Virus record (IMG/VR): IMGVR_UViG_3300024180_000407
Location: 1 to 60,827 of that record
Length of the DNA stretch: 60,827 nt
Source: a virus
Strand: one strand, 5' to 3'
Below the pieces are notes generated by a model. It was not told the origin of the DNA. It saw only the letters and a program-made list of their open reading frames with translations, and did not search any database. Below, one piece after another: positions 1 to 60,827 of this stretch. The position numbers and the translations under genes are program-made. Numbering within the stretch: position 1 is the stretch's first letter; every line of letters begins with the position of its first letter.

Positions 1-5
1 TCTTT

Positions 6-743
6 TTACCCATTTTTAATAATTTTAAATGTCTTAACAAACCTACCGTTAGTTACTTGTAATAAATAGATACCAGTAGCAAGGTCCCTAACATCTACTC
101 TAAAAGAAACATACCCCGAGAAAAACTTCTTACTATACACACCGTGTTTTTTACCTAAAAAATCAGATACTATAACCTTATATTCTCCATTTTCGGGTAC
201 TGTTAACTCTAGTGTTATACGCCCGGTAGTAGGTACTGGGTATGCTATTCCGTATATGCCGTCTATAGGTGGTACTTCAAAGGGCATTGATCTTTTATTT
301 ACATACCCATCTGTACTTATAACCTCTATATCCCAACCTAACTCAGTTCCTGCGGTTTTTCTTCCAATGGTAATAGGTATCTCTACCCATGATTGATCAA
401 TTACTTTAAACCTAACTGTGAATAGTTCTGTGGGTGAGTTTATTGTATAAGTACCAAATGAAGCATCATATCCTCCCCATCTAACTGTTTCACCTTGCCA
501 GTCCATAGTGTAGGTTAACCATTGTTGAGCTTTAGCTGTTACCGATATATCTTCAAAGGCTAAGTATGTGGGGTCATAATTTAGTGCAAATTCTAAACTA
601 CCTACATCGTTGCTATTAGTTTCGATTACAACCGGTAAATTAATATAAGTACTAACAGGTACCTCAATCTCAGGTACGTTAAATTTGACCTGAGAGTGAG
701 CTACTGTTGATAGTGTTAGTAAAAATATTAATAACGATTTCAT
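6..743 (-). CDS. Secreted cohesin-like protein with T9SS C-terminal sorting domain
   Basis: A 245-residue protein with a classic signal peptide (MKSLLIFLLTLSTVAHSQ). Residues about 20-150 look like a cohesin-type beta sandwich, with a VGSLEFALNYDPTYLAFEDI stretch typical of cohesin strands. Residues about 168-245 match a type A T9SS C-terminal domain: it opens with YPVPTTGRITL, has an LGKK turn, and ends GIYLLQVTNGRFVKTFKIIK. In Bacteroidota this domain directs proteins through the type IX system to the cell surface. It follows the 362-aa gene by 3 nt, so the two are co-translated. I infer that the infected host exports it to its surface. Fold assignment is by eye; the sorting domain is the safer call. 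Confidence 0.8.
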   Translation of the reverse strand: MKSLLIFLLTLSTVAHSQVKFNVPEIEVPVSTYINLPVVIETNSNDVGSLEFALNYDPTYLAFEDISVTAKAQQWLTYTMDWQGETVRWGGYDASFGTYTINSPTELFTVRFKVIDQSWVEIPITIGRKTAGTELGWDIEVISTDGYVNKRSMPFEVPPIDGIYGIAYPVPTTGRITLELTVPENGEYKVIVSDFLGKKHGVYSKKFFSGYVSFRVDVRDLATGIYLLQVTNGRFVKTFKIIKNG

Positions 744-746
744 TTA

Positions 747-1835
747 TTAATTTAATCCTGTACCATTTGCATCACCTAATACTAGTAAGTAGAAATTACC
801 TGCTGTAGTTCCATTTATCTGTGGTGATAAGAATTCTTCTTGTCCTGAGATTGTCCCAGATTGATCTGAGGTAGCAGCATCAATAGTGTTGTATTGAGCT
901 TCAGTAAAGAATAGTACATCTGGGTTATTTGTATAAGCACTTAAACCTTGAGCTAATCTAGCAAATAACAGATAAGAATCTGATACCGTAATACCATTTG
1001 CTTGGTTTGTATTACCGGTATAGTACTGTATACCTGATGTTGTTTGTACTCCTGCTGCTATTTGAGCAATCATATTTGCATCTGCTGCTGATAATGCTGT
1101 ACTTGCATCTAAACCACTTGCAATTTTTAATCTAACTTGCCAGTAATCTTGATCTATATTCTCTGAGAATGTTGCTGTTCCATCGGCTTCTGTTGTATCT
1201 GTAGCTACATCTACCCAAGTACTACCATCTGCTGATTTCTGTAAAATTACAGGAATTAATTCTGCTGGGTTTGTTGCATTATTTAAAATAGTTGCTACAT
1301 AATCAAATGCTGGTTCTATAAAGTTACCACCGTTATCTGATGTGCCTAGAATAGCATCTGTACCATCAGTTTGTGCATAATAAGCAGTTAAATTGTTTGT
1401 GAAGTCAATCCCATCAACTGTACCATTAGTATAACTAGATTTAAATGGTAATTCAACATCAAACATATTACCAGCAATAAGGTCAAAGGTAGTAGTAGCA
1501 CCATCATAGGCCCATACGACTTTTACAATACCGTTTGTTGCATCCACATCTGTAGACATATACCCTACAGGTCCTGAAGTGTTGTTGTAAGTTACAGTTG
1601 GTGTGTCAAAAACATCTTTATCGTAACTGAAAGAGAATTGAATACCTTTTACTGTGTTACCTGATGTGTTATCGTAGTAAATATCAACTATAGTATTATT
1701 TGAGGAATTAACCGACTCTAAATTATAAGTAGAATCAAGAATTATATACGGCTTAGTTGCATCGGGTGATGTAGTTTGTCCATATGTAAATACTGTGATT
1801 AGTAATGCGGTTATGAGGGTAATTGTTTTTTTCAT
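747..1835 (-). CDS. Secreted cohesin-like and dockerin-like protein
   Basis: A 362-residue protein with signal peptide MKKTITLITALLITVFTYGQ. Residues about 30-170 resemble a cohesin-like sandwich (VKGIQFSFSYDKDVF). Residues about 240-290 hold two helix-loop segments, LSAADANMIAQIAAG and ITVSDSYLLFARLAQG, arranged like a dockerin pair. The C-terminal tail (FFTEAQYNTI, then NFYLLVLGDAN) has the same layout as the tail of the upstream 356-aa protein. No T9SS sorting domain is visible. It is probably co-expressed with the 245-aa protein, and a TATTTATA element lies 27 nt upstream of the start. Partners are unknown; a cohesin-dockerin contact between these neighbours is inference. Confidence 0.7.
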   Translation of the reverse strand: MKKTITLITALLITVFTYGQTTSPDATKPYIILDSTYNLESVNSSNNTIVDIYYDNTSGNTVKGIQFSFSYDKDVFDTPTVTYNNTSGPVGYMSTDVDATNGIVKVVWAYDGATTTFDLIAGNMFDVELPFKSSYTNGTVDGIDFTNNLTAYYAQTDGTDAILGTSDNGGNFIEPAFDYVATILNNATNPAELIPVILQKSADGSTWVDVATDTTEADGTATFSENIDQDYWQVRLKIASGLDASTALSAADANMIAQIAAGVQTTSGIQYYTGNTNQANGITVSDSYLLFARLAQGLSAYTNNPDVLFFTEAQYNTIDAATSDQSGTISGQEEFLSPQINGTTAGNFYLLVLGDANGTGLN

Positions 1836-1862
1836 TGTAATTTTATTTTAACATTAATTTAT

Positions 1863-1870
1863 TATAAATA
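1863..1870 (-). promoter_or_regulatory. TATTTATA element (putative late promoter) before the 362-aa secreted gene
   Basis: Coding-strand octamer TATTTATA, 27 nt before the start codon. It is one of at least eleven copies found at similar distances before genes here. The sequence is the reverse complement of the T4 late promoter core TATAAATA, so it may be this phage's late promoter in altered form. Function is inferred from position only. Confidence 0.4.
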
Positions 1871-1873
1871 TAA

Positions 1874-2944
1874 CTAATTCCTGTGTCCGGTTCTTATTAA
1901 ATAGAATATAGTAGAGTCTCCATTACTTCTATCAAATAAACTATAACTTCCATATCCAAAATTTTCAGATTTATCATCAGTATCAGTATCTAAAGGGTCC
2001 CAAAAGTAAGGAGTTTGTTGATAATGAAATACTTTTGTAGAAGGTGTAGTACTACTATACTGAGTAAATATACCATTCATGTAAGCTAACATAGAATATA
2101 AATCTGCAACACTAAATTTCCCGTCATTATTAACATCCATTCTCCAATAATCTTTGGAATTATAAACCCCACTAATTAATTTACTAGTAAAGTAACTGAT
2201 ATCATTTAGAGTTGGAATTGATAATGTAGGAGGCACTACATCTATAGTGTAATCGTAATCATCATAATTTAAATTAGTTGAAAAACTATAAGCTCCATTT
2301 GTATCTGTTACAGCTTCTGAGTGTAGATTGTAACTAAATCCAACCTGATTTTTGTTTTGTGTTTTAAGTTGAACTGTGATTCCTTCTAAAGGTTCTTCTT
2401 CAGCGCCGTAAACGTACCCACTATGATTTATTGGATCAACAGCTCCTGTAATTGTAGTTTTGAAGTCAACTGTATTTCCATATGAGTAATTACCACATAA
2501 GTTGGGAGAAGAAGAATATACCATCATAAACCTCATATAAACTTCTCCATTGAAAACTGTTTGCGGAACGGTAAATGTTTTATTGAAATTTCTAGTTCCA
2601 TTCCACGTACTATTACTAGAGTGAACTAGTTCTCCTGAATCGTTTAAATTTCCATTTCCATTATAATCAATCCATAATTTAAAGTACTGTCGGTAATTAC
2701 CTCGGGTTTGAGCTTGAAAATTAAGAGTAATTACATCTCCGGCATTTATTGTAGGAACTAAGGTATTTGTATGGTCTATATATCCTGGTCCAGTCCAACC
2801 TGTATTTACAATGTAATTTTGTCCATTTATATTTATCGAATTTAAACGTTCATACCCAAAAGCTTGTGCAGATGAAGGACATAGTGGTGATTGTGCTTTT
2901 ACTATACTACTGAGTAGTATTAATATAAAGGTTAGTTTCTTCAT
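1874..2944 (-). CDS. Secreted GEVED / carboxypeptidase-regulatory-like / dockerin-like protein
   Basis: A 356-residue protein with signal peptide MKKLTFILILLSSIVKAQ. Residues about 40-165 match the GEVED domain of Bacteroidota surface proteins: LWIDYNGNGNLNDSGELV, then TFTVPQTVFNGEVYMRFMM, then CGNYSYGNTVDF. Residues about 172-240 look like a carboxypeptidase-regulatory-like sandwich (GYVYGAEEEPLEGITVQL). Residues about 245-290 are dockerin-like, with a calcium-loop motif DVNNDGKFSVADLYSML. No C-terminal sorting domain is seen. The gene begins 16 nt after a strong terminator, so its own promoter is unclear; a TATTTATA octamer abuts the start codon but is too close to serve as an ordinary promoter. 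Confidence 0.75.
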   Translation of the reverse strand: MKKLTFILILLSSIVKAQSPLCPSSAQAFGYERLNSININGQNYIVNTGWTGPGYIDHTNTLVPTINAGDVITLNFQAQTRGNYRQYFKLWIDYNGNGNLNDSGELVHSSNSTWNGTRNFNKTFTVPQTVFNGEVYMRFMMVYSSSPNLCGNYSYGNTVDFKTTITGAVDPINHSGYVYGAEEEPLEGITVQLKTQNKNQVGFSYNLHSEAVTDTNGAYSFSTNLNYDDYDYTIDVVPPTLSIPTLNDISYFTSKLISGVYNSKDYWRMDVNNDGKFSVADLYSMLAYMNGIFTQYSSTTPSTKVFHYQQTPYFWDPLDTDTDDKSENFGYGSYSLFDRSNGDSTIFYLIRTGHRN

Positions 2945-2960
2945 ATAAATAATTGTTCAC

Positions 2961-2982
2961 AAAAAAGAGGGCTAATGCCCTC
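2961..2982 (-). terminator. Rho-independent terminator after the holin-like gene
   Basis: On the minus strand a perfect 6-bp stem GAGGGC/GCCCTC with a 4-nt loop is followed at once by six T. It sits between the holin-like gene and the secreted cassette, so it can insulate the secreted genes. Confidence 0.85.
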
Positions 2983-3007
2983 CTCTAGAAGTTATACTAG
3001 TTTTAAG

Positions 3008-3265
3008 TTACTTCGCTCTATTACCGAATACTTTACCGACTTCAGCAATTCCAAAAGCACCTAATACTATCCATACGAATGAATCGTATATAAATTCATT
3101 AATTACTAGATCTTTACCGAAGTAGCCTGAGACTAAATCAGCTACTGCAAAAATTACCATTATTGCAAATGCTAAAAATCCAACTACGGATTTTTCGTTG
3201 ATATCGTTGTTGTCTTTAAAAATGTTTCTAAATGCCATCCATTTATTCTTTAAGTGTTTAAACAT
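3008..3265 (-). CDS. Small two-helix membrane protein, holin-like
   Basis: An 85-residue protein with a basic N-terminus (MFKHLKNKWMAFRNIFK) and two hydrophobic helices, about residues 28-48 and 58-76, separated by a short polar turn. A basic tail ends it. Size and topology fit a class II holin, but no lysis partner adjoins it, so lysis is only the best guess. A TATTTATA element lies 30 nt upstream and terminators lie on both sides, making it a single-gene transcription unit. That fits a protein needing its own late timing. Confidence 0.55.
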   Translation of the reverse strand: MFKHLKNKWMAFRNIFKDNNDINEKSVVGFLAFAIMVIFAVADLVSGYFGKDLVINEFIYDSFVWIVLGAFGIAEVGKVFGNRAK

Positions 3266-3295
3266 AGTGCAACTTATTAAATTAAAACGTTTAAA

Positions 3296-3303
3296 TATAA
3301 ATA
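3296..3303 (-). promoter_or_regulatory. TATTTATA element before the holin-like gene
   Basis: Coding-strand TATTTATA 30 nt before the start codon, directly after a terminator stem-loop at 3313-3341. The terminator-then-promoter order supports promoter function. Confidence 0.5.
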
Positions 3304-3310
3304 GCTAACA

Positions 3311-3341
3311 AAAAAGAGATCCTTATATAAAAGATCTCTTT
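3311..3341 (-). terminator. Rho-independent terminator after the zinc-ribbon gene
   Basis: On the minus strand, a perfect 9-bp stem (AAAGAGATC/GATCTCTTT) with an 11-nt loop ends in a run of five T. It closes the unit that contains the zinc ribbon and the 145-aa gene. Confidence 0.85.
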
Positions 3342-3457
3342 CCGTATAGGCAATAGTTAAACTACTTTAAGCATCTCATGATAGCTAAGGATGCGCCGTA
3401 TTTTATTAGGAGTAAATTTCTCCTTGTAATCCTGAGTAGCTTTCTTTTGCTACCTTA

Positions 3458-3676
3458 TTAAAGTTCTTGGATTTCTTTAGGTTGGAATTCCGAATTAACG
3501 TGCCCACATGATTTGCATGCAAATACTGGGATTGGTATGTAAGTTGGTTTTCCTGTTCCTGTGAGTAATCCGGATGCTTTTCTGATAATAACAACTTGCT
3601 CGAAGTGAATACCACCACATTCATCACAAGTAACCGGTAAAGTTTGGTTAATGTCGACATTTAAATTTTCTTGCAT
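3458..3676 (-). CDS. Small zinc-ribbon protein
   Basis: A 72-residue protein with two CxxC knuckles, CDECG (about residue 17) and CKSCG (about residue 54), about 37 residues apart. This is a zinc-ribbon layout. The C-terminus is short and acidic (NSEFQPKEIQEL). Function is unknown; such ribbons in phages may bind nucleic acid or a polymerase. It starts directly after the 145-aa gene's stop, so the two are likely coupled. A longer overlapping frame (3406-3660) lacks these motifs and was rejected. Confidence 0.75.
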   Translation of the reverse strand: MQENLNVDINQTLPVTCDECGGIHFEQVVIIRKASGLLTGTGKPTYIPIPVFACKSCGHVNSEFQPKEIQEL

Positions 3677-4113
3677 TATTTGTTATTATATAGAGAATAT
3701 ACTTTATTTACTAAGTTGGTCTTAGTAATAGATGTAGGATATTCAGTATCAAAATCCTTACTTGCTAATGCTAAAAGATCTTTCTTAGTAAATTTACGTA
3801 ACTTTGTTTTAGTTACTTTTCCTTGTAGTGCAGAAGAAACATCTGCTAGTTCTTCTAATACATCTTCAAGTTCATCTTTTGCGTTCTTTGCTCTAGATTT
3901 TACTTCTTTTGCTAATGCTTTAGCATCTTTTAGTAATTCCTTACCGTCTTTAATTTTATCTTCAACAAAGTCTTCTATGTCTTCTGCAGTATCTTCTACT
4001 ACGTCTGGAATATAGTCTCCGTCTCTGTCTTTGATTTTACCTTTTTTGATAAAGTAAATAATTGTACCTACGCCAATTGCTGCAAGTACTAAAATAACTA
4101 AAATTGTTTTCAT
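3676..4113 (-). CDS. Membrane-anchored acidic helical protein with SAP-like C-terminus
   Basis: A 145-residue protein. Residues 3-22 are a transmembrane helix (ILVILVLAAIGVGTIIYFI) followed by KKGK. Next comes a DRDGDYIPD loop resembling a calcium-binding thrombospondin-3 or dockerin-type loop. Residues about 40-100 are a highly charged, probably coiled helix. Residues about 103-145 (KLRKFTKKDLLALASKDFD) resemble a small SAP/HeH-type helix-extension-helix fold. The role is unknown; an inner-membrane anchor with a nucleic-acid- or protein-binding tail is possible. A TATTTATA element is 42 nt upstream. Confidence 0.6.
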   Translation of the reverse strand: MKTILVILVLAAIGVGTIIYFIKKGKIKDRDGDYIPDVVEDTAEDIEDFVEDKIKDGKELLKDAKALAKEVKSRAKNAKDELEDVLEELADVSSALQGKVTKTKLRKFTKKDLLALASKDFDTEYPTSITKTNLVNKVYSLYNNK

Positions 4114-4155
4114 AAAACTTTTTTTTAAATTTGATTTGTTTATTATATATTTATA

Positions 4156-4163
4156 TATAAATA
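4156..4163 (-). promoter_or_regulatory. TATTTATA element before the 145-aa membrane protein
   Basis: Coding-strand TATTTATA 42 nt upstream of the start. The neighbouring bases 4148-4155 read TATAAATA on the same strand, so both orientations of the octamer occur side by side here. Confidence 0.4.
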
Positions 4164-4175
4164 GGCTGTTAAAAC

Positions 4176-4700
4176 CTATTTGCTTTTAGTTTTCCTAGGA
4201 ATCCTAATTCTTTTGCCGTACTTATCTTCTATCTTAAAGTAAAAAGAAACCAGATCATCACAACCTATAGTTACTTCTACATCGTACTCTTCTTTTGATA
4301 TTTTAAACTCTTTTACAAACTGTTCTCTTAAGTCGGTTAACTTACGAAACTCTTCTTTTTCATGATCTTCTATAAGTCTTTTTTTTCTCGCTCTATCTAC
4401 AGAGGTTTCAGAGACATACTTACCATGATCTACCTGACCATCTCGTCCTATAAGGGCTGAAAACTTTTCATTCATAGTATGTAATACTAATTCTACCTCC
4501 ATTAAGTAGGGCCCTGATTCGTAATCTCCGTTTCTCAATCTATCAATAAAAGAAGCTTTATACCCTAGCGGTTTAGTTTTAGGTGTATAACTTCTCCACC
4601 ACATAAACCTATCATAAGGTTTTTTAAAGTATCTCTTTCTGAGTTGAGTTTCAAGCCATTGCTTGCTCCATCTGGGATTATAAGGTAGTTCTGTATTCAT
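4176..4700 (-). CDS. Conserved-looking phage protein of unknown function (174 aa)
   Basis: A 174-residue, very basic protein rich in aromatic residues at the N-terminus (RFMWWRSYTPK). A charged helix lies around residues 105-145 (ARKKRLIEDHEKEEFRKL), followed by a short beta-rich, basic end (GKRIRIPRKTKSK). No family is recognised. Its start lies 5 nt from the TATATT box of a host-type promoter, so the message may be leaderless. Confidence 0.6.
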   Translation of the reverse strand: MNTELPYNPRWSKQWLETQLRKRYFKKPYDRFMWWRSYTPKTKPLGYKASFIDRLRNGDYESGPYLMEVELVLHTMNEKFSALIGRDGQVDHGKYVSETSVDRARKKRLIEDHEKEEFRKLTDLREQFVKEFKISKEEYDVEVTIGCDDLVSFYFKIEDKYGKRIRIPRKTKSK

Positions 4701-4705
4701 ATTGT

Positions 4706-4734
4706 AATATACGAAATATTATTCAATTATCCAA
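4706..4734 (-). promoter_or_regulatory. Host-type promoter TTG-N20-TATATT before the 174-aa gene
   Basis: On the minus strand, TTTG (-33 type) and TATATT (-7 type) are exactly 20 nt apart. The expected start point falls at or next to the ATG at 4700, suggesting a leaderless transcript. The -33 half overlaps the end of the upstream 78-aa gene. Confidence 0.65.
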
Positions 4735-4963
4735 ACATTATTTTATTAAAAGCATACTTTATTACAACTTCATCATACTCTGTTAAAAGTCTGTATGCTT
4801 GTTGTTTCTGCTGTTCTGTGAGGTTGTTTGGTCTGTATTTTCCTAGTTCATGAAACTCACCATTTGAAGTTCCTTTTGGTATTAAACCATCTTGTACTAA
4901 TTCATTATACTTTTTAATTGAATCACTCATAACTAATTTGTTTTTAATATTACTATTATTCAT
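4727..4963 (-). CDS. Small protein of unknown function (78 aa)
   Basis: A 78-residue protein that probably begins at ATG 4963, overlapping the stop of a 28-codon ORF. An alternative start is Met12 (MSDSIKKY). It has two predicted helices with a Gly/Pro-rich middle (GTSNGEFHELGKYRPNN). No family is recognised. It belongs to a short operon read from the promoter at 5199-5227. Confidence 0.55.
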   Translation of the reverse strand: MNNSNIKNKLVMSDSIKKYNELVQDGLIPKGTSNGEFHELGKYRPNNLTEQQKQQAYRLLTEYDEVVIKYAFNKIMFG

Positions 4964-5042
4964 CTAAATCTTCTCGATAATCTCTTTTGTGTTTAGGTTT
5001 TCTTCTATAAGCTGTATCATCTCCATGATGCTTAGTCAGCAT
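4956..5042 (-). CDS. Very small basic protein (28 aa), overlapping both neighbours
   Basis: A 28-codon ORF. Its ATG lies inside the last codons of the 49-aa gene, and its stop overlaps the ATG of the 78-aa gene. The product is short and basic (MLTKHHGDDTAYRRKPKHKR, then an acidic end). The head-to-tail overlaps imply translational coupling, which is the main support. No function can be given. Confidence 0.4.
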   Translation of the reverse strand: MLTKHHGDDTAYRRKPKHKRDYREDLDE

Positions 5043-5181
5043 CTTTCTTCTTACCAATTTCGACAGCTCTCTTTCCGAATAACTCTCTCCGTTGTCCATC
5101 CGGATATTCATTTTCTTTTTTTTCATCTTTATTTAAATTCCATTCATCTTCCCAGTATAAAAATTTCATATCGTTCACCAT
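5032..5181 (-). CDS. Small charged protein (49 aa)
   Basis: A 49-residue ORF starting MVNDMKFLYWEDEW and ending with a basic segment (RRELFGKRAVEIGKKKDAD). It is the first gene downstream of a well-formed promoter at 5199-5227 and overlaps the next ORF by 11 nt. A plus-strand frame over the same bases has no signal of its own. Function is unknown. Confidence 0.5.
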   Translation of the reverse strand: MVNDMKFLYWEDEWNLNKDEKKENEYPDGQRRELFGKRAVEIGKKKDAD

Positions 5182-5198
5182 CTATCCTTTATTAAATA

Positions 5199-5227
5199 AA
5201 TATAAGAAAAATAATTCTGATTAACAA
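5199..5227 (-). promoter_or_regulatory. Host-type promoter TTG-N20-TATATT before the small-gene operon
   Basis: On the minus strand TTG at 5227-5225 and TATATT at 5204-5199 are separated by 20 nt. It would drive the 49-, 28- and 78-aa ORFs, with an 18-nt stretch between the -7 box and the first ATG. Confidence 0.7.
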
Positions 5228-5321
5228 CTTCTTACTTATATTTATTATAAAGAATCCTGTGTTATGAATAGATGATGTGCTGAAGGGTTTGGTTCTATTA
5301 AACCTTTAAAACCCACACGCA

Positions 5322-5648
5322 TTGAGACTATTTACTACACTTCTACTATTCTTAACTCTTTCCACGGCTCACGCGCAGCTCTTAACAGAATACGACAAAC
5401 AGTACCATTTTGCCGCAGGCGCGTTAGTATCCGCAAGCACTTATACTCTAGTTTACGCTAAGACCAAGAGCAAGAAAAAAGCATTGATTTACTCCGTTGC
5501 TTCTTCTATATTGGTTGGTACATTAAAAGAACTTTCCGATAGCAGAGAGAAAGGCAATCGCTTTGATAAACGGGATTTATTAGCAACAACTTACGGAGGC
5601 CTCTCCATTGGGGTAACCTTTAACATATTCACAAAGAAAAGGCCCTAG
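5322..5648 (+). CDS. Secreted DUF2279/YfiM-like small protein, only plus-strand gene
   Basis: A 108-residue ORF beginning with TTG at 5322, just after an in-frame stop at 5307; no ATG is available. It has a signal peptide (MRLFTTLLLFLTLSTAHAQ), then YDKQYHFAAGALVSASTYTL and KELSDSREKGNRFDKRDLLA and a second hydrophobic stretch near the end. The DKxxHF...G / KE..D pattern resembles the YfiM/DUF2279 family of small envelope proteins. Its DNA is visibly GC-richer than its neighbours, and it faces the opposite way, suggesting separate acquisition. An envelope or lysis role is possible but not shown. Confidence 0.7.
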   Translation: MRLFTTLLLFLTLSTAHAQLLTEYDKQYHFAAGALVSASTYTLVYAKTKSKKKALIYSVASSILVGTLKELSDSREKGNRFDKRDLLATTYGGLSIGVTFNIFTKKRP

Positions 5649-5667
5649 CCGTTTCCGGAAGGACCTT
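5639..5667. terminator. Bidirectional terminator between convergent genes
   Basis: On the minus strand the stem AAGGTCC/GGGCCTT (one U-G pair, extendable to about 9 bp) is followed by TTCTTT. On the plus strand the same hairpin, with one mismatch, is followed by CTTTTAAA. It overlaps the plus-strand gene's stop codon and lies 3' of the histone gene coming from the other side. Confidence 0.65.
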
Positions 5668-5684
5668 CTTTTAAATTCGCGCGT

Positions 5685-5699
5685 GTCGACTTCGTCGAC
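5685..5699. repeat. Perfect GTCGAC-TTC-GTCGAC hairpin in a GC-rich spacer
   Basis: A 6-bp perfect inverted repeat with a 3-nt loop. It lies in the spacer 5673-5735, which also has an unusual purine run followed by a C-rich run. This stretch is far richer in G+C than the rest of the window. It may mark the edge of an inserted segment or a second hairpin of the terminator region. Confidence 0.5.
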
Positions 5700-5734
5700 G
5701 AGAGAGAGAAACGCCCCTCCCCCGCCTCCTCATC

Positions 5735-6034
5735 TTACTTGTTCTCTGCTACAGAAGCTTTTCTATAGTCGGTGATTAATTTCTTAATTTCACCTGCTGC
5801 TTTTCTAGCTCTCTGTTGAGATGCTTTTGTAGTACCTGCATTATTTTCTGCTAACTCATTAAAGTTTGCTTCAATTGCTTCGAATAATTCTTGTTTTTTA
5901 CTCATAATAGTTTTCTTTTTAATTTTAGTTTTTGGGTAGGTCATTTCTGTACTAATCAACGTATTACCCTTATACGTCCATTTATCTTTTAATCCATACT
6001 CATTAGTATATTCTCTAACTATAATGTCATTCAT
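5735..6034 (-). CDS. Histone H1/Hc1-like DNA-binding protein, with N-terminal extension
   Basis: The C-terminal 56 residues, from an internal Met at codon 44, start MSKKQELFEAIEANFNELAE. They include QQRARKAAGEIKKLITDYRK and end in KASVAENK. This is the usual length and pattern of Bacteroidota Hc1-type histone-like proteins, which bind DNA. The 43 residues before it (MNDIIVREYTNEYGLKDKW onward) are in frame but not part of that family. The codon-44 ATG (position 5905) has an A-rich leader and may be the true start. The ORF start overlaps the groEL stop. Confidence 0.75.
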   Translation of the reverse strand: MNDIIVREYTNEYGLKDKWTYKGNTLISTEMTYPKTKIKKKTIMSKKQELFEAIEANFNELAENNAGTTKASQQRARKAAGEIKKLITDYRKASVAENK

Positions 6035-7671
6035 TACATCATCATTGATGGATCAATACCCTGTGCTGGGTCTTGTTTTTTATCCTTTTTATTACTAATC
6101 ACTGCTTCAGTTATTAACATCGTTCCTGCAACTGATGCTGCATTTTCTAATGCTAACCTAGTAACTTTAGTTGGATCAATAATACCGGAAGCAAACATAT
6201 TTACATACTGTTCTTCTCTAGGATTATACCCTGACCAGGCATCTCCTCCTTCTTTAATATGTTCTTCTATACCTCCTATATCGCTGTCTGTATATCCTGC
6301 ATTTAATAGTATTTTATAGAAAGGTCTTTCGATTGCTGAGATTACAATTTCGTAACCTAGATGATACTCTTCTGGTTGGGCGCCAATTTGGTCAGCAAGC
6401 ATCATAGCAGAGTTCAAGAGAGCGATACCTCCACCTGGTAGAATTCCTTCTTCCAAGGCTGCTTTAGTAGCGTGGAGTGCATCATCTACTCTATCTTTCT
6501 TCTCTTTCATTTCTATTTCTGTCAATCCACCAACGTGTACAATAGATACACCGCCGATAAACTTAGCTAACCTCTCTTGTAAAGTTTCAATTTCAAAATT
6601 AGAATTACTATTATCAATTAAACTCTTAATATCCTCTACTCTATCAGTTATTGCAGCTTCTTCTCCTTGTGCATCGATAATTGTTGTAGTATCTTTACTA
6701 ACTGTTACCTTGTTAGCTTTCCCTAACCAGTCAGTATTAAACTTATCAAGTTTCATTCCTTTTTCATGAGATACTACTGTTCCTCCAGTTAGTATTGCAA
6801 TATCTTCTAATATTGCTTTTCTTCTGTCTCCAAAATCAGGTGCTTGAACTGCTACAACTCCTAAGATACCTCTCATCTTATTTACTACTAAGGTAGAAAG
6901 TGCCTCTCCTCCTATTTCATCTGCTATAATTAACAGCTGTTTATTTTGAGATGAACATGCTTCTAAGATAGGAAGAAGTTCTTTTATGTTATTAATCTTC
7001 TTATCTGTAAGAAGTATAAACGGATCTTGAAGAACAGCTTGCATTGAGCTATTATCTGTGACGAAGTAAGGAGACTTGTAACCTCTGCTGAATTGAATAC
7101 CTTCAACAGTTTCTAAATATGTTTCTCCTGTTCGCGACTCTTCGATTGTTACTACCCCATCACGGCCAACTTTGTCCATGGCAGTGGAAATTAACTCACC
7201 TATTTCGGTGTCATTGTTAGCTGAGATAGTAGCTACTTGCTTTAGCTGTTCTTCATCCGTTATGTCTTTTGAATACTCTTTTAGATATTGTACAACTTCT
7301 TTTGTTGCTTCATCAATACCTCTTTTTATGTCTACTGCGTTTTGACCTTTCTTAAGTTTGTCTATACCTTCTGAAAGCATAGATTGTGCGAGAAGTGTAG
7401 ATGTAGTTGTTCCGTCTCCTGCTTGCTCTGCTGTCTTAATAGAAGCTTGTTTAACAATTTGTGCTCCTAAATTTTGCACCTTATTTGATAGTTCGATTGA
7501 CTTAGCTACTGTTACTCCGTCTTTAGTTGATATAGGATTCCCCATATCTTGTTCTATAATAACGTTTCTTCCGGAAGGTCCTAATGTAGCTGTTACAGCA
7601 TTTGCTAATTTATCTACTCCTTTTGCTAGCTTCCCTCTTGCTTCGTCTGAAAATATAACTTTTTTACTCAT
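6034..7671 (-). CDS. groL: Chaperonin GroEL
   Basis: A 545-residue, full-length group I chaperonin. Residues 31-37 (GPSGRNV), 51-57 (DGVTVAK) and 85-90 (GDGTTT) form the ATP site. Later come DFGDRRKAILEDIAILTGG and ILPGGGIALL. The C-terminus has the flexible Met-rich tail (DPSMMM). It forms the folding cage with the GroES encoded 8 bp into its start. T4 carries only a GroES substitute (gp31), so a complete phage GroEL/GroES pair is notable. It probably folds abundant or large phage proteins. Key residues look intact. Confidence 0.97.
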   Translation of the reverse strand: MSKKVIFSDEARGKLAKGVDKLANAVTATLGPSGRNVIIEQDMGNPISTKDGVTVAKSIELSNKVQNLGAQIVKQASIKTAEQAGDGTTTSTLLAQSMLSEGIDKLKKGQNAVDIKRGIDEATKEVVQYLKEYSKDITDEEQLKQVATISANNDTEIGELISTAMDKVGRDGVVTIEESRTGETYLETVEGIQFSRGYKSPYFVTDNSSMQAVLQDPFILLTDKKINNIKELLPILEACSSQNKQLLIIADEIGGEALSTLVVNKMRGILGVVAVQAPDFGDRRKAILEDIAILTGGTVVSHEKGMKLDKFNTDWLGKANKVTVSKDTTTIIDAQGEEAAITDRVEDIKSLIDNSNSNFEIETLQERLAKFIGGVSIVHVGGLTEIEMKEKKDRVDDALHATKAALEEGILPGGGIALLNSAMMLADQIGAQPEEYHLGYEIVISAIERPFYKILLNAGYTDSDIGGIEEHIKEGGDAWSGYNPREEQYVNMFASGIIDPTKVTRLALENAASVAGTMLITEAVISNKKDKKQDPAQGIDPSMMM

Positions 7672-7972
7672 TGTTTGATTCTTTAATTATTGCTAAAATT
7701 TCTTTGTCTGGTGTTATGAAGTATTCCTCTCCATCAAAATCTACTCTTAAAGATCCAATTTTTGGAATAAGTACAGTATCTCCTACTTTTGCATTTACTC
7801 TAATAAACTGACCAAATTCAGATTGACGACCTGGTCCTACTGAGATTACTTCTCCCATTTCCGGTTTGTTCTTACCCATATCAGGTACAACTATATTACC
7901 GTACATTTGTTCATCTTCTTCTATAGGTTTTATAATAACTCTATCATTGAAGGGTATTAATTCTTTTGCCAT
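7664..7972 (-). CDS. groS: Co-chaperonin GroES
   Basis: A 102-residue protein with the GroES beta-barrel pattern: FNDRVIIKPIEEDEQ, a mobile-loop region around QMYGNIVVPDMGK, then GEVISVGPGRQSE and GDTVLIPKIGS. The mobile loop is acidic compared with host GroES. The last 8 bp overlap groEL, so the two are translationally coupled. It is transcribed from the host-type promoter at 8001-8028. Confidence 0.95.
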   Translation of the reverse strand: MAKELIPFNDRVIIKPIEEDEQMYGNIVVPDMGKNKPEMGEVISVGPGRQSEFGQFIRVNAKVGDTVLIPKIGSLRVDFDGEEYFITPDKEILAIIKESNNE

Positions 7973-8000
7973 GTATAACTTATTTTTTATTGTTTATATT

Positions 8001-8028
8001 AATATAAGAAAAATAAATGAGGGATCAA
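8001..8028 (-). promoter_or_regulatory. Host-type promoter before groES-groEL, overlapping an inverted-repeat arm
   Basis: TTG (in TTTG) at 8028-8026 and TATATT at 8006-8001 with a 19-nt gap. The -33 element lies inside the 17-bp sequence 8023-8039, whose inverted copy stands upstream of hsp20. A protein bound there would directly block or aid the polymerase. Confidence 0.6.
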
Positions 8029-8039
8029 ACTTGAGAGCG
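8023..8039. repeat. Inverted repeat, left arm (flanks hsp20)
   Basis: Plus strand GATCAAACTTGAGAGCG. Its reverse complement, with a single-base indel, is found at 8515-8530. The arms lie on either side of the Hsp20 gene. Possible roles are a shared operator for groES and hsp20, or the scar of an inserted cassette. Confidence 0.6.
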
Positions 8040-8048
8040 AAAAAAAAC

Positions 8049-8462
8049 CTATTTAATTTTCAAAGTCTTTAACTCTGAACCTTTGCTAAAAGGTATACTG
8101 ATTCGAAGTAGTCCGTTTTCAAATGAAGCATCAGCTTTACTTAATTGGAACTTACTATCGATCTTCCAACCTAAATTAAAAGCTCGTTTAGCTATACCTC
8201 TATGGTAAAACTTACTATCAAGCTCTGATTTTGGTTTATCGTATATTACTCTAAGAATGTTTCCTTGTATTTGAACATCAATATCCTCTTTATCGATTCC
8301 TGTACAAGCAATATCTATACCAATACCGATAGGTGTTTCGAAGATATCAACAGGATGTGGGACTTTTGATTGATCAATTGGGCGGAAATGCCCTTGGGAT
8401 TGTAAAAAATTTCTGACAAGTATGTCAAAAGGGTTGTTGTTTAATAATTCTAATGTACTCAT
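8049..8462 (-). CDS. Small heat-shock protein (Hsp20/alpha-crystallin)
   Basis: A 137-residue protein with the alpha-crystallin domain at about residues 42-137: IGIDIACTGIDKEDIDVQIQGNILRV, then FYHRGIAKRAFNLGW, and DASFENGLLRISIPF near the end (the ENGLL motif). It is an ATP-independent holdase that passes clients to GroEL. The variable N-terminus (LLNNNPFDILVRNFLQSQ) looks host-like. It sits immediately upstream of groES-groEL but in its own unit, bounded by an inverted repeat. Hsp20 is also common in T4-like marine phages. Confidence 0.92.
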   Translation of the reverse strand: MSTLELLNNNPFDILVRNFLQSQGHFRPIDQSKVPHPVDIFETPIGIGIDIACTGIDKEDIDVQIQGNILRVIYDKPKSELDSKFYHRGIAKRAFNLGWKIDSKFQLSKADASFENGLLRISIPFSKGSELKTLKIK

Positions 8463-8514
8463 ATCATTTTAAGTTTATGACGTCCTAAGATCGTCGGTTA
8501 ATGTAATAAAAAAT

Positions 8515-8530
8515 CGCTCTCAAGTTGATC
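8515..8530. repeat. Inverted repeat, right arm (flanks hsp20)
   Basis: Plus strand CGCTCTCAAGTTGATC, the reverse complement of 8023-8039 less one A. It falls in the leader of hsp20, between the start codon and the TATTTATA element at 8541-8548. Confidence 0.6.
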
Positions 8531-8540
8531 TTTCATTTTA

Positions 8541-8548
8541 TATAAATA
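8541..8548 (-). promoter_or_regulatory. TATTTATA element upstream of hsp20
   Basis: Coding-strand octamer 78 nt upstream of the hsp20 start, farther than usual. The leader would contain the right arm of the inverted repeat. Confidence is lower because of the spacing. Confidence 0.3.
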
Positions 8549-8563
8549 TAGGTTAAATTCGTT

Positions 8564-10927
8564 TTAATGTCCTTCTGCCCAGTTATTAGCAATCTCTGGT
8601 GGTGCTTTTAAAGTTACTCCAGGTAGTTTAGTAGTATTCTCCATAATCTCTTGAACATAAGGAGCAAACATTTCTGCGTCTTTTTCATCAACGTTTACTA
8701 TCAATTGATCATGCACTTGAGCTTGACATATAGCATCGATATTTAATTCTTTAGCTTTCTGATTAATCTTTAACGCTGCTCTATTTACTACTGCTGCTGC
8801 TAGAGACTGTAATTGAAAGTTAAGACAGTTATTAAGTCCATTACGGTAATCTCTATATGCTTGAAGCACTACGTCTTTTCCGTATGTTCGCTCTAGTTCT
8901 TTTCTAAATCTCCAATCCATCATCTTATCTTGAAACTTAATATAAGTCTTCTGAACTTTAGGTAGGTGTCTTACTCTACCAACATAGTTTTTAATGAACC
9001 CATGAGCTTTTACTTGCAGTCTTGAATTTTCTCTCCATTCCTTAAGTTGAGGAAATCCATCTAGGTAACCTTGTACTAAACGTTCAGCAGTTTTCTGATC
9101 TACTCCTAAGGTCATCTTTAAAGCATAAGCTTCCATACCGTATGCAATACCTAATGAATAGGCTTTAGCTTTGTTACGAGCTGGAGCATCTAGTTTCTTT
9201 AAGTAGTTAGGAGCACTTTTATCAGCTGAGACTCCGTTAGGGAACCTGGCAGTATCTTCGTTTAGCTTTTCAGTCTTAATAGCAACCGTAGAATAAAAAT
9301 CCCAATTCTTATTAAAGATCTCCTGTAAAGCTTTATCTCCTGTTACTGAAGCAAAGCAGTGAGGTTCTAGAGATTCATAATCGGCATCAATAACCTTTCT
9401 ACCATTTCCGGCAATAAGAAACTTTCTTACTACGTTTACATATTTCATAATAATAGGAGCTTCTTCTCCTTCTTCTAGAGGTTTAGGTAGTTGCTGAGCA
9501 TCAGATCCATAACGACCAGATACAGTTCCGTTCTGCTTAAAGTAGAAGTAGTATCTTCCGTCTTCTTGACGATCTCTAAATCTATCTACATAAGTAGATT
9601 TAATTTTAAGTAACCTATTATACACTCTTAAGTTCTCTGCCCATGGATATTCTTTTGCTAACTCTTTAACCATATCCATATCAAATTTAGCTCTTCCAGA
9701 TTTAGTATTAGCTCCTTTTACTTTAGGTTCTATACCCATATACTTAAATACGATTTCACCTAAATGCTTTTTTGATTGAATATTAATATACTCTCCGTCA
9801 TTAGACTCTTTCCACATCGCCATAGAAATCCTAACTTTTTCTACATCTTCTAATATAGACTCATCACCGGTTAGTAAAAACTCTTTAACAAGTCTTTCAT
9901 TATCATTAGAAGGTTCAAAAGCTTCTATATTCTTCTGAGTAAGAGAATACTTTCCAGTCTTTTCGCTTTTAGGTAAAGGTATCGAGTATCTAGTTATTAA
10001 GTTCTGAGCCCAGTTACCTTTATGAGAAACAGGAAAGTTAGTCATAGCAGTTGCAACTACCCACTCTTTTACTTCCGCAATATCGAGGAGAGATTTCATT
10101 ACTATTTCCTTATTAGCTTTTTGATCTTCAACTATTTCGTTATAGACTTTTTCAATAAGCTCTATATCTAAGTCAACTCCTGCTGCTTCCATAGGAACAG
10201 TAACTTCACGGTAGATAGGCATTACTTCTTCTTCAAAGAAAAACTTCTCTAAACCTTCTTCTTTTAACTTCTTTAAATATAGATTACATATACGTAAAGT
10301 TAAATCCGTATCTGCTGATGCGTATTTACTTAGTATGTCTAAGTCTGCTTTAAATATTTCATATAGTACCTTAGTAGTAGAACCTCCGTTACTCTTAATA
10401 GATTCTTTCAGCTCTATCTGCTCTTTATTAGCTGCTTCTTGTACATCTAGTCCTAGTTCCTTTTGATTCATTATAGCAATAGACTTTAACCCGAAAGGGT
10501 TACCAAATCCAAATGCACCTTCTTCGTAGACAGTATGTACCAGTAGCCCTGTATCCACATAAACGCTAGGTAGTAAGTCAACTCCAAAATAGTTCTTTAT
10601 AAATTGAACATCAAAAGAAGCATTATGGAATACTAATTTTTTACCTATAAGTAATTTTAGTAAATTTCTAGATATTACCTCAGTAGATTTACCGTTTATT
10701 TCCTGCAGTACTAGTTCATCTTTCTCATAATCAAAAACTAAGGTAGGTAAGTAAAAACCTACTCCTTCACCACCAGAAACAGACCAACCAATAATTTTAT
10801 TCTTACGAGGGTTAAGTCCGGTAGTCTCCGTATCGACTGCTATTACATCTGAGTCTAAGATATGTTGATGAAGTAATTTTAAGGTCTCTTCATCTTGAAC
10901 CGTATAGTACTTTTTTTCTAATTGCAT
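8564..10927 (-). CDS. polA: DNA polymerase I (family A) with 3'-5' exonuclease
   Basis: A 787-residue replicative family-A polymerase without the 5' nuclease domain. Proofreading motifs: DTE (32-34), NASFD (102-106) and YASAD (202-206). Polymerase motif A is DADYESLEP (about 514), B is ARNKAKAYSLGIAYG (583-597) and C is VHDQ (738-741). All catalytic Asp residues are present. The residue equivalent to E. coli Phe762 is Leu592. A T4-type family-B polymerase is absent, so this is likely the main replicase. A TATATT box lies 24 nt upstream. Confidence 0.95.
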   Translation of the reverse strand: MQLEKKYYTVQDEETLKLLHQHILDSDVIAVDTETTGLNPRKNKIIGWSVSGGEGVGFYLPTLVFDYEKDELVLQEINGKSTEVISRNLLKLLIGKKLVFHNASFDVQFIKNYFGVDLLPSVYVDTGLLVHTVYEEGAFGFGNPFGLKSIAIMNQKELGLDVQEAANKEQIELKESIKSNGGSTTKVLYEIFKADLDILSKYASADTDLTLRICNLYLKKLKEEGLEKFFFEEEVMPIYREVTVPMEAAGVDLDIELIEKVYNEIVEDQKANKEIVMKSLLDIAEVKEWVVATAMTNFPVSHKGNWAQNLITRYSIPLPKSEKTGKYSLTQKNIEAFEPSNDNERLVKEFLLTGDESILEDVEKVRISMAMWKESNDGEYINIQSKKHLGEIVFKYMGIEPKVKGANTKSGRAKFDMDMVKELAKEYPWAENLRVYNRLLKIKSTYVDRFRDRQEDGRYYFYFKQNGTVSGRYGSDAQQLPKPLEEGEEAPIIMKYVNVVRKFLIAGNGRKVIDADYESLEPHCFASVTGDKALQEIFNKNWDFYSTVAIKTEKLNEDTARFPNGVSADKSAPNYLKKLDAPARNKAKAYSLGIAYGMEAYALKMTLGVDQKTAERLVQGYLDGFPQLKEWRENSRLQVKAHGFIKNYVGRVRHLPKVQKTYIKFQDKMMDWRFRKELERTYGKDVVLQAYRDYRNGLNNCLNFQLQSLAAAVVNRAALKINQKAKELNIDAICQAQVHDQLIVNVDEKDAEMFAPYVQEIMENTTKLPGVTLKAPPEIANNWAEGH

Positions 10928-10942
10928 ATATAACCGTTTTAT

Positions 10943-11488
10943 TTATTTAATAATATACGAAAAATTATTCAGAGTAAAAAACTCTTGAACAGCTTTCTTT
11001 CCGTCTTTAATGTTTAATTTATCTTGATACATTTTTTCTATGGTATCTAGTCTTGGAGTATAATCTACTTCTATATCATCATCCATTTGAGTAATTTTTT
11101 CATCAAATGCTCTAGCATAGATTTCAAACTCTCCTTTAAACTCTTTTAAGAACTCATGCATTGCTGGTGATAACCACCCTGTATTTGCTCCAGATCCTTG
11201 TAGATAGTTTCTTCCTATTCTCTGATAGCATTTCTGTGAGCATCCTACTTTAAAGAACTGTTGGGTTCCGGAAGGTGCTTTATACACAATAAGGTATATT
11301 AACCTTTGCATTGGGAAGTCTTCTGGTACCATAGTGACATGGTCTTTTGTATCTCTTCTGACTTTTAATTTTAAAAAGTACTTATACCTATTTGCTTCTG
11401 TGATATGTTCTGTTAAAGCTCTTGTGCTCTGTTCTACCTCTCTTGGGAGTACAAATGAATCTAAATACTTGAAATTTTTTGGTATCAT
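10943..11488 (-). CDS. Unknown protein, weak resemblance to GIY-YIG-type domain
   Basis: A 181-residue protein. Residues about 68-105 (LIYLIVYKAPSGTQQFFKVG, then a CYQRIGRNYLQGSG turn) loosely recall the strand-strand-Arg-helix core of T5orf172/GIY-YIG domains. The classic GIY and YIG tripeptides are degenerate, so this is a weak match. The start overlaps the stop of the 46-aa ORF (ATGA). It sits between the polymerase and a set of small genes. Function is open. Confidence 0.5.
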   Translation of the reverse strand: MIPKNFKYLDSFVLPREVEQSTRALTEHITEANRYKYFLKLKVRRDTKDHVTMVPEDFPMQRLIYLIVYKAPSGTQQFFKVGCSQKCYQRIGRNYLQGSGANTGWLSPAMHEFLKEFKGEFEIYARAFDEKITQMDDDIEVDYTPRLDTIEKMYQDKLNIKDGKKAVQEFFTLNNFSYIIK

Positions 11489-11625
11489 TCCTTTATAAGT
11501 TTTTTTAGCCTATCATTAAACCTTTTTAATTCTGCTTTCAATGCTTTTTTTCCTGAAGATGATAAAGAGGTCTCTGTTCTTTGAGCATATTCATTTTTTG
11601 CTTTTGAGTATCCTGGGTGTTTCAT
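11485..11625 (-). CDS. Small basic protein (46 aa)
   Basis: A 46-codon ORF beginning MKHPGYSKAKNEYAQR and ending FNDRLKKLIKE. It is Lys/Arg-rich and probably helical. It fills the gap between two neighbours: its ATG comes 1 nt after the previous stop and its TGA overlaps the next ATG. That spacing supports it as a real gene. Function is unknown. Confidence 0.55.
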   Translation of the reverse strand: MKHPGYSKAKNEYAQRTETSLSSSGKKALKAELKRFNDRLKKLIKE

Positions 11626-11626
11626 A

Positions 11627-11848
11627 TTATATTATGTTAAAAGATTTCTCTCTTTTTACCCATTTTCTCATTATCATCAATGTCTGAGTATCGCTCATAG
11701 GTACGTAAGTCTTTTCTTTGTTACACCATTTCTGGCAATCTTTAATTCTATCCCACCACACATAACCAGCATCTTTATACCCATTGTACTTTTCCATGTG
11801 CTTGATGTAAGATATTTCTAATCTATCTAAACTTTGTAATACTGTCAT
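11627..11848 (-). CDS. Small protein of unknown function (73 aa)
   Basis: A 73-residue helical protein (LDRLEISYIKHMEKYNGYKD, then WWDRIKDCQKWCNKE) with two cysteines and a basic end. It is the first gene after the promoter at 11882-11910. No family is recognised. Confidence 0.6.
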   Translation of the reverse strand: MTVLQSLDRLEISYIKHMEKYNGYKDAGYVWWDRIKDCQKWCNKEKTYVPMSDTQTLMIMRKWVKREKSFNII

Positions 11849-11881
11849 AACCTTTATTGTTTTAAACTATTAATATATCTA

Positions 11882-11910
11882 AATATAAGAAAATAAACAA
11901 TAGGAAACAA
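11882..11910 (-). promoter_or_regulatory. Host-type promoter before the 73-aa gene
   Basis: TTG at 11910-11908 and TATATT at 11887-11882, 20 nt apart, with a 33-nt leader region to the ATG at 11848. It would also serve the 46- and 181-aa genes. Confidence 0.7.
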
Positions 11911-11918
11911 CTTTTTCC

Positions 11919-12179
11919 CTAATATTCTCCGTAAAGATCAAACTTTTCTGGTTCCGGTTCTTCTATAGTAACCTCTTCAGTCTTTATAGCGAATAATTTG
12001 CCATTCAAAGGTTCTAATCTATAGTGACCTTTAAATTTAGTTTTACGCATATACTGTGTGAGGGTAGGTACTAAGCCATCAATAAGGTTTTCCTTATCAA
12101 TGACTAGTTCCCATTTATCTCCAGGTGGTACCCGTTTTGCTATAAGTTCGTTATTCTCAACTATTTCTTTTTGCATCAA
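11919..12179 (-). CDS. Unknown protein (86 aa), after queF operon
   Basis: An 86-residue protein with mixed strands and an acidic C-terminus (VTIEEPEPEKFDLYGEY). It overlaps the preceding 86-aa gene by 23 bp. No family is recognised. It is the last gene of the unit containing the thermonuclease and QueF. Confidence 0.55.
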   Translation of the reverse strand: MMQKEIVENNELIAKRVPPGDKWELVIDKENLIDGLVPTLTQYMRKTKFKGHYRLEPLNGKLFAIKTEEVTIEEPEPEKFDLYGEY

Positions 12180-12417
12180 AATATTCTTTTAAGAATTCTT
12201 TTCTATATAGCATTACCTTACCTGTGTAAGCTCTATTGCTTACATCTCTTACTCCAACTGGTTCTTTCTCTCTTAATGCTGTCTTATATACATCCCTTCC
12301 TAATTCTGGACCTGCTTTCTGTCCTAGGTAATCAAAAAGTGAATATGTTGCATCTAGTGCTGATTTTCCGTTAAATTTTAAACTAGCGAGTTCTTCTTGT
12401 AGTTTTGTATTTTCCAT
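12157..12417 (-). CDS. Unknown helical protein (86 aa)
   Basis: An 86-residue, mostly helical protein (SLFDYLGQKAGPELGRDVYK) with a basic end. It begins 1 nt after the queF stop, so it is co-translated with it. No family is recognised, and any link to the deazaguanine pathway rests on position alone. Confidence 0.55.
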   Translation of the reverse strand: MENTKLQEELASLKFNGKSALDATYSLFDYLGQKAGPELGRDVYKTALREKEPVGVRDVSNRAYTGKVMLYRKEFLKEYFDAKRNS

Positions 12418-12418
12418 A

Positions 12419-13330
12419 TTACTGTCTTAAGGTTTTTTCAATTCTATAATCTGTGTGTGTAAAAAAGTCTGGTATAAATCTTGAATGCGTAGCTCTAATA
12501 GGGTTAATATCTAAACCACCTCGTCTAGTGTATAGACATGATACCATTAAATCGTCTGGTTTATACGCATCCATTAAATGCTTAAATACCATTTCACATA
12601 TTTCTTCATGAAAATGACTTACCGTTCTATGAGATACAATATACTTAGCTAACGAATCTACTGCTGGTAAATTTTTACCATTCATTCTAATAAATACATC
12701 ACCCCAATCTGGTTGATTCGTTACTCTACAGTTAGATCTTAATAAGTTAGATCTTAATTTTATTTCTTTTGGAGTATCTGAAGTATCTTCTATAAGTAGC
12801 TGAGAAGCATCAGATTGAAAAGCTGTAAAGTCTATTTGATCTAAATCTACTATCTCACCTAAATCTGTATAACCTTCAAAAGATAGTGCTTTTCCGTCCT
12901 CTAAATCACTATAAAAACTTACTGTTGTATTTGTTTCCAGTAATTTGTCTAAATCTTCTTTTACCCTAGCTTCTATCACAGCCATACAATCTGCTGAACA
13001 ATCTCCTAGTCTGGTCATATTAAAAGAATTTAAATACAGTTTAATAGATTTAGATTCTACGTGATATTCTGAGTCTGAAGGGCATACAATTTTTAGCATA
13101 CCTGCTACAGGTTGACCTTTAGTTGTAATTGCTGAGACTTCGTAACAGTTCCAAGTATCTACTCCTACGAAGCTTTTATCGGTTAACCCGTATCCTTCTC
13201 TATTCAAATACCTTGGTACTTTGACCAGTAGTTCAGGTGAGTAGGTGTCTTTATACCCATCACCACCAACTTTACCTAAATGCTTTGATGCTATTTCTAC
13301 TACTTCTTGATAATTTTTTACGTCTGCCAT
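12419..13330 (-). CDS. queF: QueF, NADPH-dependent preQ0 reductase
   Basis: A 303-residue, two-lobed QueF of the E. coli-like long type. The NADPH-lobe motif is ESKSIKLY (92-99), followed by LNSFNMT. The catalytic cysteine is Cys201 in LLRSNCRVTNQPDWG, with the HFHEE segment in the C-terminal part. It would reduce the nitrile of preQ0 to the aminomethyl of preQ1. With the catalytic Cys and motif present it looks active, rather than a QueF-like amidinotransferase. It therefore predicts that the phage DNA base derives from preQ1. It lies close to dpdA. Confidence 0.93.
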   Translation of the reverse strand: MADVKNYQEVVEIASKHLGKVGGDGYKDTYSPELLVKVPRYLNREGYGLTDKSFVGVDTWNCYEVSAITTKGQPVAGMLKIVCPSDSEYHVESKSIKLYLNSFNMTRLGDCSADCMAVIEARVKEDLDKLLETNTTVSFYSDLEDGKALSFEGYTDLGEIVDLDQIDFTAFQSDASQLLIEDTSDTPKEIKLRSNLLRSNCRVTNQPDWGDVFIRMNGKNLPAVDSLAKYIVSHRTVSHFHEEICEMVFKHLMDAYKPDDLMVSCLYTRRGGLDINPIRATHSRFIPDFFTHTDYRIEKTLRQ

Positions 13331-13333
13331 AAT

Positions 13334-13699
13334 TTAATTTTTAAATGTTTGTTTTTTACCACCCTCGTATATGTAAGCGTGGCCGTTTTCGATTAGTAGT
13401 TTATTTAAAGAGGTTTCTTCTCCTTTTATGAAAATTTCAGCTAATATCCTACCGTACTTACCTTTCCCGTACGACTGAATGATAAAATTACCATCATTCA
13501 TCTCTAGATACTTTTTTGTAAATGCTGAGGCTTCTAAGCCTTTAGCTTTTTCTTGTAAATCTCTTGTTCTCTTTTCCCAAGTGTCAACCCCTTTAAATCT
13601 TAACCTTGCTTTAACCCAAGTATCAAAACCCAAATCGATCATTACATCTGCGGTATCTCCGTCGACTACTCTAATTAATTTAGCTCCGTATTTATACAT
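13334..13699 (-). CDS. Staphylococcal-nuclease-like (SNase) protein
   Basis: A 121-residue single SNase/OB-fold domain. It has VVDGDTADVMIDLGFD at residues 11-26, RLRFKGVDTWEKRT and GKYGRILAEIF, and closes with SLNKLLIENGHAYIY. The Asp and Arg positions of the Ca-dependent active site are present (VDGDT, RLRFKGVDTWE, GKYGR). It has no signal peptide, so it acts in the cytoplasm, perhaps on host DNA or RNA. If phage DNA is hypermodified, it may be spared. It overlaps the kinase gene by 8 bp. Confidence 0.88.
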   Translation of the reverse strand: MYKYGAKLIRVVDGDTADVMIDLGFDTWVKARLRFKGVDTWEKRTRDLQEKAKGLEASAFTKKYLEMNDGNFIIQSYGKGKYGRILAEIFIKGEETSLNKLLIENGHAYIYEGGKKQTFKN

Positions 13700-14213
13700 T
13701 TATAAATTTCATTATTTGTTCTACTCTTTGCATAGGAGAACCAGTTATAGTTAAGTAAGGTTGACGTACTCCGTCTAGTACTGCTTTAAATTCATCATCT
13801 ACTTCTTTTCTCCACTCTTCACTTATACTCCTTACTCCATCATCTACTGAATCGAATTCAATAGGGAAGTAAATATAATGAGTATATTCATTTTTAACCC
13901 TATTCCAAGTATCTTCTATATAACTGTACGTATGTGAAGTTACCCCTTTCATAAATTTAGTATAAACTACAACATCCATATAACATCTATCTAGTACTAA
14001 GTTATAAGGTTGGAGTAAAGCTTCTAAATGAAAACTACTAATAGCTAACTGAGTAGCACAAGTACCTTCCTCGTTGATAGGAAATCCGTAACTACCTACA
14101 GTTCTAGTAGATTCGTTTACGAATTCATATTTAGGTAATTTATTTTTTAATAATTCATATACAGTAGTCTTACCTGTACTACTTGCTCCTACTAATGCTA
14201 TTCTTTTTATCAT
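13692..14213 (-). CDS. P-loop NadR-like nucleoside/ribosyl kinase or AAA-type ATPase
   Basis: A 173-residue P-loop protein with Walker A GASSTGKTT (9-17), then NESTRTVG and LVLDRCYMDVVVYTKF (Walker B/lid region). The pattern resembles the C-terminal kinase domain of NadR (AAA_28 group), which phosphorylates nicotinamide riboside. Its real substrate here is unknown; a role in nucleotide or base modification is possible given its neighbours. It has its own promoter at 14229-14257. Confidence 0.75.
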   Translation of the reverse strand: MIKRIALVGASSTGKTTVYELLKNKLPKYEFVNESTRTVGSYGFPINEEGTCATQLAISSFHLEALLQPYNLVLDRCYMDVVVYTKFMKGVTSHTYSYIEDTWNRVKNEYTHYIYFPIEFDSVDDGVRSISEEWRKEVDDEFKAVLDGVRQPYLTITGSPMQRVEQIMKFINV

Positions 14214-14228
14214 AAAAACCTTTTATTT

Positions 14229-14257
14229 AATATAAGAAAAAAAATGTTATAAACCAA
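14229..14257 (-). promoter_or_regulatory. Host-type promoter before the kinase-SNase-queF unit
   Basis: TTTG and TATATT, exactly 20 nt apart on the minus strand. The -33 part lies in the last codons of the formyltransferase gene. It would drive the kinase, SNase, queF and two 86-aa genes. Confidence 0.65.
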
Positions 14258-14789
14258 ATATTTTCTTTAAAAATATAGACCACATATATAATGATCTATC
14301 TCTAAATATACCCCACATTTCTTCTTCTGTAATCTTAAAAGCATTGAATCTTTCCTCTGCTAGTATTTTACCTTCATCTACCCCTGCATCAACTTTATGA
14401 AGAACACATCCCATAACTGGGTATTTACCTTCAAATGCTCTAATCTGTGGATCCTTACCTTTAAGTTCCGGGTATTCAGTTATTAGGCCTGGATGTCCGT
14501 TAAAGATGGAAAATCTTTCACATACTTCTTTCGGCATAATACGTAACCAACCGTGTAATGTAATTATTGCTTCCGGAAAATATACTAATACTTCTTCATA
14601 ATCTTCTAAAGTAGGTTTATTAGGTAGGGTAAAAAAACCTTTTTCCACTATTCTAGGATCTATTTCTCTAAGACTTTCAGGTCTTTCGTTAGTATATATT
14701 CTATCAGGCCATTTACCAAGTGACTTAGCTAAATCAGCTATTTCTCCACCAGTTTGACTAAAGAATACTATCCAGGGCTTAGTTACCAT
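14247..14789 (-). CDS. dpdN: Formyltransferase, probable DpdN (dPreQ1 formyltransferase)
   Basis: A 180-residue formyltransferase of the PurN/Formyl_trans_N fold, which uses 10-formyl-tetrahydrofolate. The catalytic triad is visible: Asn97 and His99 in FNGHPG, and Asp138 in VDAGVDEGKIL. The hydrophobic strand before it reads AIITLHGWLRIMP. It overlaps dpdA by 11 bp and lies in the deazaguanine cluster, and no other purine-synthesis gene is near. Known work predicts DpdN as the enzyme that formylates preQ1 in phage DNA. I infer this gene is DpdN; purine synthesis (PurN) is the alternative. Confidence 0.75.
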   Translation of the reverse strand: MVTKPWIVFFSQTGGEIADLAKSLGKWPDRIYTNERPESLREIDPRIVEKGFFTLPNKPTLEDYEEVLVYFPEAIITLHGWLRIMPKEVCERFSIFNGHPGLITEYPELKGKDPQIRAFEGKYPVMGCVLHKVDAGVDEGKILAEERFNAFKITEEEMWGIFRDRSLYMWSIFLKKIFGL

Positions 14790-15576
14790 TAGTAAACCAT
14801 TTAAATTTTTGAATATTATTTAAAATTAAATTACTATCTTCTACCTTATAGTTAATTAATTCAAATAGCTTCTGTCTTTGTTTATCCCATAATCCGTCTG
14901 TTTCGTATCTAATATTTAAAATACCGTGAACTACTGGATTTGATGTATCTAACGAATATATCCAATCGTAATTTGAGTTTTTATAGAATGCAAATTCTTG
15001 AGGTAGTCCGCAACCTAATAGATGATGAGGTTTATTTTCATTTATAATACCATCTCTTACCAAATCTCCAAGTAGCTTAATACGTCCTAGCATCCAACTA
15101 ACGTACTTGTTAGGATGAGTTATAGAATGGGTATAATACGAATAGTCAAAAGATATTGCGATCATGTCTACATCAGCAATTTTATCCATATATTCGTAAC
15201 ATGCTACTATCTGCTTGTATGTCTTACCTTGTACTACTCCTATCTTTTTACCATATACTGATTTTGAGTAATTCATATTCCAGCTTGCCATCTGACTCAT
15301 AGTTTTCTTAGTATCCTCTAATGCGTCAGGTACTATATACCAGGTTGGTCTTAGCTCGTTGATCCAGTATGCAAACTTTTCAGCATCAAATGCTTCTTCT
15401 AGTTCAAATATAGAGTTATCTAATATTACTTCTCGACCGTTTTTAATTGCAGTTTTAAATTGTTCAAGATACTCTTTATCTTCTTCAAAAAGATGAACTA
15501 ATGCGTAATCGTAATCTGTGTGCCTCTGTACTTCGTTAAAAATACTTTTAGGACTTTCGTGTGCTATTTTTATCAT
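14779..15576 (-). CDS. dpdA: DpdA-type DNA guanine transglycosylase
   Basis: A 265-residue TGT-like barrel protein. It carries ILDNSIFE (51-58, matching the TGT DSGGF segment with Asp53), GVVQGKTY (113-120, matching GIVQGG) and LLGCGLPQEF (187-195). The putative nucleophile is Asp210 in YSLDTSNP. It exchanges guanine in DNA for a 7-deazaguanine base. It is much shorter than tRNA-TGT and shows no clear CxCxxC zinc site, as in phage DpdA families. The subfamily is not assigned. Its location among queF, folE and the formyltransferase supports DNA rather than tRNA as substrate. Confidence 0.85.
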   Translation of the reverse strand: MIKIAHESPKSIFNEVQRHTDYDYALVHLFEEDKEYLEQFKTAIKNGREVILDNSIFELEEAFDAEKFAYWINELRPTWYIVPDALEDTKKTMSQMASWNMNYSKSVYGKKIGVVQGKTYKQIVACYEYMDKIADVDMIAISFDYSYYTHSITHPNKYVSWMLGRIKLLGDLVRDGIINENKPHHLLGCGLPQEFAFYKNSNYDWIYSLDTSNPVVHGILNIRYETDGLWDKQRQKLFELINYKVEDSNLILNNIQKFKWFTNGN

Positions 15577-15778
15577 TTAATTCTTCTAGTGTTGGGTTTA
15601 AACTCGTTAACTCTACTGATAAGTTGCTTATTGCTATATCTAAAGCGTCTAGTAGTTCCTGTGAATCATCTTCGTATGCTTCTTGGACTGCTTTAACTGC
15701 TGTTGAAAAAGGTACCATTTCCATTTTATGTGTTTCAATATAAACTTTATGGTCTTCTAAATTAATTTTATTGCTCAT
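15548..15778 (-). CDS. Small acidic protein (76 aa), unknown
   Basis: A 76-residue acidic, helical protein (AVKAVQEAYEDDSQELLDAL). It overlaps dpdA by 29 bp and the upstream MazG-like gene by 11 bp, so it is an integral part of this operon. No family is recognised. Confidence 0.6.
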   Translation of the reverse strand: MSNKINLEDHKVYIETHKMEMVPFSTAVKAVQEAYEDDSQELLDALDIAISNLSVELTSLNPTLEELNDKNSTRKS

Positions 15779-16295
15779 TGAAAAATTGTTTTAAGTTAGG
15801 TCTATAGTAATTTATGCTTTTCATTACTTTTTTATCACGTGTTCTATAGACAACATAAGAAGCACCAACCCTTTCGTAGTGACACGGTTCCTTTTGCTCA
15901 ACTGCTCTAATTTCCACTGTTTTCTGTGCTTCCTTTTCGCTTGAACAAGCCTTTGACATATTCGACCCTTGTACTTCTTGATACGCTGGCCATATTTTAT
16001 CTTTAAGCCCATGTAGCATAGTTCCGTTACCCAACGAAACATAGGCAATGTCACATAAAGCATCAAGAACCTCAACAATATCACCTGCTTCACAGGCAGC
16101 TTTGTATTCTTCAAGCTCTTCAAGGATGAAATCATATACAAATTGCCAATCTTTTTTCTCAGGTATATTAGGTACATAGTTGTTAGGTTTACCGAAAGTA
16201 TCATTGAATATTTCTACTTCATCCACAAATGGTACTGAAGGAGCATAAAATACTTCGTTATTATCTTCGTTAAATAGTGATAGTTGTTTTCCCAT
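15768..16295 (-). CDS. MazG/HisE-like nucleotide pyrophosphohydrolase
   Basis: A 175-residue protein. Residues about 55-95 carry the all-alpha NTP-pyrophosphatase pattern EELEEYKAACEAGD, then EVLDALCDIAYVSLG (EExxE then ExxD). The C-terminal third (about 110-175) holds a separate Cys-containing segment and RDKKVMKSINYYRPNL, as in phage PRA-PH-like proteins. It would hydrolyse NTPs or dNTPs; in phages MazG-like enzymes may remodel nucleotide or alarmone pools. It follows folE by 4 nt. Confidence 0.75.
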   Translation of the reverse strand: MGKQLSLFNEDNNEVFYAPSVPFVDEVEIFNDTFGKPNNYVPNIPEKKDWQFVYDFILEELEEYKAACEAGDIVEVLDALCDIAYVSLGNGTMLHGLKDKIWPAYQEVQGSNMSKACSSEKEAQKTVEIRAVEQKEPCHYERVGASYVVYRTRDKKVMKSINYYRPNLKQFFNEQ

Positions 16296-16299
16296 AATA

Positions 16300-17013
16300 T
16301 TAATGTTTACAAATTGATGCTAATTCTATATTCTTATAAAACTCTGCTTTTGCAGAATCTTCATTTAAAAATGCTCCTGTTAATTTTGCTGTTTGCATTG
16401 AAGCTCCTCTATGTTTTACTCCTCTACATGATACACATGCATGAGTTGCGTTTATTTGAACTGCTACTCCTAAATTACCTTCACAGATCTTATCTACTGC
16501 ATTATGAATAGCTACAGTTAATTGTTCTTGGATAGCTCCTCTTCTACCGAATTGTTCTACTATTCTATTTAACTTAGATAACCCTACTACTTTACCGTCT
16601 TCAGAGGCTATATAAGCAATACTAACTGTACCGCTAATAGCTTGGTGGTGATGTGAACACATAGAGGTTACAGGTATATTACTCTCCTGTACGATTCCGT
16701 CGTATCCGTCTGATGGGAATGCTGTTATCCTATCTAGAGGGTTATACCTTCCGGCCCATAAGTCATTAACATATGCTTTAGCTACTCTAAATGGAGTATC
16801 TGATGAGTTAGGATCTTCTTTATAATCACATCCTAATGCAGTTAAAAAGTCTGCGTAAGCATTTGCTGCTCTTTCTATAATTACTTTTTTCTCATGTTCA
16901 GTTAACCTTGCTTCAGGTCCTTCTAATTCTTGTTTTGCAGCTAATTGACTTGATATACCATTTGCATATCCTGCTTTTACTAATTCTGTTCCGTCTATAA
17001 ATTTTTTAGGCAT
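16300..17013 (-). CDS. folE: GTP cyclohydrolase I (FolE)
   Basis: A 237-residue FolE. Zinc and active-site motifs: TSMCSHHHQAISGTVSIAYI (zinc Cys and His), LSKLNRIVEQFGRR, QEQLT, and ACVSCRGVKHRGASMQT (second zinc Cys). It converts GTP to dihydroneopterin triphosphate, the first step of 7-deazaguanine synthesis. A host-type promoter precedes it, and the MazG-like and dpdA genes follow. Length and motifs are normal. Confidence 0.95.
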   Translation of the reverse strand: MPKKFIDGTELVKAGYANGISSQLAAKQELEGPEARLTEHEKKVIIERAANAYADFLTALGCDYKEDPNSSDTPFRVAKAYVNDLWAGRYNPLDRITAFPSDGYDGIVQESNIPVTSMCSHHHQAISGTVSIAYIASEDGKVVGLSKLNRIVEQFGRRGAIQEQLTVAIHNAVDKICEGNLGVAVQINATHACVSCRGVKHRGASMQTAKLTGAFLNEDSAKAEFYKNIELASICKH

Positions 17014-17060
17014 AATATTTAATTTGTTTTATTGAGGTTCTACGACTCATTTATTAATAC

Positions 17061-17089
17061 AATATACGATTTTTAATTTAATTATCCAA
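17061..17089 (-). promoter_or_regulatory. Host-type promoter before folE
   Basis: TTTG plus 20 nt plus TATATT. The box is 47 nt upstream of the folE ATG. The -33 element lies within the end of the phosphoribosyltransferase gene. Confidence 0.7.
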
Positions 17090-17482
17090 ATAATCTTGAA
17101 TAGGTTTTGAATTTTCTTTTTCCCAAGGGTATACTACCCAGCCAAAATCATCGTCTATTTCTTCACCATAGTAATCTGGTTTAAATACAGATGTTGTTTT
17201 GTAGTGTAAAGCTCCATATTTAGGGTTAGGAAAGTCTTCTTCTAAGTCTTTAAATGTTTTTCCTGAATCTGCTATATCATCTAGTATAAGCATACTAGGG
17301 TAATGGTTACTCATATAAGGAGTATACTGAATATCAAATCTATGTGAAAACAGTATTGCTAATATTGTACCTCCTCTTGGTACACCTGTTACTAGTGATA
17401 TATCTCCTTTACACTGGTCATATACTTTATCCAGTAGTTTATTTATATCGTCCCAGTCGTAATAAACTTTTTTTACTCCCAT
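17078..17482 (-). CDS. Purine phosphoribosyltransferase-like protein
   Basis: A 134-residue PRTase with the PRPP-binding motif LILDDIADSGKT (65-76) and the PRGGTILA segment (36-43). The general size and motifs fit xanthine/hypoxanthine-guanine phosphoribosyltransferases. It could salvage guanine, the leaving base of DpdA exchange, to GMP for a new round of GTP-based synthesis; this is inference from neighbours. It overlaps the 57-aa ORF by 10 bp. Confidence 0.8.
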   Translation of the reverse strand: MGVKKVYYDWDDINKLLDKVYDQCKGDISLVTGVPRGGTILAILFSHRFDIQYTPYMSNHYPSMLILDDIADSGKTFKDLEEDFPNPKYGALHYKTTSVFKPDYYGEEIDDDFGWVVYPWEKENSKPIQDYLDN

Positions 17483-17646
17483 GTATGATTCATTTTCCAG
17501 TTACCAGTAGAGTAATTTGCTATAGATTTACTACCTACTGATTGTAGCTTCTCTTTTAAATGGTCCCATTGTTTAGGAGTAATATTATAATGATGCACTC
17601 CTTCTGCAAATCCTCGTAACCATTCTATAAATTGTGATTCATTCAT
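17473..17646 (-). CDS. Small conserved-looking phage protein (57 aa)
   Basis: A 57-codon ORF that begins MNESQFIEWLRGFAEGVHHY and continues NITPKQWDHLKEKLQSVG. The helix-NITPKQW-helix pattern recalls small phage proteins seen in other Bacteroidota phages. It overlaps genes at both ends (8 bp with the 44-aa ORF, 10 bp with the phosphoribosyltransferase). Function is unknown. Confidence 0.6.
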   Translation of the reverse strand: MNESQFIEWLRGFAEGVHHYNITPKQWDHLKEKLQSVGSKSIANYSTGNWKMNHTWE

Positions 17647-17773
17647 TTTCTATATAACTTTTTAATTTATCTATTAATACTAATACTTCGTCTGGTTCCA
17701 TTGTTATAGCACAACAAGTATTTATATTTTCTGCTACTTCTTCTAATACCTCTAAAGCTTCATCTTTAGTCAT
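17639..17773 (-). CDS. Small acidic protein (44 aa)
   Basis: A 44-codon ORF reading MTKDEALEVLEEVAENINTC, then a short loop and DEVLVLIDKLKSYIENE. Its ATG overlaps the queE stop (TAATG), and its stop overlaps the next ORF. It would form a two-helix acidic protein. Function is unknown. Confidence 0.5.
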   Translation of the reverse strand: MTKDEALEVLEEVAENINTCCAITMEPDEVLVLIDKLKSYIENE

Positions 17774-18561
17774 TATACCTCTCTTTGATCTTCGAAAGCA
17801 ATAATGTGCGGTCTCCAAGTCATTCTATAACCATTATCTCTAACCCAATCAAATAATACCGGGTAAGATTTAAACAGTGCTTCTCTTGAATCTCCAGCAG
17901 GCATAAACCAAACTTTATGTTGAGGTACTTCTAAGATATCGATACATTCCATAATCTCTGATAATGCTCCTTCATCTTTACCGTCCCATACAGGTTTAAT
18001 ATGGTAATCAGAATGGTAATCAATTGATTGTCTTATTGCTTCATAATTAAGTCTAAACTTATTATGACGTTTTACCATTCTTTCGTCGGTAATGGATCCC
18101 TGAGGAGTTGTAACACCAACAACGGGGACACTATTACTAAACTTAGGACTAATGCTAAGCAAATTAATAGGATAATCGGTAGGAAGAAAATGAGATCCCT
18201 CAGTTTCAATAGTAATGAATATGTTGTTTTCATGTGCAAAGTGTGTTAGTTCGTTTACTAAGGCTGGATGCATTGTTGGTGAACCACCAGTCAACATCAT
18301 TTCTTTTATATGAGGATTATCTTCATATGCTTTAATAATATCTTTGAAATTAAAATGCCCTTTTTCCGGATGAATACTTGTATACCAACTATCACACCAT
18401 CCTCCTTCACCGAAGTAACATCTGTGTGTACACCCTGTAGTTCTAATTACTACTGTTGGGTACCCTGCTCTTGAACCTTCAGATTGTACTGCAGTATATA
18501 TCTCTACAATAGGTAGGTTCTTATCGTAATCCTCTATTCTTTTTAACTTCTTATCCAACAT
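17773..18561 (-). CDS. queE: QueE, 7-carboxy-7-deazaguanine synthase
   Basis: A 262-residue radical-SAM enzyme. The cluster cysteines are Cys44, Cys48 and Cys56 in TTGCTHRCYFGEGGWCDSWY, with a longer gap before the third Cys than in standard CxxxCxxC proteins. TGGSPTMHP follows as the SAM GGE-like motif. It converts carboxytetrahydropterin to CDG with ring contraction. The start overlaps the queD end by 11 bp. The Cys spacing resembles that of other T4-like phage QueE proteins. Confidence 0.9.
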   Translation of the reverse strand: MLDKKLKRIEDYDKNLPIVEIYTAVQSEGSRAGYPTVVIRTTGCTHRCYFGEGGWCDSWYTSIHPEKGHFNFKDIIKAYEDNPHIKEMMLTGGSPTMHPALVNELTHFAHENNIFITIETEGSHFLPTDYPINLLSISPKFSNSVPVVGVTTPQGSITDERMVKRHNKFRLNYEAIRQSIDYHSDYHIKPVWDGKDEGALSEIMECIDILEVPQHKVWFMPAGDSREALFKSYPVLFDWVRDNGYRMTWRPHIIAFEDQREV

Positions 18562-19015
18562 AATACGCTGCGTTTTTACCGTGTTCCATAAATTTTACTT
18601 TAATAACTTTAACTCTACCTTCTGTTTCTTTACTAACAAATTCATTTAGTTTGTTAAAGATATACTCTGCAAATTTCTCTGCTCCTGTAGCTGGTATTAC
18701 TCTTACCTGTGCAACTCCTGCTTCTGCCATCCTCTTAAAAGATTCTAAGAATGGATCATCTGCTGCTACTATAAAGGTGTGGTCAAACATAAAATCCATC
18801 CACTCTTTCGGTGATTTGCCGTCTATTAAGGTTTTAGCTCTTTTCATACCTCCAAAATCCCAGACCCAGTTTCTTTCATCTAAATCTCCTTCAAAATATA
18901 CTTTAAATGATATACCGTACCCGTGTAGGAATCTACAGTGTGTGTTTTCTGCTGAATGTTGACGAAACACTGTACTAAATCCGTCAAAAACTTTACTTGA
19001 TTGAAATTTTCCCAT
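18551..19015 (-). CDS. queD: QueD, 6-carboxytetrahydropterin synthase
   Basis: A 154-residue QueD/PTPS family protein. Zinc and catalytic residues lie in HSAENTHCRFLHGYG (His20, Cys27, His31), followed by NWVWDFGGMK and DHTFI. The usual HGH motif reads HGY here, as in one known QueD subfamily. It produces 6-carboxy-5,6,7,8-tetrahydropterin from the FolE product. It is followed directly by queE. Confidence 0.88.
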   Translation of the reverse strand: MGKFQSSKVFDGFSTVFRQHSAENTHCRFLHGYGISFKVYFEGDLDERNWVWDFGGMKRAKTLIDGKSPKEWMDFMFDHTFIVAADDPFLESFKRMAEAGVAQVRVIPATGAEKFAEYIFNKLNEFVSKETEGRVKVIKVKFMEHGKNAAYYVG

Positions 19016-19024
19016 AATTTTTAT

Positions 19025-19228
19025 TTAAACTAATTCTTCTATTATTCCTACTACCTCACTTAAAACTAAAAAGATTGTAGCCCATACCAGACTAAAGGGT
19101 ATGCAAATATACCCCAGTATTCTTATACCGGATTTTATAAAACTTACTAATTGATGTAATTTTGGATCTGGAATTTTATGATCGTTGATCTTAATTCCTT
19201 GGAAGTTTTCTTTTACTACTTTATTCAT
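19025..19228 (-). CDS. Small single-pass membrane protein (67 aa)
   Basis: A 67-residue protein: charged N-terminus, basic stretch, then one hydrophobic helix at about residues 38-60 (LGYICIPFSLVWATIFLVL) and a short acidic tail. It is the first gene after the promoter at 19274-19302 and precedes queD by 9 nt. Function is unknown. Confidence 0.6.
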   Translation of the reverse strand: MNKVVKENFQGIKINDHKIPDPKLHQLVSFIKSGIRILGYICIPFSLVWATIFLVLSEVVGIIEELV

Positions 19229-19273
19229 ATTCGTGTTTTTAAAGTGGTGCTACGACACTATTGTCTTATAACT

Positions 19274-19302
19274 AATATATGAATAATAAACTTATAAAAC
19301 AA
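19274..19302 (-). promoter_or_regulatory. Host-type promoter before the 67-aa/queD/queE unit
   Basis: TTG at 19302-19300 and TATATT at 19279-19274 with a 20-nt gap. It begins about 20 nt after the tRNA 3' end. The leader to the ATG holds an AGTG...CACT hairpin that may be structural. Confidence 0.7.
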
Positions 19303-19321
19303 CTTTTATTCATATTTGTTG

Positions 19322-19395
<74 letters not shown>

Positions 19396-19400
19396 TACCT

Positions 19401-19547
19401 TTAGATGGTGCGATGTCTTCGCATACCATCCCACTGTACTTTTTTGGTTTGACTAAGCATTCTGAGTTTATCTACTCTACTGTTGAGTTTATTTCTTTCA
19501 GAATTAAGCTGAGTGTTACCGTTTGTTTGGTTACTTTGAGTGCTCAT
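19401..19547 (-). CDS. Small basic protein (48 aa) before tRNA-Ala
   Basis: A 48-codon ORF reading MSTQSNQTNGNTQLNSERNK, then LNSRVDKLRMLSQTKKVQWD and a basic end (GMRRHRTI). It resembles a short coiled coil with a polar head. It ends 6 nt before the tRNA. A TATTTATA element is 24 nt upstream, overlapping the queC stop. Function is unknown. Confidence 0.5.
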   Translation of the reverse strand: MSTQSNQTNGNTQLNSERNKLNSRVDKLRMLSQTKKVQWDGMRRHRTI

Positions 19548-19570
19548 ATCTTAATTATTTAAATTCAAGA

Positions 19571-20359
19571 TTATAAATATGATGATAAAACGTTTTCAAC
19601 GTGTCTTCTTGCAACTTCATAACCAACTTCTCCTGTTTCATCTTCATACTGTACTGGATCAGGTCTTCCTAATGCAATAAATGCTTCAATACGTTCTACT
19701 GAAGATGCTGACTTATAATCACTATTTCCTGACGGGTAAGGTTTATATGATGTGTTTGTTCTTCTATAAACTTCATCAAAATCTAAATCTAGAACCTCAC
19801 ATAAATTTAATCCATCTTGTAAGATACCAAATTTATCAGTATCTAAATAAGGTGTGAAATAACCTACTCTATCTGCATCCCAATTTCCCATTCTAAATGC
19901 CTTATCATCTGCATCTCTAAATTCTTGTCTACAATCAGGATAAACTGCATGATCACCAGCATGAATACCTAAAGCGATATCACAAGGTTCTCCTGTTTTA
20001 TTTGCTACTGATAAAGCTACTGCTTGAGTTATAGAAGCGAACATTTTGTTTCTATTAGGAACAACAGTTTCTTTCATATTCTCTTGCTCGTAATGACCTT
20101 CTGGTACATCTTTACCTCCTTCAGTTAAAGCTGAATCTAGTAAGTCTACTAATCCATCTAATTTAATTTGACGATAATTTACTTTGTGACCTTTATCTGC
20201 TAGATAATCAATTAACGATTGAGCTCTTTCAAGTTCAACTCTGTGTTTTTGACCGTAGTCAAATGATATACCTGTTACAGTATCATACTTTTCGATAGCT
20301 CTTAACAATAGGGTGCTACTATCCATTCCACCACTTAAACTTACTACACAATGTGCCAT
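19571..20359 (-). CDS. queC: QueC-like 7-cyano-7-deazaguanine synthase lacking the zinc cysteines
   Basis: A 262-residue QueC with an intact PP-loop (VVSLSGGMDSSTLLL, residues 5-19) and the substrate segment ETVVPNRNKMFASIT. It would convert CDG to preQ0 using ATP and ammonia. Standard QueC ends with a CxxC-type zinc site. Here the equivalent stretch, residues about 201-223 (TNTSYKPYPSG...SASSVER), has Ser in place of Cys. The rest is well conserved, so I expect activity with altered structure. Only the zinc site is odd. Confidence 0.88.
   Translation of the reverse strand: MAHCVVSLSGGMDSSTLLLRAIEKYDTVTGISFDYGQKHRVELERAQSLIDYLADKGHKVNYRQIKLDGLVDLLDSALTEGGKDVPEGHYEQENMKETVVPNRNKMFASITQAVALSVANKTGEPCDIALGIHAGDHAVYPDCRQEFRDADDKAFRMGNWDADRVGYFTPYLDTDKFGILQDGLNLCEVLDLDFDEVYRRTNTSYKPYPSGNSDYKSASSVERIEAFIALGRPDPVQYEDETGEVGYEVARRHVENVLSSYL
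19572..19579 (-). promoter_or_regulatory. TATTTATA element before the 48-aa gene and tRNA
   Basis: It lies 24 nt before the ATG at 19547 and overlaps the end of queC. It could drive the 48-aa gene and tRNA-Ala late in infection. Confidence 0.35.
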
Positions 20360-20413
20360 AATTTACTTATTTAATATTTGCCAGGTATTTCGCGTATAGG
20401 CTAACGCTTACTA

Positions 20414-20713
20414 TTAGTTGTCTAAAAAGGAAGATAATTTTTCCTGAATAATTCTATACTCTTTAACGTATTCTTTTATGCTATCAAAAGATCTATTTGC
20501 ATTTAATAATTCTTCTGCTGCTTTTTTGATTGCAAAATTAAAGTTTGATGGGTAGCATATTGTTTTAATATACTCTGTGTCGTTCACTCCTTTTACTACT
20601 CTTTCATATAATGTAAAACCTCCTGTTTGAGATCTAGTAATAAAGAAAGGTTCTAATGCTGGATCTGTTATTACAGTATCACTAGCGGGTATTGAATCTG
20701 GTTGTCGTAACAT
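20414..20713 (-). CDS. Unknown phage protein (99 aa)
   Basis: A 99-residue protein: a Pro-rich start (RQPDSIPASDTVITDPALEP), then FFITRSQTGGFTLYERVVKG and a C-terminal helix (FDSIKEYVKEYRIIQEKL). The layout resembles a family of small unknown proteins in other Bacteroidota phages. It lies between thioredoxin (9-nt gap) and queC. No activity can be read from it. Confidence 0.6.
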   Translation of the reverse strand: MLRQPDSIPASDTVITDPALEPFFITRSQTGGFTLYERVVKGVNDTEYIKTICYPSNFNFAIKKAAEELLNANRSFDSIKEYVKEYRIIQEKLSSFLDN

Positions 20714-20722
20714 TTTTTTTAT

Positions 20723-20983
20723 TTAATTTATTAATAACTCTTTTAATACATCTTCGTCTAACACACCTACCTGTTTACGTACCTCTTCGTCTTTGATAAT
20801 TACTGTAAAGGGTATTGATCTAACTCTGTATTCTGCTGCAAGTCCTGAAGTGTCTTTATCTATGTTAATTTCGGTAAACTCTACATCTGTATGTTTGAAG
20901 TCTTCCTCGACTTTATTCCATATTCTTGAATACGCTTTACATGGTCCACACCAGTCTGCATAAAATTTAATAGCTTTTGTCAT
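20723..20983 (-). CDS. Thioredoxin
   Basis: An 86-residue minimal thioredoxin with the active site WCGPCK (11-16), cis-proline in RSIPFTVII and a long C-terminal helix. It would reduce the phage ribonucleotide reductase encoded just upstream, whose alpha subunit keeps the C-terminal Cys pair. It has its own host-type promoter. Confidence 0.93.
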   Translation of the reverse strand: MTKAIKFYADWCGPCKAYSRIWNKVEEDFKHTDVEFTEINIDKDTSGLAAEYRVRSIPFTVIIKDEEVRKQVGVLDEDVLKELLIN

Positions 20984-21001
20984 TCTTATAATCTTTATAT
21001 T

Positions 21002-21030
21002 AATATACGAAAATTTAATCTAAGTAGCAA
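21002..21030 (-). promoter_or_regulatory. Host-type promoter before thioredoxin
   Basis: TTG at 21030-21028 and TATATT at 21007-21002, 20 nt apart. The box lies 18 nt before the thioredoxin ATG and immediately after the nrdA stop. Confidence 0.7.
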
Positions 21031-21032
21031 CT

Positions 21033-22748
21033 TTATCCGTCACAACTTAAGCAATCTGTTGCTGTTCTACTCCCAATATCTCCATTAATAACTGAATCTG
21101 TTCTTAGGTAGTACAGTGTTTTTACTCCTAACCTCCATGCGGTTTGATGTACTTCGTTAATAAATTTAGGATTATCGGTAGGATCAAATGCTAAATTAAG
21201 AGATTGGGTTTGATCAATATATTTCTGTCTTGCTGCTGCTTGTTCTACTAATTTTAACTGATTTATTTCAGCAAAGGTTAAAAAGATAGGCTTATCTTCT
21301 GCTGGCATTATTTCTTCAGGTAAATTAGCAATACTTCCTCTATCCAGCATAATTTGATCCCAAACTTCTTCTGTGTTATGACCTTTTTCACTTAAGTAAG
21401 ATTCTAATGCTGGGTTCTTTCTAATAAATGTACCTTTAGCAGAGTTAAAAGTATATACGTTTGCTGGTACTGGTTCTATTCCTGCTGAAACTCCTCCTGA
21501 GATTGTAGAGTTAGATACTGTTGGAGCTATAGCCAATAAGTGACTATTTCTCATTCCTGTACCTTTACACCATACTGGTTCTCCATATTCATTTGCTAAT
21601 TTTCTTGAAGCATTTTCTGCTTTTTGTTTAATGTCAGAAAATATTTGATGAGTATACGACGTTGCTGCTATTGAATCAAAAGGTATTCTTTCGTTCTGCA
21701 GGAAAGTATGCCATCCTAGTACACCTAAACCTAATGCTCTTCCTTTTTTAGCTGACCTATGAGCTCTAATTAGTGAATCTCTTCCAGAAGTCTTAGCTAA
21801 AAACTCTTCCAATACTCCATCTAAGAAGTAAGTAGCAGTTTCTACTAAATCACTATTCTTCCATTCGTGGTACTTTGTTAAGTTTAAAGAAGATAAGCAA
21901 CAAATAAAACTATGTTCTTCATCAGTATGTAATGTAATTTCTGAACATATATTAGTCATTGAAACATCTAAGTTATTTCTCTTATACGCGGGAGGATTAG
22001 CATTATTAACAGTATCCTTAAACATTATATAAGGTTCTCCTGTTTCCATACGAGACTTCAATATAGTTACCCACGTACCCATAGCTTCAACGTCTCTATG
22101 CTCTAATTTTTGCATAAATGTATCATCCACTACAACACATTGATGAAGGTTTAGACACTGTCTATTAGGGTCTCCTTTTGGTCTTCTAATTTGTAAAAAT
22201 TCTTCAATATCTGGGTGATTAATATCAAGGTTTACAGATGCTGCTCCTCTCCTTACTGCTCCTTGGTTAGTCGCAATAATTGTAGAATCGTAAATCTTAG
22301 CCCATGGTACAACTCCTTCTGATTGTCCAATACCTTCTCTTCCGATTTGTTCTCCTCTTCCTCTTACTTTCGAAAGTCCAATTCCAACTCCTCCTCCAAG
22401 TGATGTTAATCTCATCAGTTCAGCATTTGTGAGTCCAATACCTCTAATAGAATCTGGTGTATCTATTCCAAAGCAAGATATAGGTAACCCTTTATCTGTT
22501 CCCGTATTAGAAAGTACCGGTGAAGCAAGATTTAACCAACCTTTCCACATGTACCTAAAAAATTTATTTTCTAAATCAGGTCTATCTAATCTACTAGCTA
22601 CTGTTGAAGCAACCCGCCTATAGGCTTTTTTTGGTGTTTCGTCAGGTAGTAAGTAACCTTTTGATATTGTTGCTATTGAAATTTCGTTCATCCATTCTGG
22701 ATAATCCTTGCCTGCTTCCCACGCCGAGGTATCTACTGTTATGCTCAT
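21033..22748 (-). CDS. nrdA: Ribonucleotide reductase, alpha subunit (class I, NrdA)
   Basis: A 571-residue catalytic subunit. Its key residues are the Cys in LPISCFGID, the radical Cys in NICSEI, the partner Cys in SFICCLSSLNL, the Tyr pair in LYYLRTD, and the C-terminal CxxC (DCLSCDG) that takes electrons from thioredoxin. It is shorter than host NrdA (about 750 or more) and starts without an ATP-cone region, so it probably lacks dATP feedback. It lies 19 nt after nrdB and converts NDPs to dNDPs for phage DNA synthesis. Confidence 0.92.
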   Translation of the reverse strand: MSITVDTSAWEAGKDYPEWMNEISIATISKGYLLPDETPKKAYRRVASTVASRLDRPDLENKFFRYMWKGWLNLASPVLSNTGTDKGLPISCFGIDTPDSIRGIGLTNAELMRLTSLGGGVGIGLSKVRGRGEQIGREGIGQSEGVVPWAKIYDSTIIATNQGAVRRGAASVNLDINHPDIEEFLQIRRPKGDPNRQCLNLHQCVVVDDTFMQKLEHRDVEAMGTWVTILKSRMETGEPYIMFKDTVNNANPPAYKRNNLDVSMTNICSEITLHTDEEHSFICCLSSLNLTKYHEWKNSDLVETATYFLDGVLEEFLAKTSGRDSLIRAHRSAKKGRALGLGVLGWHTFLQNERIPFDSIAATSYTHQIFSDIKQKAENASRKLANEYGEPVWCKGTGMRNSHLLAIAPTVSNSTISGGVSAGIEPVPANVYTFNSAKGTFIRKNPALESYLSEKGHNTEEVWDQIMLDRGSIANLPEEIMPAEDKPIFLTFAEINQLKLVEQAAARQKYIDQTQSLNLAFDPTDNPKFINEVHQTAWRLGVKTLYYLRTDSVINGDIGSRTATDCLSCDG

Positions 22749-22766
22749 ATGTCTTATTATTATTTT

Positions 22767-23744
22767 TTAAAATGCTGTGGACCAGTCCATTGTGCCTTTA
22801 CTGTAATTTGTAACTCTATTTGCAAAGAAATCAGTCTGTTGTTTTCCTGCTATAACTGCATCAAACCATTTCATAGTCTTTAATGCGCCTTTATCTATAT
22901 CCTCAGAAGGAATTAATGGTGCAAGTCCTAAATCTCCCATTTTAGTATTGACTCTATGACGTATAAAGTTTTTTAAGTCTTCTTTAGATAAATTCTCTAA
23001 ATCTCCTTGCTCAAAAACCTTATCTATAAAGCCAAATTCTAAATTAATTGCTGCTCGTGCTGCTTCTCTTATATCTGCTTCTAGTTTATCAGTTTTTAAT
23101 TCTGGATGCTCTTCCATAAGTGTCCTGAAGAGCCAACAGCCTGCGTTACTATGTAAAGATTCATCTCTTACTGACCATTCTACTATTTGACCTACACCTT
23201 TAAGTAGGTTTCTCATCTTAAAGGATAATAGTACTGCAAAAGAACTAAAAAGATTAACTCCTTCAGTAAATGCTGAAAATATAGCTAATGATACAGCTCT
23301 AGAATGCCAATCTGGAGTACCATCATGTGCGTCTCTGACTTTCATTAGGTTGTCAATTTTAGCTAATGTAGCTTCATCTTCTAAGAATTCAGCAAAATCA
23401 TCTAATCCTAATTCTTCGTTTAGTAAAGAGTAAGCTTCAGCATGTATTGTTTCAAATGCACCAAAGGTTACACCCATCATTATAACTTCTGGTTTCCGGA
23501 ACCAACTGGTAACTAAATTAGTCCAGTAATCGTTTACTACAGTTTCGGTTTGAGCAAAACCTTTTAGTATTCCCCCTATTAAGTTCTTTTCATGCGGCTT
23601 TAAATTAGACTTCCAATCTGTTACGTCCTGTGCCATAGGTACTTCTGTATGTAACCAATGTGCTTGTTGTTGTTTTAACCAATAGTCGAATGCTTGTGGG
23701 TATTCAAATGGTTTGTATACTATTCTTTCTGTTTGTAGACTCAT
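22767..23744 (-). CDS. nrdB: Ribonucleotide reductase, beta subunit (class Ia, NrdB)
   Basis: A 325-residue ferritin-like R2. Di-iron ligands lie in FETIHAEAY (Glu98, His101), FTEGVNLFSSF and RDESLHSNAG. Tyr105 stands in the radical Tyr122 position, so this is a standard class Ia type with a stable tyrosyl radical. It pairs with the downstream alpha subunit. Confidence 0.93.
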   Translation of the reverse strand: MSLQTERIVYKPFEYPQAFDYWLKQQQAHWLHTEVPMAQDVTDWKSNLKPHEKNLIGGILKGFAQTETVVNDYWTNLVTSWFRKPEVIMMGVTFGAFETIHAEAYSLLNEELGLDDFAEFLEDEATLAKIDNLMKVRDAHDGTPDWHSRAVSLAIFSAFTEGVNLFSSFAVLLSFKMRNLLKGVGQIVEWSVRDESLHSNAGCWLFRTLMEEHPELKTDKLEADIREAARAAINLEFGFIDKVFEQGDLENLSKEDLKNFIRHRVNTKMGDLGLAPLIPSEDIDKGALKTMKWFDAVIAGKQQTDFFANRVTNYSKGTMDWSTAF

Positions 23745-23780
23745 ATATCTGTATATATTATTAATGTTAGTAGATAAAAT

Positions 23781-23817
23781 GTCCCCAAGAAACTGTAGAT
23801 AAAAATCTCTTGAGGAC
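23781..23817 (-). terminator. Stem-loop after the helicase gene, possible terminator
   Basis: On the minus strand GTCCTCAAGA/TCTTGGGGAC (10 bp, one G-U) encloses a 17-nt loop, then ATTTTAT. The U-run is weak, so it may act as a terminator, a pause site or mRNA-stabilising hairpin between the helicase and nrdB. Confidence 0.5.
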
Positions 23818-23835
23818 GCTTATATAAATATGGTG

Positions 23836-25197
23836 TTAGGAGTTATTTTGTTGTTCTATACTGAAAAACTTCTTAGCTAATTCTCTATGTGTCGGGGTAA
23901 CACCGTTATCATTGGTACTATTTAAGTCGTCCATATCAGCTTCTCCTTCGAAGGTTATATGTCCGTTATTAGTATCCATTTTAACGTGGTAAGTCATCCC
24001 ATCCATTCCGTATCTGTTTTTCATTACGTGAACACGTCCTGTTCCTAATACCTTATCTTCTTTTTGTCTTGAAAGTGATAAACATACATCAGCAATCATC
24101 ATTTTATCATACGAACCTGCTGCTTTATCTCCTTCAATTATACTATCTTTTGCACCCATTCTGTTAACCTGTGATGGTGTTAGTATTGGTATTTTTAAAT
24201 CTTTTGCTAATCCTTTTGTAGCAATAAATACATCATCTACTTCATGTTTCCTTTCAGACTGGTTACCTTTAGAGGGTGCTTTTAAGTAATCAACGTAATC
24301 AATTATTACTATGTCGGGTTTATGGTCCATATCAATACATTTCTGTATATGTGATTTGATAGTATTAACGCTTGCTTGTTTAGGTGCGTACTCCTTTACT
24401 ATCAACTTACCCTTTAAGTTATCTACATGTGTTTGAACTTCTTTACGATGTTTGTTAACTTCATCGATAGAGTAACCTGTAAAGTAGCAATCGAATCTTT
24501 TACCCACATAGTCTTCTCCGAGTTCGAGAGTATAGTAGTTAACTTTATGACCCAATTTAACAGCATTAGCAGCAATTGCAACCATAGTCCAAGACTTACC
24601 ACCACCAGGGCTACCAAAGATAATACCAAGATCACCAGGACCAAAACCACCTTGTAAGCCATCGTTAAGAATAGGCCAAGGAGAAGGTATAGTAGGCCTG
24701 TAATTTTCCCTATACCTGCTTTCAACGTCTTTATTATATTCATGTCCAATATTTTTATCCATTCCTGCTTTCATTGCTCTTTCAACAGTATTTCTAATAC
24801 CATCAAAATCACCTTGTTTGAGTAAGTCTGCAGAATTAAGTATAGCTTGTTTCATCTCTTGATTTTTACAAAAACCTAGAAACTCTTCTTGAACATACTC
24901 TAAATCATCTTGAGATGCTTGATAAGAATTACGTAATTCCTCTTTTAATGCTACTTGTAGTACTTCGTTCTCTAATTTCTGTAGCTCTACTTTAAGAACA
25001 TCCATTGTTACTGTAGTATGGTATTTATCAAAGTAATTACATATTTCTGTAATTATCCACTTATGTGAATCAGCATCAAAGTATGCTTCTTGTAATACAT
25101 CTCGTACGTTTAGTAAAAATATTTTATCTGTTAGCAGGGAACCTAATACTTTCAGTTGAAAACTTTTTCCGTATGCTTGTAAACTCTTTAGTGTCAT
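23836..25197 (-). CDS. DnaB/gp41-like replicative helicase
   Basis: A 453-residue RecA-fold helicase. Walker A is GSPGGGKS (195-202) after GFGPGDLGIIF. The Walker B region is DIVIIDYVDYLKAP, followed by LTPSQVNR (sensor Gln). The N-terminal domain (about 1-150) is a short helical DnaB-like/gp41-like domain. It unwinds DNA at the fork; no primase gene is visible in this window. A host-type promoter lies directly upstream. Confidence 0.92.
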   Translation of the reverse strand: MTLKSLQAYGKSFQLKVLGSLLTDKIFLLNVRDVLQEAYFDADSHKWIITEICNYFDKYHTTVTMDVLKVELQKLENEVLQVALKEELRNSYQASQDDLEYVQEEFLGFCKNQEMKQAILNSADLLKQGDFDGIRNTVERAMKAGMDKNIGHEYNKDVESRYRENYRPTIPSPWPILNDGLQGGFGPGDLGIIFGSPGGGKSWTMVAIAANAVKLGHKVNYYTLELGEDYVGKRFDCYFTGYSIDEVNKHRKEVQTHVDNLKGKLIVKEYAPKQASVNTIKSHIQKCIDMDHKPDIVIIDYVDYLKAPSKGNQSERKHEVDDVFIATKGLAKDLKIPILTPSQVNRMGAKDSIIEGDKAAGSYDKMMIADVCLSLSRQKEDKVLGTGRVHVMKNRYGMDGMTYHVKMDTNNGHITFEGEADMDDLNSTNDNGVTPTHRELAKKFFSIEQQNNS

Positions 25198-25218
25198 ATT
25201 GTAACCTTTATTTATTTA

Positions 25219-25247
25219 AATATAATGAAAATCAACATGAAAAGCAA
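25219..25247 (-). promoter_or_regulatory. Host-type promoter before the helicase
   Basis: TTG at 25247-25245 and TATATT at 25224-25219, 20 nt apart, with a 21-nt leader to the ATG at 25197. Confidence 0.7.
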
Positions 25248-25276
25248 CTAAAAGATGCTTTATCTTCACGTTTTTT

Positions 25277-26311
25277 TTACTTCTTTTTGTAGGTAGTTAA
25301 ACCTCTAAAATTCTCTAGCCATGCTTCAGTATTTTTGGTAATACCTTCGATGCCGTCCAGTTCTAACATTCGTAAAAAAGCGCCTGTCTGTAAATCATTT
25401 ACTGGTGTCTTAATTACGTCTCTTACGTATTGCTTTTCACTATCATCTAAGCTTGTTACATGTAGATCCATTAATTGAAAGTTTGTTTCTACTCTATCCC
25501 ATTCTGTAATTATCTTTGGAAAGATTTTCTTTACTTTCTTTTCGTCTAACTTTGCTTCACATATATCGTAAACATACTGTAAAGTAGTTCCAGGCTTATC
25601 AATTAAGTCCGGAAATTCAGATAATATAGTTTTTATCCCTAACCCTTTTACTCCTGCTAAGTTATCGGAATTATCTCCTAGGAGCGCTTTTACTACATTA
25701 TAGTTTTCAGGGATTACTTGCAATTCTGCATTTATATTATCTTGTGTAAAGGTTTTCTTTTTAACCGGTGCGTAAACTTCTACTGTATCATCTACTAACT
25801 GTAAAAAATCTTTATCTGAAGATATAATTGTGCATTTCTTAACGTTTGAGGAAGAAGCTAATTTAGCCATGTACGCTATTATATCATCTGCTTCTAATTT
25901 CTCTAACATCATAGATTGCATAGGTAGACACTCTAAATAATCCTGAACTCTATGTAATTGCCCTATAAGGGCTTCCATCTCTTGTTCCTTAGTATCATAT
26001 AATCCCCAGTGGGTTATTCTACTTGTTGCTCTTTGAGCTTTATAGTTTGGATCTACATTTTTCCTATTAGCAGATCCTCCTTTACCGTCCCATACTATTA
26101 ACACCCTAGTAGGATCAAAAATCCTCGTTACGTATCCCAATGAGCGAAGGAAGCCCACCAAGCCGCCTACATGGGAGCCTGATGGGTTCATCGCTTTGAG
26201 TAGAGAGAAACTACGAATTAACATATTCATAGCATCTACGACCAAGATATGGTCGTTTAACTCACGGGGTGGGGTTTCTTTTAAATTATTGAGTATGTTT
26301 TCGTACGCCAT
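25277..26311 (-). CDS. FEN/RNase H-like 5'-3' exonuclease
   Basis: A 344-residue nuclease like T4 RNase H and the PolA 5' nuclease domain. Acidic metal-ligand motifs are ILVVDAMNMLIRSF, VLIVWDG, LEADDIIAYM and ISSDKDFLQLV, then GDNSDNLAGVKGLGIKT (H3TH motif). It removes Okazaki RNA primers and flaps. It overlaps the uvsX stop by one base, so the two are coupled. Confidence 0.92.
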   Translation of the reverse strand: MAYENILNNLKETPPRELNDHILVVDAMNMLIRSFSLLKAMNPSGSHVGGLVGFLRSLGYVTRIFDPTRVLIVWDGKGGSANRKNVDPNYKAQRATSRITHWGLYDTKEQEMEALIGQLHRVQDYLECLPMQSMMLEKLEADDIIAYMAKLASSSNVKKCTIISSDKDFLQLVDDTVEVYAPVKKKTFTQDNINAELQVIPENYNVVKALLGDNSDNLAGVKGLGIKTILSEFPDLIDKPGTTLQYVYDICEAKLDEKKVKKIFPKIITEWDRVETNFQLMDLHVTSLDDSEKQYVRDVIKTPVNDLQTGAFLRMLELDGIEGITKNTEAWLENFRGLTTYKKK

Positions 26312-27384
26312 TAGTCTAGTAGGTTTGGAGATATTGGTGTTTCTTCTAAATCTCCTTCTTCGATTAGATCAAAGTCTACCGAACCTACTAGTTTTAACCA
26401 GTGTTCTTTATGAGCATCTCTATACTTATCAATTGCTTTTTTATCATCTTCGATAAATCCGTGAGATGTCATAACTACTCTTCCTCTTGACTGTACTCCT
26501 CCAATGTGGTTCTTTTCAATCTGTATATTCGTTCTTTTAGCAAACTCTACTTGAAGACCGTTTTTTACAGCTTTAATTTTAGAAGTACCTGGGTTAGTAA
26601 TATTACCAAAGGTGACTACTAATGTAGCATCATACCACATAGACATTCCTCCTTTATTCTGCAACTTAGGTTGCCCCATTGGATGCTCTGGTTTCATAGT
26701 CCATACCTTATTAATAGCTACCAATGTATTGGTATAAGGTGAGTTCTCTTTTCTAGATAACAGAATCTTTTGATTCAAGTTATTTCCAAATTGAGTAGAC
26801 ATTGCTCCTGCATTCCATTCATTGTTGTTCTTATTAGAACGTACTGATAAGTCACAAGGTATAGATCCAATAGAGTCCCAAAAGAAACACATATCGTAAG
26901 GTAGGTTCCCTTTAGCTTGTTCATCCATTAAATCAGCCATATATACTGCTACTTCTTCAATAGTATTTAATGAACCTCTATCAGCATAAAGGAAGTGACC
27001 TTCATAGTCTACTACATTTCCATTCTCATCTTTTACTTCATTAAACTTTAATCCCATTTCCTTAGCATGTTCCCATGACCATTTCATCTCTGAGATTACA
27101 AAGACTGGTAGTATCCCCATCTTTTGAGCGTTAACAGCTGCTTCTAGTAAAGCTGTTGTTTTGCCGGTATCACTATGCCCTCTAAGTAGTGTAATATGTC
27201 CTGTTGGGATTCCCGGTAAGGAAGTAATATCTACAAAAGCTTTAGAAAGAGGTATCCATCCTTGCTCTTTAAACTTTACAGATGAGGAGGAATACCCTTT
27301 CTTCTTCTTAAAGTTTCCTAAGTTGAATGATTTTTGTACAGACGCTGCTGCACGTACTTGTGTTTGTTCTTTCTTTTTCGCCAT
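26311..27384 (-). CDS. uvsX: UvsX/RecA-like recombinase
   Basis: A 357-residue RecA-family strand-exchange protein with Walker A GHSDTGKTT (69-77), Walker B in FFWDSIGSIP, and the L2-like region NKGGMSMWYDATLVV. The charged N-terminus is Lys-rich and the acidic C-terminus (EEGDLEETPISPN) matches UvsX. It drives recombination-dependent replication with gp32, encoded 2 nt upstream. Confidence 0.92.
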   Translation of the reverse strand: MAKKKEQTQVRAAASVQKSFNLGNFKKKKGYSSSSVKFKEQGWIPLSKAFVDITSLPGIPTGHITLLRGHSDTGKTTALLEAAVNAQKMGILPVFVISEMKWSWEHAKEMGLKFNEVKDENGNVVDYEGHFLYADRGSLNTIEEVAVYMADLMDEQAKGNLPYDMCFFWDSIGSIPCDLSVRSNKNNNEWNAGAMSTQFGNNLNQKILLSRKENSPYTNTLVAINKVWTMKPEHPMGQPKLQNKGGMSMWYDATLVVTFGNITNPGTSKIKAVKNGLQVEFAKRTNIQIEKNHIGGVQSRGRVVMTSHGFIEDDKKAIDKYRDAHKEHWLKLVGSVDFDLIEEGDLEETPISPNLLD

Positions 27385-27386
27385 GT

Positions 27387-28181
27387 TTATTCGTTAAATA
27401 AGTCATCAAATTTACTAACAGTGTCTTTATTCCCAGTTGCAGCTTTATCTAAAGTAAAGTCTGTTTTTGCAGGGGTTGTATTATCTGTACCTCCTGGTAA
27501 TGCAGCAGGTTGATCTTCCTCTACTGAACCGGGGTTTAAGTAATTTTGCAATTGCTTTTTAACAAAATCGTAATCATATTGAGTAAACGATTCTACAGGG
27601 TTTGGTTGTTCTTTTAACCAAAGGTCTACTAAATCATTATTATCTGATAATGGTGTTTGTTTTGGTTTAATTCTTACCGTTGTAGTAGGGTATGGGTTAC
27701 CTTGTTGTTGTTCAACAATTAAGTCCCAACCGTTAATTACGTCTGTAAAGTCACCTACATCTTCATCTTCAGCAAGAGCTAAAAGAGCTTTATAAATAGT
27801 AACTCCGAAACCCCATAACCTAACACCTTTATCTTCTTCTCCTCTTACTACTACAGGAGCAAAGACTCTAGTTTTTGGGTTAATCTTACCTGATAAAGAC
27901 CAGTTGTCTTTGTCATTGGTTTTTCGTAGTTCTTTCACAAATTCTTCGATAGGATCTTGCTTACCAAAATTTGATAAGGCAATCATAGGGTACTTCCCTA
28001 TTCCATAGTGAAATTTTAATTCCTTAAAAGGAAATGCAGGGTCTAGAGCAGATGGAACAATTCTAAGAGTTTGTTTACCTAGTTCAGGTTTCCAAAAAAT
28101 CTTTGAATAGTCTGTCTTTTCTCTGTCCTGTCCGTTGTTGTTTAAGGCATCGAGTTTAGCCTTAATAGCATTTAAATCCAT
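27387..28181 (-). CDS. Single-stranded DNA-binding protein (gp32-like)
   Basis: A 264-residue SSB of the gp32 type. The core includes YSKIFWKPELGKQTLRIVPS and FPFKELKFHYGIGKYP, followed by a variable linker and a highly acidic tail ending FDDLFNE, which recruits partners. It lacks obvious gp32 zinc cysteines. It leads the uvsX-FEN-helicase block and has its own promoter. Confidence 0.88.
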   Translation of the reverse strand: MDLNAIKAKLDALNNNGQDREKTDYSKIFWKPELGKQTLRIVPSALDPAFPFKELKFHYGIGKYPMIALSNFGKQDPIEEFVKELRKTNDKDNWSLSGKINPKTRVFAPVVVRGEEDKGVRLWGFGVTIYKALLALAEDEDVGDFTDVINGWDLIVEQQQGNPYPTTTVRIKPKQTPLSDNNDLVDLWLKEQPNPVESFTQYDYDFVKKQLQNYLNPGSVEEDQPAALPGGTDNTTPAKTDFTLDKAATGNKDTVSKFDDLFNE

Positions 28182-28214
28182 ATAACATTTTATTTTTAAT
28201 TATAACCTACTATT

Positions 28215-28243
28215 AATATACGAAAAAATAATTAACGAAGCAA
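28215..28243 (-). promoter_or_regulatory. Host-type promoter before gp32
   Basis: TTG at 28243-28241 and TATATT at 28220-28215, 20 nt apart, with a 33-nt leader to the ATG at 28181. Confidence 0.7.
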
Positions 28244-28245
28244 CT

Positions 28246-28695
28246 TTAAAGCTCAATAATATTAAAAAGTTTTGTGTTAATTCTTTTAAGTTCTGGTCCT
28301 TTTGTAAGTAGTATACAGTTTCTATAGTCTGACCAGTTTACTTTGAAAGAGTTATCTAACTTACCGTCGTTTAGTTGCTTTATTAATGTGTTTAAAGCAT
28401 TGATAGTGTATAGTGTGTTAGTCTCTTTTTTTCTATGTACTAGTATGGTATTATCTAAGAAAGTAGATACATTACCAAAATCAACATTATATGTACAAAT
28501 ATATTCGTTTTGACTTTTTGAGTAAAGTACGAATATTTTATTATACACTATGCGATATTTTTCTCTTATGGATGTAAGTACGTCGTCTAATGTTTCTTCA
28601 GTAGAGAACGTACAAAACAGCTTGTTGCTCATATCTTCGTTTAAATAAACTTCATTGAGATCATAGCTCAACGAAAAATCTGTAACTGTTTGCAT
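28246..28695 (-). CDS. Unknown protein between gp32 and the second polymerase (149 aa)
   Basis: A 149-residue protein with several strands and helices (LDDVLTSIREKYRIVYNKIF, then LYTINALNTLIKQLNDG). No family is recognised. It lies just downstream of the polymerase-like gene (24-nt gap). A small replication accessory is a guess from position. Confidence 0.55.
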   Translation of the reverse strand: MQTVTDFSLSYDLNEVYLNEDMSNKLFCTFSTEETLDDVLTSIREKYRIVYNKIFVLYSKSQNEYICTYNVDFGNVSTFLDNTILVHRKKETNTLYTINALNTLIKQLNDGKLDNSFKVNWSDYRNCILLTKGPELKRINTKLFNIIEL

Positions 28696-28718
28696 TTTAT
28701 ATAAATATTAAACTGTTT

Positions 28719-30044
28719 CTATAAAACTAAGTCTTTACTGAATTTAAATTTTACCGGGTAAGAATTATCCTTTTCTAGTATATTCTGTATACCAAATAAG
28801 ACTTCTTTTCCGTCTTCTTTAGAAAAGTCAAAAAGCAGTGCATCATATGTGTATAACACGACTTTAGTCTTTTTATCCTGTAAATACCTTAGTACTTCTT
28901 TTAATATAAGAATATTATTTGAGGTTTCCAACGATTGCATCATATAATTCATTAATTTTGCTGGATGCATGTCTTTTAGCTTGTTTGAAAAGGCTTTACC
29001 TGATTGTGGATTCCAGACACAACCTGTTTTTTTGAAACTATCCCACATAGCATCAATATATTCCTGTATTTCTTTAAATATTTTTAAGTCTTTATGCTTT
29101 TCTGGTATTTTGCCGTATATAGCATGAAAGTTAATCTGTTTTGCTTCTTTATACTGCTCTTCTGTTATGTCATCAGTGCCGAAGTAGTGTTTTGCAAGTT
29201 GCTTATGGGCAGATTCATCTGATAAATAATAGTCAATTTGATTACAAAGTAACCTAAGGTGATAACCATCAAAATCAAACTCCACAAAGTAATCATTTTG
29301 CGGTGTGAAGGTCTTTCTATAATCTTCCGTGTGAGGAATAGCAGCGAAATTAATACTGTTATAAGCATTAGTGGGTCTAGATGTAGCATTATATAAATTA
29401 TATGAAGTGTATACTGTATTTTTTTCTATATTATACCTAGGTTCTCTTGGTTTAAAGTTACTAATAAAGTCATCTCTATGTATACCTAATCCTTGTTGCT
29501 CTAGTAAGTAAAATACTGATGTAGCTGTATTATTATAAAAATCAAATCCATCGGGTATTTCTATATCGATTAACTCTTTTACTTTGTTGTATAATTCTTC
29601 GCAAGATTCATACAATTTAGATATGGGTATAAGTTGGTTTATATTATTATGTTCTCTAAATCTATTATAAAAAGGAGTAATACTTCTAGTAAACTTAGAA
29701 TACTCTAATCTACTGTAGTTTGTCATTGAGTGTACCAATGAAAGATCTATTGCAGAGGGTACATTAAAATGGTAGAGCAATTCTTTCTTATTTAATGTAT
29801 ATAGTTTAGATGCTTTGTTTAAAAGAGTAGAGACACGTGTTTTATCTATATTTAAACCTTCACTATGTTCTATAGGAATTATGTACCCATGTTGACTATT
29901 TAACAGTCTTAGGTATACAGCAACTGTAGAAGTTAATTTTGGATGAAAGTTATAGTCTGATGAAATTACATCTACATAACATCCTAGCTTAACTAGTTTT
30001 TCTAAGTTTTCTAATTTTGATTCTTTCTCTACTATATAAAACAT
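28719..30044 (-). CDS. Divergent second family-A DNA polymerase-like protein
   Basis: A 441-residue protein with family-A hallmarks in order: TSYNLYNATSRPTNAYN then INFAAIP (matching the TGRLSS...LQNIP segment), motif A EFDFDGYHLRLL (about 256-267), motif B YKEAKQINFHAIYG (298-311) and motif C TYDALLFDF (399-407). It has no exonuclease motifs. The motif A Glu is His, motif C HDE is YDA, and the motif B Arg is Tyr, so activity may be reduced or specialised. It keeps the Asp residues, the motif B Lys and Tyr, and a Phe762-equivalent. I infer a paralogue with an accessory or regulatory role. Confidence 0.75.
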   Translation of the reverse strand: MFYIVEKESKLENLEKLVKLGCYVDVISSDYNFHPKLTSTVAVYLRLLNSQHGYIIPIEHSEGLNIDKTRVSTLLNKASKLYTLNKKELLYHFNVPSAIDLSLVHSMTNYSRLEYSKFTRSITPFYNRFREHNNINQLIPISKLYESCEELYNKVKELIDIEIPDGFDFYNNTATSVFYLLEQQGLGIHRDDFISNFKPREPRYNIEKNTVYTSYNLYNATSRPTNAYNSINFAAIPHTEDYRKTFTPQNDYFVEFDFDGYHLRLLCNQIDYYLSDESAHKQLAKHYFGTDDITEEQYKEAKQINFHAIYGKIPEKHKDLKIFKEIQEYIDAMWDSFKKTGCVWNPQSGKAFSNKLKDMHPAKLMNYMMQSLETSNNILILKEVLRYLQDKKTKVVLYTYDALLFDFSKEDGKEVLFGIQNILEKDNSYPVKFKFSKDLVL

Positions 30045-30050
30045 ATATAC

Positions 30051-30078
30051 AATATAGTAAAAAAAAATCTATTTTCAA
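30051..30078 (-). promoter_or_regulatory. Host-type promoter before the second polymerase
   Basis: TTTG and TATATT with a 19-nt gap. The box ends 6 nt before the ATG at 30044, so the transcript may be leaderless. Confidence 0.6.
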
Positions 30079-30096
30079 ACTATCTTTACTGAAATG

Positions 30097-31092
30097 TTAA
30101 TAGTAGCTGCCTCCACCACCGCTGCTCGATGAACCTCCACCGCTTGAGGAACCGCCAGAAGATGGTATTGCTCCTGCATTACCCAGTGATACTGTTGATG
30201 GAGTTGCGATTGTGTTTAAATTATCTGTTTCTTGCAATGATTGCTCGTTGTTTATTGAGTACATTGGAATAAGTAGGTCGTGCGGAGTTGTTGAGTGAGT
30301 TTTACCTACCATCGCACCTTTTGTTGGATGGATGTGGTAAAATCCTATATAATCCATATTTGTTGATTTTACTTTATACCTTCCTCCTGGTGTGTATAGA
30401 TTCTCTTTATTGGTTTCTTTTGAATTCCTTGCTTTAAATCTTCCTTTAGATTTAATTAACGGTACTTCCTGTAAGTTGCTTCTAACACTTTTTATAATCC
30501 TTTTTTGTTCTTTTCTAGGTAACTCTAAAAATTTATAACCTTCAATATCTGATTCTATATCTGCAAATTGACCGTAATCTGTTATATATTCTGTTACTGG
30601 TGGTATAGTTAAAGATGCTTTAAGTATATTTTCTCTATTTCTAGTAGCTGCTCCTTTGTAGAGGTAACCGCTTGAAAATATATCTTTGACGGGCTTCTCT
30701 AAAACCCACTTCACTTCTGTTCCTTTAATAAAAAGCTCTTTAGTATACCTTTCATAAGCCTGTAAATCTACCTCTCTTACTAAGTTGTTACGTGTATCAA
30801 GTAAAAAGTATCTAAGAAAATATTCTCTTTTGTAATCTTCCGGGGTTGGGTAAACTAAATCTGCTTCTATTTCAGATACTTCTCCTTCGTACTCTAAAAA
30901 CCTATCGTTTTCTGCTGCTAGTTCTAATTCCGGTGTAAGTGGTATTGAGTCTTCAGATGGTGACTCTCCAGTGTACGTATTTCCGTCTATTGATTCATGT
31001 ATTGGTCCTTCATAGCTAGAGCCATCAGGTTTAGTAAATTGCCCTAGTAGTGCAAATAGTCCTTTGATAATATGAAATGGAGGTGTCCACAT
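30097..31092 (-). CDS. Tail/baseplate-associated protein with Gly-Ser tail
   Basis: A 331-residue structural-looking protein. The C-terminal 30 residues are a Gly/Ser-rich tail (SSGGGSSSSGGGGSYY). Residues about 245-275 have GFYHIHPTKGAMVGKTHSTT, a motif found in many marine phage structural proteins. The N-terminus has a short hydrophobic patch (IIKGLFALLGQF). It follows the hub protein by 3 nt and so is probably part of the baseplate; no T4 counterpart is clear. Confidence 0.6.
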   Translation of the reverse strand: MWTPPFHIIKGLFALLGQFTKPDGSSYEGPIHESIDGNTYTGESPSEDSIPLTPELELAAENDRFLEYEGEVSEIEADLVYPTPEDYKREYFLRYFLLDTRNNLVREVDLQAYERYTKELFIKGTEVKWVLEKPVKDIFSSGYLYKGAATRNRENILKASLTIPPVTEYITDYGQFADIESDIEGYKFLELPRKEQKRIIKSVRSNLQEVPLIKSKGRFKARNSKETNKENLYTPGGRYKVKSTNMDYIGFYHIHPTKGAMVGKTHSTTPHDLLIPMYSINNEQSLQETDNLNTIATPSTVSLGNAGAIPSSGGSSSGGGSSSSGGGGSYY

Positions 31093-31095
31093 AGT

Positions 31096-34000
31096 TTATA
31101 CTGTAAAAGTTTTAAATTCTGGGTTGTCTTTTAATCTTCTTCTTGCTACTCTTAATTCAGATGCTCCGTCTCTGCCACCTTTACCAAACACTACGTGCAT
31201 ATGGGCACCGGTTGCTGCTCCAGAAAGCCTCGCATACTCATCTTTAAATTTAACTTCTCCATCGGTACCAAGGGCATACCCGTAAAGTATATCTCTAACT
31301 TTGTGATAGTTTTTTACAGTGTAGGGAGTAAATTTAAAATCAATTGCGTTACCCATAACATGTCTACTTGTATAGTCTAATGCGTCGCTATGATGATAGT
31401 GATCGTTTCCTCCTGTTGTGTTTATAGAAAGCGATGGTAGTTCAGATTTTAACGTATTAAATAGTGATATTGCTGCATCTGCCATATCCGACGAAATGTC
31501 TGGTCCTGGTGATCCATCTTTTAGTTTTTCTCGATCAATAGCACTTGTAAGTTCTCCTACAGAGTATTCTGGTATTTGTTTTTCTAAATAACCTAAATCT
31601 GCTAAAGCTGCTCTAAGTCTGTTTGCATTAGGAGTATCTTTGGTTGGTACTGGTTCTGCTGGATCTCCCTCTTCTACTTTATCTCCTTCGTAGTTATCTT
31701 CTTCTGGTATAGGGTCTGCAACACCGGGTAGGTTGTACATTAATGTGTTTAAGCTTGTTACCCAGTTATTATCTAAATTTATACTGTGGTCTATACCTAC
31801 AATTGTAAAGGCTATTCTTCCTCTGTTACGCGATGGAAGTATTTCTTCATTTATTGTGAATGCTTCTCCAACTTTCATTCCCGCTACACCTCTCATTGTT
31901 AGACTTAATGAAATAGGCAATGCTCCACCAAAAGGACGTGGTACTTGTTCTTCTCGTAGTTTTTGTTCCTTCATTGCAAACATTGCTACCATATACTTTC
32001 TGTGTAGCTCTTTATTATCTTCATAGTCTTCTTTACTATATATACCATTAACAACTAAGTTATGCCAAGGTTTTGATAAAGACTTAAAGGTTTCTTCTGT
32101 ACATGAAGCAAAGTAATTATCTCTTATCGAAGGTACATTTGTCTCTGGTGCTGTAGGGGCGTATGGAGAGTACCTATCACGTAGGTTCTTATTATACTGT
32201 AAAAATCCTTCGATCGATTCGTCTGTGCTGTATCCTCCTGCTGCTGCAGCTGAAGACATCATGTTGAACATTTCGTTTGATATTTTACTTTCTATTTTTA
32301 GACTGGATACTTCTGTTTTGAGTCCTACTATGTTTAACTTAGGTGGCATTGCTGTTGTACCGGCATCTAAGTTCTGTGTACCTAAATCAAAGTTGTTCTG
32401 ATCTACTATGTGCCAGGATGATTGATCATCGTTAAAGTATAGGGCCAGTCTATTTATACCGCCTAGAGTAGCATTTAAATCACTCAGTAATCTACTAAAA
32501 AACTGTGATACTACTGCTTTAATCTCTAAGTCTTTATTCCTATTTTCTACAAAAGATTTCTGTATTCTAATTAAATGACTGATTGATATCATTATCTTTA
32601 ACGGGGATTCTTCTGCTGAATCTTCTCCTGAGATTTTTAATAATCTAGGTAGTGTATGTTTTGCTGCTGCTGTTGTTGCCCACGGGGCTGCTTTGTTGCC
32701 TGGTGTTACTAGTTCACCTACAGATTTTCTTCTAATTCTATCTCTATTCTCAGGACTGATTACAGGTTTATGAAAAGCGGTGCCGAATTTATCCTGAGCA
32801 AAACCATAAAGGTTCCACTCTTCAGCATTAGGAAATGAAGTACTAAAAGGTTTTCCGGCCCTGAATGGCATTATTGCTATTGCTGGATCATTAGTTATAT
32901 GTCCTGGAAATGTTGACATCACTTGATCAAATTTAGTATCAAATTTTACAGCTACATTACCCGTGTCTTGTTCTTCTAAAATTATCTTATTAAATATTTT
33001 TAAGAATTCGCAGAGCGATATATAACTTCTTCTTTTACGTCTAGTTTTTGTAGACTCTCCTGATTGTTTTACTGTAAACGTACTAGCTAGTCTATATACT
33101 TCATCTTTACCGAATTTTTCATCACAAAATTCTTGTACTGTTTGCCCATCTTCTTTATCTGGTCGACGTAAGAAATCAAGTACCGATACTAAGTAATCCT
33201 CGTTTGCTGAAGAATTTGTTGCATCTACTACCTCCTTTGGGGCTACAAATGTAGTTTTAACTGCATCAATGGTTTCTCCTTCTGAAAGTACTGTTAAATT
33301 TGCTGTATATGATAAATCTTTATCTAAACTCCAAGAAAAGTTAACAACTTTACCTACCATACCGTCGTAATTACCTCCAGACTCTTCTCTATGCTCTTTA
33401 ATGTCTCTTTTTAACATTTGCATAGGAGCTTTCGTAACCATTTCAGGGTCTTCTTCAGTTCCATCGTTTACTTCAGTTTCTACATATTTACCAAGTACAA
33501 ATTTCTTTGATGCTGAGTATCTACCATTAGATAAATCCCCATCTTTATCTATATAAGAAGTATTCCCCCACTCTAGTAACATTGTAAACCCCGGTCTAAA
33601 GTATAACTGCTCTAACATACTGAGCTGTTCTGGTGAGTGGGCTTTTATCTGAATAGTAGCTTTTCTTAAAGTACCAAAGGTTGACTGTGATACCAATTTA
33701 AAATCCACTATACCGGGCATTGGTCTTAGCCCTAGTATTTCAGAGTCTTCGTAAGATGTCTGTACACCATACGGGCTGTAAGGTGCATTAAAGTGTATAC
33801 CTGTCCTACGTTGGTAATTAAGGGTTTTTTTGTTTGGGTCTTCTGTATCTCCTAAACTACCATACAGCACTCCACCTGAAAGAACATTTGCACGGGCAAA
33901 CTCATTTCCGTAACCTGCAACATCTTTCTGTATTTCTGCTTCCATTTCTGCTGCTAGAGCATGCCATTCCGCATACCTGTAATCATCTGGAGAGCCTTTG

Positions 34001-34221
34001 CTTTTTAAACGTTGTATATATTCTTGTTTCTCTTGTTGAAGGTCGCTTAAAATAGATACTCCGGAAGTTAAAGTCACCCATGCTCCTCTATTATTACCGA
34101 GCATAAGTTCATCTACATTTTTTTCTGTTTTTTTCAGCAATTCCTCTCTATACTTAAGTTGTTTTAGAACTCCTGTGTTTAGAGGGACTCCATGGAGCTT
34201 ACCTTTTAAGTTATCTGCCAT
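31096..34221 (-). CDS. Large baseplate hub protein with C-terminal M15-type peptidase domain
   Basis: A 1041-residue protein. The N-terminal half has long beta-rich stretches (LGLRPMPGIVDFKLVSQ, RKATIQIKAHSPEQL), as in hub or spike proteins. The C-terminal about 100 residues carry the M15 pattern: RHVMGNAIDF (His954, Asp961) and AHMHVVF (His1007, His1009). This fits a D-Ala-D-Ala-type peptidase that cleaves cell-wall crosslinks during injection. A Pro/Asp/Glu-rich linker lies at about 850-875. T4 gp5 uses lysozyme instead, so this is a different lytic solution. The start overlaps the 100-aa gene by one base. Confidence 0.8.
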   Translation of the reverse strand: MADNLKGKLHGVPLNTGVLKQLKYREELLKKTEKNVDELMLGNNRGAWVTLTSGVSILSDLQQEKQEYIQRLKSKGSPDDYRYAEWHALAAEMEAEIQKDVAGYGNEFARANVLSGGVLYGSLGDTEDPNKKTLNYQRRTGIHFNAPYSPYGVQTSYEDSEILGLRPMPGIVDFKLVSQSTFGTLRKATIQIKAHSPEQLSMLEQLYFRPGFTMLLEWGNTSYIDKDGDLSNGRYSASKKFVLGKYVETEVNDGTEEDPEMVTKAPMQMLKRDIKEHREESGGNYDGMVGKVVNFSWSLDKDLSYTANLTVLSEGETIDAVKTTFVAPKEVVDATNSSANEDYLVSVLDFLRRPDKEDGQTVQEFCDEKFGKDEVYRLASTFTVKQSGESTKTRRKRRSYISLCEFLKIFNKIILEEQDTGNVAVKFDTKFDQVMSTFPGHITNDPAIAIMPFRAGKPFSTSFPNAEEWNLYGFAQDKFGTAFHKPVISPENRDRIRRKSVGELVTPGNKAAPWATTAAAKHTLPRLLKISGEDSAEESPLKIMISISHLIRIQKSFVENRNKDLEIKAVVSQFFSRLLSDLNATLGGINRLALYFNDDQSSWHIVDQNNFDLGTQNLDAGTTAMPPKLNIVGLKTEVSSLKIESKISNEMFNMMSSAAAAGGYSTDESIEGFLQYNKNLRDRYSPYAPTAPETNVPSIRDNYFASCTEETFKSLSKPWHNLVVNGIYSKEDYEDNKELHRKYMVAMFAMKEQKLREEQVPRPFGGALPISLSLTMRGVAGMKVGEAFTINEEILPSRNRGRIAFTIVGIDHSINLDNNWVTSLNTLMYNLPGVADPIPEEDNYEGDKVEEGDPAEPVPTKDTPNANRLRAALADLGYLEKQIPEYSVGELTSAIDREKLKDGSPGPDISSDMADAAISLFNTLKSELPSLSINTTGGNDHYHHSDALDYTSRHVMGNAIDFKFTPYTVKNYHKVRDILYGYALGTDGEVKFKDEYARLSGAATGAHMHVVFGKGGRDGASELRVARRRLKDNPEFKTFTV

Positions 34222-34523
34222 TACCTATTTTTGTTTAACTCTTTATACTGCTGTATTATATTGGTTGTATCCATTGGTATTCTTATCTGTACACCGGGTA
34301 ATACATTTAATGAATCTTTCTTGCTATTGTTTGCTGATGCTATTATCCACCATAGTGATGAATTCTTATAGTATGTTGATGCTAAAGTATCGTATCTATC
34401 TCCTCCTGTAGTAATAACATACAAATCATCTTGTTGAGGTTCTATTGTCGGAAATATTGTATTTACTCTATAGTTTACTCCAGAGTTTGACGGTGCTACA
34501 TAAATGCCTTTGTATCTATTCAT
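34221..34523 (-). CDS. LysM/gp53-like baseplate wedge protein
   Basis: A 100-residue protein with a LysM-type pattern: LYVITTGGDRYDTLASTYYK, then SSLWWIIASANNSKK and LPGVQIRIP. T4 gp53 baseplate wedge proteins carry this LysM core. It probably helps assemble the wedge around the hub. Confidence 0.75.
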   Translation of the reverse strand: MNRYKGIYVAPSNSGVNYRVNTIFPTIEPQQDDLYVITTGGDRYDTLASTYYKNSSLWWIIASANNSKKDSLNVLPGVQIRIPMDTTNIIQQYKELNKNR

Positions 34524-34541
34524 AATTATATAATTTTTTGT

Positions 34542-35969
34542 CTACTCTTCTGGTTTTAACAGTTTTTTGCTACCTATGAAGATATTTCCATTGGTAGGAG
34601 CTTGGGAGTGTATAGGTTGGTACTGTATTTGCACATCTAAGATTGTGGGTAGTTGTTGCCCACCGTCGTCCGCTCGAGATGCAAATGTGTAATCTGTATT
34701 CCATGTTAGGTTTACTGATTTTATAAAACCAGGTAAATTATTCATGTAATCTCCAATTGTTACTCTGCTAAATGTGCCTCGCATAAAGTTCTGCCCTAAA
34801 TATGTAGGTGCTGTTGATCCTACTAATGCGTTGAGTTTTTTATACATCGGTATTAACTCTTGACCACTTGATGCTACTAGCTTAAATCCAAAACTAATAT
34901 CTCTACTAAACCCACCGTAACTGTACATTTCTTCTGCTCTACCTATATACTGTGTGCCGTTCCAACTACTATTAAAATTATCTGTAAAGCTATCTAAATA
35001 TGCTCGAAAATCTAGTCTTGTTATAAGCGGTCCATCTGGTCCTTCACTAATAGGTGTTACTGTATCTATACAGAATTTTATTAAATCGTACCCTTTGTAT
35101 TTCTTCTTTTCCTTATTATTACTATAATTTTCTACAAAGTCTCCCATTGAGGACGTAAATGGACTACGCATATTTATTGCATCTCCTCTGAAAGGTTCAT
35201 CTTCTGCTGTTGAAGTATGAAAACCTTGTCCACTTCTATTATTTACTGCTGCTGCTTCTTGATTCCTTGTATGTGAACCCATTGCTATTGACTGTGCAGA
35301 ATATTCGTTTAATCCAGGTTCAAATGTATTTGAAATAAATTCATTCTTTATACCCCTAGGATCGGTTTCTGGTTTATTAATGTCCATTGGTCTTAACTGA
35401 TCGACCATGTACTTCTGTGTATTTCCGAACCTATCTCTCTTAACGTATTTTTTTAATATTTTAGACCCTATTAATACTGTATCTGCATTATCATTAAACG
35501 GAAGGTACTGTTTAAGATCTCTCACATCTCTATTAGAACCGTCAATTGTACCTTGGGTTCTTGATACTTTATGCCCTTGTATACCTTTTAGGTATCCTCT
35601 TTTACCCCCAAAGCCTTCAATAAAGTGTGTTCCAGTACCATTAACAGGTATTTGAGCAGTTGTAGAAGCAATTTGCTTTATAGTAGACCAGCCACCGCCG
35701 AGCAATCTACCGCCTAGACCTCTATCGCTATTTTTTATACCTTCTTCGATTACATTTAATCCACCTAGTTTACTCGCCCATGCTACACCTTTTCCAGAAA
35801 TTAAAAATTTTGAAAATCTAGCAAGGTCGTCTATACGTGCTCCAGTTTCTAAAGTAAGTCCTTTCCTATTAGGTGGGTTATTAATATCCTTAGTAATAAA
35901 AGGAGATTCTGAACCAAATTCACCATAAGTTAAACTCTTAAGATTAGTCTGTAAATTAATTAAAGGCAT
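34542..35969 (-). CDS. Baseplate/tail-tube initiator-like protein (gp48/gp54-like)
   Basis: A 475-residue protein with an N-terminal Gly-rich region and a C-terminal tube-like segment: LITRLDFRAYLDSFTDNFN, then MYSYGGFSRDISFGFKLVAS and SVNLTWNTDYTF. These strands resemble tail-tube-fold proteins that nucleate tube assembly. Its position, next to the tape measure, matches gp48/gp54. Similarity is structural-looking, so I am moderately sure. Confidence 0.65.
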   Translation of the reverse strand: MPLINLQTNLKSLTYGEFGSESPFITKDINNPPNRKGLTLETGARIDDLARFSKFLISGKGVAWASKLGGLNVIEEGIKNSDRGLGGRLLGGGWSTIKQIASTTAQIPVNGTGTHFIEGFGGKRGYLKGIQGHKVSRTQGTIDGSNRDVRDLKQYLPFNDNADTVLIGSKILKKYVKRDRFGNTQKYMVDQLRPMDINKPETDPRGIKNEFISNTFEPGLNEYSAQSIAMGSHTRNQEAAAVNNRSGQGFHTSTAEDEPFRGDAINMRSPFTSSMGDFVENYSNNKEKKKYKGYDLIKFCIDTVTPISEGPDGPLITRLDFRAYLDSFTDNFNSSWNGTQYIGRAEEMYSYGGFSRDISFGFKLVASSGQELIPMYKKLNALVGSTAPTYLGQNFMRGTFSRVTIGDYMNNLPGFIKSVNLTWNTDYTFASRADDGGQQLPTILDVQIQYQPIHSQAPTNGNIFIGSKKLLKPEE

Positions 35970-35984
35970 TGTATCTGGTTTCTA

Positions 35985-36194
35985 TTAAATGTTTTTGCCT
36001 GTATTATCAGTTGCTACAGAAGTATCAATGTCTGCGCTTTTTAATACATCTGTGTATGTTTGTGCAGGTTTTTTACCTTTTAAGCTGTACGGTGTATTTA
36101 GCAAATCTTGCAATTTCTGCGTAGTGTGGTTTGCTCTTAAGTCTGCTCCTCCTAATCCAAGGGGAGAGTTTTGAATTGTGTTTTTGATTGACAT
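35985..36194 (-). CDS. Small structural protein (69 aa)
   Basis: A 69-residue protein without clear domains (MSIKNTIQNSPLGLGGADLR). It lies between tape measure and initiator, the place for small tail parts. A TATTTATA element is 15 nt upstream. Confidence 0.55.
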   Translation of the reverse strand: MSIKNTIQNSPLGLGGADLRANHTTQKLQDLLNTPYSLKGKKPAQTYTDVLKSADIDTSVATDNTGKNI

Positions 36195-36209
36195 AGTTGT
36201 TTATTTATT

Positions 36210-36217
36210 TATAAATA
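36210..36217 (-). promoter_or_regulatory. TATTTATA element before the 69-aa gene
   Basis: It lies 15 nt before the ATG, in the gap following the tape measure gene. A TATAAATA on the same strand overlaps it (36206-36213). Confidence 0.4.
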
Positions 36218-36230
36218 GTTATTTTTTACT

Positions 36231-38633
36231 TTACTCTAATCCTACTCTTGCAGATAGACCCATTACTTCTCCTACTTTATATCCATCCATATTAATAGTT
36301 CCGCCTTTTCTAACTTCCATAATTAATGTTTCAAGTAGTGCTTCTACATTACCTCCTAATTTAGTTCCGCCTGCCATTGTAATAGTGTCCTTAGGATTAG
36401 CGTGAATAGTAAAGTCATCCATATAAATACCATCATCTGAAGTATTATTAGCAGAAGGGGATGTGCTTCTTGAATTTTTAGCTTTAGTAGACTTATTACC
36501 TGTTACGCCTCCTGCATCCATTGCCATCAACCCTACATCTAAACCGGCAGAAACAGCAGTTCCTATTCCTGGGAATATAGATGCTACTCCTGATAAGAAT
36601 TCCATACCTGCTCCTAAATAGTCTCCGTTTGCAAATCTTTTTGCAGCGAATCCAAGACCTACTAAAGCTCCTAAAACAGGTATTTTTTTAAGAAGTGATT
36701 TAAATCCTCCTTTTGCACCTGCTTTAATAAAAGATCCTCCTAAAAATTTTCCAAGTCTTCCAAAAAGTTTCATTGCCGTTTCAGGAATTGTTTTTAACTG
36801 ACTCAGAGGTTTAAAAGCATCCATCATTACTACTCCAAGTGCTTTCATTTTTGAACCCATCTTAGTTATGAAAACAAATGTTTCTCCAGCTACTGTTGAT
36901 ATACTGCTGAACATAGCAGTTACTGGTTGTAACACTCTTGCTAGATCTCCAACTGCTGCTGTCATATCTTGCATTGCTTCTTTTTGTGCTTCTGCTGCAG
37001 ATTTATTTTCTAACTGTCTATAAGTTTCTGTTTCTCCTAATTCGTTTTGAAGTTTCTGTTGTCTTGCATTTGCTTCTTTTATTTTTCCTTGCTCTCTTAA
37101 AGTTTTAATAGCTTCCATTTCCTTTTTGATATTCTCATCAAGAGATTTGGATGTATCGAAACTTAAATTTTTAATTGCTTCCTGTTTTATCAGTGATTCT
37201 GCCATTTCTTCTCTGGACATTCCCATTGCTTTGGCAATTGCAGTTTGCTGTATTCGGTTCATACTGCTGAATTTAGCTTGAGTAATACCGTTTTTAGCTA
37301 ACTCTTGGCTCATACCAACTAAATCATTCCTAAGCGCTGCTTGTCTTGCGCCGTCCAGATTTAACTGTTGGCCAGTTAGTAACTCTGCTTCCATCTCATT
37401 AGCTATGGAACTTTCGTAGTCCAGTAAGCTATCTGCTATACCTTCCATTTTACTAAAGGATAAACCAAGTTTTCTTGCTTCAACTGCTGCTCTTGCTAGT
37501 CCCCCTGGCATTTTAGAAGTTGATAATGTTGTTGCTGCTGATGCTTCTGATATATCTTTCATTACATCTTGGTATCTAATAGCTGTACCGTTTGCAGCAT
37601 TTTGAAGAGTTACTGTACCTATAAGGTTGTCATTAAATTGCTTTAAATTCTTTCCAGTTGCTGCAGTAAATGTAGTTAGGTTAGCTGCTTGTTCCGCAGA
37701 TAGTCCAAACTTCTTTACCATTGTTCCTGCTGCTGCTGCTGTTTCTATACTTAAGTCTGCTGATATCCCTAATTGGTTTGAGACAGCCATTGTAGCTTCT
37801 CTTAGGTTATCACCTGATAGTCCTTTTATTGATATTCCTGCATCACGAAACTTTTTGTCTAAACCTGTAGCAGCTTCTCTACTTATGTTTAAGTTACGAG
37901 AAAGGTCTGTTATATCTTGATTTGTTTTAAATATACCTTTAGTAAAGATAGCACCAGAAAACGCTAATGCCATTTTACCTGCAGCTTTACCTACTGCACC
38001 CATTCCTGCTGTCAGTGCACTACCGCCTTCTGCTCCTGCTTTCCTAGCTTCTTTTGCTGCTGAGTCAAACTCTTTAAAAAATTTACCAATTACCGGTATA
38101 TCGCCTGCTACTTCTGCTATAGATTCTATCCAACTAGTTTTACTGTTTAGATCATCATTAATATCTTCTATTTCTTGAAATGTACCTAAAACACTTTCTG
38201 CTTCTACGGCTGCACTATTTAAACCTTCAACTATTTTAAATATTAATTTAGATTCTGATTCTGTTGCGTTTGCTGCTTTTTCGTTTAGAACTGCAATTTT
38301 AGATTCTATAGCCTGTATTTGACCCTTTACTAATTTCTGTTTTTTTAGTATTGCAGAGGTCTTCGTCTTATCTTTTAAATCTTCTTTCGTAAATTTAGAT
38401 AATGCTTCTGCTTGACTTGCTACCTGTTTAGTTAAGTTGCCTGCTCCTTTTAATTCTGCTCCAAAGTCTACAGAGGCAGATGCTGTTTTACGCATCATAC
38501 CTGCTATTCCAACTAAAGCTTGATTTGCTCTTTCTGCTTCTTTTGAAAATCTTTCAATCTGGGATACGGCAGCAGCGGTTTCTTTCTTTACCTCTTCTGC
38601 TTTTTTCGGGTCTAAGTTCTTATCGTCAGCCAT
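36231..38633 (-). CDS. Tape measure protein (gp29-like)
   Basis: An 800-residue protein with long Lys/Glu/Ala coiled coils over the first 400 residues, two hydrophobic segments (about 215-235 and 640-700, rich in Ala, Gly and Phe), and Gly-rich stretches near the end. It has the tape-measure layout. In T4 the corresponding gp29 sets tail length. It is downstream of gp26/gp51. Confidence 0.85.
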   Translation of the reverse strand: MADDKNLDPKKAEEVKKETAAAVSQIERFSKEAERANQALVGIAGMMRKTASASVDFGAELKGAGNLTKQVASQAEALSKFTKEDLKDKTKTSAILKKQKLVKGQIQAIESKIAVLNEKAANATESESKLIFKIVEGLNSAAVEAESVLGTFQEIEDINDDLNSKTSWIESIAEVAGDIPVIGKFFKEFDSAAKEARKAGAEGGSALTAGMGAVGKAAGKMALAFSGAIFTKGIFKTNQDITDLSRNLNISREAATGLDKKFRDAGISIKGLSGDNLREATMAVSNQLGISADLSIETAAAAGTMVKKFGLSAEQAANLTTFTAATGKNLKQFNDNLIGTVTLQNAANGTAIRYQDVMKDISEASAATTLSTSKMPGGLARAAVEARKLGLSFSKMEGIADSLLDYESSIANEMEAELLTGQQLNLDGARQAALRNDLVGMSQELAKNGITQAKFSSMNRIQQTAIAKAMGMSREEMAESLIKQEAIKNLSFDTSKSLDENIKKEMEAIKTLREQGKIKEANARQQKLQNELGETETYRQLENKSAAEAQKEAMQDMTAAVGDLARVLQPVTAMFSSISTVAGETFVFITKMGSKMKALGVVMMDAFKPLSQLKTIPETAMKLFGRLGKFLGGSFIKAGAKGGFKSLLKKIPVLGALVGLGFAAKRFANGDYLGAGMEFLSGVASIFPGIGTAVSAGLDVGLMAMDAGGVTGNKSTKAKNSRSTSPSANNTSDDGIYMDDFTIHANPKDTITMAGGTKLGGNVEALLETLIMEVRKGGTINMDGYKVGEVMGLSARVGLE

Positions 38634-38650
38634 TGTGTATTGTTATATAA

Positions 38651-38658
38651 TATAAATA
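38651..38658 (-). promoter_or_regulatory. TATTTATA element before the tape measure gene
   Basis: It lies 17 nt upstream of the start at 38633, after the gp51-like gene ends at 38672. Confidence 0.5.
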
Positions 38659-38671
38659 GTTAAGGCCTCTA

Positions 38672-38968
38672 TTATCTAGAAGCCTTTGTACTATAAGTTG
38701 GCTTTGATCTAGTTTTTATGTTAGGTTTAGCAACTTGTCGGTTTTTTGCTTTATCGTACTGCTTTTGATTCTCTTCGTTTTCCTTAGTATAAAACTCTTT
38801 AATTTTATTAAAAGTAAACTTTCTTAACCATATTGGCATATTATATACTTCATTCCAGGTATAACCACCTTTACCGTGGAAAACTATTTCATGAAGAAGT
38901 GAGAATATATTTAGACGATCAGCCTGCGTCAGGCCAAAAAAAGCTAAGCCCAATGGGCAAATCGACAT
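38672..38968 (-). CDS. gp51-like baseplate hub assembly protein
   Basis: A 98-residue protein. The segment LLHEIVFHGKGGYTWNEVYN, then MPIWLRKFTFNKIKEFY, resembles T4 gp51-type short proteins. The basic C-terminus (KAKNRQVAKPNIKTRSK) is disordered-looking. As in T4, the gp51 gene directly follows gp26; here its first 50 bases overlap the end of gp26, with a T7 run inside the overlap. Confidence 0.6.
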   Translation of the reverse strand: MSICPLGLAFFGLTQADRLNIFSLLHEIVFHGKGGYTWNEVYNMPIWLRKFTFNKIKEFYTKENEENQKQYDKAKNRQVAKPNIKTRSKPTYSTKASR

Positions 38969-39665
38969 CCTCCTGCATGCCGTCTTCGTCTGTGTATAAG
39001 AATGTCATCTTAACGTTGGGTTGGTTCTTAGCGTAATCCGCTCTTAATGCTCTTGCATCTTTAGCTAGTAAGTAATTATCTACAAAATCTCTTATATCTT
39101 TTTTCTCTGTCATACCGTTTACAGATGTAATGATATATTTCATTCTTGTAGATACTTCTGGTGAAGAGTTTTTAGTAATTTTTTTAAGTCCTTCTATTTC
39201 TCTTTCTAGTAATTTTTCATCTCCATGAGTTAGAAGTTTATATGTTACTGCATTACCTGTTGAAGGAAGATCAAATGAGAAAGAATTAGAACCTTGTGAG
39301 TATTTCTTATCATCAATTTCTATATTCTGTAATGTTGTTAAGTCTACTGTGATTTTCTCTCCATTATATGTAATATCGTAGTCTTTACCGTAAGAGAGTA
39401 TTCTTGCTGCTATCATTACAGCATTTTTATCTCCTATAAGTAAATCGTTATAGTTTACTTCTTTATTAACTATGAGAGATTTAAGTAACTTATCTATTAC
39501 TGTACCGTTATTAATTAGATTTCTGTTTGTAAGAATATCTTCTTCTTTAGCAGTCATGTACTTCATTTCTAACTTACCTGAAGCTAGTGGTGAGTCTTGT
39601 GAGTATAAAAGACCTTTTGAGGGTAATTCGATCTCTTCTGTTGGGATTGAAAACTTTGATTCCAT
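38919..39665 (-). CDS. gp26-like baseplate hub protein
   Basis: A 248-residue protein of the T4 gp26 family: ELPSKGLLYSQDSPLASG at the N-terminus, then MKYMTAKEEDILTNRNLI and a C-terminal FFWPDAG. This N-terminal pattern is the hallmark of the family. It belongs to the central baseplate. A terminator lies upstream and two promoter-like elements precede the gene. Confidence 0.85.
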   Translation of the reverse strand: MESKFSIPTEEIELPSKGLLYSQDSPLASGKLEMKYMTAKEEDILTNRNLINNGTVIDKLLKSLIVNKEVNYNDLLIGDKNAVMIAARILSYGKDYDITYNGEKITVDLTTLQNIEIDDKKYSQGSNSFSFDLPSTGNAVTYKLLTHGDEKLLEREIEGLKKITKNSSPEVSTRMKYIITSVNGMTEKKDIRDFVDNYLLAKDARALRADYAKNQPNVKMTFLYTDEDGMQEDVDLPIGLSFFWPDAG

Positions 39666-39695
39666 AAATTTTATTTAGTTATAACTTATTCTATA

Positions 39696-39703
39696 TATAA
39701 ATA
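39696..39703 (-). promoter_or_regulatory. TATTTATA element before gp26, overlapping the TATATT box
   Basis: It lies 30 nt before the ATG at 39665 and shares bases with the TATATT of the host-type promoter at 39700-39728. Both readings may be used at different times. Confidence 0.45.
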
Positions 39704-39728
39704 TACGAAATAAAAATTTAGTAGGCAA
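39700..39728 (-). promoter_or_regulatory. Host-type promoter before gp26
   Basis: TTG at 39728-39726 and TATATT at 39705-39700, 20 nt apart, immediately downstream of the terminator. Confidence 0.6.
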
Positions 39729-39730
39729 CA

Positions 39731-39753
39731 AAAAACCCGGATAAGTTCCGGGT
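39731..39753 (-). terminator. Rho-independent terminator after the tail tube gene
   Basis: On the minus strand ACCCGG/CCGGGT with a 7-nt loop, then a T-run (TTTTT). It ends the sheath-tube unit before gp26. Confidence 0.85.
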
Positions 39754-39783
39754 CTTTCTTTTAATCTCTATGTAAGTTAATTT

Positions 39784-40269
39784 CTAGTAGTTTAGTACGC
39801 AGTAATCCATTGCTACTGTTATCTGTACTTCAACTGGTTCATCAGATGACCAATCATACTGTCCAAAGTCTCCATTTGTTAAAATAGCTCCTTTGATGAT
39901 CCACTCTCCAACTACGTCTCCTACAGGACCTAGAATATTTAAAGTCAAATCCTTTTTATACATATCAGAATAACCTGCTCTACCGGTTACTGATTCGTAT
40001 CCTAATCTTGCCCACTCCATTACAGCTTGAGCTCCAGAAGGTGTTACTGGATCGTATAATGTGAAGGTCATGTCTTCCCATTCTCTTTTTCCTCTAATCT
40101 TTCTATAAGAGTTAATGTGGTCTAGTTTTATAATGTTATCCGTAAAGGTAGGTGCTTTAACATTCTTTACCATGAAAGATGGAATGTTATCGATATACAT
40201 TACAAATCTGTTTTGTACCTTTGGTTCAAAGGCTTTAAACATTACTTCTGATGTGTCTAATACTGCCAT
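39784..40269 (-). CDS. Tail tube protein (gp19-like)
   Basis: A 161-residue tail tube protein in the T4 gp19 family: FEPKVQNRFVMYIDNIPSFM, then WEDMTFTLYDPVTPSG and WIIKGAILTNGDFGQYDWSS. It forms the inner tube through which DNA passes. It follows the sheath gene by 37 nt. Confidence 0.93.
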   Translation of the reverse strand: MAVLDTSEVMFKAFEPKVQNRFVMYIDNIPSFMVKNVKAPTFTDNIIKLDHINSYRKIRGKREWEDMTFTLYDPVTPSGAQAVMEWARLGYESVTGRAGYSDMYKKDLTLNILGPVGDVVGEWIIKGAILTNGDFGQYDWSSDEPVEVQITVAMDYCVLNY

Positions 40270-40285
40270 GTTGTATTTACTTTAT

Positions 40286-40293
40286 TATAAATA
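40286..40293 (-). promoter_or_regulatory. TATTTATA element before the tail tube gene
   Basis: It lies 16 nt before the start at 40269, in the short gap after the sheath gene; it gives the abundant tube protein its own promoter. Confidence 0.5.
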
Positions 40294-40306
40294 TGGTTAT
40301 TTTTAA

Positions 40307-42061
40307 TTATTGTACAAATGTTGCTCCAGTTGGCTCAATTGTAAAGTCTAGTACTATAAATTCTGCTGTTTTTGCTGGCTGAATAAATACTTGACCTATT
40401 AATTGATTTCTATCTACTACATCTGCTGTGTTATTTGATTCATCCATTACTACTCTGTAAGCATAAAGACCTTGTCTCTGTACCACTGATTCTAAGTAAG
40501 GATTAACGTTTGCTAAGAATTTATTTCTTGTTGCAATCGTATTTTGTTCAAATACTAAGTTTGTTGCTTGATCTCCTAAGAACTTCTTAAGAGCTATTAA
40601 TAATCTTCTAACATTTACTCTGTCTAATGCTGAAGCTTTTGTCTGTAAAGTTTTTTGTCCAAATACTGCTATACCTTGTCCAGGGAAAGTAGCGATTGGA
40701 TTTACTTTTGCAGCATATAATATATCTCTCTGATTTCTGCTTAGTTTTTGTTCTGCTTGTATTACTCCTGTTATACCACCTCTTACTAAACCTGCTGGGG
40801 CAAACCAAGGTGCTGCTGCGCTATCATTAAAAGCATAAACTCCAGGTACTGTACAAGAAGCTGGTGCCCATTGCAATCCTGCTCCTCCGCTTAACTGTAC
40901 CCATGGCCAGTATGCTGCTGAATATGAACTGTTTACTTTTTTAGCTTGAGTTACTAAATTTGCTGTAGTTGAGCCGTGATTAGCTAAATCTACTATCGCT
41001 ATACAATCACTTCTAAATTGTGCTGCTGACATAAGTGAATCTAACACTGTAGCATGAGTTGCATTTTGATATAGTAAACCGGGTGCTGATAATACGTTAA
41101 TTACGTATTCGTCTCTATTTTGTAATACGTTTATCGCAGTTTCGTAATCTGCTGCTACTAATCCCTGTGTATCAGTATTGGATATTGCTTCGTTAAATGT
41201 CATAGCTGCTTTAACGATGTTTCCAGCACCGTTATAAAACGATCCTGATGTTTCTAGTGGTAAAGATGCTGAATATGAAGTTGTTCCTTTCGAGTTAACT
41301 GTGAAGCCATCTGCTGCTAAATAATTGATAGTTGCTCCTGCTACTGCAGAAACATAAACATATCTAGATTTATTTACATAGTTACCAGAAGATTGTACGT
41401 ATTTCTGTGTACCATCTGTAACAACAGTTGTTACTTGATTTCCAATTCTTTTTTCAATGTAGTTATCACTATTAGGATCTAATGATACATTATTATACTG
41501 CTCTAAAATTACTTTATTAGAGTGGTTATCATTTCCTCGTCTTATCGATAAAGTAAATGTTCCAGCTTCATTATCTTTAGCTGATACTTCCCATCTTATG
41601 TTGTCAGCTGATCCAGATTTCATTGTACCGCCGCTATTAGCAATTTCTGCTCCATGATCTACAGCGCCTGTACCGTTATTATATATAACTCCTTGACCGT
41701 GCGTTTTAAGTTCAAATGGTACTTCTGCTGCTGCAGATGCAGTAACTGCTCCTGATTTTGCACTTGTCCAAGTTCCTGATGCACTAACGACTCTTGTTAC
41801 TAAAGCTGAATTACCTCCTTGTTGGAAGAAGTTTTTAATAGCTAATGATGTTAAGAACTCTTTATTAACAGATGCTGATACAAAGATATCGCCGAATATA
41901 GCTTTATATTCATTAAATGAAGTTACTATAGTTGGTTGCTCTACTGGTCCTTTTACCGTCGGTCCTATAAATGCTGAACTCGCATCGACTGGTGCTGGCG
42001 TTACAAATGAAATATCGTTTTCTCTTGTAAAAACACCTGGGGAAATAATTTTTTCTGCCAT
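40307..42061 (-). CDS. Tail sheath protein (gp18-like)
   Basis: A 584-residue contractile sheath protein. The N-terminus reads ISPGVFTRENDISFVTPAPV, the classic sheath start. A variable domain follows, then GTCERWW-type conserved C-terminal folds here seen as PIATFPGQGIAVFGQKTLQ and DRVNVRRLLIALKKFL, then TIATRNKFLANVNPYLESV. It defines the contractile tail. Two or three TATTTATA elements precede it. Confidence 0.94.
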   Translation of the reverse strand: MAEKIISPGVFTRENDISFVTPAPVDASSAFIGPTVKGPVEQPTIVTSFNEYKAIFGDIFVSASVNKEFLTSLAIKNFFQQGGNSALVTRVVSASGTWTSAKSGAVTASAAAEVPFELKTHGQGVIYNNGTGAVDHGAEIANSGGTMKSGSADNIRWEVSAKDNEAGTFTLSIRRGNDNHSNKVILEQYNNVSLDPNSDNYIEKRIGNQVTTVVTDGTQKYVQSSGNYVNKSRYVYVSAVAGATINYLAADGFTVNSKGTTSYSASLPLETSGSFYNGAGNIVKAAMTFNEAISNTDTQGLVAADYETAINVLQNRDEYVINVLSAPGLLYQNATHATVLDSLMSAAQFRSDCIAIVDLANHGSTTANLVTQAKKVNSSYSAAYWPWVQLSGGAGLQWAPASCTVPGVYAFNDSAAAPWFAPAGLVRGGITGVIQAEQKLSRNQRDILYAAKVNPIATFPGQGIAVFGQKTLQTKASALDRVNVRRLLIALKKFLGDQATNLVFEQNTIATRNKFLANVNPYLESVVQRQGLYAYRVVMDESNNTADVVDRNQLIGQVFIQPAKTAEFIVLDFTIEPTGATFVQ

Positions 42062-42088
42062 GTCTGGTCTAGTTTATTAATTGTTTAA

Positions 42089-42096
42089 TATAAATA
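42089..42096 (-). promoter_or_regulatory. TATTTATA element before the sheath gene (nearest copy)
   Basis: It lies 27 nt before the ATG at 42061. Further copies lie at 42148-42155 and 42185-42192 in the same 150-nt gap. Confidence 0.5.
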
Positions 42097-42147
42097 TCGT
42101 TTAGGAATGTAAAACAGTCTAGTATATAAATGTTTTTATTTCTCTTA

Positions 42148-42192
42148 TATAAATAGGGAAGGAGGATGTAAAAACCCTCCAACCTATAAATA
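42148..42192 (-). promoter_or_regulatory. Two further TATTTATA elements upstream of the sheath gene
   Basis: Octamers at 42148-42155 and 42185-42192 on the coding strand. Between them a GGAGG/CCTCC hairpin with a 10-nt loop may be a weak terminator. The stacked arrangement suits a very abundant product. Confidence 0.35.
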
Positions 42193-42210
42193 AGTATGTA
42201 TATTTGCTGA

Positions 42211-42489
42211 TTACTCTGCTGATACTACTTCTTCTTCTTTAGTTGCTGCGATGAATTCACCGGATTTAAGATCAATTTGACCTGCTCCGTATTTCTCCTC
42301 TAAGCTTTTTGCTAATTCTCTTTCTTCAGATCTAAGTTCTTCTAAAAATGATTTAGCTGCATTAGAACGATCTACTAAGCTAATCTCTGCTAAGCTAATT
42401 GTTCCTAGTTCATTTACTAAAGCTGCGTTCTTTTGTTGAAGTTCGTTTAAGCTCTTTACTTCTTCTTCAGTTAATTTTGTTTTTGACAT
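42211..42489 (-). CDS. Small coiled-coil protein (92 aa)
   Basis: A 92-residue Glu/Leu-rich protein (LTEEEVKSLNELQQKNAALV, then SFLEELRSEERELAKSLEEK) ending in GAGQIDLKSGEF and an acidic tail. It probably forms a coiled coil. Similar small proteins occur beside sheath genes in related phages. Function is unknown. Confidence 0.6.
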   Translation of the reverse strand: MSKTKLTEEEVKSLNELQQKNAALVNELGTISLAEISLVDRSNAAKSFLEELRSEERELAKSLEEKYGAGQIDLKSGEFIAATKEEEVVSAE

Positions 42490-42527
42490 AATTGTAAAAC
42501 TTTTATTTAATCGATTAATATTATTAT

Positions 42528-42556
42528 AATATAAGAATAAATATATTACTATCCAA
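42528..42556 (-). promoter_or_regulatory. Host-type promoter before the 92-aa gene
   Basis: TTG at 42556-42554 and TATATT at 42533-42528, 20 nt apart, with 38 nt to the start. It could be read into the sheath gene as well. Confidence 0.65.
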
Positions 42557-42572
42557 CTTATTTATGTTTTTT

Positions 42573-44696
42573 TTATTTTGCAGATATAAGTAGACCGTTT
42601 TCAAAGACTAGGTTAATTGTCGCTTTACCGGTTGATACAGTTATTTCTTGAGATGTACCATCTAGCTTTGCATCATTACCTGCAGGACCTCTAGCTCCTG
42701 TATCTCCTTTAGCTCCGGCAGGACCTCTAGCTCCAGCTGCTCCGGCAGCACCATTTGTACCATTAGCTCCGGCAGGGCCTCTAGCTCCAGTTAATCCAGC
42801 TGCACCTGTGTCTCCCTTTGCTCCTGCAGAACCAGCAGGTCCTCTTGCACCAGCAGCACCGGCATCCCCTTTAGCACCTGCAGGGCCACGTGCACCATCT
42901 GACCCATCTGACCCAGCTGCTCCAGCGGGTCCTCTTGCTCCATCTGAACCGTCTGTCCCAGCTGGTCCTCTTGCTCCATCAGATCCATCTGTGCCTGCTG
43001 TACCTCTTGCACCTGCATCACCTTTATCTCCTTTAGCACCAGCAGCACCGTCTGTTCCTGCAGGACCTCTAGCTCCAGCTGATCCTGTATCACCTTTGTC
43101 ACCTTTTGCTCCATTTGATCCATTTGATCCATTTGTACCAGCAGCACCGGCATCCCCTTTGTCTCCTTTTGCTCCGTTTGTACCATTTGAACCAGCTGCG
43201 CCAGTATCACCTTTGTCTCCTTTTGGTCCTACTAGTCCTGAGTTGTTTCCTACCCAATTGCCGTTTTCTATTACCTTATTCCCATTAGATAGTAAAATTC
43301 CTTTTACATCTGCTTCTTTAGTAATATTTAGTCTACCGTTATGGTCATAATAATGTTGTGTTTTTCTTCCAGCTGGATATCCTCCCCATATTTGCATACC
43401 GTACAGAGCAAGGGGTCTTTCTTGGTAATTTCCAGTACTGTAATTAGGTGTAAATTCTATTCTTACGTGGGTATAATGCCCTGTAGATGTTGTATTTGTT
43501 TCATGCCAAGGTATTGTGCTAAAAGGTAGGTATAAATGACCTGGCCAAGATGATACTCTACTTGTGGAACTTGTGTGCTGTATCCATTTTTGGTCAGAAC
43601 ATCTTTTTTTCCAAACATGTACCGTACTATTATGTGATTGACTTGACCAGTAACAGTACATTGCGTTTGCAAAAGTATAGTATCTTCCTTTAAATTCAAC
43701 TCTAAATTTATAAGTTCCTGTTGGTATTGCTACATTTGAATTGTTTGTTCTTAAGAATCTTCTTTTTTGATCATCTGAAACTTCTACTTCTTTCCATTCA
43801 GATTCTTCGTTAGCTTGTATGTAGAACAATAAATATTTTAAATCATCATAACTATTATTTAACCCGGTTTTATTGGAAAATTGAGATTCAAATAAAGCCA
43901 TTTCGGTTACCGTTGGATCTCCAAGGTTATTTGTCGGTATTCCTGATGGATTTTGAAAGTATCTATTTGAAGTTACTTCTGGTGTTCTTAATCTAGAGCC
44001 GTTATATGTTAATGTAGATTCTGCATTAACGCTTGATCCTCCGGTTGCAGTTATAATTCGATCGTTACTGTTATTAGATACTGCTAAAGTATCTCCAGTA
44101 TTACCTTTATCTCCTTTGTCACCTTTATCTCCTTTGTCACCTTTATCGCCCTTAGAACCGTTTGTACCATCAGTGCCATTTGTACCAGGGTTTCCTTTAT
44201 CTCCTTTTGCTCCATTTGTTCCGTTTGTACCGTTTGTACCAGGGTTTCCTTTATCTCCTTTATCGCCCTTAGAACCATTTGTTCCGTCTGTACCAGGGTT
44301 ACCCTTGTCTCCTTTAGCACCTGCTGTTCCGTCTGCACCATTAGTACCAGGGTCTCCTTTATCACCTTTATCACCTTTTCCTCCTACACTTGCTGCTGCT
44401 GTTGAATCTTTACCAAAAGCATCTACAATGTATGCATGTATTTCTTCTATTTCTTCTCTTAAGTCTTCTAATTGTTTAAGGTAGAATTTAGCTTGATTAA
44501 ATAAAGCAGGGTCATTAATTAATACTGAAGGATCTGATGCTTGTTCGATTGCTTCTTTAATCTCAGATGTCATAATTAATTCACCGGAAGTATTCATTTC
44601 CGCTTTTCTGCTTTTCTTAGCCATCTCTGTTAATTCCGCAGAACTAGCTTGTTTCTTTAATCTCTTACTTCTAATATTGTCGTTTATTCTTGCCAT
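42573..44696 (-). CDS. Collagen-like tail fibre protein
   Basis: A 707-residue protein with two Gly-X-Y blocks. Block 1 is about residues 105-205 (KGDKGDKGDPGTNG-type repeats) and block 2 about 495-680 (ARGPAGAKGDTG-type repeats). Between them lies a globular beta-rich region of about 290 residues (NPSGIPTNNLGDPTVTEMAL; WGGYPAGRKTQHYYDHNGRL). The N-terminal 90 residues are charged and helical, a likely attachment domain. Collagen-like blocks form trimeric rods in phage fibres. The repeats leave all frames open, so overlapping frames there are not genes. Confidence 0.9.
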   Translation of the reverse strand: MARINDNIRSKRLKKQASSAELTEMAKKSRKAEMNTSGELIMTSEIKEAIEQASDPSVLINDPALFNQAKFYLKQLEDLREEIEEIHAYIVDAFGKDSTAAASVGGKGDKGDKGDPGTNGADGTAGAKGDKGNPGTDGTNGSKGDKGDKGNPGTNGTNGTNGAKGDKGNPGTNGTDGTNGSKGDKGDKGDKGDKGDKGNTGDTLAVSNNSNDRIITATGGSSVNAESTLTYNGSRLRTPEVTSNRYFQNPSGIPTNNLGDPTVTEMALFESQFSNKTGLNNSYDDLKYLLFYIQANEESEWKEVEVSDDQKRRFLRTNNSNVAIPTGTYKFRVEFKGRYYTFANAMYCYWSSQSHNSTVHVWKKRCSDQKWIQHTSSTSRVSSWPGHLYLPFSTIPWHETNTTSTGHYTHVRIEFTPNYSTGNYQERPLALYGMQIWGGYPAGRKTQHYYDHNGRLNITKEADVKGILLSNGNKVIENGNWVGNNSGLVGPKGDKGDTGAAGSNGTNGAKGDKGDAGAAGTNGSNGSNGAKGDKGDTGSAGARGPAGTDGAAGAKGDKGDAGARGTAGTDGSDGARGPAGTDGSDGARGPAGAAGSDGSDGARGPAGAKGDAGAAGARGPAGSAGAKGDTGAAGLTGARGPAGANGTNGAAGAAGARGPAGAKGDTGARGPAGNDAKLDGTSQEITVSTGKATINLVFENGLLISAK
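42660..43240 (-). repeat. Collagen-like (Gly-X-Y) repeat block 2
   Basis: Tandem GXY codons with GPAGAKGDTGARGPAG-like units. The DNA shows short direct repeats, so slippage or recombination can change rod length. Confidence 0.85.
44095..44385 (-). repeat. Collagen-like (Gly-X-Y) repeat block 1
   Basis: GXY codons dominated by GDKGDKGD and GTNGTNGAKG units, close in pattern to block 2 but with few GPA units. Confidence 0.85.
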
Positions 44697-44716
44697 ATCT
44701 TATTACCTTTTATTTT

Positions 44717-47700
44717 TTAAATATTCCATACAGCTACCATATTCCAATAGTGGTTACTGCTAGTTGCTGCCTCAATCCCAAATGCTATTGCGTTTTGATT
44801 ACCAGCTGTTCCATTCATATTAATTTGCTTATTAAACTGTATCCACGTTTGTCGGTTTGCAGTAACTGTGAAAGTTTGCGTGTCTAATAGTGATGGTAAT
44901 GCAACTACGTCTGCATCATATAACCTTAATTTATTATTACCAAGTAAGGTGGATTGAGTGGTAATACCTACCCCTACCAATGTTGCGCCTTTAGGTATTA
45001 AGAAACGTGATGTATAATTTAATGAGCTACCAAGAAAAGAAGCATAATTTGGTATATACCTTAATGATGTTGTGTTTGAAAAGAAAGCATATTGATGCTG
45101 TGTCACCATTGATGGCATTCTAGTTCTAACATTACCTCCTGCTGCTGATAAAGGTTCGTTAGATTGCCATGATGAATTATTATAGTAAGTTACTGCTGCA
45201 TTATCAGTACTATTAAAGAAGTTGTCGTAAACTATTGTATCTTCAAATAATGCTGCTACTCCGTATTGTTGTTTCTTTTGTACCCACAGCTGTATATCTG
45301 TATTCGAGTTTACTACTAATTTTAAACTATCTGCTTGATATGCTGATCCAGCACCGGTTCCTGATCTTGCTTCAAAACTATCTGCTCCACTTGCCATTTC
45401 AAGTATTCTAATATCAGCTACTTGAGGTGTAGTACCTGAACTATTAGATCTTAGTTCAACTGCAAATCTCATATACCCTGCTTGAGATATCTCTTCCATC
45501 ATCAGTGTGTATGTAGCTCTTATTTCATTAGCAGCACTTGTTATTGAAAACTTCGCTAATTTTGTCCAGTAGTTTTGTTGTCCTGCAACTGCTGAATGAT
45601 TTGAAGTAGCATCTGGTGTTCTTCTGATGCGACCGCTTATTCTACCGTTTACAGATAATTTTGATGTTTCCCCTGTACTTACATGAGCTGTATCTCCGTT
45701 AACAATAACATTTCCTGAAGTTAATGTTAGGCTTGGTGTCCCTGCGCTGAGGTTTGAACCTGCCATTTTAAACTTACCATCAGTTCCATCAATACCCATT
45801 GCAAATGTACCTGTTCCTTTTTGGAACGCTAATCTAGCATCTCCTGCTCCTTGTTGATTTATAATAATACCGCTGTTGATTGTGGAATCGTTTTGTTTAA
45901 TGTATAGTTTACCATCAACACCGTTATCTACTCCAACAGTAATTTGTTCATCTGCATACAATCTTGCTGTATCTAGATCTCCTCCGACTTCTAAGTCATT
46001 ATTAAAGACAGAATTTTGAACTACGTCTATATATCCATTAATATCTACGTTACTTTTGAAATTTGCGCTTCCGGTAACTAACAGAGTTGAAGTTATATTT
46101 GCATTTCCTGAAACATGGAAGTTGTGATTTATTGCACCAATAGTTCCTACTGCGAAATCACCATCGGTTTTAACTTGTCCAGTTGCGTCGTTTACATGTA
46201 ATCCCGATCCGCCAGGACCTCCTGCTAGTAGGTGTATTTCATCACCTTGGGTGTATATATCAGACTCTGCAGCTGTCTCTAAGCGAATTGCTCCGCTAAC
46301 ATTTAAAGCACCTGTTGCAAGATCATTAGTTGTTGTAGATCCATTATCAGTTACACTGTCTAATGTTGCTCCGGAAGGACCGATTCCTCCTATTTGGTTT
46401 AGTAATTGAGATCCAGAAACATATTTAACAACTGCTCCGTCCAGTACTAAGAATTTATCTGTATCTGTGGTAGTACCTGCTACACTACCTATATTTAACT
46501 TCCCGTCTAGTATAAGTCTATTATTAATAAATCTTACTTCTCCTGAGGAGTGTCCAGATTCAATGATCATTTGATGCTGACCTGTTGTATTTGAAGTGTA
46601 AAAAGTTAAAGATCCGGTTACTCCTGCTGATGCGCCTCCTCCTACAATTAATATAGGTTGTGTATGGTCTGTATGGTCTAGTAATAACGCTCTCTCATGT
46701 ATTTGAACTGTGCTTGCAAATGTTGTATTAGGAGAGCTTGTACCAAAGAGTGTGTAAGAACCTGTAACTACAAGCGTGTTAGCTCCAAATGAACCCATTG
46801 TAACCTTATCAGAAGAATCTACTTCTAAGATTGGAATACCAGCTACGTCACTAACAGAGAATAATGTACCTTCTAAAGAATCTGTTATTGAGAATAACTG
46901 ACCTTGGGATCCCTGTACGTCAAATAGTACACTTCCTGATCCTTCTATAGTAACTAGATCTGTTGTACCAGAAACATGCAATTTAGATGCTGGGGTATCT
47001 GTTCCTATCCCCACATTACCAACAAAGGTAGATTTACCTGTTGCTACTGTTAACTCAGTAACTGCTGAAGGCTGTAGGTATATCGGTTTGTTTTCTCCGG
47101 TATTATAATCAGACTGTATTATTAAAGCATCTGCTGCGCTTAGGTATGCTGCTGCTGCGTCATTTATAAATCTTATTTGGTCACCATTGACAACAATGTC
47201 ACTTGCAAATGCAGCTGTTCCTGCATTTGACATATCTAACGATAAAGCCGTAAAAAATGTACCGCCGTCATTACCTCTAAATATCATATCCTTGTTACTA
47301 ACTGAGGAGATAAATGTAAGGTTCTGTGAAGTCATATTAACTTTACCAATAAGCGTACCGTTATCAGTAAGTTGTATAGAATCTCCTGCTGCATCTAAAA
47401 TTATATCTCCTGCAGAGTCGATAGTAAAGTTACCCGTTGAGTTATTTATTTCACCATTTGCTCCGTTATGGAATATTTGCATATCATTGTCATCTCCTAA
47501 CTGAAGTTGAGCTGAATCGTTGTCTAGGTGTATATTTCCTGTTGTAGTAATAGAAGGTACCGATAGTAACCCTGCAGAAGAATATGTCATTCTATTAGTA
47601 GCACTACCTGCAGGTCTCCATTCTAGATTACCACCATTGTAGGATGCGATATCCCATGATACCGTACTGTCGTCTCTAAGTCTTAAATATGCCCAATTAC

Positions 47701-50700
47701 TTCCTCCATTTTCTATTTCTATTCTAGCAGATGCTGATGAATCAACTTTAAAACCTAATCCATTTGTAGATTTAATAGTTTGATTTGTACTAGAACCTCT
47801 ATCGGCAACAGTATCTAAAGTATCTGCTTCTGCAGTTAGAACTGTACCATCCGAAATAGCAGTATTTAATTGTGCTGTTGTAAATGATCCTAGCGATGTT
47901 GCATTTCCTACTGATGTAATATGTCCAGTTAAATTAGCATTTGTAGTTACTGTATCTGCTATTAATGCATGTGATGCTGAAGTAGCTGAAGTAGCTGAAG
48001 TAGCAGAAGTAGCAGTAGTAGCACTATTTGCTGTTAATGCATGTGATGCTGAAGTAGCAGAAGTAGCAGTATTAGCAGTATCAGCAGCAGTAGCTGATGC
48101 AGCAGTAGTAGCTGTATCTGCTGTTAATGCATGTGATGCTGAAGTAGCATTATCTGCAGTTCCTGTTGTATCTTGATTCCAAGTTGGAACTGTTCCTGAT
48201 ATTTCACTATAGACTGGTTTATGTCCTTCGTGGAAGATCTTATAGTCTGTTTCACTAGCACCAACTCTTACCCTGAATCCTTCTGCGTGTGGAGCGTTAA
48301 GTATTACGTGATCTGTACTGTCGTTTGAAACACCTACTATTAATTCAGCATTTTCTCCAGATGTCCCTGTACCGTAGGCATGGTATTGTATAAATCCAAA
48401 ATCAGTACTATGGTTAATGTTAGTACCATCTTTTTCTGATTCGAAGAATATACCGCTTATCCCTACAGAGTTTCCTTTTAATACAATGTTATCTGATCCT
48501 GTATGGTAGTTAGATGAGGCAACATAAGTTCCTCTAGATAAACTTCCATTAAGTGTTAATCCCCCTCCTGTAATGTTTCCTGAAGTGGTCAGATTACCGA
48601 TTATGTCTAAGCTTTTATTAAAGTCCCAGGTATTATTAGTTTCATCCCATAGTATACTAGCACTTGAACCAGATACAAATATACCTGAACCTCCTGAGTT
48701 TGCTTCTGTTTGTCCTGCTCCAAGGATAATAAGTTTATCAACTACATTTAAATTATTTACGTTATAAGTGTCTACTGTTCCTGTAATTACAAGGTTACCG
48801 GTTACTGTTAAGTCGTCAAATGTTGGAGAAGTATTCGGCTGTACTGCTGTTCCTGCTAAACTTCCTGAAGCTAGTGTTGCATACCTGCCATCTCCAAATG
48901 TTTTAGTAACTAGTGTTTGCCATGGTCCCCAACTCGTACCTCTATACCTATATGCTAACCCCTCTCCATTATTAGCACTACTGTTAGAAGTCATCTGCCA
49001 TCCGTAATTACCACTACCTTCTGTAAGTGTTAGTCCTGTAGTATGGGAAGTGCCGAAAGGTCCGTTTGTGGTTCCTTGAAATCTATAAAGACCTCTAGTT
49101 GTAATGGTATCATAATCAGCTGTTGATACTGCAAAATTAGAAAAAGCATTTGAGTTTAACCACAATGTACTTGCTGTTGCTCCAGTTCCTCCTTCAGCAA
49201 CTGCTAAAGCAGTTCCCAATGTCAGCGTTCCAGATATATCGGCATCACCGTTTATGTCTAAAGCACCAGCCGTTAAAGAGTTGCTACCAGCCGTAACGTT
49301 ACCTCCAAAAGTAACAGTTTTATCAGCTGCCCATCTCATAGTAGTGTCGTTGTAAGCGGTACCTATATACCCATAGCTAAATGTATTATTACTTCCGTAA
49401 GCTCCTATCGCATATAAAGATGTGTTATCGTGTTCTTTAAAATTCATCAATGCTCTTGCCCAACCACCACTTGAGTAGTCAGGTTTTTTAACAACAACAT
49501 TATCACCGTCTAGTATAGTAGTTGCAAAACCACCAGGTATTGTAAGTGTTCCTGATAAATTACCATTACCGTTAATGTCTAAACTTGTACCTTCTAATTC
49601 CGTACCGCTTATCTTACCGGTCGATGTTATAGCTCCTCCATCTATGGTTCCTTCAAAAATTGCATTACCACTTTGATTAACACTAGCAACTACGTTAGCA
49701 GAATTATAACTACCTGTATTAGAAAGTATTTCAAATTTACGGGTGTTGTCGTCATTATTTGCATCAATAAATAATCTTATACCTTGATTTGATTTAAGAT
49801 CAAATTGAGCGCCAGCATTATTTTGTATTATAAAATCACCAGTGCTACCGAAAATATTACCCCCTGATGATAATGTCAAATTGCCTCCTATATCAGCATT
49901 ACCGTTTATATCTAAGCTAGTACCTTCTAATTCTGTACCGCTTATCTTACCGGAAAAAGTTGCATCCCCGGTAGATTCAGCTATTGTAAGTCTAATATCA
50001 TCTCCAGCATCTCCACCTACAGTTTCTTTTATTAAAAACCCTACGCCCTCGTCTACAATAAGGTCAAACGCTAAATTATTACTGTCTGAGTCTTCTAACC
50101 TGATACCTGCTTGACCAGCGTTTTTAATCTGTAATTGTACAGCAGCGTTAACAGCATTACTTAGGGTGCTATCGCCAATCATCATCTTTCCGTCTATTCT
50201 GGCTTGTCCGTGAACCTCTAGCTTATTCGCAGAATTAACTGATGTTGTATTAACCCCGAGTGTTGAGTTAACCATTAACTCTCCTCCATTTAAGGTTAAT
50301 TTATTACTACTATGTACAAATTTAACATCGCCTGCAGCAAAATCAAGCTCACCACCAGAAGGAAGACCTATGTTGTGGCTAAATAAAGCAGAACCACCGT
50401 CTGACATATCAAGAGTAAGCGCGTTTACAGATGTTCCATCATCATTTCCATAAAACTTTATATCACCATCTGTAACATTAGAAGTTATTAAAAAATGATT
50501 TCCACTTTTTGTAAACGTACCGAAATTTGTTCCTGCTGCTTTTAATCTAATATCGTTACCAGCCGCGTCAAAAGCTATATCGCCTCCAGCATCTAATATT
50601 ATATCGTCTGGAGCTGCAATGGTCATAATTCCAGCACTACTTTCTGTAAATGTTACCGCGTTGCTACCGTCACCAGATATGGATAAAGCACCGCCCAATA

Positions 50701-51412
50701 CATTAACATCACCATCGGAGTTTATTACCATTCTATTACTTCCACTTGTCATGAAAGTTATACTTCTTGTTGCTCCTGCAAATGATATTGAGGAATAGGT
50801 ATTATTTACTTTATCCTCTATACTAGTTATCCTAGCAGCGTTTGTGTATACAACTCCATTTAGTAAGTCTACGCCTCCTGCTCTTGTGTAACCTCCTACA
50901 TTTAATAAGTAAGAACCTTGCGTAGCTCCTATATTTAATTTTTCAAATGAACCAGTTCCTGATGAAGCTATATTACCGGTTACATCTAATAGTGTTCCGT
51001 TAAAAGTAAGATTTGCTTCAGCATCTAATTCTGTTGTGGTAGACCCAACGGTTACTAATTCATTAGCAGTCGCATTATTAATTGCAGTAACTGCTCCTGA
51101 TGAAAGACCTGTCAATCCTGATGCATCTCCTACAAAAGAACCAGAAAATGAACCAGAAAGAATTCCGTTAGATATGGTAGCTGTACTACCGGATATTATT
51201 ATAGCTTCTGCTCCATGAGTACCCATTTTAATAGTGTCATCAGAAAAGACTTCAAAGATAGGAATACCGGATATATCTGATATACCGAATAACGATCCTG
51301 AAAGAGAGTCTGTTACAGAAAATAATTGTCCATGAGAACCACGGACATCTAATACTACTGAGCCTGATCCATCAACGATCAGTCCTTTTTTTACTTTAAA
51401 TTCGTTTGCCAT
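44717..51412 (-). CDS. Giant tail fibre protein (2231 aa)
   Basis: A 2231-residue, beta-rich fibre. The N-terminal module (VVLDVRGSHGQLFSVTDSLS, SGIPIFEVFSDDTIKMG) reappears near residue 1480 as VLFDVQGSQGQLFSITDSLE and AGIPILEVDSSDKVTMG, an internal duplication. Repeated DINGNADIGGNLTL, TELEGTSLDINGN and SGTLTLGTALAVAEGGTGAT units mark tandem short-repeat shafts. An Ala/Thr/Ser-rich tract sits at about 1090-1160. The C-terminal 250 residues look globular and may bind receptor or be the knob. It is the largest gene in the window. Confidence 0.88.
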   Translation of the reverse strand: MANEFKVKKGLIVDGSGSVVLDVRGSHGQLFSVTDSLSGSLFGISDISGIPIFEVFSDDTIKMGTHGAEAIIISGSTATISNGILSGSFSGSFVGDASGLTGLSSGAVTAINNATANELVTVGSTTTELDAEANLTFNGTLLDVTGNIASSGTGSFEKLNIGATQGSYLLNVGGYTRAGGVDLLNGVVYTNAARITSIEDKVNNTYSSISFAGATRSITFMTSGSNRMVINSDGDVNVLGGALSISGDGSNAVTFTESSAGIMTIAAPDDIILDAGGDIAFDAAGNDIRLKAAGTNFGTFTKSGNHFLITSNVTDGDIKFYGNDDGTSVNALTLDMSDGGSALFSHNIGLPSGGELDFAAGDVKFVHSSNKLTLNGGELMVNSTLGVNTTSVNSANKLEVHGQARIDGKMMIGDSTLSNAVNAAVQLQIKNAGQAGIRLEDSDSNNLAFDLIVDEGVGFLIKETVGGDAGDDIRLTIAESTGDATFSGKISGTELEGTSLDINGNADIGGNLTLSSGGNIFGSTGDFIIQNNAGAQFDLKSNQGIRLFIDANNDDNTRKFEILSNTGSYNSANVVASVNQSGNAIFEGTIDGGAITSTGKISGTELEGTSLDINGNGNLSGTLTIPGGFATTILDGDNVVVKKPDYSSGGWARALMNFKEHDNTSLYAIGAYGSNNTFSYGYIGTAYNDTTMRWAADKTVTFGGNVTAGSNSLTAGALDINGDADISGTLTLGTALAVAEGGTGATASTLWLNSNAFSNFAVSTADYDTITTRGLYRFQGTTNGPFGTSHTTGLTLTEGSGNYGWQMTSNSSANNGEGLAYRYRGTSWGPWQTLVTKTFGDGRYATLASGSLAGTAVQPNTSPTFDDLTVTGNLVITGTVDTYNVNNLNVVDKLIILGAGQTEANSGGSGIFVSGSSASILWDETNNTWDFNKSLDIIGNLTTSGNITGGGLTLNGSLSRGTYVASSNYHTGSDNIVLKGNSVGISGIFFESEKDGTNINHSTDFGFIQYHAYGTGTSGENAELIVGVSNDSTDHVILNAPHAEGFRVRVGASETDYKIFHEGHKPVYSEISGTVPTWNQDTTGTADNATSASHALTADTATTAASATAADTANTATSATSASHALTANSATTATSATSATSATSASHALIADTVTTNANLTGHITSVGNATSLGSFTTAQLNTAISDGTVLTAEADTLDTVADRGSSTNQTIKSTNGLGFKVDSSASARIEIENGGSNWAYLRLRDDSTVSWDIASYNGGNLEWRPAGSATNRMTYSSAGLLSVPSITTTGNIHLDNDSAQLQLGDDNDMQIFHNGANGEINNSTGNFTIDSAGDIILDAAGDSIQLTDNGTLIGKVNMTSQNLTFISSVSNKDMIFRGNDGGTFFTALSLDMSNAGTAAFASDIVVNGDQIRFINDAAAAYLSAADALIIQSDYNTGENKPIYLQPSAVTELTVATGKSTFVGNVGIGTDTPASKLHVSGTTDLVTIEGSGSVLFDVQGSQGQLFSITDSLEGTLFSVSDVAGIPILEVDSSDKVTMGSFGANTLVVTGSYTLFGTSSPNTTFASTVQIHERALLLDHTDHTQPILIVGGGASAGVTGSLTFYTSNTTGQHQMIIESGHSSGEVRFINNRLILDGKLNIGSVAGTTTDTDKFLVLDGAVVKYVSGSQLLNQIGGIGPSGATLDSVTDNGSTTTNDLATGALNVSGAIRLETAAESDIYTQGDEIHLLAGGPGGSGLHVNDATGQVKTDGDFAVGTIGAINHNFHVSGNANITSTLLVTGSANFKSNVDINGYIDVVQNSVFNNDLEVGGDLDTARLYADEQITVGVDNGVDGKLYIKQNDSTINSGIIINQQGAGDARLAFQKGTGTFAMGIDGTDGKFKMAGSNLSAGTPSLTLTSGNVIVNGDTAHVSTGETSKLSVNGRISGRIRRTPDATSNHSAVAGQQNYWTKLAKFSITSAANEIRATYTLMMEEISQAGYMRFAVELRSNSSGTTPQVADIRILEMASGADSFEARSGTGAGSAYQADSLKLVVNSNTDIQLWVQKKQQYGVAALFEDTIVYDNFFNSTDNAAVTYYNNSSWQSNEPLSAAGGNVRTRMPSMVTQHQYAFFSNTTSLRYIPNYASFLGSSLNYTSRFLIPKGATLVGVGITTQSTLLGNNKLRLYDADVVALPSLLDTQTFTVTANRQTWIQFNKQINMNGTAGNQNAIAFGIEAATSSNHYWNMVAVWNI
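47945..48155 (-). repeat. Tandem repeat encoding Ala/Thr/Ser-rich tract in the giant fibre
   Basis: Short direct repeats built on the coding sense of GCTGAAGTAGC-like units, translating as TATSATSASHAL-like residues. The tract is repetitive at DNA level and could vary in length between relatives. Confidence 0.75.
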
Positions 51413-51468
51413 AATAATATCCTTTTTTCATTTTCCAAAAGGTCTATAATAAATAGTTACATTAATAC

Positions 51469-52611
51469 TTACAATTCAAATCTATGTCGTAAACTATTAA
51501 AACTATTTAATACTTCTTCTGCAGTTAATACTTTGTTATAAATCTTAGCTATGGGTAACTCTCCATTAAGCGGTCTATTTGTTCCTCCATCTCCTCCTAT
51601 TTTTAATGTAGCACTGTTTGTGTTACAGGGCAATGTTGTACTCCAGCTATTTGTTGCTACTAAACTTCCATTAACATATATCCTACCGTTTTGTCCGTCG
51701 TATGATGTAATTATATGAGTCCATTTATCTGATGGAAACGCACTCCCTACATTTACCTGCCTCAGACCATCTGATGTTGATATATTTTGTGCGATAGAAA
51801 ATGGTGATGACACACTAAGGTGTACTAAGTAAACACTTTTATCTAGTAATCTCGGGTAAGGGTTACTTTGAGATGAATCTGCTTTTACTATAAATTCAAA
51901 AGATAGGTTTGATGTTAAATCTAAATCGTTTGAATCAGCTATTTCTATAGAATCGTTTGTTCCATCAAAAGCTATTTGTGCATTACTGTTAAAACTTACA
52001 TTACTTACGTTTATATCTTTTGATCTTTTTAAATCTATCAACGATCCAGATACTGATCTTATATCATCTGTGAATGGTGAAGGTACCCCTAATTCTACTT
52101 GTGCATTAAATAACGTAATAGATGAACTTACTGGTACTGATATATCTAGAAACCGATATGTAGAGTTATACTCAGATCTAGAACCTGACATAAACACCCT
52201 ATTAGAAGAACCAAAGTTTGCTACTGAAAATGCTGTGTTGTTTACATCACACCAATCTAAAATAACGGCAGTTCCTACTCCAGGGTTAAAGTTTTCATAA
52301 TTAACACTACATCCGTAAATTGCATTATCAGTTAGATCATTAACGTTTGTGTATAGTCTAATGGTTGATCCACCTGTTCCGTCATTAACGAATTTAAATT
52401 TACCGCCTCCAAGATCAGTCTTTGTTGTATTGTTGTATATATCTGTACGGACATCTAAAGATTGTGCTCCTGTTTGTGTAAGTAAATTTGTTGTTGGTTT
52501 ACCTTTATTAAATTTAAAGACATCTCTAGAAGTACCCACTAACGGGTAGCCGGTATCATATCCAACTACTAACCCTTCTTCAATTATATTTGGTCCTAAA
52601 TGAGAAGCCAT
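51469..52611 (-). CDS. LamG-type tail protein 1 (380 aa)
   Basis: A 380-residue protein. The N-terminus has the family signature EEGLVVGYDTGYP and FNKGKPTTNLL. The middle 100 residues look like a carbohydrate-binding sandwich ending in ELGVPSPFTDD. The C-terminal about 170 residues are a concanavalin/LamG fold (IAFDGTNDSIEIADSNDLDL, GRIYVNGSLVATN). It ends SFNSLRHRFEL. It probably serves as a receptor-binding or adhesion tip. Confidence 0.8.
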   Translation of the reverse strand: MASHLGPNIIEEGLVVGYDTGYPLVGTSRDVFKFNKGKPTTNLLTQTGAQSLDVRTDIYNNTTKTDLGGGKFKFVNDGTGGSTIRLYTNVNDLTDNAIYGCSVNYENFNPGVGTAVILDWCDVNNTAFSVANFGSSNRVFMSGSRSEYNSTYRFLDISVPVSSSITLFNAQVELGVPSPFTDDIRSVSGSLIDLKRSKDINVSNVSFNSNAQIAFDGTNDSIEIADSNDLDLTSNLSFEFIVKADSSQSNPYPRLLDKSVYLVHLSVSSPFSIAQNISTSDGLRQVNVGSAFPSDKWTHIITSYDGQNGRIYVNGSLVATNSWSTTLPCNTNSATLKIGGDGGTNRPLNGELPIAKIYNKVLTAEEVLNSFNSLRHRFEL

Positions 52612-52620
52612 ATACTAAGT

Positions 52621-52965
52621 TTATGATGGTGAATCTAATACATCTTGATCAGTCCATTCATCTGTTGCTAGTAAAGCTAGTATTTCACTATGTGTATATT
52701 CAGAGTAACTATCTAAATAAAAAGACGGTCTACCATATACACCTGCTTCGTGTAAAATTGAAATTTCTTCTCCTGTTTCAGCATCCATACCTATTGTTGA
52801 GTATGATGCGGTTATTTCATTAACTTCGTACTTTACGAAGGTTTTTGTGTTATCTATAGAGTATCTTAGACCTTCCGCTGAATGTTCTAAAACCTGATTA
52901 AAATCTATAGTTTCTACGTCTGTTGCTGGTACTACTAACCAGCGTCTGTTTGGAAATCTACTCAT
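52621..52965 (-). CDS. Unknown protein (114 aa) between LamG genes
   Basis: A 114-residue acidic protein (MSRFPNRRWLVVPATDVETI; DAETGEEISILHEAGVYGRP). No family is recognised. It lies within the LamG array but lacks the array's signatures, and a TATTTATA element is 17 nt upstream. It may be a small fibre component or chaperone. Confidence 0.55.
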   Translation of the reverse strand: MSRFPNRRWLVVPATDVETIDFNQVLEHSAEGLRYSIDNTKTFVKYEVNEITASYSTIGMDAETGEEISILHEAGVYGRPSFYLDSYSEYTHSEILALLATDEWTDQDVLDSPS

Positions 52966-52982
52966 TGTTATTATGTTTTAAT

Positions 52983-52990
52983 TATAAATA
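52983..52990 (-). promoter_or_regulatory. TATTTATA element before the 114-aa gene
   Basis: It lies 17 nt before the ATG at 52965, next to the end of the 448-aa gene (52991). Confidence 0.4.
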
Positions 52991-54337
52991 TCAAATATTA
53001 AATCTTTTTTTAATTCCTTTAAAGTTTTGTTTTATTTCTGTTTCTGTTAATCTATTACTATAAAATTTAACTATCGGAATAACTCCATCAAAGTATTCCT
53101 TTCCTCCTGATTTAGAGTTAAACCCTATATTGTATTGTTGCATACCTGATGAATAGTTTAGAGTAGAAGCAGAACCCCAAGATCCTACTTGTTCTCCGTT
53201 TACATAAAGGCTAGGGTATAATGTTGATTCATCCCATACTGCTACTACATGGTAATAAGATGTTGTTGTAAGTGTTGTTGTTCCTTGTAGAAATTGATAG
53301 TTAGAATTATCATACCATACAAACTGTACTTTATTACTACTTTGTCGAATACCTCCATTACAGTAGTGAGAGCAACCATCGCCTGATTTATGTCCGAATA
53401 TACAATGCACTCCAGTAAGTGTATCTGTTTTAAATACTACTTCCCAAGTCCTTGGCTTGTCTGTATTATCAATATTTAATGATGCAGGCCAGCTCTCTTT
53501 CATCTTATCATCAGTACCATCAAATTCCATCTGTGCATTTGAATTAAATGTTACATCTTCTACGTTTATCTTCCACTTTAATAACTGGTCAGCACTACTA
53601 ACCATTGTTGGGAATCCTGTTCCAGAAAAAGCAGGGTATGTATATGGCTGTACAATGTTTTTTAGTGAAGTCGGTAGAAATTGACCTGAGTTACTACCTT
53701 GACTTCCTGTATATGCTACTCTAGATCCATGTCCATTAGGTGGATATGCAAAAGCTAAGCCTGCAAAGGGTGTGTGGTGGGTATTTTTTTCCACCTGTAG
53801 TCTCCTAATATAAATTGTATCTGTAAGACCTCCGTTGTCTGTGCCTCGCAATCCTATGCATATTCTAGTTCCATTTGTACTATTAACACCGGTAAACGAT
53901 CCTGTGTAGGTTTTCCATTCTGTAAGAGATGGTGATGTAAAATTACCTAAACTTACGTTGTAATTACCTAACGAAGTTCCGTTAAGTACGAATCCCCATA
54001 TTCCTGAGGTTTGTTGTGATTTAAGTTTATATTCAAATGATACGTACATATTTTCCGATATTACACCGTTTCCTAATTCGTAATATATGCTATGCCATCC
54101 ATTTGTTGCTGTTAACTCGATTGCATTTTCTGCTTGACTCCATTCTACATCTCCAGGCCATCCATGTTCTGTCCAATCTGATACTGAACCGAATGGGTTA
54201 TTATTATCTGAAACATAGTTATAAGTTGGTTCCCCAGCATTAAATCTGTAACTATCTAAGTTTGATTCAACTACTGGATATCCTGTGTCGTATCCCCAGC
54301 TAACTTTGCTTGCGTTTGTGTTTGGACCTATAAACAT
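52991..54337 (-). CDS. LamG-type tail protein 2 (448 aa)
   Basis: A 448-residue paralogue with the signature WGYDTGYP and FNAGEPTYNYV. A longer N-terminal sandwich (HGWPGDVEWSQAENAIELTA) precedes a LamG domain (MEFDGTDDKMKESWPASL; YPSLYVNGEQVGSW) and the end KQNFKGIKKRFNI. Compared with protein 1 the N-terminal domain is longer and different. It overlaps protein 3 by 1 base (A of ATG). Confidence 0.8.
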   Translation of the reverse strand: MFIGPNTNASKVSWGYDTGYPVVESNLDSYRFNAGEPTYNYVSDNNNPFGSVSDWTEHGWPGDVEWSQAENAIELTATNGWHSIYYELGNGVISENMYVSFEYKLKSQQTSGIWGFVLNGTSLGNYNVSLGNFTSPSLTEWKTYTGSFTGVNSTNGTRICIGLRGTDNGGLTDTIYIRRLQVEKNTHHTPFAGLAFAYPPNGHGSRVAYTGSQGSNSGQFLPTSLKNIVQPYTYPAFSGTGFPTMVSSADQLLKWKINVEDVTFNSNAQMEFDGTDDKMKESWPASLNIDNTDKPRTWEVVFKTDTLTGVHCIFGHKSGDGCSHYCNGGIRQSSNKVQFVWYDNSNYQFLQGTTTLTTTSYYHVVAVWDESTLYPSLYVNGEQVGSWGSASTLNYSSGMQQYNIGFNSKSGGKEYFDGVIPIVKFYSNRLTETEIKQNFKGIKKRFNI

Positions 54338-56082
54338 TATATGAATCTTTTTTTAGTTGAGTTATAATACGCAATTAAATCTTTGTCTGTCTTTTCTACT
54401 TTTTCAAAATACCTTACTCCATCTATACTACCCTCCCAGTATGTATTTGAGCCCTCAAATTCAGCTCCTATTGTCAAGTCTTTCATGACATTGTACCCGG
54501 AACTATTAACTGTTCGTGTACCGTCTTCTAATAAAGAAGATGTTACTAAGTCATCATTACTGTCAAAGTAGAACACTGTTATTGCTTGTGTTGATAATCT
54601 GAATCCTACACATTTCCAGTCTCCATCGTATATACTAAAGTTAGATGATGAAACTTGGCGACTTTCAAGAGCTGTATCTATTGTCTGAACTTGTATTGCT
54701 CCAGTGCTCGTACCGTATAGGTTTATCCCACCATGATCAAATTCTGGATGAGCATAAGAACTGAAGATACCTCTTCTTTCGTTTGATGGACCATCGGACC
54801 TAACCCACGCAATAAAAGTTATGTGGTTGTTATCGCTACTAAATTGTATCGAATCCTCTGGAGGATATACTTTATTGAGTTCAATACGATCATTCGTACC
54901 GTCAAAATATGGGAGTCTGTTACTGTCCATACTGACAAACTGTGTTTTTGCTCCTCTGTATGTAATAGCATTGTAAGATGAGCTGAAAGCATTATCGGGT
55001 AGATTAGCTAATAAATCGGTATGCCCTCTGTTACCTGTTCCGTATTTTTTAAACTTATAGTTTTTATTATTACCATTTGCAGCATCTGTGGTGACTATTC
55101 GTGATTTCATTGGTGCGCTCCAGTATGTAGTCATTTCTTTACCCGTTGATACTCCTGCGGAATCAAAGTATATTTTCCAGTATTTGCTATCCGTTAAATA
55201 AGGGGTAGCTGAATATACGTATGATCTAAGTCTTATTGAACCTGCTGAAGGCATGTTTACTCTTAAGTATATTGTTTGGTTTATATCACTAGCACTACTG
55301 GTTGGGAAGTTCCATACTGGGTTAAATACTGGTTTTGTATATGAAGCATCTAATCCATAATCTAAAATAGATGCGCCTACATTATCATAATCGTTTTGTA
55401 CTGTATTGGTTAATTGGTAAGTGCCTCTATAATTAGCGTCTCCGCCAAGGTATTGAGCAGTATCAACCGAATGTGTTACTGTACTTATTCCAGAGGGTAG
55501 ATCAATTGTGGTATAGGTATTACCTGCATATCTACCCGATAAAAGGGTAGTGCCGTCTGCTGAGTATGAAGTTGTTGAGTTGGTGAAGAATGTATAAAGT
55601 CTATACCAACCATCTCCTTCAGGTACCATTGTTTTTGATGTACCGTGTGAGTTCCATCCACCAATATTAGAGTACCCGTTATTAAAACTACCGGTAATTA
55701 CCGGGCTTGATGAATCTGCTTTAAATGAAATTGAAGCTATGTACTTCGATGTTGCATCGTATTGAGTTACAGAACTATGGTAACAGCCAAATCCTTCCCC
55801 GCTTGATAATCTTGACTCTTTTCCTGAATCAGCTATGTGTGTTAATTTCCAAATCGGTGTTTTATGTATTGGATGTAATCTACCTGTGTTTGTGTTTGTT
55901 CCGGAAAAACCTGGGTTGTTATATCTGGATAATGTTGTTGTATCGGGTATTACGTTTTCATGTAGAAACTGTCCTTTGTAATACTTAGTTTCATGAGTAG
56001 AACCAGTAGATGCTGGATACCCTGTATCGTATCCTGCTACTAATCCTTTAGATATGTTATTTGGTCCTCCTCCTGTTGCCAT
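54337..56082 (-). CDS. LamG-type tail protein 3 (581 aa)
   Basis: A 581-residue paralogue, the longest. It has SKGLVAGYDTGYP but a different following segment (HETKYYKGQFLHENV), two extra sandwiches over about 90-370, then LamG (YFDGTNDRIELNKVYPPEDS) and the end IAYYNSTKKRFI. The insert is unlike the others. It overlaps protein 4 by one base. Confidence 0.8.
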   Translation of the reverse strand: MATGGGPNNISKGLVAGYDTGYPASTGSTHETKYYKGQFLHENVIPDTTTLSRYNNPGFSGTNTNTGRLHPIHKTPIWKLTHIADSGKESRLSSGEGFGCYHSSVTQYDATSKYIASISFKADSSSPVITGSFNNGYSNIGGWNSHGTSKTMVPEGDGWYRLYTFFTNSTTSYSADGTTLLSGRYAGNTYTTIDLPSGISTVTHSVDTAQYLGGDANYRGTYQLTNTVQNDYDNVGASILDYGLDASYTKPVFNPVWNFPTSSASDINQTIYLRVNMPSAGSIRLRSYVYSATPYLTDSKYWKIYFDSAGVSTGKEMTTYWSAPMKSRIVTTDAANGNNKNYKFKKYGTGNRGHTDLLANLPDNAFSSSYNAITYRGAKTQFVSMDSNRLPYFDGTNDRIELNKVYPPEDSIQFSSDNNHITFIAWVRSDGPSNERRGIFSSYAHPEFDHGGINLYGTSTGAIQVQTIDTALESRQVSSSNFSIYDGDWKCVGFRLSTQAITVFYFDSNDDLVTSSLLEDGTRTVNSSGYNVMKDLTIGAEFEGSNTYWEGSIDGVRYFEKVEKTDKDLIAYYNSTKKRFI

Positions 56083-57266
56083 TATATATTAAATCTATCC
56101 TTTAAGGTGTTAAAGTTCTGTGTTACTTCTGATGATGAAAGTGCTCTATCGTAAATTCTAAATACCGGTATTTCTCCTTGCCATTCACCAGGGGCGCCCA
56201 TGCTTCCGTAAATATCTCCTATTCTTAAATCACCATTTCCATGATTCCAAGTTGTACCTGTGGATGAGGTTGTTTCTAGTATTCCGTTAAAGTAAATCCT
56301 AAGTTCTCCAGTGCCGGTACCATCCCAAATGCATACTCCATAAAAGTACCTGTCTATAGGTATATCTGTTGTTGATCTTGGAATACCACCAGTAGCGTAA
56401 ACTCTGAATTCTAGTTTATTATTAGAAGAAGATCTTTTGATACCAAATCCTGTTCCTGCTGGGCCTGTATAATCTCCGCTAATTCCTATTGGGTTTGTTA
56501 GGTTATCTGCTTTTGCTACAAATTCAAAAGTTATTCCTGTAGGATTTGTTCCTACAAGGTCAGATAAGTTTAGATCTAATTCTATAAAGTCATCCGAACC
56601 ATCAAAAGTAATTTGTGCATTATTATCAAATGTTACATTGGATAAATCTATATCCGTTGTTCTTGTTATATCTATTAATGAACCTGTTGAGGATCTTGTA
56701 GTTTCTGTAAATGGTGAATTATGTGGGTTAGTTTCAATTTGATAATTTTTAAAGTATATAGTATCATCTATTGATGCTCTATTCACATTATTATTCATTA
56801 AAAATAAAGCTTGACTCCCGTTACTTGACCTTGTATGTGTTAACGAATGTATATACCCGGTATCTTTAATATTACTTCCAAGAGTACCGGTTGAACCGTC
56901 TAATTTCCAGTAGTATCCTGATAGTTCATTAAAATCATATTCAACACTATATGTATTTGTTGTATTAGCTACATGAGTAATATATGGGAATTGTGCAATT
57001 CTGTAATTAGTTCCATGTGTTGTAATATTTATCTTTTTCCACCCATCTCCTTTTTCAGGTGCGGATGATACCTCTACTACATGACCGTAACCACCTACAT
57101 TGTGTCCAACTATTGTTCTCTTTGTATCTGTGTTTGCTATATTAGTTGTAGGTTCACCTAAATTAAATCTATAAAAATCAAAACTAGACGACACTATGGG
57201 ATAGCCTGTATCATATCCGTATACAAGACCTTCTCTAACTATATTTGCTCCTCTATTTATTCCCAT
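56082..57266 (-). CDS. LamG-type tail protein 4 (394 aa)
   Basis: A 394-residue paralogue with REGLVYGYDTGYP, then FNLGEPTTNIA. A carbohydrate-binding-like sandwich ends QIETNPHNSPFTE, and the LamG region includes ITFDGSDDFIELDLNLSD and ELRIYFNGILETTS. It ends NFNTLKDRFNI. Confidence 0.82.
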   Translation of the reverse strand: MGINRGANIVREGLVYGYDTGYPIVSSSFDFYRFNLGEPTTNIANTDTKRTIVGHNVGGYGHVVEVSSAPEKGDGWKKINITTHGTNYRIAQFPYITHVANTTNTYSVEYDFNELSGYYWKLDGSTGTLGSNIKDTGYIHSLTHTRSSNGSQALFLMNNNVNRASIDDTIYFKNYQIETNPHNSPFTETTRSSTGSLIDITRTTDIDLSNVTFDNNAQITFDGSDDFIELDLNLSDLVGTNPTGITFEFVAKADNLTNPIGISGDYTGPAGTGFGIKRSSSNNKLEFRVYATGGIPRSTTDIPIDRYFYGVCIWDGTGTGELRIYFNGILETTSSTGTTWNHGNGDLRIGDIYGSMGAPGEWQGEIPVFRIYDRALSSSEVTQNFNTLKDRFNI

Positions 57267-57279
57267 TTAATATAAATAT

Positions 57280-58461
57280 CTAAATATTAAACCTACTCCT
57301 AAGTCCTTTAAAATTACTTTTTACTGTTGATGCTGACATCTCGTTTTTATACACTTTTAGTATAGGAAGTTCACCATCGTAGTTGAATGTATTATTTGCT
57401 CTTTGTCCTATGTCCCAATTACCTGTCCAGGGTGCTGCTGATACTGTTGGTGTAACGGTTGTTTCTAATTCACCGTTTATGTATACCTTTATTGCACTTT
57501 GTGTTTTTGATATAACAAAGTGTGTGTATTCTGCTGTACTTAATTGAGTTGTGCTTTTACATGTATCTCCTGTGGTATCTGCTGCTGCCACAAAAACTCC
57601 TCCTATTTGACCATTACTCCAAATTCTTATATATTGATCAATTCCTGTACTGTTTGGATTAATTAACATAGGGCTATTTGAATAACTATCTGGTTTAAGT
57701 ACCATCTCAATAGTAAATCTATCATTTGATATACCGGGATTATTTATTGTTATATGGTCATCGGTTCCGTCAAAAAACATTTGTGCATCAGTATCAAAAG
57801 ATACATCTGATATGTTTATTGTTGTATTTCTTTTTAAATCAATTAATGAGTTTTCTACAGACCTTGTATTACCTTGCCCTGCGTAAGGTGTATTATGCGG
57901 TTTAGTTTCAAACTGCATATTTCTATAATATATTTTTTTATTTTGAAAATGAGGATATACCATATTAAAAAAGTCATAGGTATAAGCTCCAGTTAAATTA
58001 GCTTTCATAGTAACTGTTAAACTAAACTTAGTCCACTCATTTGCCGGTATAGAAGATGGCCTTATGTTTGTAAATCCTACTCTTGATAAATCGTTACTAG
58101 TTGGGAATTGATCAGAATATTCATTTGTATCAAAGTAATACTTATTTCCACTCTGTGTTATCGTCTCTGTTGAATATAATTCAAATGACCAGGTGTATAC
58201 TTCATTGGATACAACCGTTATACTTGGTAGTTGAAATCTAGAATAGCTGGAAGTTATATCTGCTAATTGTATATAGGTACCAAAATCATCTGAGTCAAGG
58301 CTTGCACCGTTTCCTTGACCTAGTATATTGTTGTTTAGTTTATTGGTAGTTGGTTCACCTAAGTTAAATTTATATGAATCATTACTTGTAGTAATTAATG
58401 GGTAACCAGTATCATACCCAAACAGTAGAGCGTCTGTATCTATTTTTGGTCCTGTATTCAT
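57280..58461 (-). CDS. LamG-type tail protein 5 (393 aa)
   Basis: A 393-residue paralogue with TDALLFGYDTGYP and FNLGEPTTNKL, a sandwich ending QFETKPHNTPYAG, and a LamG domain (MFFDGTDDHITINNPGIS; IKVYINGELETTVTP). It ends NFKGLRSRFNI. It is closest in layout to protein 4, suggesting a recent duplication. Confidence 0.82.
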   Translation of the reverse strand: MNTGPKIDTDALLFGYDTGYPLITTSNDSYKFNLGEPTTNKLNNNILGQGNGASLDSDDFGTYIQLADITSSYSRFQLPSITVVSNEVYTWSFELYSTETITQSGNKYYFDTNEYSDQFPTSNDLSRVGFTNIRPSSIPANEWTKFSLTVTMKANLTGAYTYDFFNMVYPHFQNKKIYYRNMQFETKPHNTPYAGQGNTRSVENSLIDLKRNTTINISDVSFDTDAQMFFDGTDDHITINNPGISNDRFTIEMVLKPDSYSNSPMLINPNSTGIDQYIRIWSNGQIGGVFVAAADTTGDTCKSTTQLSTAEYTHFVISKTQSAIKVYINGELETTVTPTVSAAPWTGNWDIGQRANNTFNYDGELPILKVYKNEMSASTVKSNFKGLRSRFNI

Positions 58462-59216
58462 TATATAAATCTATGTTTTTGAGCGTTATAGTTAATGCTT
58501 ACTTCAGTAGCCGATAGTGCTTTATTATATATTCTTACTGGACCTACTTCCATTTCTCCTCTATATGAACTCCATCCTGATATGTATAGATGGTCTTCTA
58601 TGTTAACGTTTACATTATTGTCATTATTATTTGTAGCTACTTCTACCCCGTCTAGATAAAGTTTAATGTTTGTTCCATCTCTTAACCCTACAATGTGGTG
58701 GAATTTATCATCTCTAAAATCATATGAAGAAGAGTTATAAGAAACACTTGCTATATTACTTCCCCCTGTTGCGTCAAATCTTACTGATATTGTAGAACTA
58801 TTGGTAAACATAGTGTTAAATCCACCGTCACAGCCATCACATAATGGATTTCCTCTAGTGACTATAACTGCTATAGTATTTGAACCTGTTTGTTGAAGTT
58901 TTACCCAAGATTCTATCGAGAATGCTGAAGATGTAAAGTTAACAGGTAGAGGTGCTGTAGCGCTATTATTTGCAAAAAGTAGACTGTCGTTAGTTCCGTC
59001 GAAACCGAATACTTTAGTTGTCGACCCTGTCGTAGGTACAGTTACTGTTGTACCTCCTGATAGTTGCCCAGAGGGTGGAAATGTTGCTGTTGTAGTGCCG
59101 CCGTAGCGTGTTAGTTCATAAACATTTGTTGATCCTGGATAGCTTTTTGAACTTGCTGGATCAATACTGAATACAATACCATCTTTTATAACTGTTGGTC
59201 CTCTTGAAAACGCCAT
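58461..59216 (-). CDS. LamG-type tail protein 6 (251 aa), shorter form
   Basis: A 251-residue protein with a different N-terminus (KDGIVFSIDPASSKSYPG), then a single LamG domain (FGFDGTNDSLLFANNSATA; IKLYLDGVEVATN) and the same kind of end (SINYNAQKHRFI). It lacks the extra sandwich domain. It may represent the ancestral or minimal form. It overlaps protein 5 by one base. Confidence 0.82.
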   Translation of the reverse strand: MAFSRGPTVIKDGIVFSIDPASSKSYPGSTNVYELTRYGGTTTATFPPSGQLSGGTTVTVPTTGSTTKVFGFDGTNDSLLFANNSATAPLPVNFTSSAFSIESWVKLQQTGSNTIAVIVTRGNPLCDGCDGGFNTMFTNSSTISVRFDATGGSNIASVSYNSSSYDFRDDKFHHIVGLRDGTNIKLYLDGVEVATNNNDNNVNVNIEDHLYISGWSSYRGEMEVGPVRIYNKALSATEVSINYNAQKHRFI

Positions 59217-59226
59217 TTAATATGTT

Positions 59227-60827
59227 TTAAACTTTTATACCTCTAATATTTGCTTTTATTGTCCAGTTATCTGTTAATGTTGTAGCTTGTAATTTCATAT
59301 TACTTCCATCTATCACTACCTTTAACTTAACGTCTGTCGTGTTACCTAAATCTACGGTTGATACTTCATTAAATTTAATATTTGTTCCGTCGTGAGCAGC
59401 TGTTAATGTACCGGCTCTTAAGTTTGTACCGTTCTTTATTACATAGTCAAAAAAGACTGCTTGGTATGTTGATAGTGCTAGAGATTTAATGTCTTCAGTT
59501 CCTGTATCAACATCTGTATTTTCACAGTATCCTAGTAGATGTTTAAGTCCTATTTGAGCTGTATCTGCGGTTGAGTCTCCAACTGTCAAACCTCCTAGTG
59601 TGATTACATTTCCTGTAAATGTTGCAGCTAAGTTAGTATCTAAAGTTAAAGCAAGAGATGAGCCTCCTACATTAAACTTTAATCCTTTCCCAGATAGTCC
59701 TGTTATTAAAGCGTAGTTTCCACTCCAATTTAACTGTCCATGTCCTGCAGCAGATCCCCATGACATAACCCCGTCGCCTCTAAATAGGATTCTATTATTA
59801 AGACTGAGAGATGTAGTTGATGAGTTTGAAGCATCAACAATTTTTAATGTAGCGTCTGGTGCTGTTGTTCCGATACCGACTTGCTGGTCGTGATCAATGT
59901 ACATCGCTCTAGTAAGATCTCCTTCTTTACTAGTCCAGAAAGACATTGCACCTTCAGTTTCAAGTCCACCATCTCCTGCGTTGTCATTTACCCAAGAAAT
60001 CCTACCCCATTCTGTATTGGTATTAGAATCAGTAGCCCACATTGAAATATGTCCTTCTGTTGTGGCTTTTATATCCCCACCGGTATTTTTTCTTTGTAAT
60101 CTTAATACCTCTACAGAAGCTTGTCCTGAGGCAAATTGAGTATTATCAACTACCACTAATCTCGCTGTAGGATTGAGATCTCCTACACCTAATTTACCAG
60201 TGCTTGTTAAAGCCATTTTATCACCATCTCCTCCATACTGGAATAATAGTGTGTTATCGTAGTAACTTGTTTTACCTATACCTAGATTCCAAGTTTCTGT
60301 TCCTGTGCTTTGTAATCTTATTTGATAAGGGCTGTCTACGTCTCTTAGATGTAGTCTTGTGTTAGGGCTATCGGTCCCGATTCCTACGTTACCTGCAGCA
60401 GCTTCAGTTACAAGAGCGTACTTATTGGTTAAGGTTCCTGATACAGAAGCTCCGTCTATGTAAGCGCCGTAGTAGGTTGCTATTTCTGAACTTGTAGCTA
60501 CCTCTGGTGCATCAATTCTTAAACCGTATCCTTTAGCAACCGGGCCAGACCCTGCTGTGAATGTTGTAGCTACTTTACCGTAAAGAGCTGTTAAAGAACC
60601 ACCAGCAGCAACTCCGCTGTAACCGTTATCAACATCTATTGTAGCAAGTGATTTAACACCTATAAGGTCGGAATTTCCTATCCTATTGGCGTTGGAAACT
60701 TTAAAATTACCGGCTGTAGTATCTGAATTGTACCACCCGCCTCTGATTGTTTCTACATCTAATCCAGTTCGGGTATTGCCGTTTGCTGCGACGTTACCGT
60801 TACTGTAGATCTTACTAGTTGTAATAT
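59227..60827 (-). CDS. Tail fibre protein, 5' end outside the window
   Basis: The reading frame stays open from the stop at 59227 to the window edge, giving at least 532 residues. The Met at 60216 is internal: the frame before it reads QYGGDGDKMALTSTG. VGIGTDSPNTRLHL lies just upstream, LGVGDLNPTARLVV follows, and VGIGTTAPDATLKI occurs later. These are the VGIGT-type repeats of trimeric fibre shafts. The C-terminal region is globular (TLTDNWTIKANIRGIKV). The true start lies beyond 60827. Confidence 0.8.
   Translation of the reverse strand, partial: ITTSKIYSNGNVAANGNTRTGLDVETIRGGWYNSDTTAGNFKVSNANRIGNSDLIGVKSLATIDVDNGYSGVAAGGSLTALYGKVATTFTAGSGPVAKGYGLRIDAPEVATSSEIATYYGAYIDGASVSGTLTNKYALVTEAAAGNVGIGTDSPNTRLHLRDVDSPYQIRLQSTGTETWNLGIGKTSYYDNTLLFQYGGDGDKMALTSTGKLGVGDLNPTARLVVVDNTQFASGQASVEVLRLQRKNTGGDIKATTEGHISMWATDSNTNTEWGRISWVNDNAGDGGLETEGAMSFWTSKEGDLTRAMYIDHDQQVGIGTTAPDATLKIVDASNSSTTSLSLNNRILFRGDGVMSWGSAAGHGQLNWSGNYALITGLSGKGLKFNVGGSSLALTLDTNLAATFTGNVITLGGLTVGDSTADTAQIGLKHLLGYCENTDVDTGTEDIKSLALSTYQAVFFDYVIKNGTNLRAGTLTAAHDGTNIKFNEVSTVDLGNTTDVKLKVVIDGSNMKLQATTLTDNWTIKANIRGIKV

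Follow-up and report, generated by a model that had tools for sequence, protein, structure and literature searches.

INTRODUCTION

In C. thermocellum, cellulosomal roles are divided between an anchor (SdbA), an adaptor (Coh9-X-DocII of CipA) and dockerin-bearing subunits. The F-hand calcium loop of dockerins follows the pattern DxNxDGxxxxxD. Phages are known for altering host surfaces chiefly via single proteins. A section of the Cryophage report (Bellas et al. 2020, PMC7468147) describes phage proteins that bear T9SS type A sorting domains and vary strongly from one phage variant to another, one of them with PA14; that section mentions neither cohesin nor dockerin. A second described system is the Flavobacterium phage vB_FspM_immuto_2-6A (NC_055915.1, Immutovirus), where gp013–gp015 are the three genes analyzed here in unchanged order, with 49% (ORF1) and 55% (ORF2) identity to our copies. 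They are annotated as ‘lectin C-type domain-containing protein’, ‘hypothetical protein’ and ‘cohesin domain-containing protein’, and the annotation names neither a sorting domain nor dockerin-like tails. No report of a phage cohesin–dockerin scaffold, the immuto cassette included, was found in the open-access literature.

The DNA studied here is a viral stretch of 60,827 nt, referred to as the window. A first-pass annotation of its letters had proposed a phage cassette of secreted proteins that combines a T9SS sorting domain with cohesin-like and dockerin-like modules; our analysis supports this, and the cassette and its synteny are conserved across the loci analyzed. It had also called a phage's use of the host T9SS to display interacting proteins unusual; T9SS cargo of phages has a precedent in the Cryophage section. 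On balance, we favor the reading in which the cassette is a phage-encoded, cellulosome-like display scaffold on the surface of the infected flavobacterium.

LOCUS ORGANIZATION AND CONSERVATION

The ORF list of the window places three adjacent minus-strand ORFs at 6–2944, as had been claimed (Table 1). Each opens, by eye, with a signal-peptide-like leader, where the earlier reading had signal peptides; the leaders end, by eye, in ..AHSQ, ..YGQ or ..KAQ in ORF1–ORF3, and such leaders are also present in the homologue alignments. The position outside the tail module holds, since the tail genes lie elsewhere, with the tail sheath at 40307–42061. Of a proposed terminator in front of the cassette, the hairpin with its U-run between ORF3 and the preceding gene is present, but a scan for promoter and terminator consensus sequences, which did no better than shuffles, did not list it.

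Table 1. Features of the three-gene cassette and its upstream flank
Feature	Position	Strand	Basis or content
ORF1 anchor, 245 aa	6..743	-	signal-peptide-like leader, cohesin, T9SS type A sorting domain
ORF1 T9SS type A sorting domain, residues 168-244	12..242	-	TIGR04183, Por_Secre_tail
ORF1 cohesin, residues 19-119 by Pfam	387..689	-	PF00963
ORF2 adaptor, 362 aa	747..1835	-	signal-peptide-like leader, cohesin, X-like module, dockerin-like tail
ORF2 cohesin, residues 24-177	1305..1766	-	AlphaFold model, Foldseek, VIA
ORF2 prealbumin-like X module, residues about 178-238	1122..1304	-	model strands; homology to ORF3
ORF2 dockerin-like tail, residues about 243-300	936..1109	-	hhalign to ORF3 tail; degenerate duplicated F-hand by eye
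ORF3 head protein, 356 aa	1874..2944	-	signal-peptide-like leader, GEVED head, X-like module, dockerin-like tail
ORF3 GEVED domain, residues 87-162	2459..2686	-	within swappable head, residues about 19-166
ORF3 prealbumin-like X module, residues 170-240	2225..2437	-	confident beta strands in model
ORF3 dockerin-type calcium loop DVNNDGKFSVAD, residues 270-281	2102..2137	-	sequence
Hairpin and U-run, probable terminator of preceding gene (3008-3265)	about 2961-2985	-	upstream of ORF3; fold z -3.05

All three are genuine genes kept by purifying selection (whole-gene dN/dS 0.08–0.43 over six pairs, with dS >1 in 3 of 18 comparisons), and none matched a PHROG at E ≤ 0.1. ORF2 adjoins ORF1 in all 37 distinct ORF1 sequences of the loci analyzed, and a head gene is present in 36 of these loci, the exception being a cut contig. 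The pattern search of the genomes' contigs used two short patterns, by which bacterial relatives may be missed. Bacteroidota secretomes typically hold domains of these kinds and one copy of the cassette lies in a bacterial MAG (L044), as expected if bacterial genes had been mis-assembled into a viral contig. This explanation has a negligible probability: host or contaminant origin is refuted by the cultured phage immuto, the complete genome record of which holds all three genes, and the 37 distinct ORF1 sequences argue against it as well. In the MAG, the cassette lies behind a ribonucleotide reductase gene, much as in immuto, and therefore reads as a mis-binned phage contig.

PUTATIVE ANCHOR AND ADAPTOR

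The claim that ORF1 has a type A T9SS C-terminal domain (CTD) is upheld by TIGR04183 (5.1e-11, 42.4 bits against a curated cut-off of 23) and by Pfam Por_Secre_tail (PF18962; 8.5e-9, 36 bits, cut-off 27), and its cohesin is matched by PF00963 (2.1e-8, 34.9 bits, cut-off 24.1). Both the sorting domain and the cohesin families match all 24 rows of the ORF1 homologue alignment (A1) at E ≤ 0.1. The sorting domain was found once per phage record in the 7/7 records searched and seven times in the eighth record, a bacterial MAG; among 14 named control genomes, one had a match. On one contig (L039 = L102), ORF1 has an in-frame stop after residue 136, ahead of the CTD.

The window copy of ORF2 gave no family match of note in profile searches, Pfam Cohesin included, and the ORF2 profile found nothing in the PDB at E ≤ 1. 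Its predicted cohesin fold rests mainly on the AlphaFold model (pLDDT about 80 over residues 21–170): the 50 PDB matches listed by Foldseek are cohesin-bearing chains, and VIA aligned 140 residues to 6kgc_A (Z 14.4, rmsd 2.8). Pfam Cohesin matches 7 of the 26 homologues in the ORF2 alignment (A2) at E ≤ 0.1 (best 7.4e-5), and a direct comparison of the ORF1 and ORF2 cohesin profiles was weak (prob 5.9). Thus the two cohesins that had been proposed are borne out, one by Pfam and the other by its modeled fold. The best Foldseek match listed is the scaffoldin chain 4fl4_C (308 residues, 234 columns aligned), which we take to be a cohesin-X-dockerin fragment; the X-dockerin half of this match is unconfirmed because VIA aligned the cohesin part only (model residues 25–174). 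X-module strands are modeled at 195–238, in a block of pLDDT 52–73. The immuto row (L002) was omitted from both alignments given to AlphaFold (A4, A8).

HEAD PROTEIN AND DOCKERIN-LIKE TAILS

The ORF3 head is matched by GEVED (PF20009; 7.8e-14, 52.7 bits, cut-off 24.4), and the matches of CarboxypepD_reg, SdrD_B and SpaA to its X module are all below cut-off. Residues 192–357 of ORF2 align with residues 173–356 of ORF3 in hhalign (prob 97.8, E 1.2e-12), and the two tails are homologous by this comparison. The ORF3 loop DVNNDGKFSVAD satisfies the F-hand calcium loop pattern and is the sole match to a loose form of it in the window (six-frame stretches ≥60 aa), where 300 residue shuffles gave a mean of 0.04 chance matches. 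Of 37 head proteins from relatives, 36 have the loose pattern; of 37 ORF2 copies, none does. Of the two dockerin-like loops in the first-pass annotation, that of ORF3 is therefore canonical, but that of ORF2 is degenerate. The ORF3 tail has one canonical repeat, the other (first) repeat lacking ligands by eye.

The dockerin assignment is unconfirmed by family and by fold: Pfam Dockerin_1 scores 15.3 bits on the window ORF3, under its cut-off of 22.9, and in both AlphaFold models pLDDT is <50 over nearly all of the dockerin part. Dockerin_1 matches 3 of the 20 head proteins of the ORF3 alignment (A3, from which incomplete copies were left out) at E ≤ 0.1 (best 0.0045), and is above cut-off in one of eight records, that of L044, neighboring stretches counted; at the lax limit it also matches in 9 of 14 control genomes. 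For the model of the X-dockerin tail, no dockerin is among the 50 PDB matches listed by Foldseek, and none of the matches, which are generic sandwiches, reaches E ≤ 0.001.

Cohesin matches at E ≤ 0.1 fall in ORF1 (8/8 phage records) and ORF2 (4/8) and nowhere else in these records, and the X-dockerin profile finds two places per record, ORF2 and ORF3 only, in 8/8; the modules therefore form a closed set. This bears on the suggestion that the proteins might attach to virions, either as these are assembled or once the cell has lysed, and act there as an accessory device for receptor binding. Phage adhesin loci vary, as do the sugar-binding heads here, and some phage receptor-binding proteins have C-type lectin folds. 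Among the matches that Foldseek lists for the X-dockerin model, a neck protein of phage XM1 comes first (E 3.8e-3), and a neck fibre of a cyanophage and a tail-tip chain of lambda type follow further down, although these are weak matches scattered among many sandwiches that are unrelated. We consider virion decoration improbable: no other protein of the eight phage records has a partner module, and the leaders and the T9SS tag of ORF1 would direct the proteins away from the cytoplasm, where virions are assembled. Attachment via immuto gp079, encoded near the terminase gene, was rejected, its Dockerin_1 match being a lone EF-hand-like motif.

EXCHANGE OF THE HEAD

The heads of the 37 loci comprise 13 lectin, 12 PA14-like, 5 GEVED, 2 PA14, 1 lectin with laminin-G, 3 of an untyped kind (oth035) and 1 too short; one phage has two head genes in tandem. 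The label PA14-like (PA14a) is our own and is based on phmmer, in which 5 of the 12 distinct PA14a heads cross-match with the PA14 head found in L034; Pfam PA14 matches 3 of 20 head proteins and gave no match on the G004 and G005 records, which have PA14a heads. Lectin_C (PF00059) matches 8 of the 20 (best 2.6e-17), and EPN and WND motifs are present in 13/13 distinct lectin heads, which by these motifs are EPN-type C-type lectins with predicted sugar ligands. Apart from one MetallophosN match at 0.09, no enzyme domain was found in the 20 head proteins scanned.

On a tree of ORF1 and ORF2, the head has changed at least 9 times, a raw count in which the two-head record and the lectin and laminin-G record are separate states and the untyped head of L093 is uncounted; the tree covers 36 of the 37 distinct ORF1 records, the truncated L085 being omitted (another tree had 24 rows). 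The heads differ between L086 and L088, the ORF1 copies of which are 99.2% identical, and between L081 and L082 (96.3%); the head gene of L088 is cut at its 5′ end and was typed from 50 residues and 91.7% nucleotide identity to L083. The head is thus a module that is swapped while the scaffold stays. Since the tip is exchanged between closely related viruses, these viruses may change the exterior of the cells that they infect.

A PROPOSED DISPLAY SCAFFOLD ON THE INFECTED CELL

In the proposed scaffold, signal peptides would take the products of ORF1–ORF3 into the periplasm, and the host T9SS would export ORF1 and fix it to the outer surface with its cohesin outside, as an anchor scaffoldin. 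ORF2 would dock on ORF1 through its X-dockerin as an adaptor, self-chaining of ORF2 being possible, and the X-dockerin of ORF3 would dock on a cohesin to present a putative sugar-binding head, GEVED in the window and EPN-type C-type lectin, PA14-like or laminin-G in relatives. Phages exchange this head and retain the scaffold. The earlier claim that interacting proteins are displayed fits the anatomy, the three genes together supplying two cohesins and two X-dockerin-like tails; we infer the export and the pairing of cohesins with dockerin-like tails. That ORF2 and ORF3 have no CTD counts against this reading. More specifically, and with somewhat less than even confidence, we propose a T9SS-anchored, calcium-locked cohesin–dockerin appendage on the living infected cell, with an exchangeable lectin tip and perhaps a chain of ORF2.

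The single ORF2 chain bears both partner types, which is also consistent with a secreted polymer in which ORF2 would form a filament head to tail, with ORF3 as tip and ORF1 as base. The filament would be exported with conserved downstream envelope genes; three modeled downstream genes (about 235, 385–524 and about 146 aa) occur in 33, 33 and 31 of the 37 loci, and CsgG has a weak match (0.01) in 1 of 18 copies of the 235-aa protein. By eye, the downstream gene products carry leader segments. We doubt this explanation as much as virion decoration: CsgG (PF03783) matches in 0/8 records, and the profile of the 235-aa protein finds nothing in the PDB and gives prob 1.9 in hhalign to E. coli CsgG. 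By eye, the downstream genes invite a CsgG/curli identity, but neither profile searches nor hhalign comparisons with E. coli CsgG, CsgE and CsgF bear it out, and we do not adopt it.

For the display scaffold, the most likely use would be to alter what the infected cell surface binds, possible targets being host surface glycans, by which rival phages would be blocked, or particles and neighboring cells. Of the uses that had been suggested, coating of the infected cell or adhesion is the likeliest, and virion decoration is less supported. If the purpose were superinfection exclusion, the head would bind a host glycan that serves as phage receptor, coating the infected cell. Such masking would be one purpose of the same scaffold, and head exchange would then track glycan types. 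The lectin-type heads of relatives with their sugar-ligand motifs, the exchange of heads between near-identical phages and the position of the immuto cassette, which follows ribonucleotide reductase and nuclease genes and not structural genes, are consistent with this, but Lectin_C (4/8 records) and PA14 (1/8) are confined to the head gene, and therefore no tail protein with either of these two folds is seen in the eight records. Taken by itself, receptor masking is rather unlikely.

Adhesion is unlikely to a similar degree as a separate purpose. Infected cells would become sticky to algal polysaccharide, particles or neighbors, and either progeny would be released near new hosts or the host would be fed during slow infection. 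This is in keeping with the predicted carbohydrate-binding head types, with an anchor-adaptor-tip anatomy that appears to resemble cellulosome anchoring and with the T9SS-tagged endoglucanase, GH39 and PA14 cargo in the Cryophage section (PMC7468147). Against it, the cassette has no enzyme or known polysaccharide specificity, and the gain for a lytic phage would probably be small unless the latent period were long.

If the display scaffold is correct, a viral ‘cellulosome’ would control what the infected cell binds, target specificity would shift when one plug-in subunit replaced another on a conserved display scaffold outside the virion, and the outside of the cell would serve viruses as a platform while infection lasts. 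The immuto phage on Flavobacterium sp. LMO8 provides testable handles in a cultured phage. As read from its sequence, the three-gene cassette may be a minimal natural cohesin–dockerin set with its own secretion tag.

COMPARISON WITH KNOWN SYSTEMS

In the section of the Cryophage report cited above (PMC7468147), the variable proteins themselves carry the sorting domains, whereas our cassette divides the two properties: the protein with the CTD does not vary, and the head that varies belongs to another protein, which bears an X-dockerin-like tail. The immuto head is a C-type lectin and that of the window is GEVED. With their Lectin_C heads and EPN and WND motifs, relatives resemble the C-type lectin CRDs of the PLA2 receptor, DC-SIGN, langerin, Mincle and others; the window head differs from these in being GEVED, and the lectins of relatives are set in a prealbumin-like fold, with predicted sugar binding.

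The cassette differs from the cellulosome in being viral and T9SS CTD-anchored, with one cohesin per protein and no enzymes seen. In its dockerin-like tail, one repeat is canonical and the other degenerate, and the fold of the tail is unconfirmed. Dockerin-bearing polysaccharide-degrading enzymes, which define a cellulosome, were not found, the X-dockerin profile being confined to ORF2 and ORF3 in 8/8 records. The likeness lies in the plan: an anchor with a cohesin and a surface tag, an adaptor with a cohesin and a putative X-dockerin, and a tip predicted to be a dockerin-bearing carbohydrate-binding subunit, with the best match listed by Foldseek for ORF2 being one chain from the scaffoldin complex 4fl4 of C. 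thermocellum.

Modules of the cassette

The cassette lies on the minus strand at the left end of the 60,827-base window and is read in the order ORF3 (head protein), ORF2 (adaptor) and ORF1 (anchor). As the first-pass annotation had described, the three ORFs are adjacent, begin with signal-peptide-like leaders and lie outside the tail module, the tail sheath gene being located far from them. By eye, the leaders (residues 1 to 18–20) resemble signal peptides of Bacteroidota type.

Coordinates of the cassette and of other features in the window
Feature	Position	Strand	Remark
ORF3	1874-2944	-
ORF2	747-1835	-
ORF1	6-743	-
Hairpin with U-run	2961-2985	-	strong; ends ~16 nt before ORF3 start
Tail sheath gene	40,307-42,061
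GroEL/GroES-like pair	6034-7671 and 7664-7972	-	phage-encoded
2231-aa ORF	44717-51412	-	near tail genes

ORF1 contains a Pfam Cohesin domain and a type IX secretion (T9SS) sorting domain, both above the curated cut-offs, and both are found in all 24 ORF1 homologues (E <= 0.1). The proposed type A sorting domain in one protein is confirmed by TIGR04183 (42.4 bits, cut-off 23). ORF2 alone gave no credible match in family profile searches. Its AlphaFold model (25 sequences; mean pLDDT 58.9, pTM 0.49) is confident for the N-terminal domain but poor towards the C-terminus. The 50 PDB chains that Foldseek listed for it all bear a cohesin, and the top one belongs to the scaffoldin complex 4fl4 and is taken to be the CipA cohesin-X-dockerin fragment. 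VIA-align superposes residues 24–177 on known cohesins (Z up to 14.4), and of 4fl4 it covers that part only. Of the two proposed cohesin-like sandwiches, that of ORF1 is supported by Pfam and that of ORF2 by the model. In one relative (L102:4998-5729, on the contig of L039:7951), an in-frame stop follows residue 136 of ORF1, either as a natural variant or as a sequencing error; the secreted cohesin would then lack the sorting domain.

ORF2 residues 192–357 are homologous to ORF3 residues 173–356 (hhalign probability 97.8, E 1.2e-12), each forming an X-dockerin-like tail, a prealbumin-like X module with a dockerin-like C-terminus. ORF3 also matches GEVED (52.7 bits, cut-off 24.4), whereas its matches to Dockerin_1 and to carboxypeptidase-regulatory-like folds stay below cut-off. 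In the ORF3 tail model, built from 39 sequences of both ORF2 and ORF3 kinds, the sandwich is confident and the dockerin part is not; the helices span fragment residues 77–88 and 110–120, and the calcium loop 101–112. Foldseek returned weak sandwich matches (first, a phage neck protein, E 3.8e-3), with no dockerin among the 50 listed. Since the dockerin is missing from this structural support, its assignment draws on the ORF3 loop DVNNDGKFSVAD, sub-threshold Pfam matches and six-frame searches. The loop is the sole calcium-type pattern of its kind in the window's six-frame stretches of at least 60 aa (mean 0.04 matches in 300 residue shuffles), and a looser pattern occurs in 36 of 37 head proteins. 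In six-frame searches of eight records at a lax limit, the best Dockerin_1 place was the head gene in six of the seven records with a match, a limit at which 9/14 control genomes also match. The tails match the dockerin family only in part: of the dockerin-like loops first proposed for two proteins, that of ORF3 was found, whereas Dockerin_1 stays below cut-off in the window copy and the fold is poorly modelled. In the cultured Flavobacterium phage vB_FspM_immuto_2-6A (immuto), the best Dockerin_1 match is a lone EF-hand-like motif in gp079 (L062:6007-8529, 841 aa), near the terminase gene; this motif is probably unrelated.

Profile searches covered eight virus records, the shortest of 37,550 and the longest of 167,696 bases; the immuto genome (160,410 bases) was among them. 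Matches to cohesin (E <= 0.1) are confined to ORF1 (8/8) and ORF2 (4/8), the X-dockerin profile matches twice in each of the eight, once in ORF2 and once in ORF3, and each of seven phage records has one sorting domain, the eighth record of that search being a bacterial MAG with seven. Together these searches place a pair of cohesins, a pair of X-dockerin-like tails and a single surface tag within three genes; no partner module was found on any other phage protein in these records (seven phage records for sorting domains).

Conservation and exchange of the head

Gene order is identical in immuto, where gp013 is annotated as 'lectin C-type domain-containing protein', gp014 as hypothetical and gp015 as 'cohesin domain-containing protein'. 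Scans of viral contigs recovered 10 loci by ORF1, 31 by ORF2 and 48 by ORF1 alignment. Analysed with profiles from our own alignments, 50 loci contain 37 distinct ORF1 sequences. ORF2 adjoins ORF1 in all 37, and a head gene with an X-dockerin-like tail lies upstream in 36, the exception (L085) being a contig that begins inside ORF2. A search of a bacterial collection by two short patterns gave a single match, a MAG contig 89% identical. In this contig, L044 (JAAEPJ010000011.1), a ribonucleotide reductase gene precedes the three cassette genes much as in immuto, and we interpret it as phage DNA mis-binned into the MAG. Whole-gene dN/dS is 0.08–0.43 for the three genes in six pairs, the ratios being rough in the 3/18 comparisons with dS > 1.

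The N-terminal head of ORF3 is a swapped module. The 37 head genes comprise 13 C-type lectin, 12 PA14-like, five GEVED, three of an untyped kind, two PA14, one lectin with laminin-G and one too short to type; at L084:1546-3822 two stand in tandem (untyped, 422 aa, and C-type lectin, 334 aa), both with the X-dockerin-like tail. At least nine head changes are required on the ORF1+ORF2 tree (36 rows), and GEVED heads occur on both main branches. L086 and L088 are 99.2% identical in ORF1 and 95.9% in ORF2 but carry untyped and GEVED heads, respectively (the L088 head gene is truncated 5'), and L081 and L082 (96.3% and 95.0%) carry untyped and lectin heads. The DNA of L086 and L083 aligns on both sides of the head gene, on one side into its first codons (87%) and on the other from its last codons (91%), but not in between. 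EPN and WND motifs, which mark calcium-dependent mannose-type sugar binding, are present in 13/13 distinct lectin heads. The ORF3 profile matched C-type lectins in the PDB (best 60 of 81 matches), such as the PLA2 receptor, mannose receptors, DC-SIGN, langerin and Mincle.

Gene surroundings

The immuto cassette follows ribonucleotide reductase and nuclease genes; this, together with the distance from the tail genes, would fit proteins that act on the infected cell more readily than components of the virion. The first-pass annotation had placed the cassette behind its own terminator. The hairpin ends so close to ORF3 that scant space is left for a separate promoter, and expression of ORF3 by read-through is possible.

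Downstream, in the same direction, are a small TM-type gene and three genes (~235, 385–524 and ~146 aa) present in 33/37, 33/37 and 31/37 loci, the absences being due to contig ends; other genes intervene in some loci. At L004:10731-13466 (+), 3' of ORF1, these are conserved envelope-type genes (small TM protein, ~235, ~450 and ~146 aa) with leaders seen by eye. The 235-aa protein is 57–63% identical between clades, which exceeds the conservation of either ORF1 or ORF2. It bears a vague resemblance to CsgG, but a suspected relationship was unsupported by searches. Elsewhere in the window, the GroEL/GroES-like pair has 72% nucleotide identity to the annotated immuto chaperonins over 6428-7945, and the 2231-aa ORF has no PHROG match at 1e-5.

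Comparison with known scaffolds

The cassette is real, conserved, modular and unusual, and its anatomy supports well the prediction that it forms a scaffold. Host T9SS would export ORF1 and fix it at the surface, while the untagged ORF2 and ORF3 would have to leave in complex with ORF1 or take a different route. T9SS cargo is already known in phages (Cryophage, PMC7468147); searches of open-access papers yielded no description of a cohesin-dockerin scaffold in a phage. We do not class the cassette as a cellulosome, because no enzymes are seen in it and its dockerin-like tails match dockerins only in part. By anatomy, however, the predicted scaffold would work alike, with ORF1 resembling an anchoring scaffoldin, ORF2 an adaptor and ORF3 a dockerin-bearing binding subunit.
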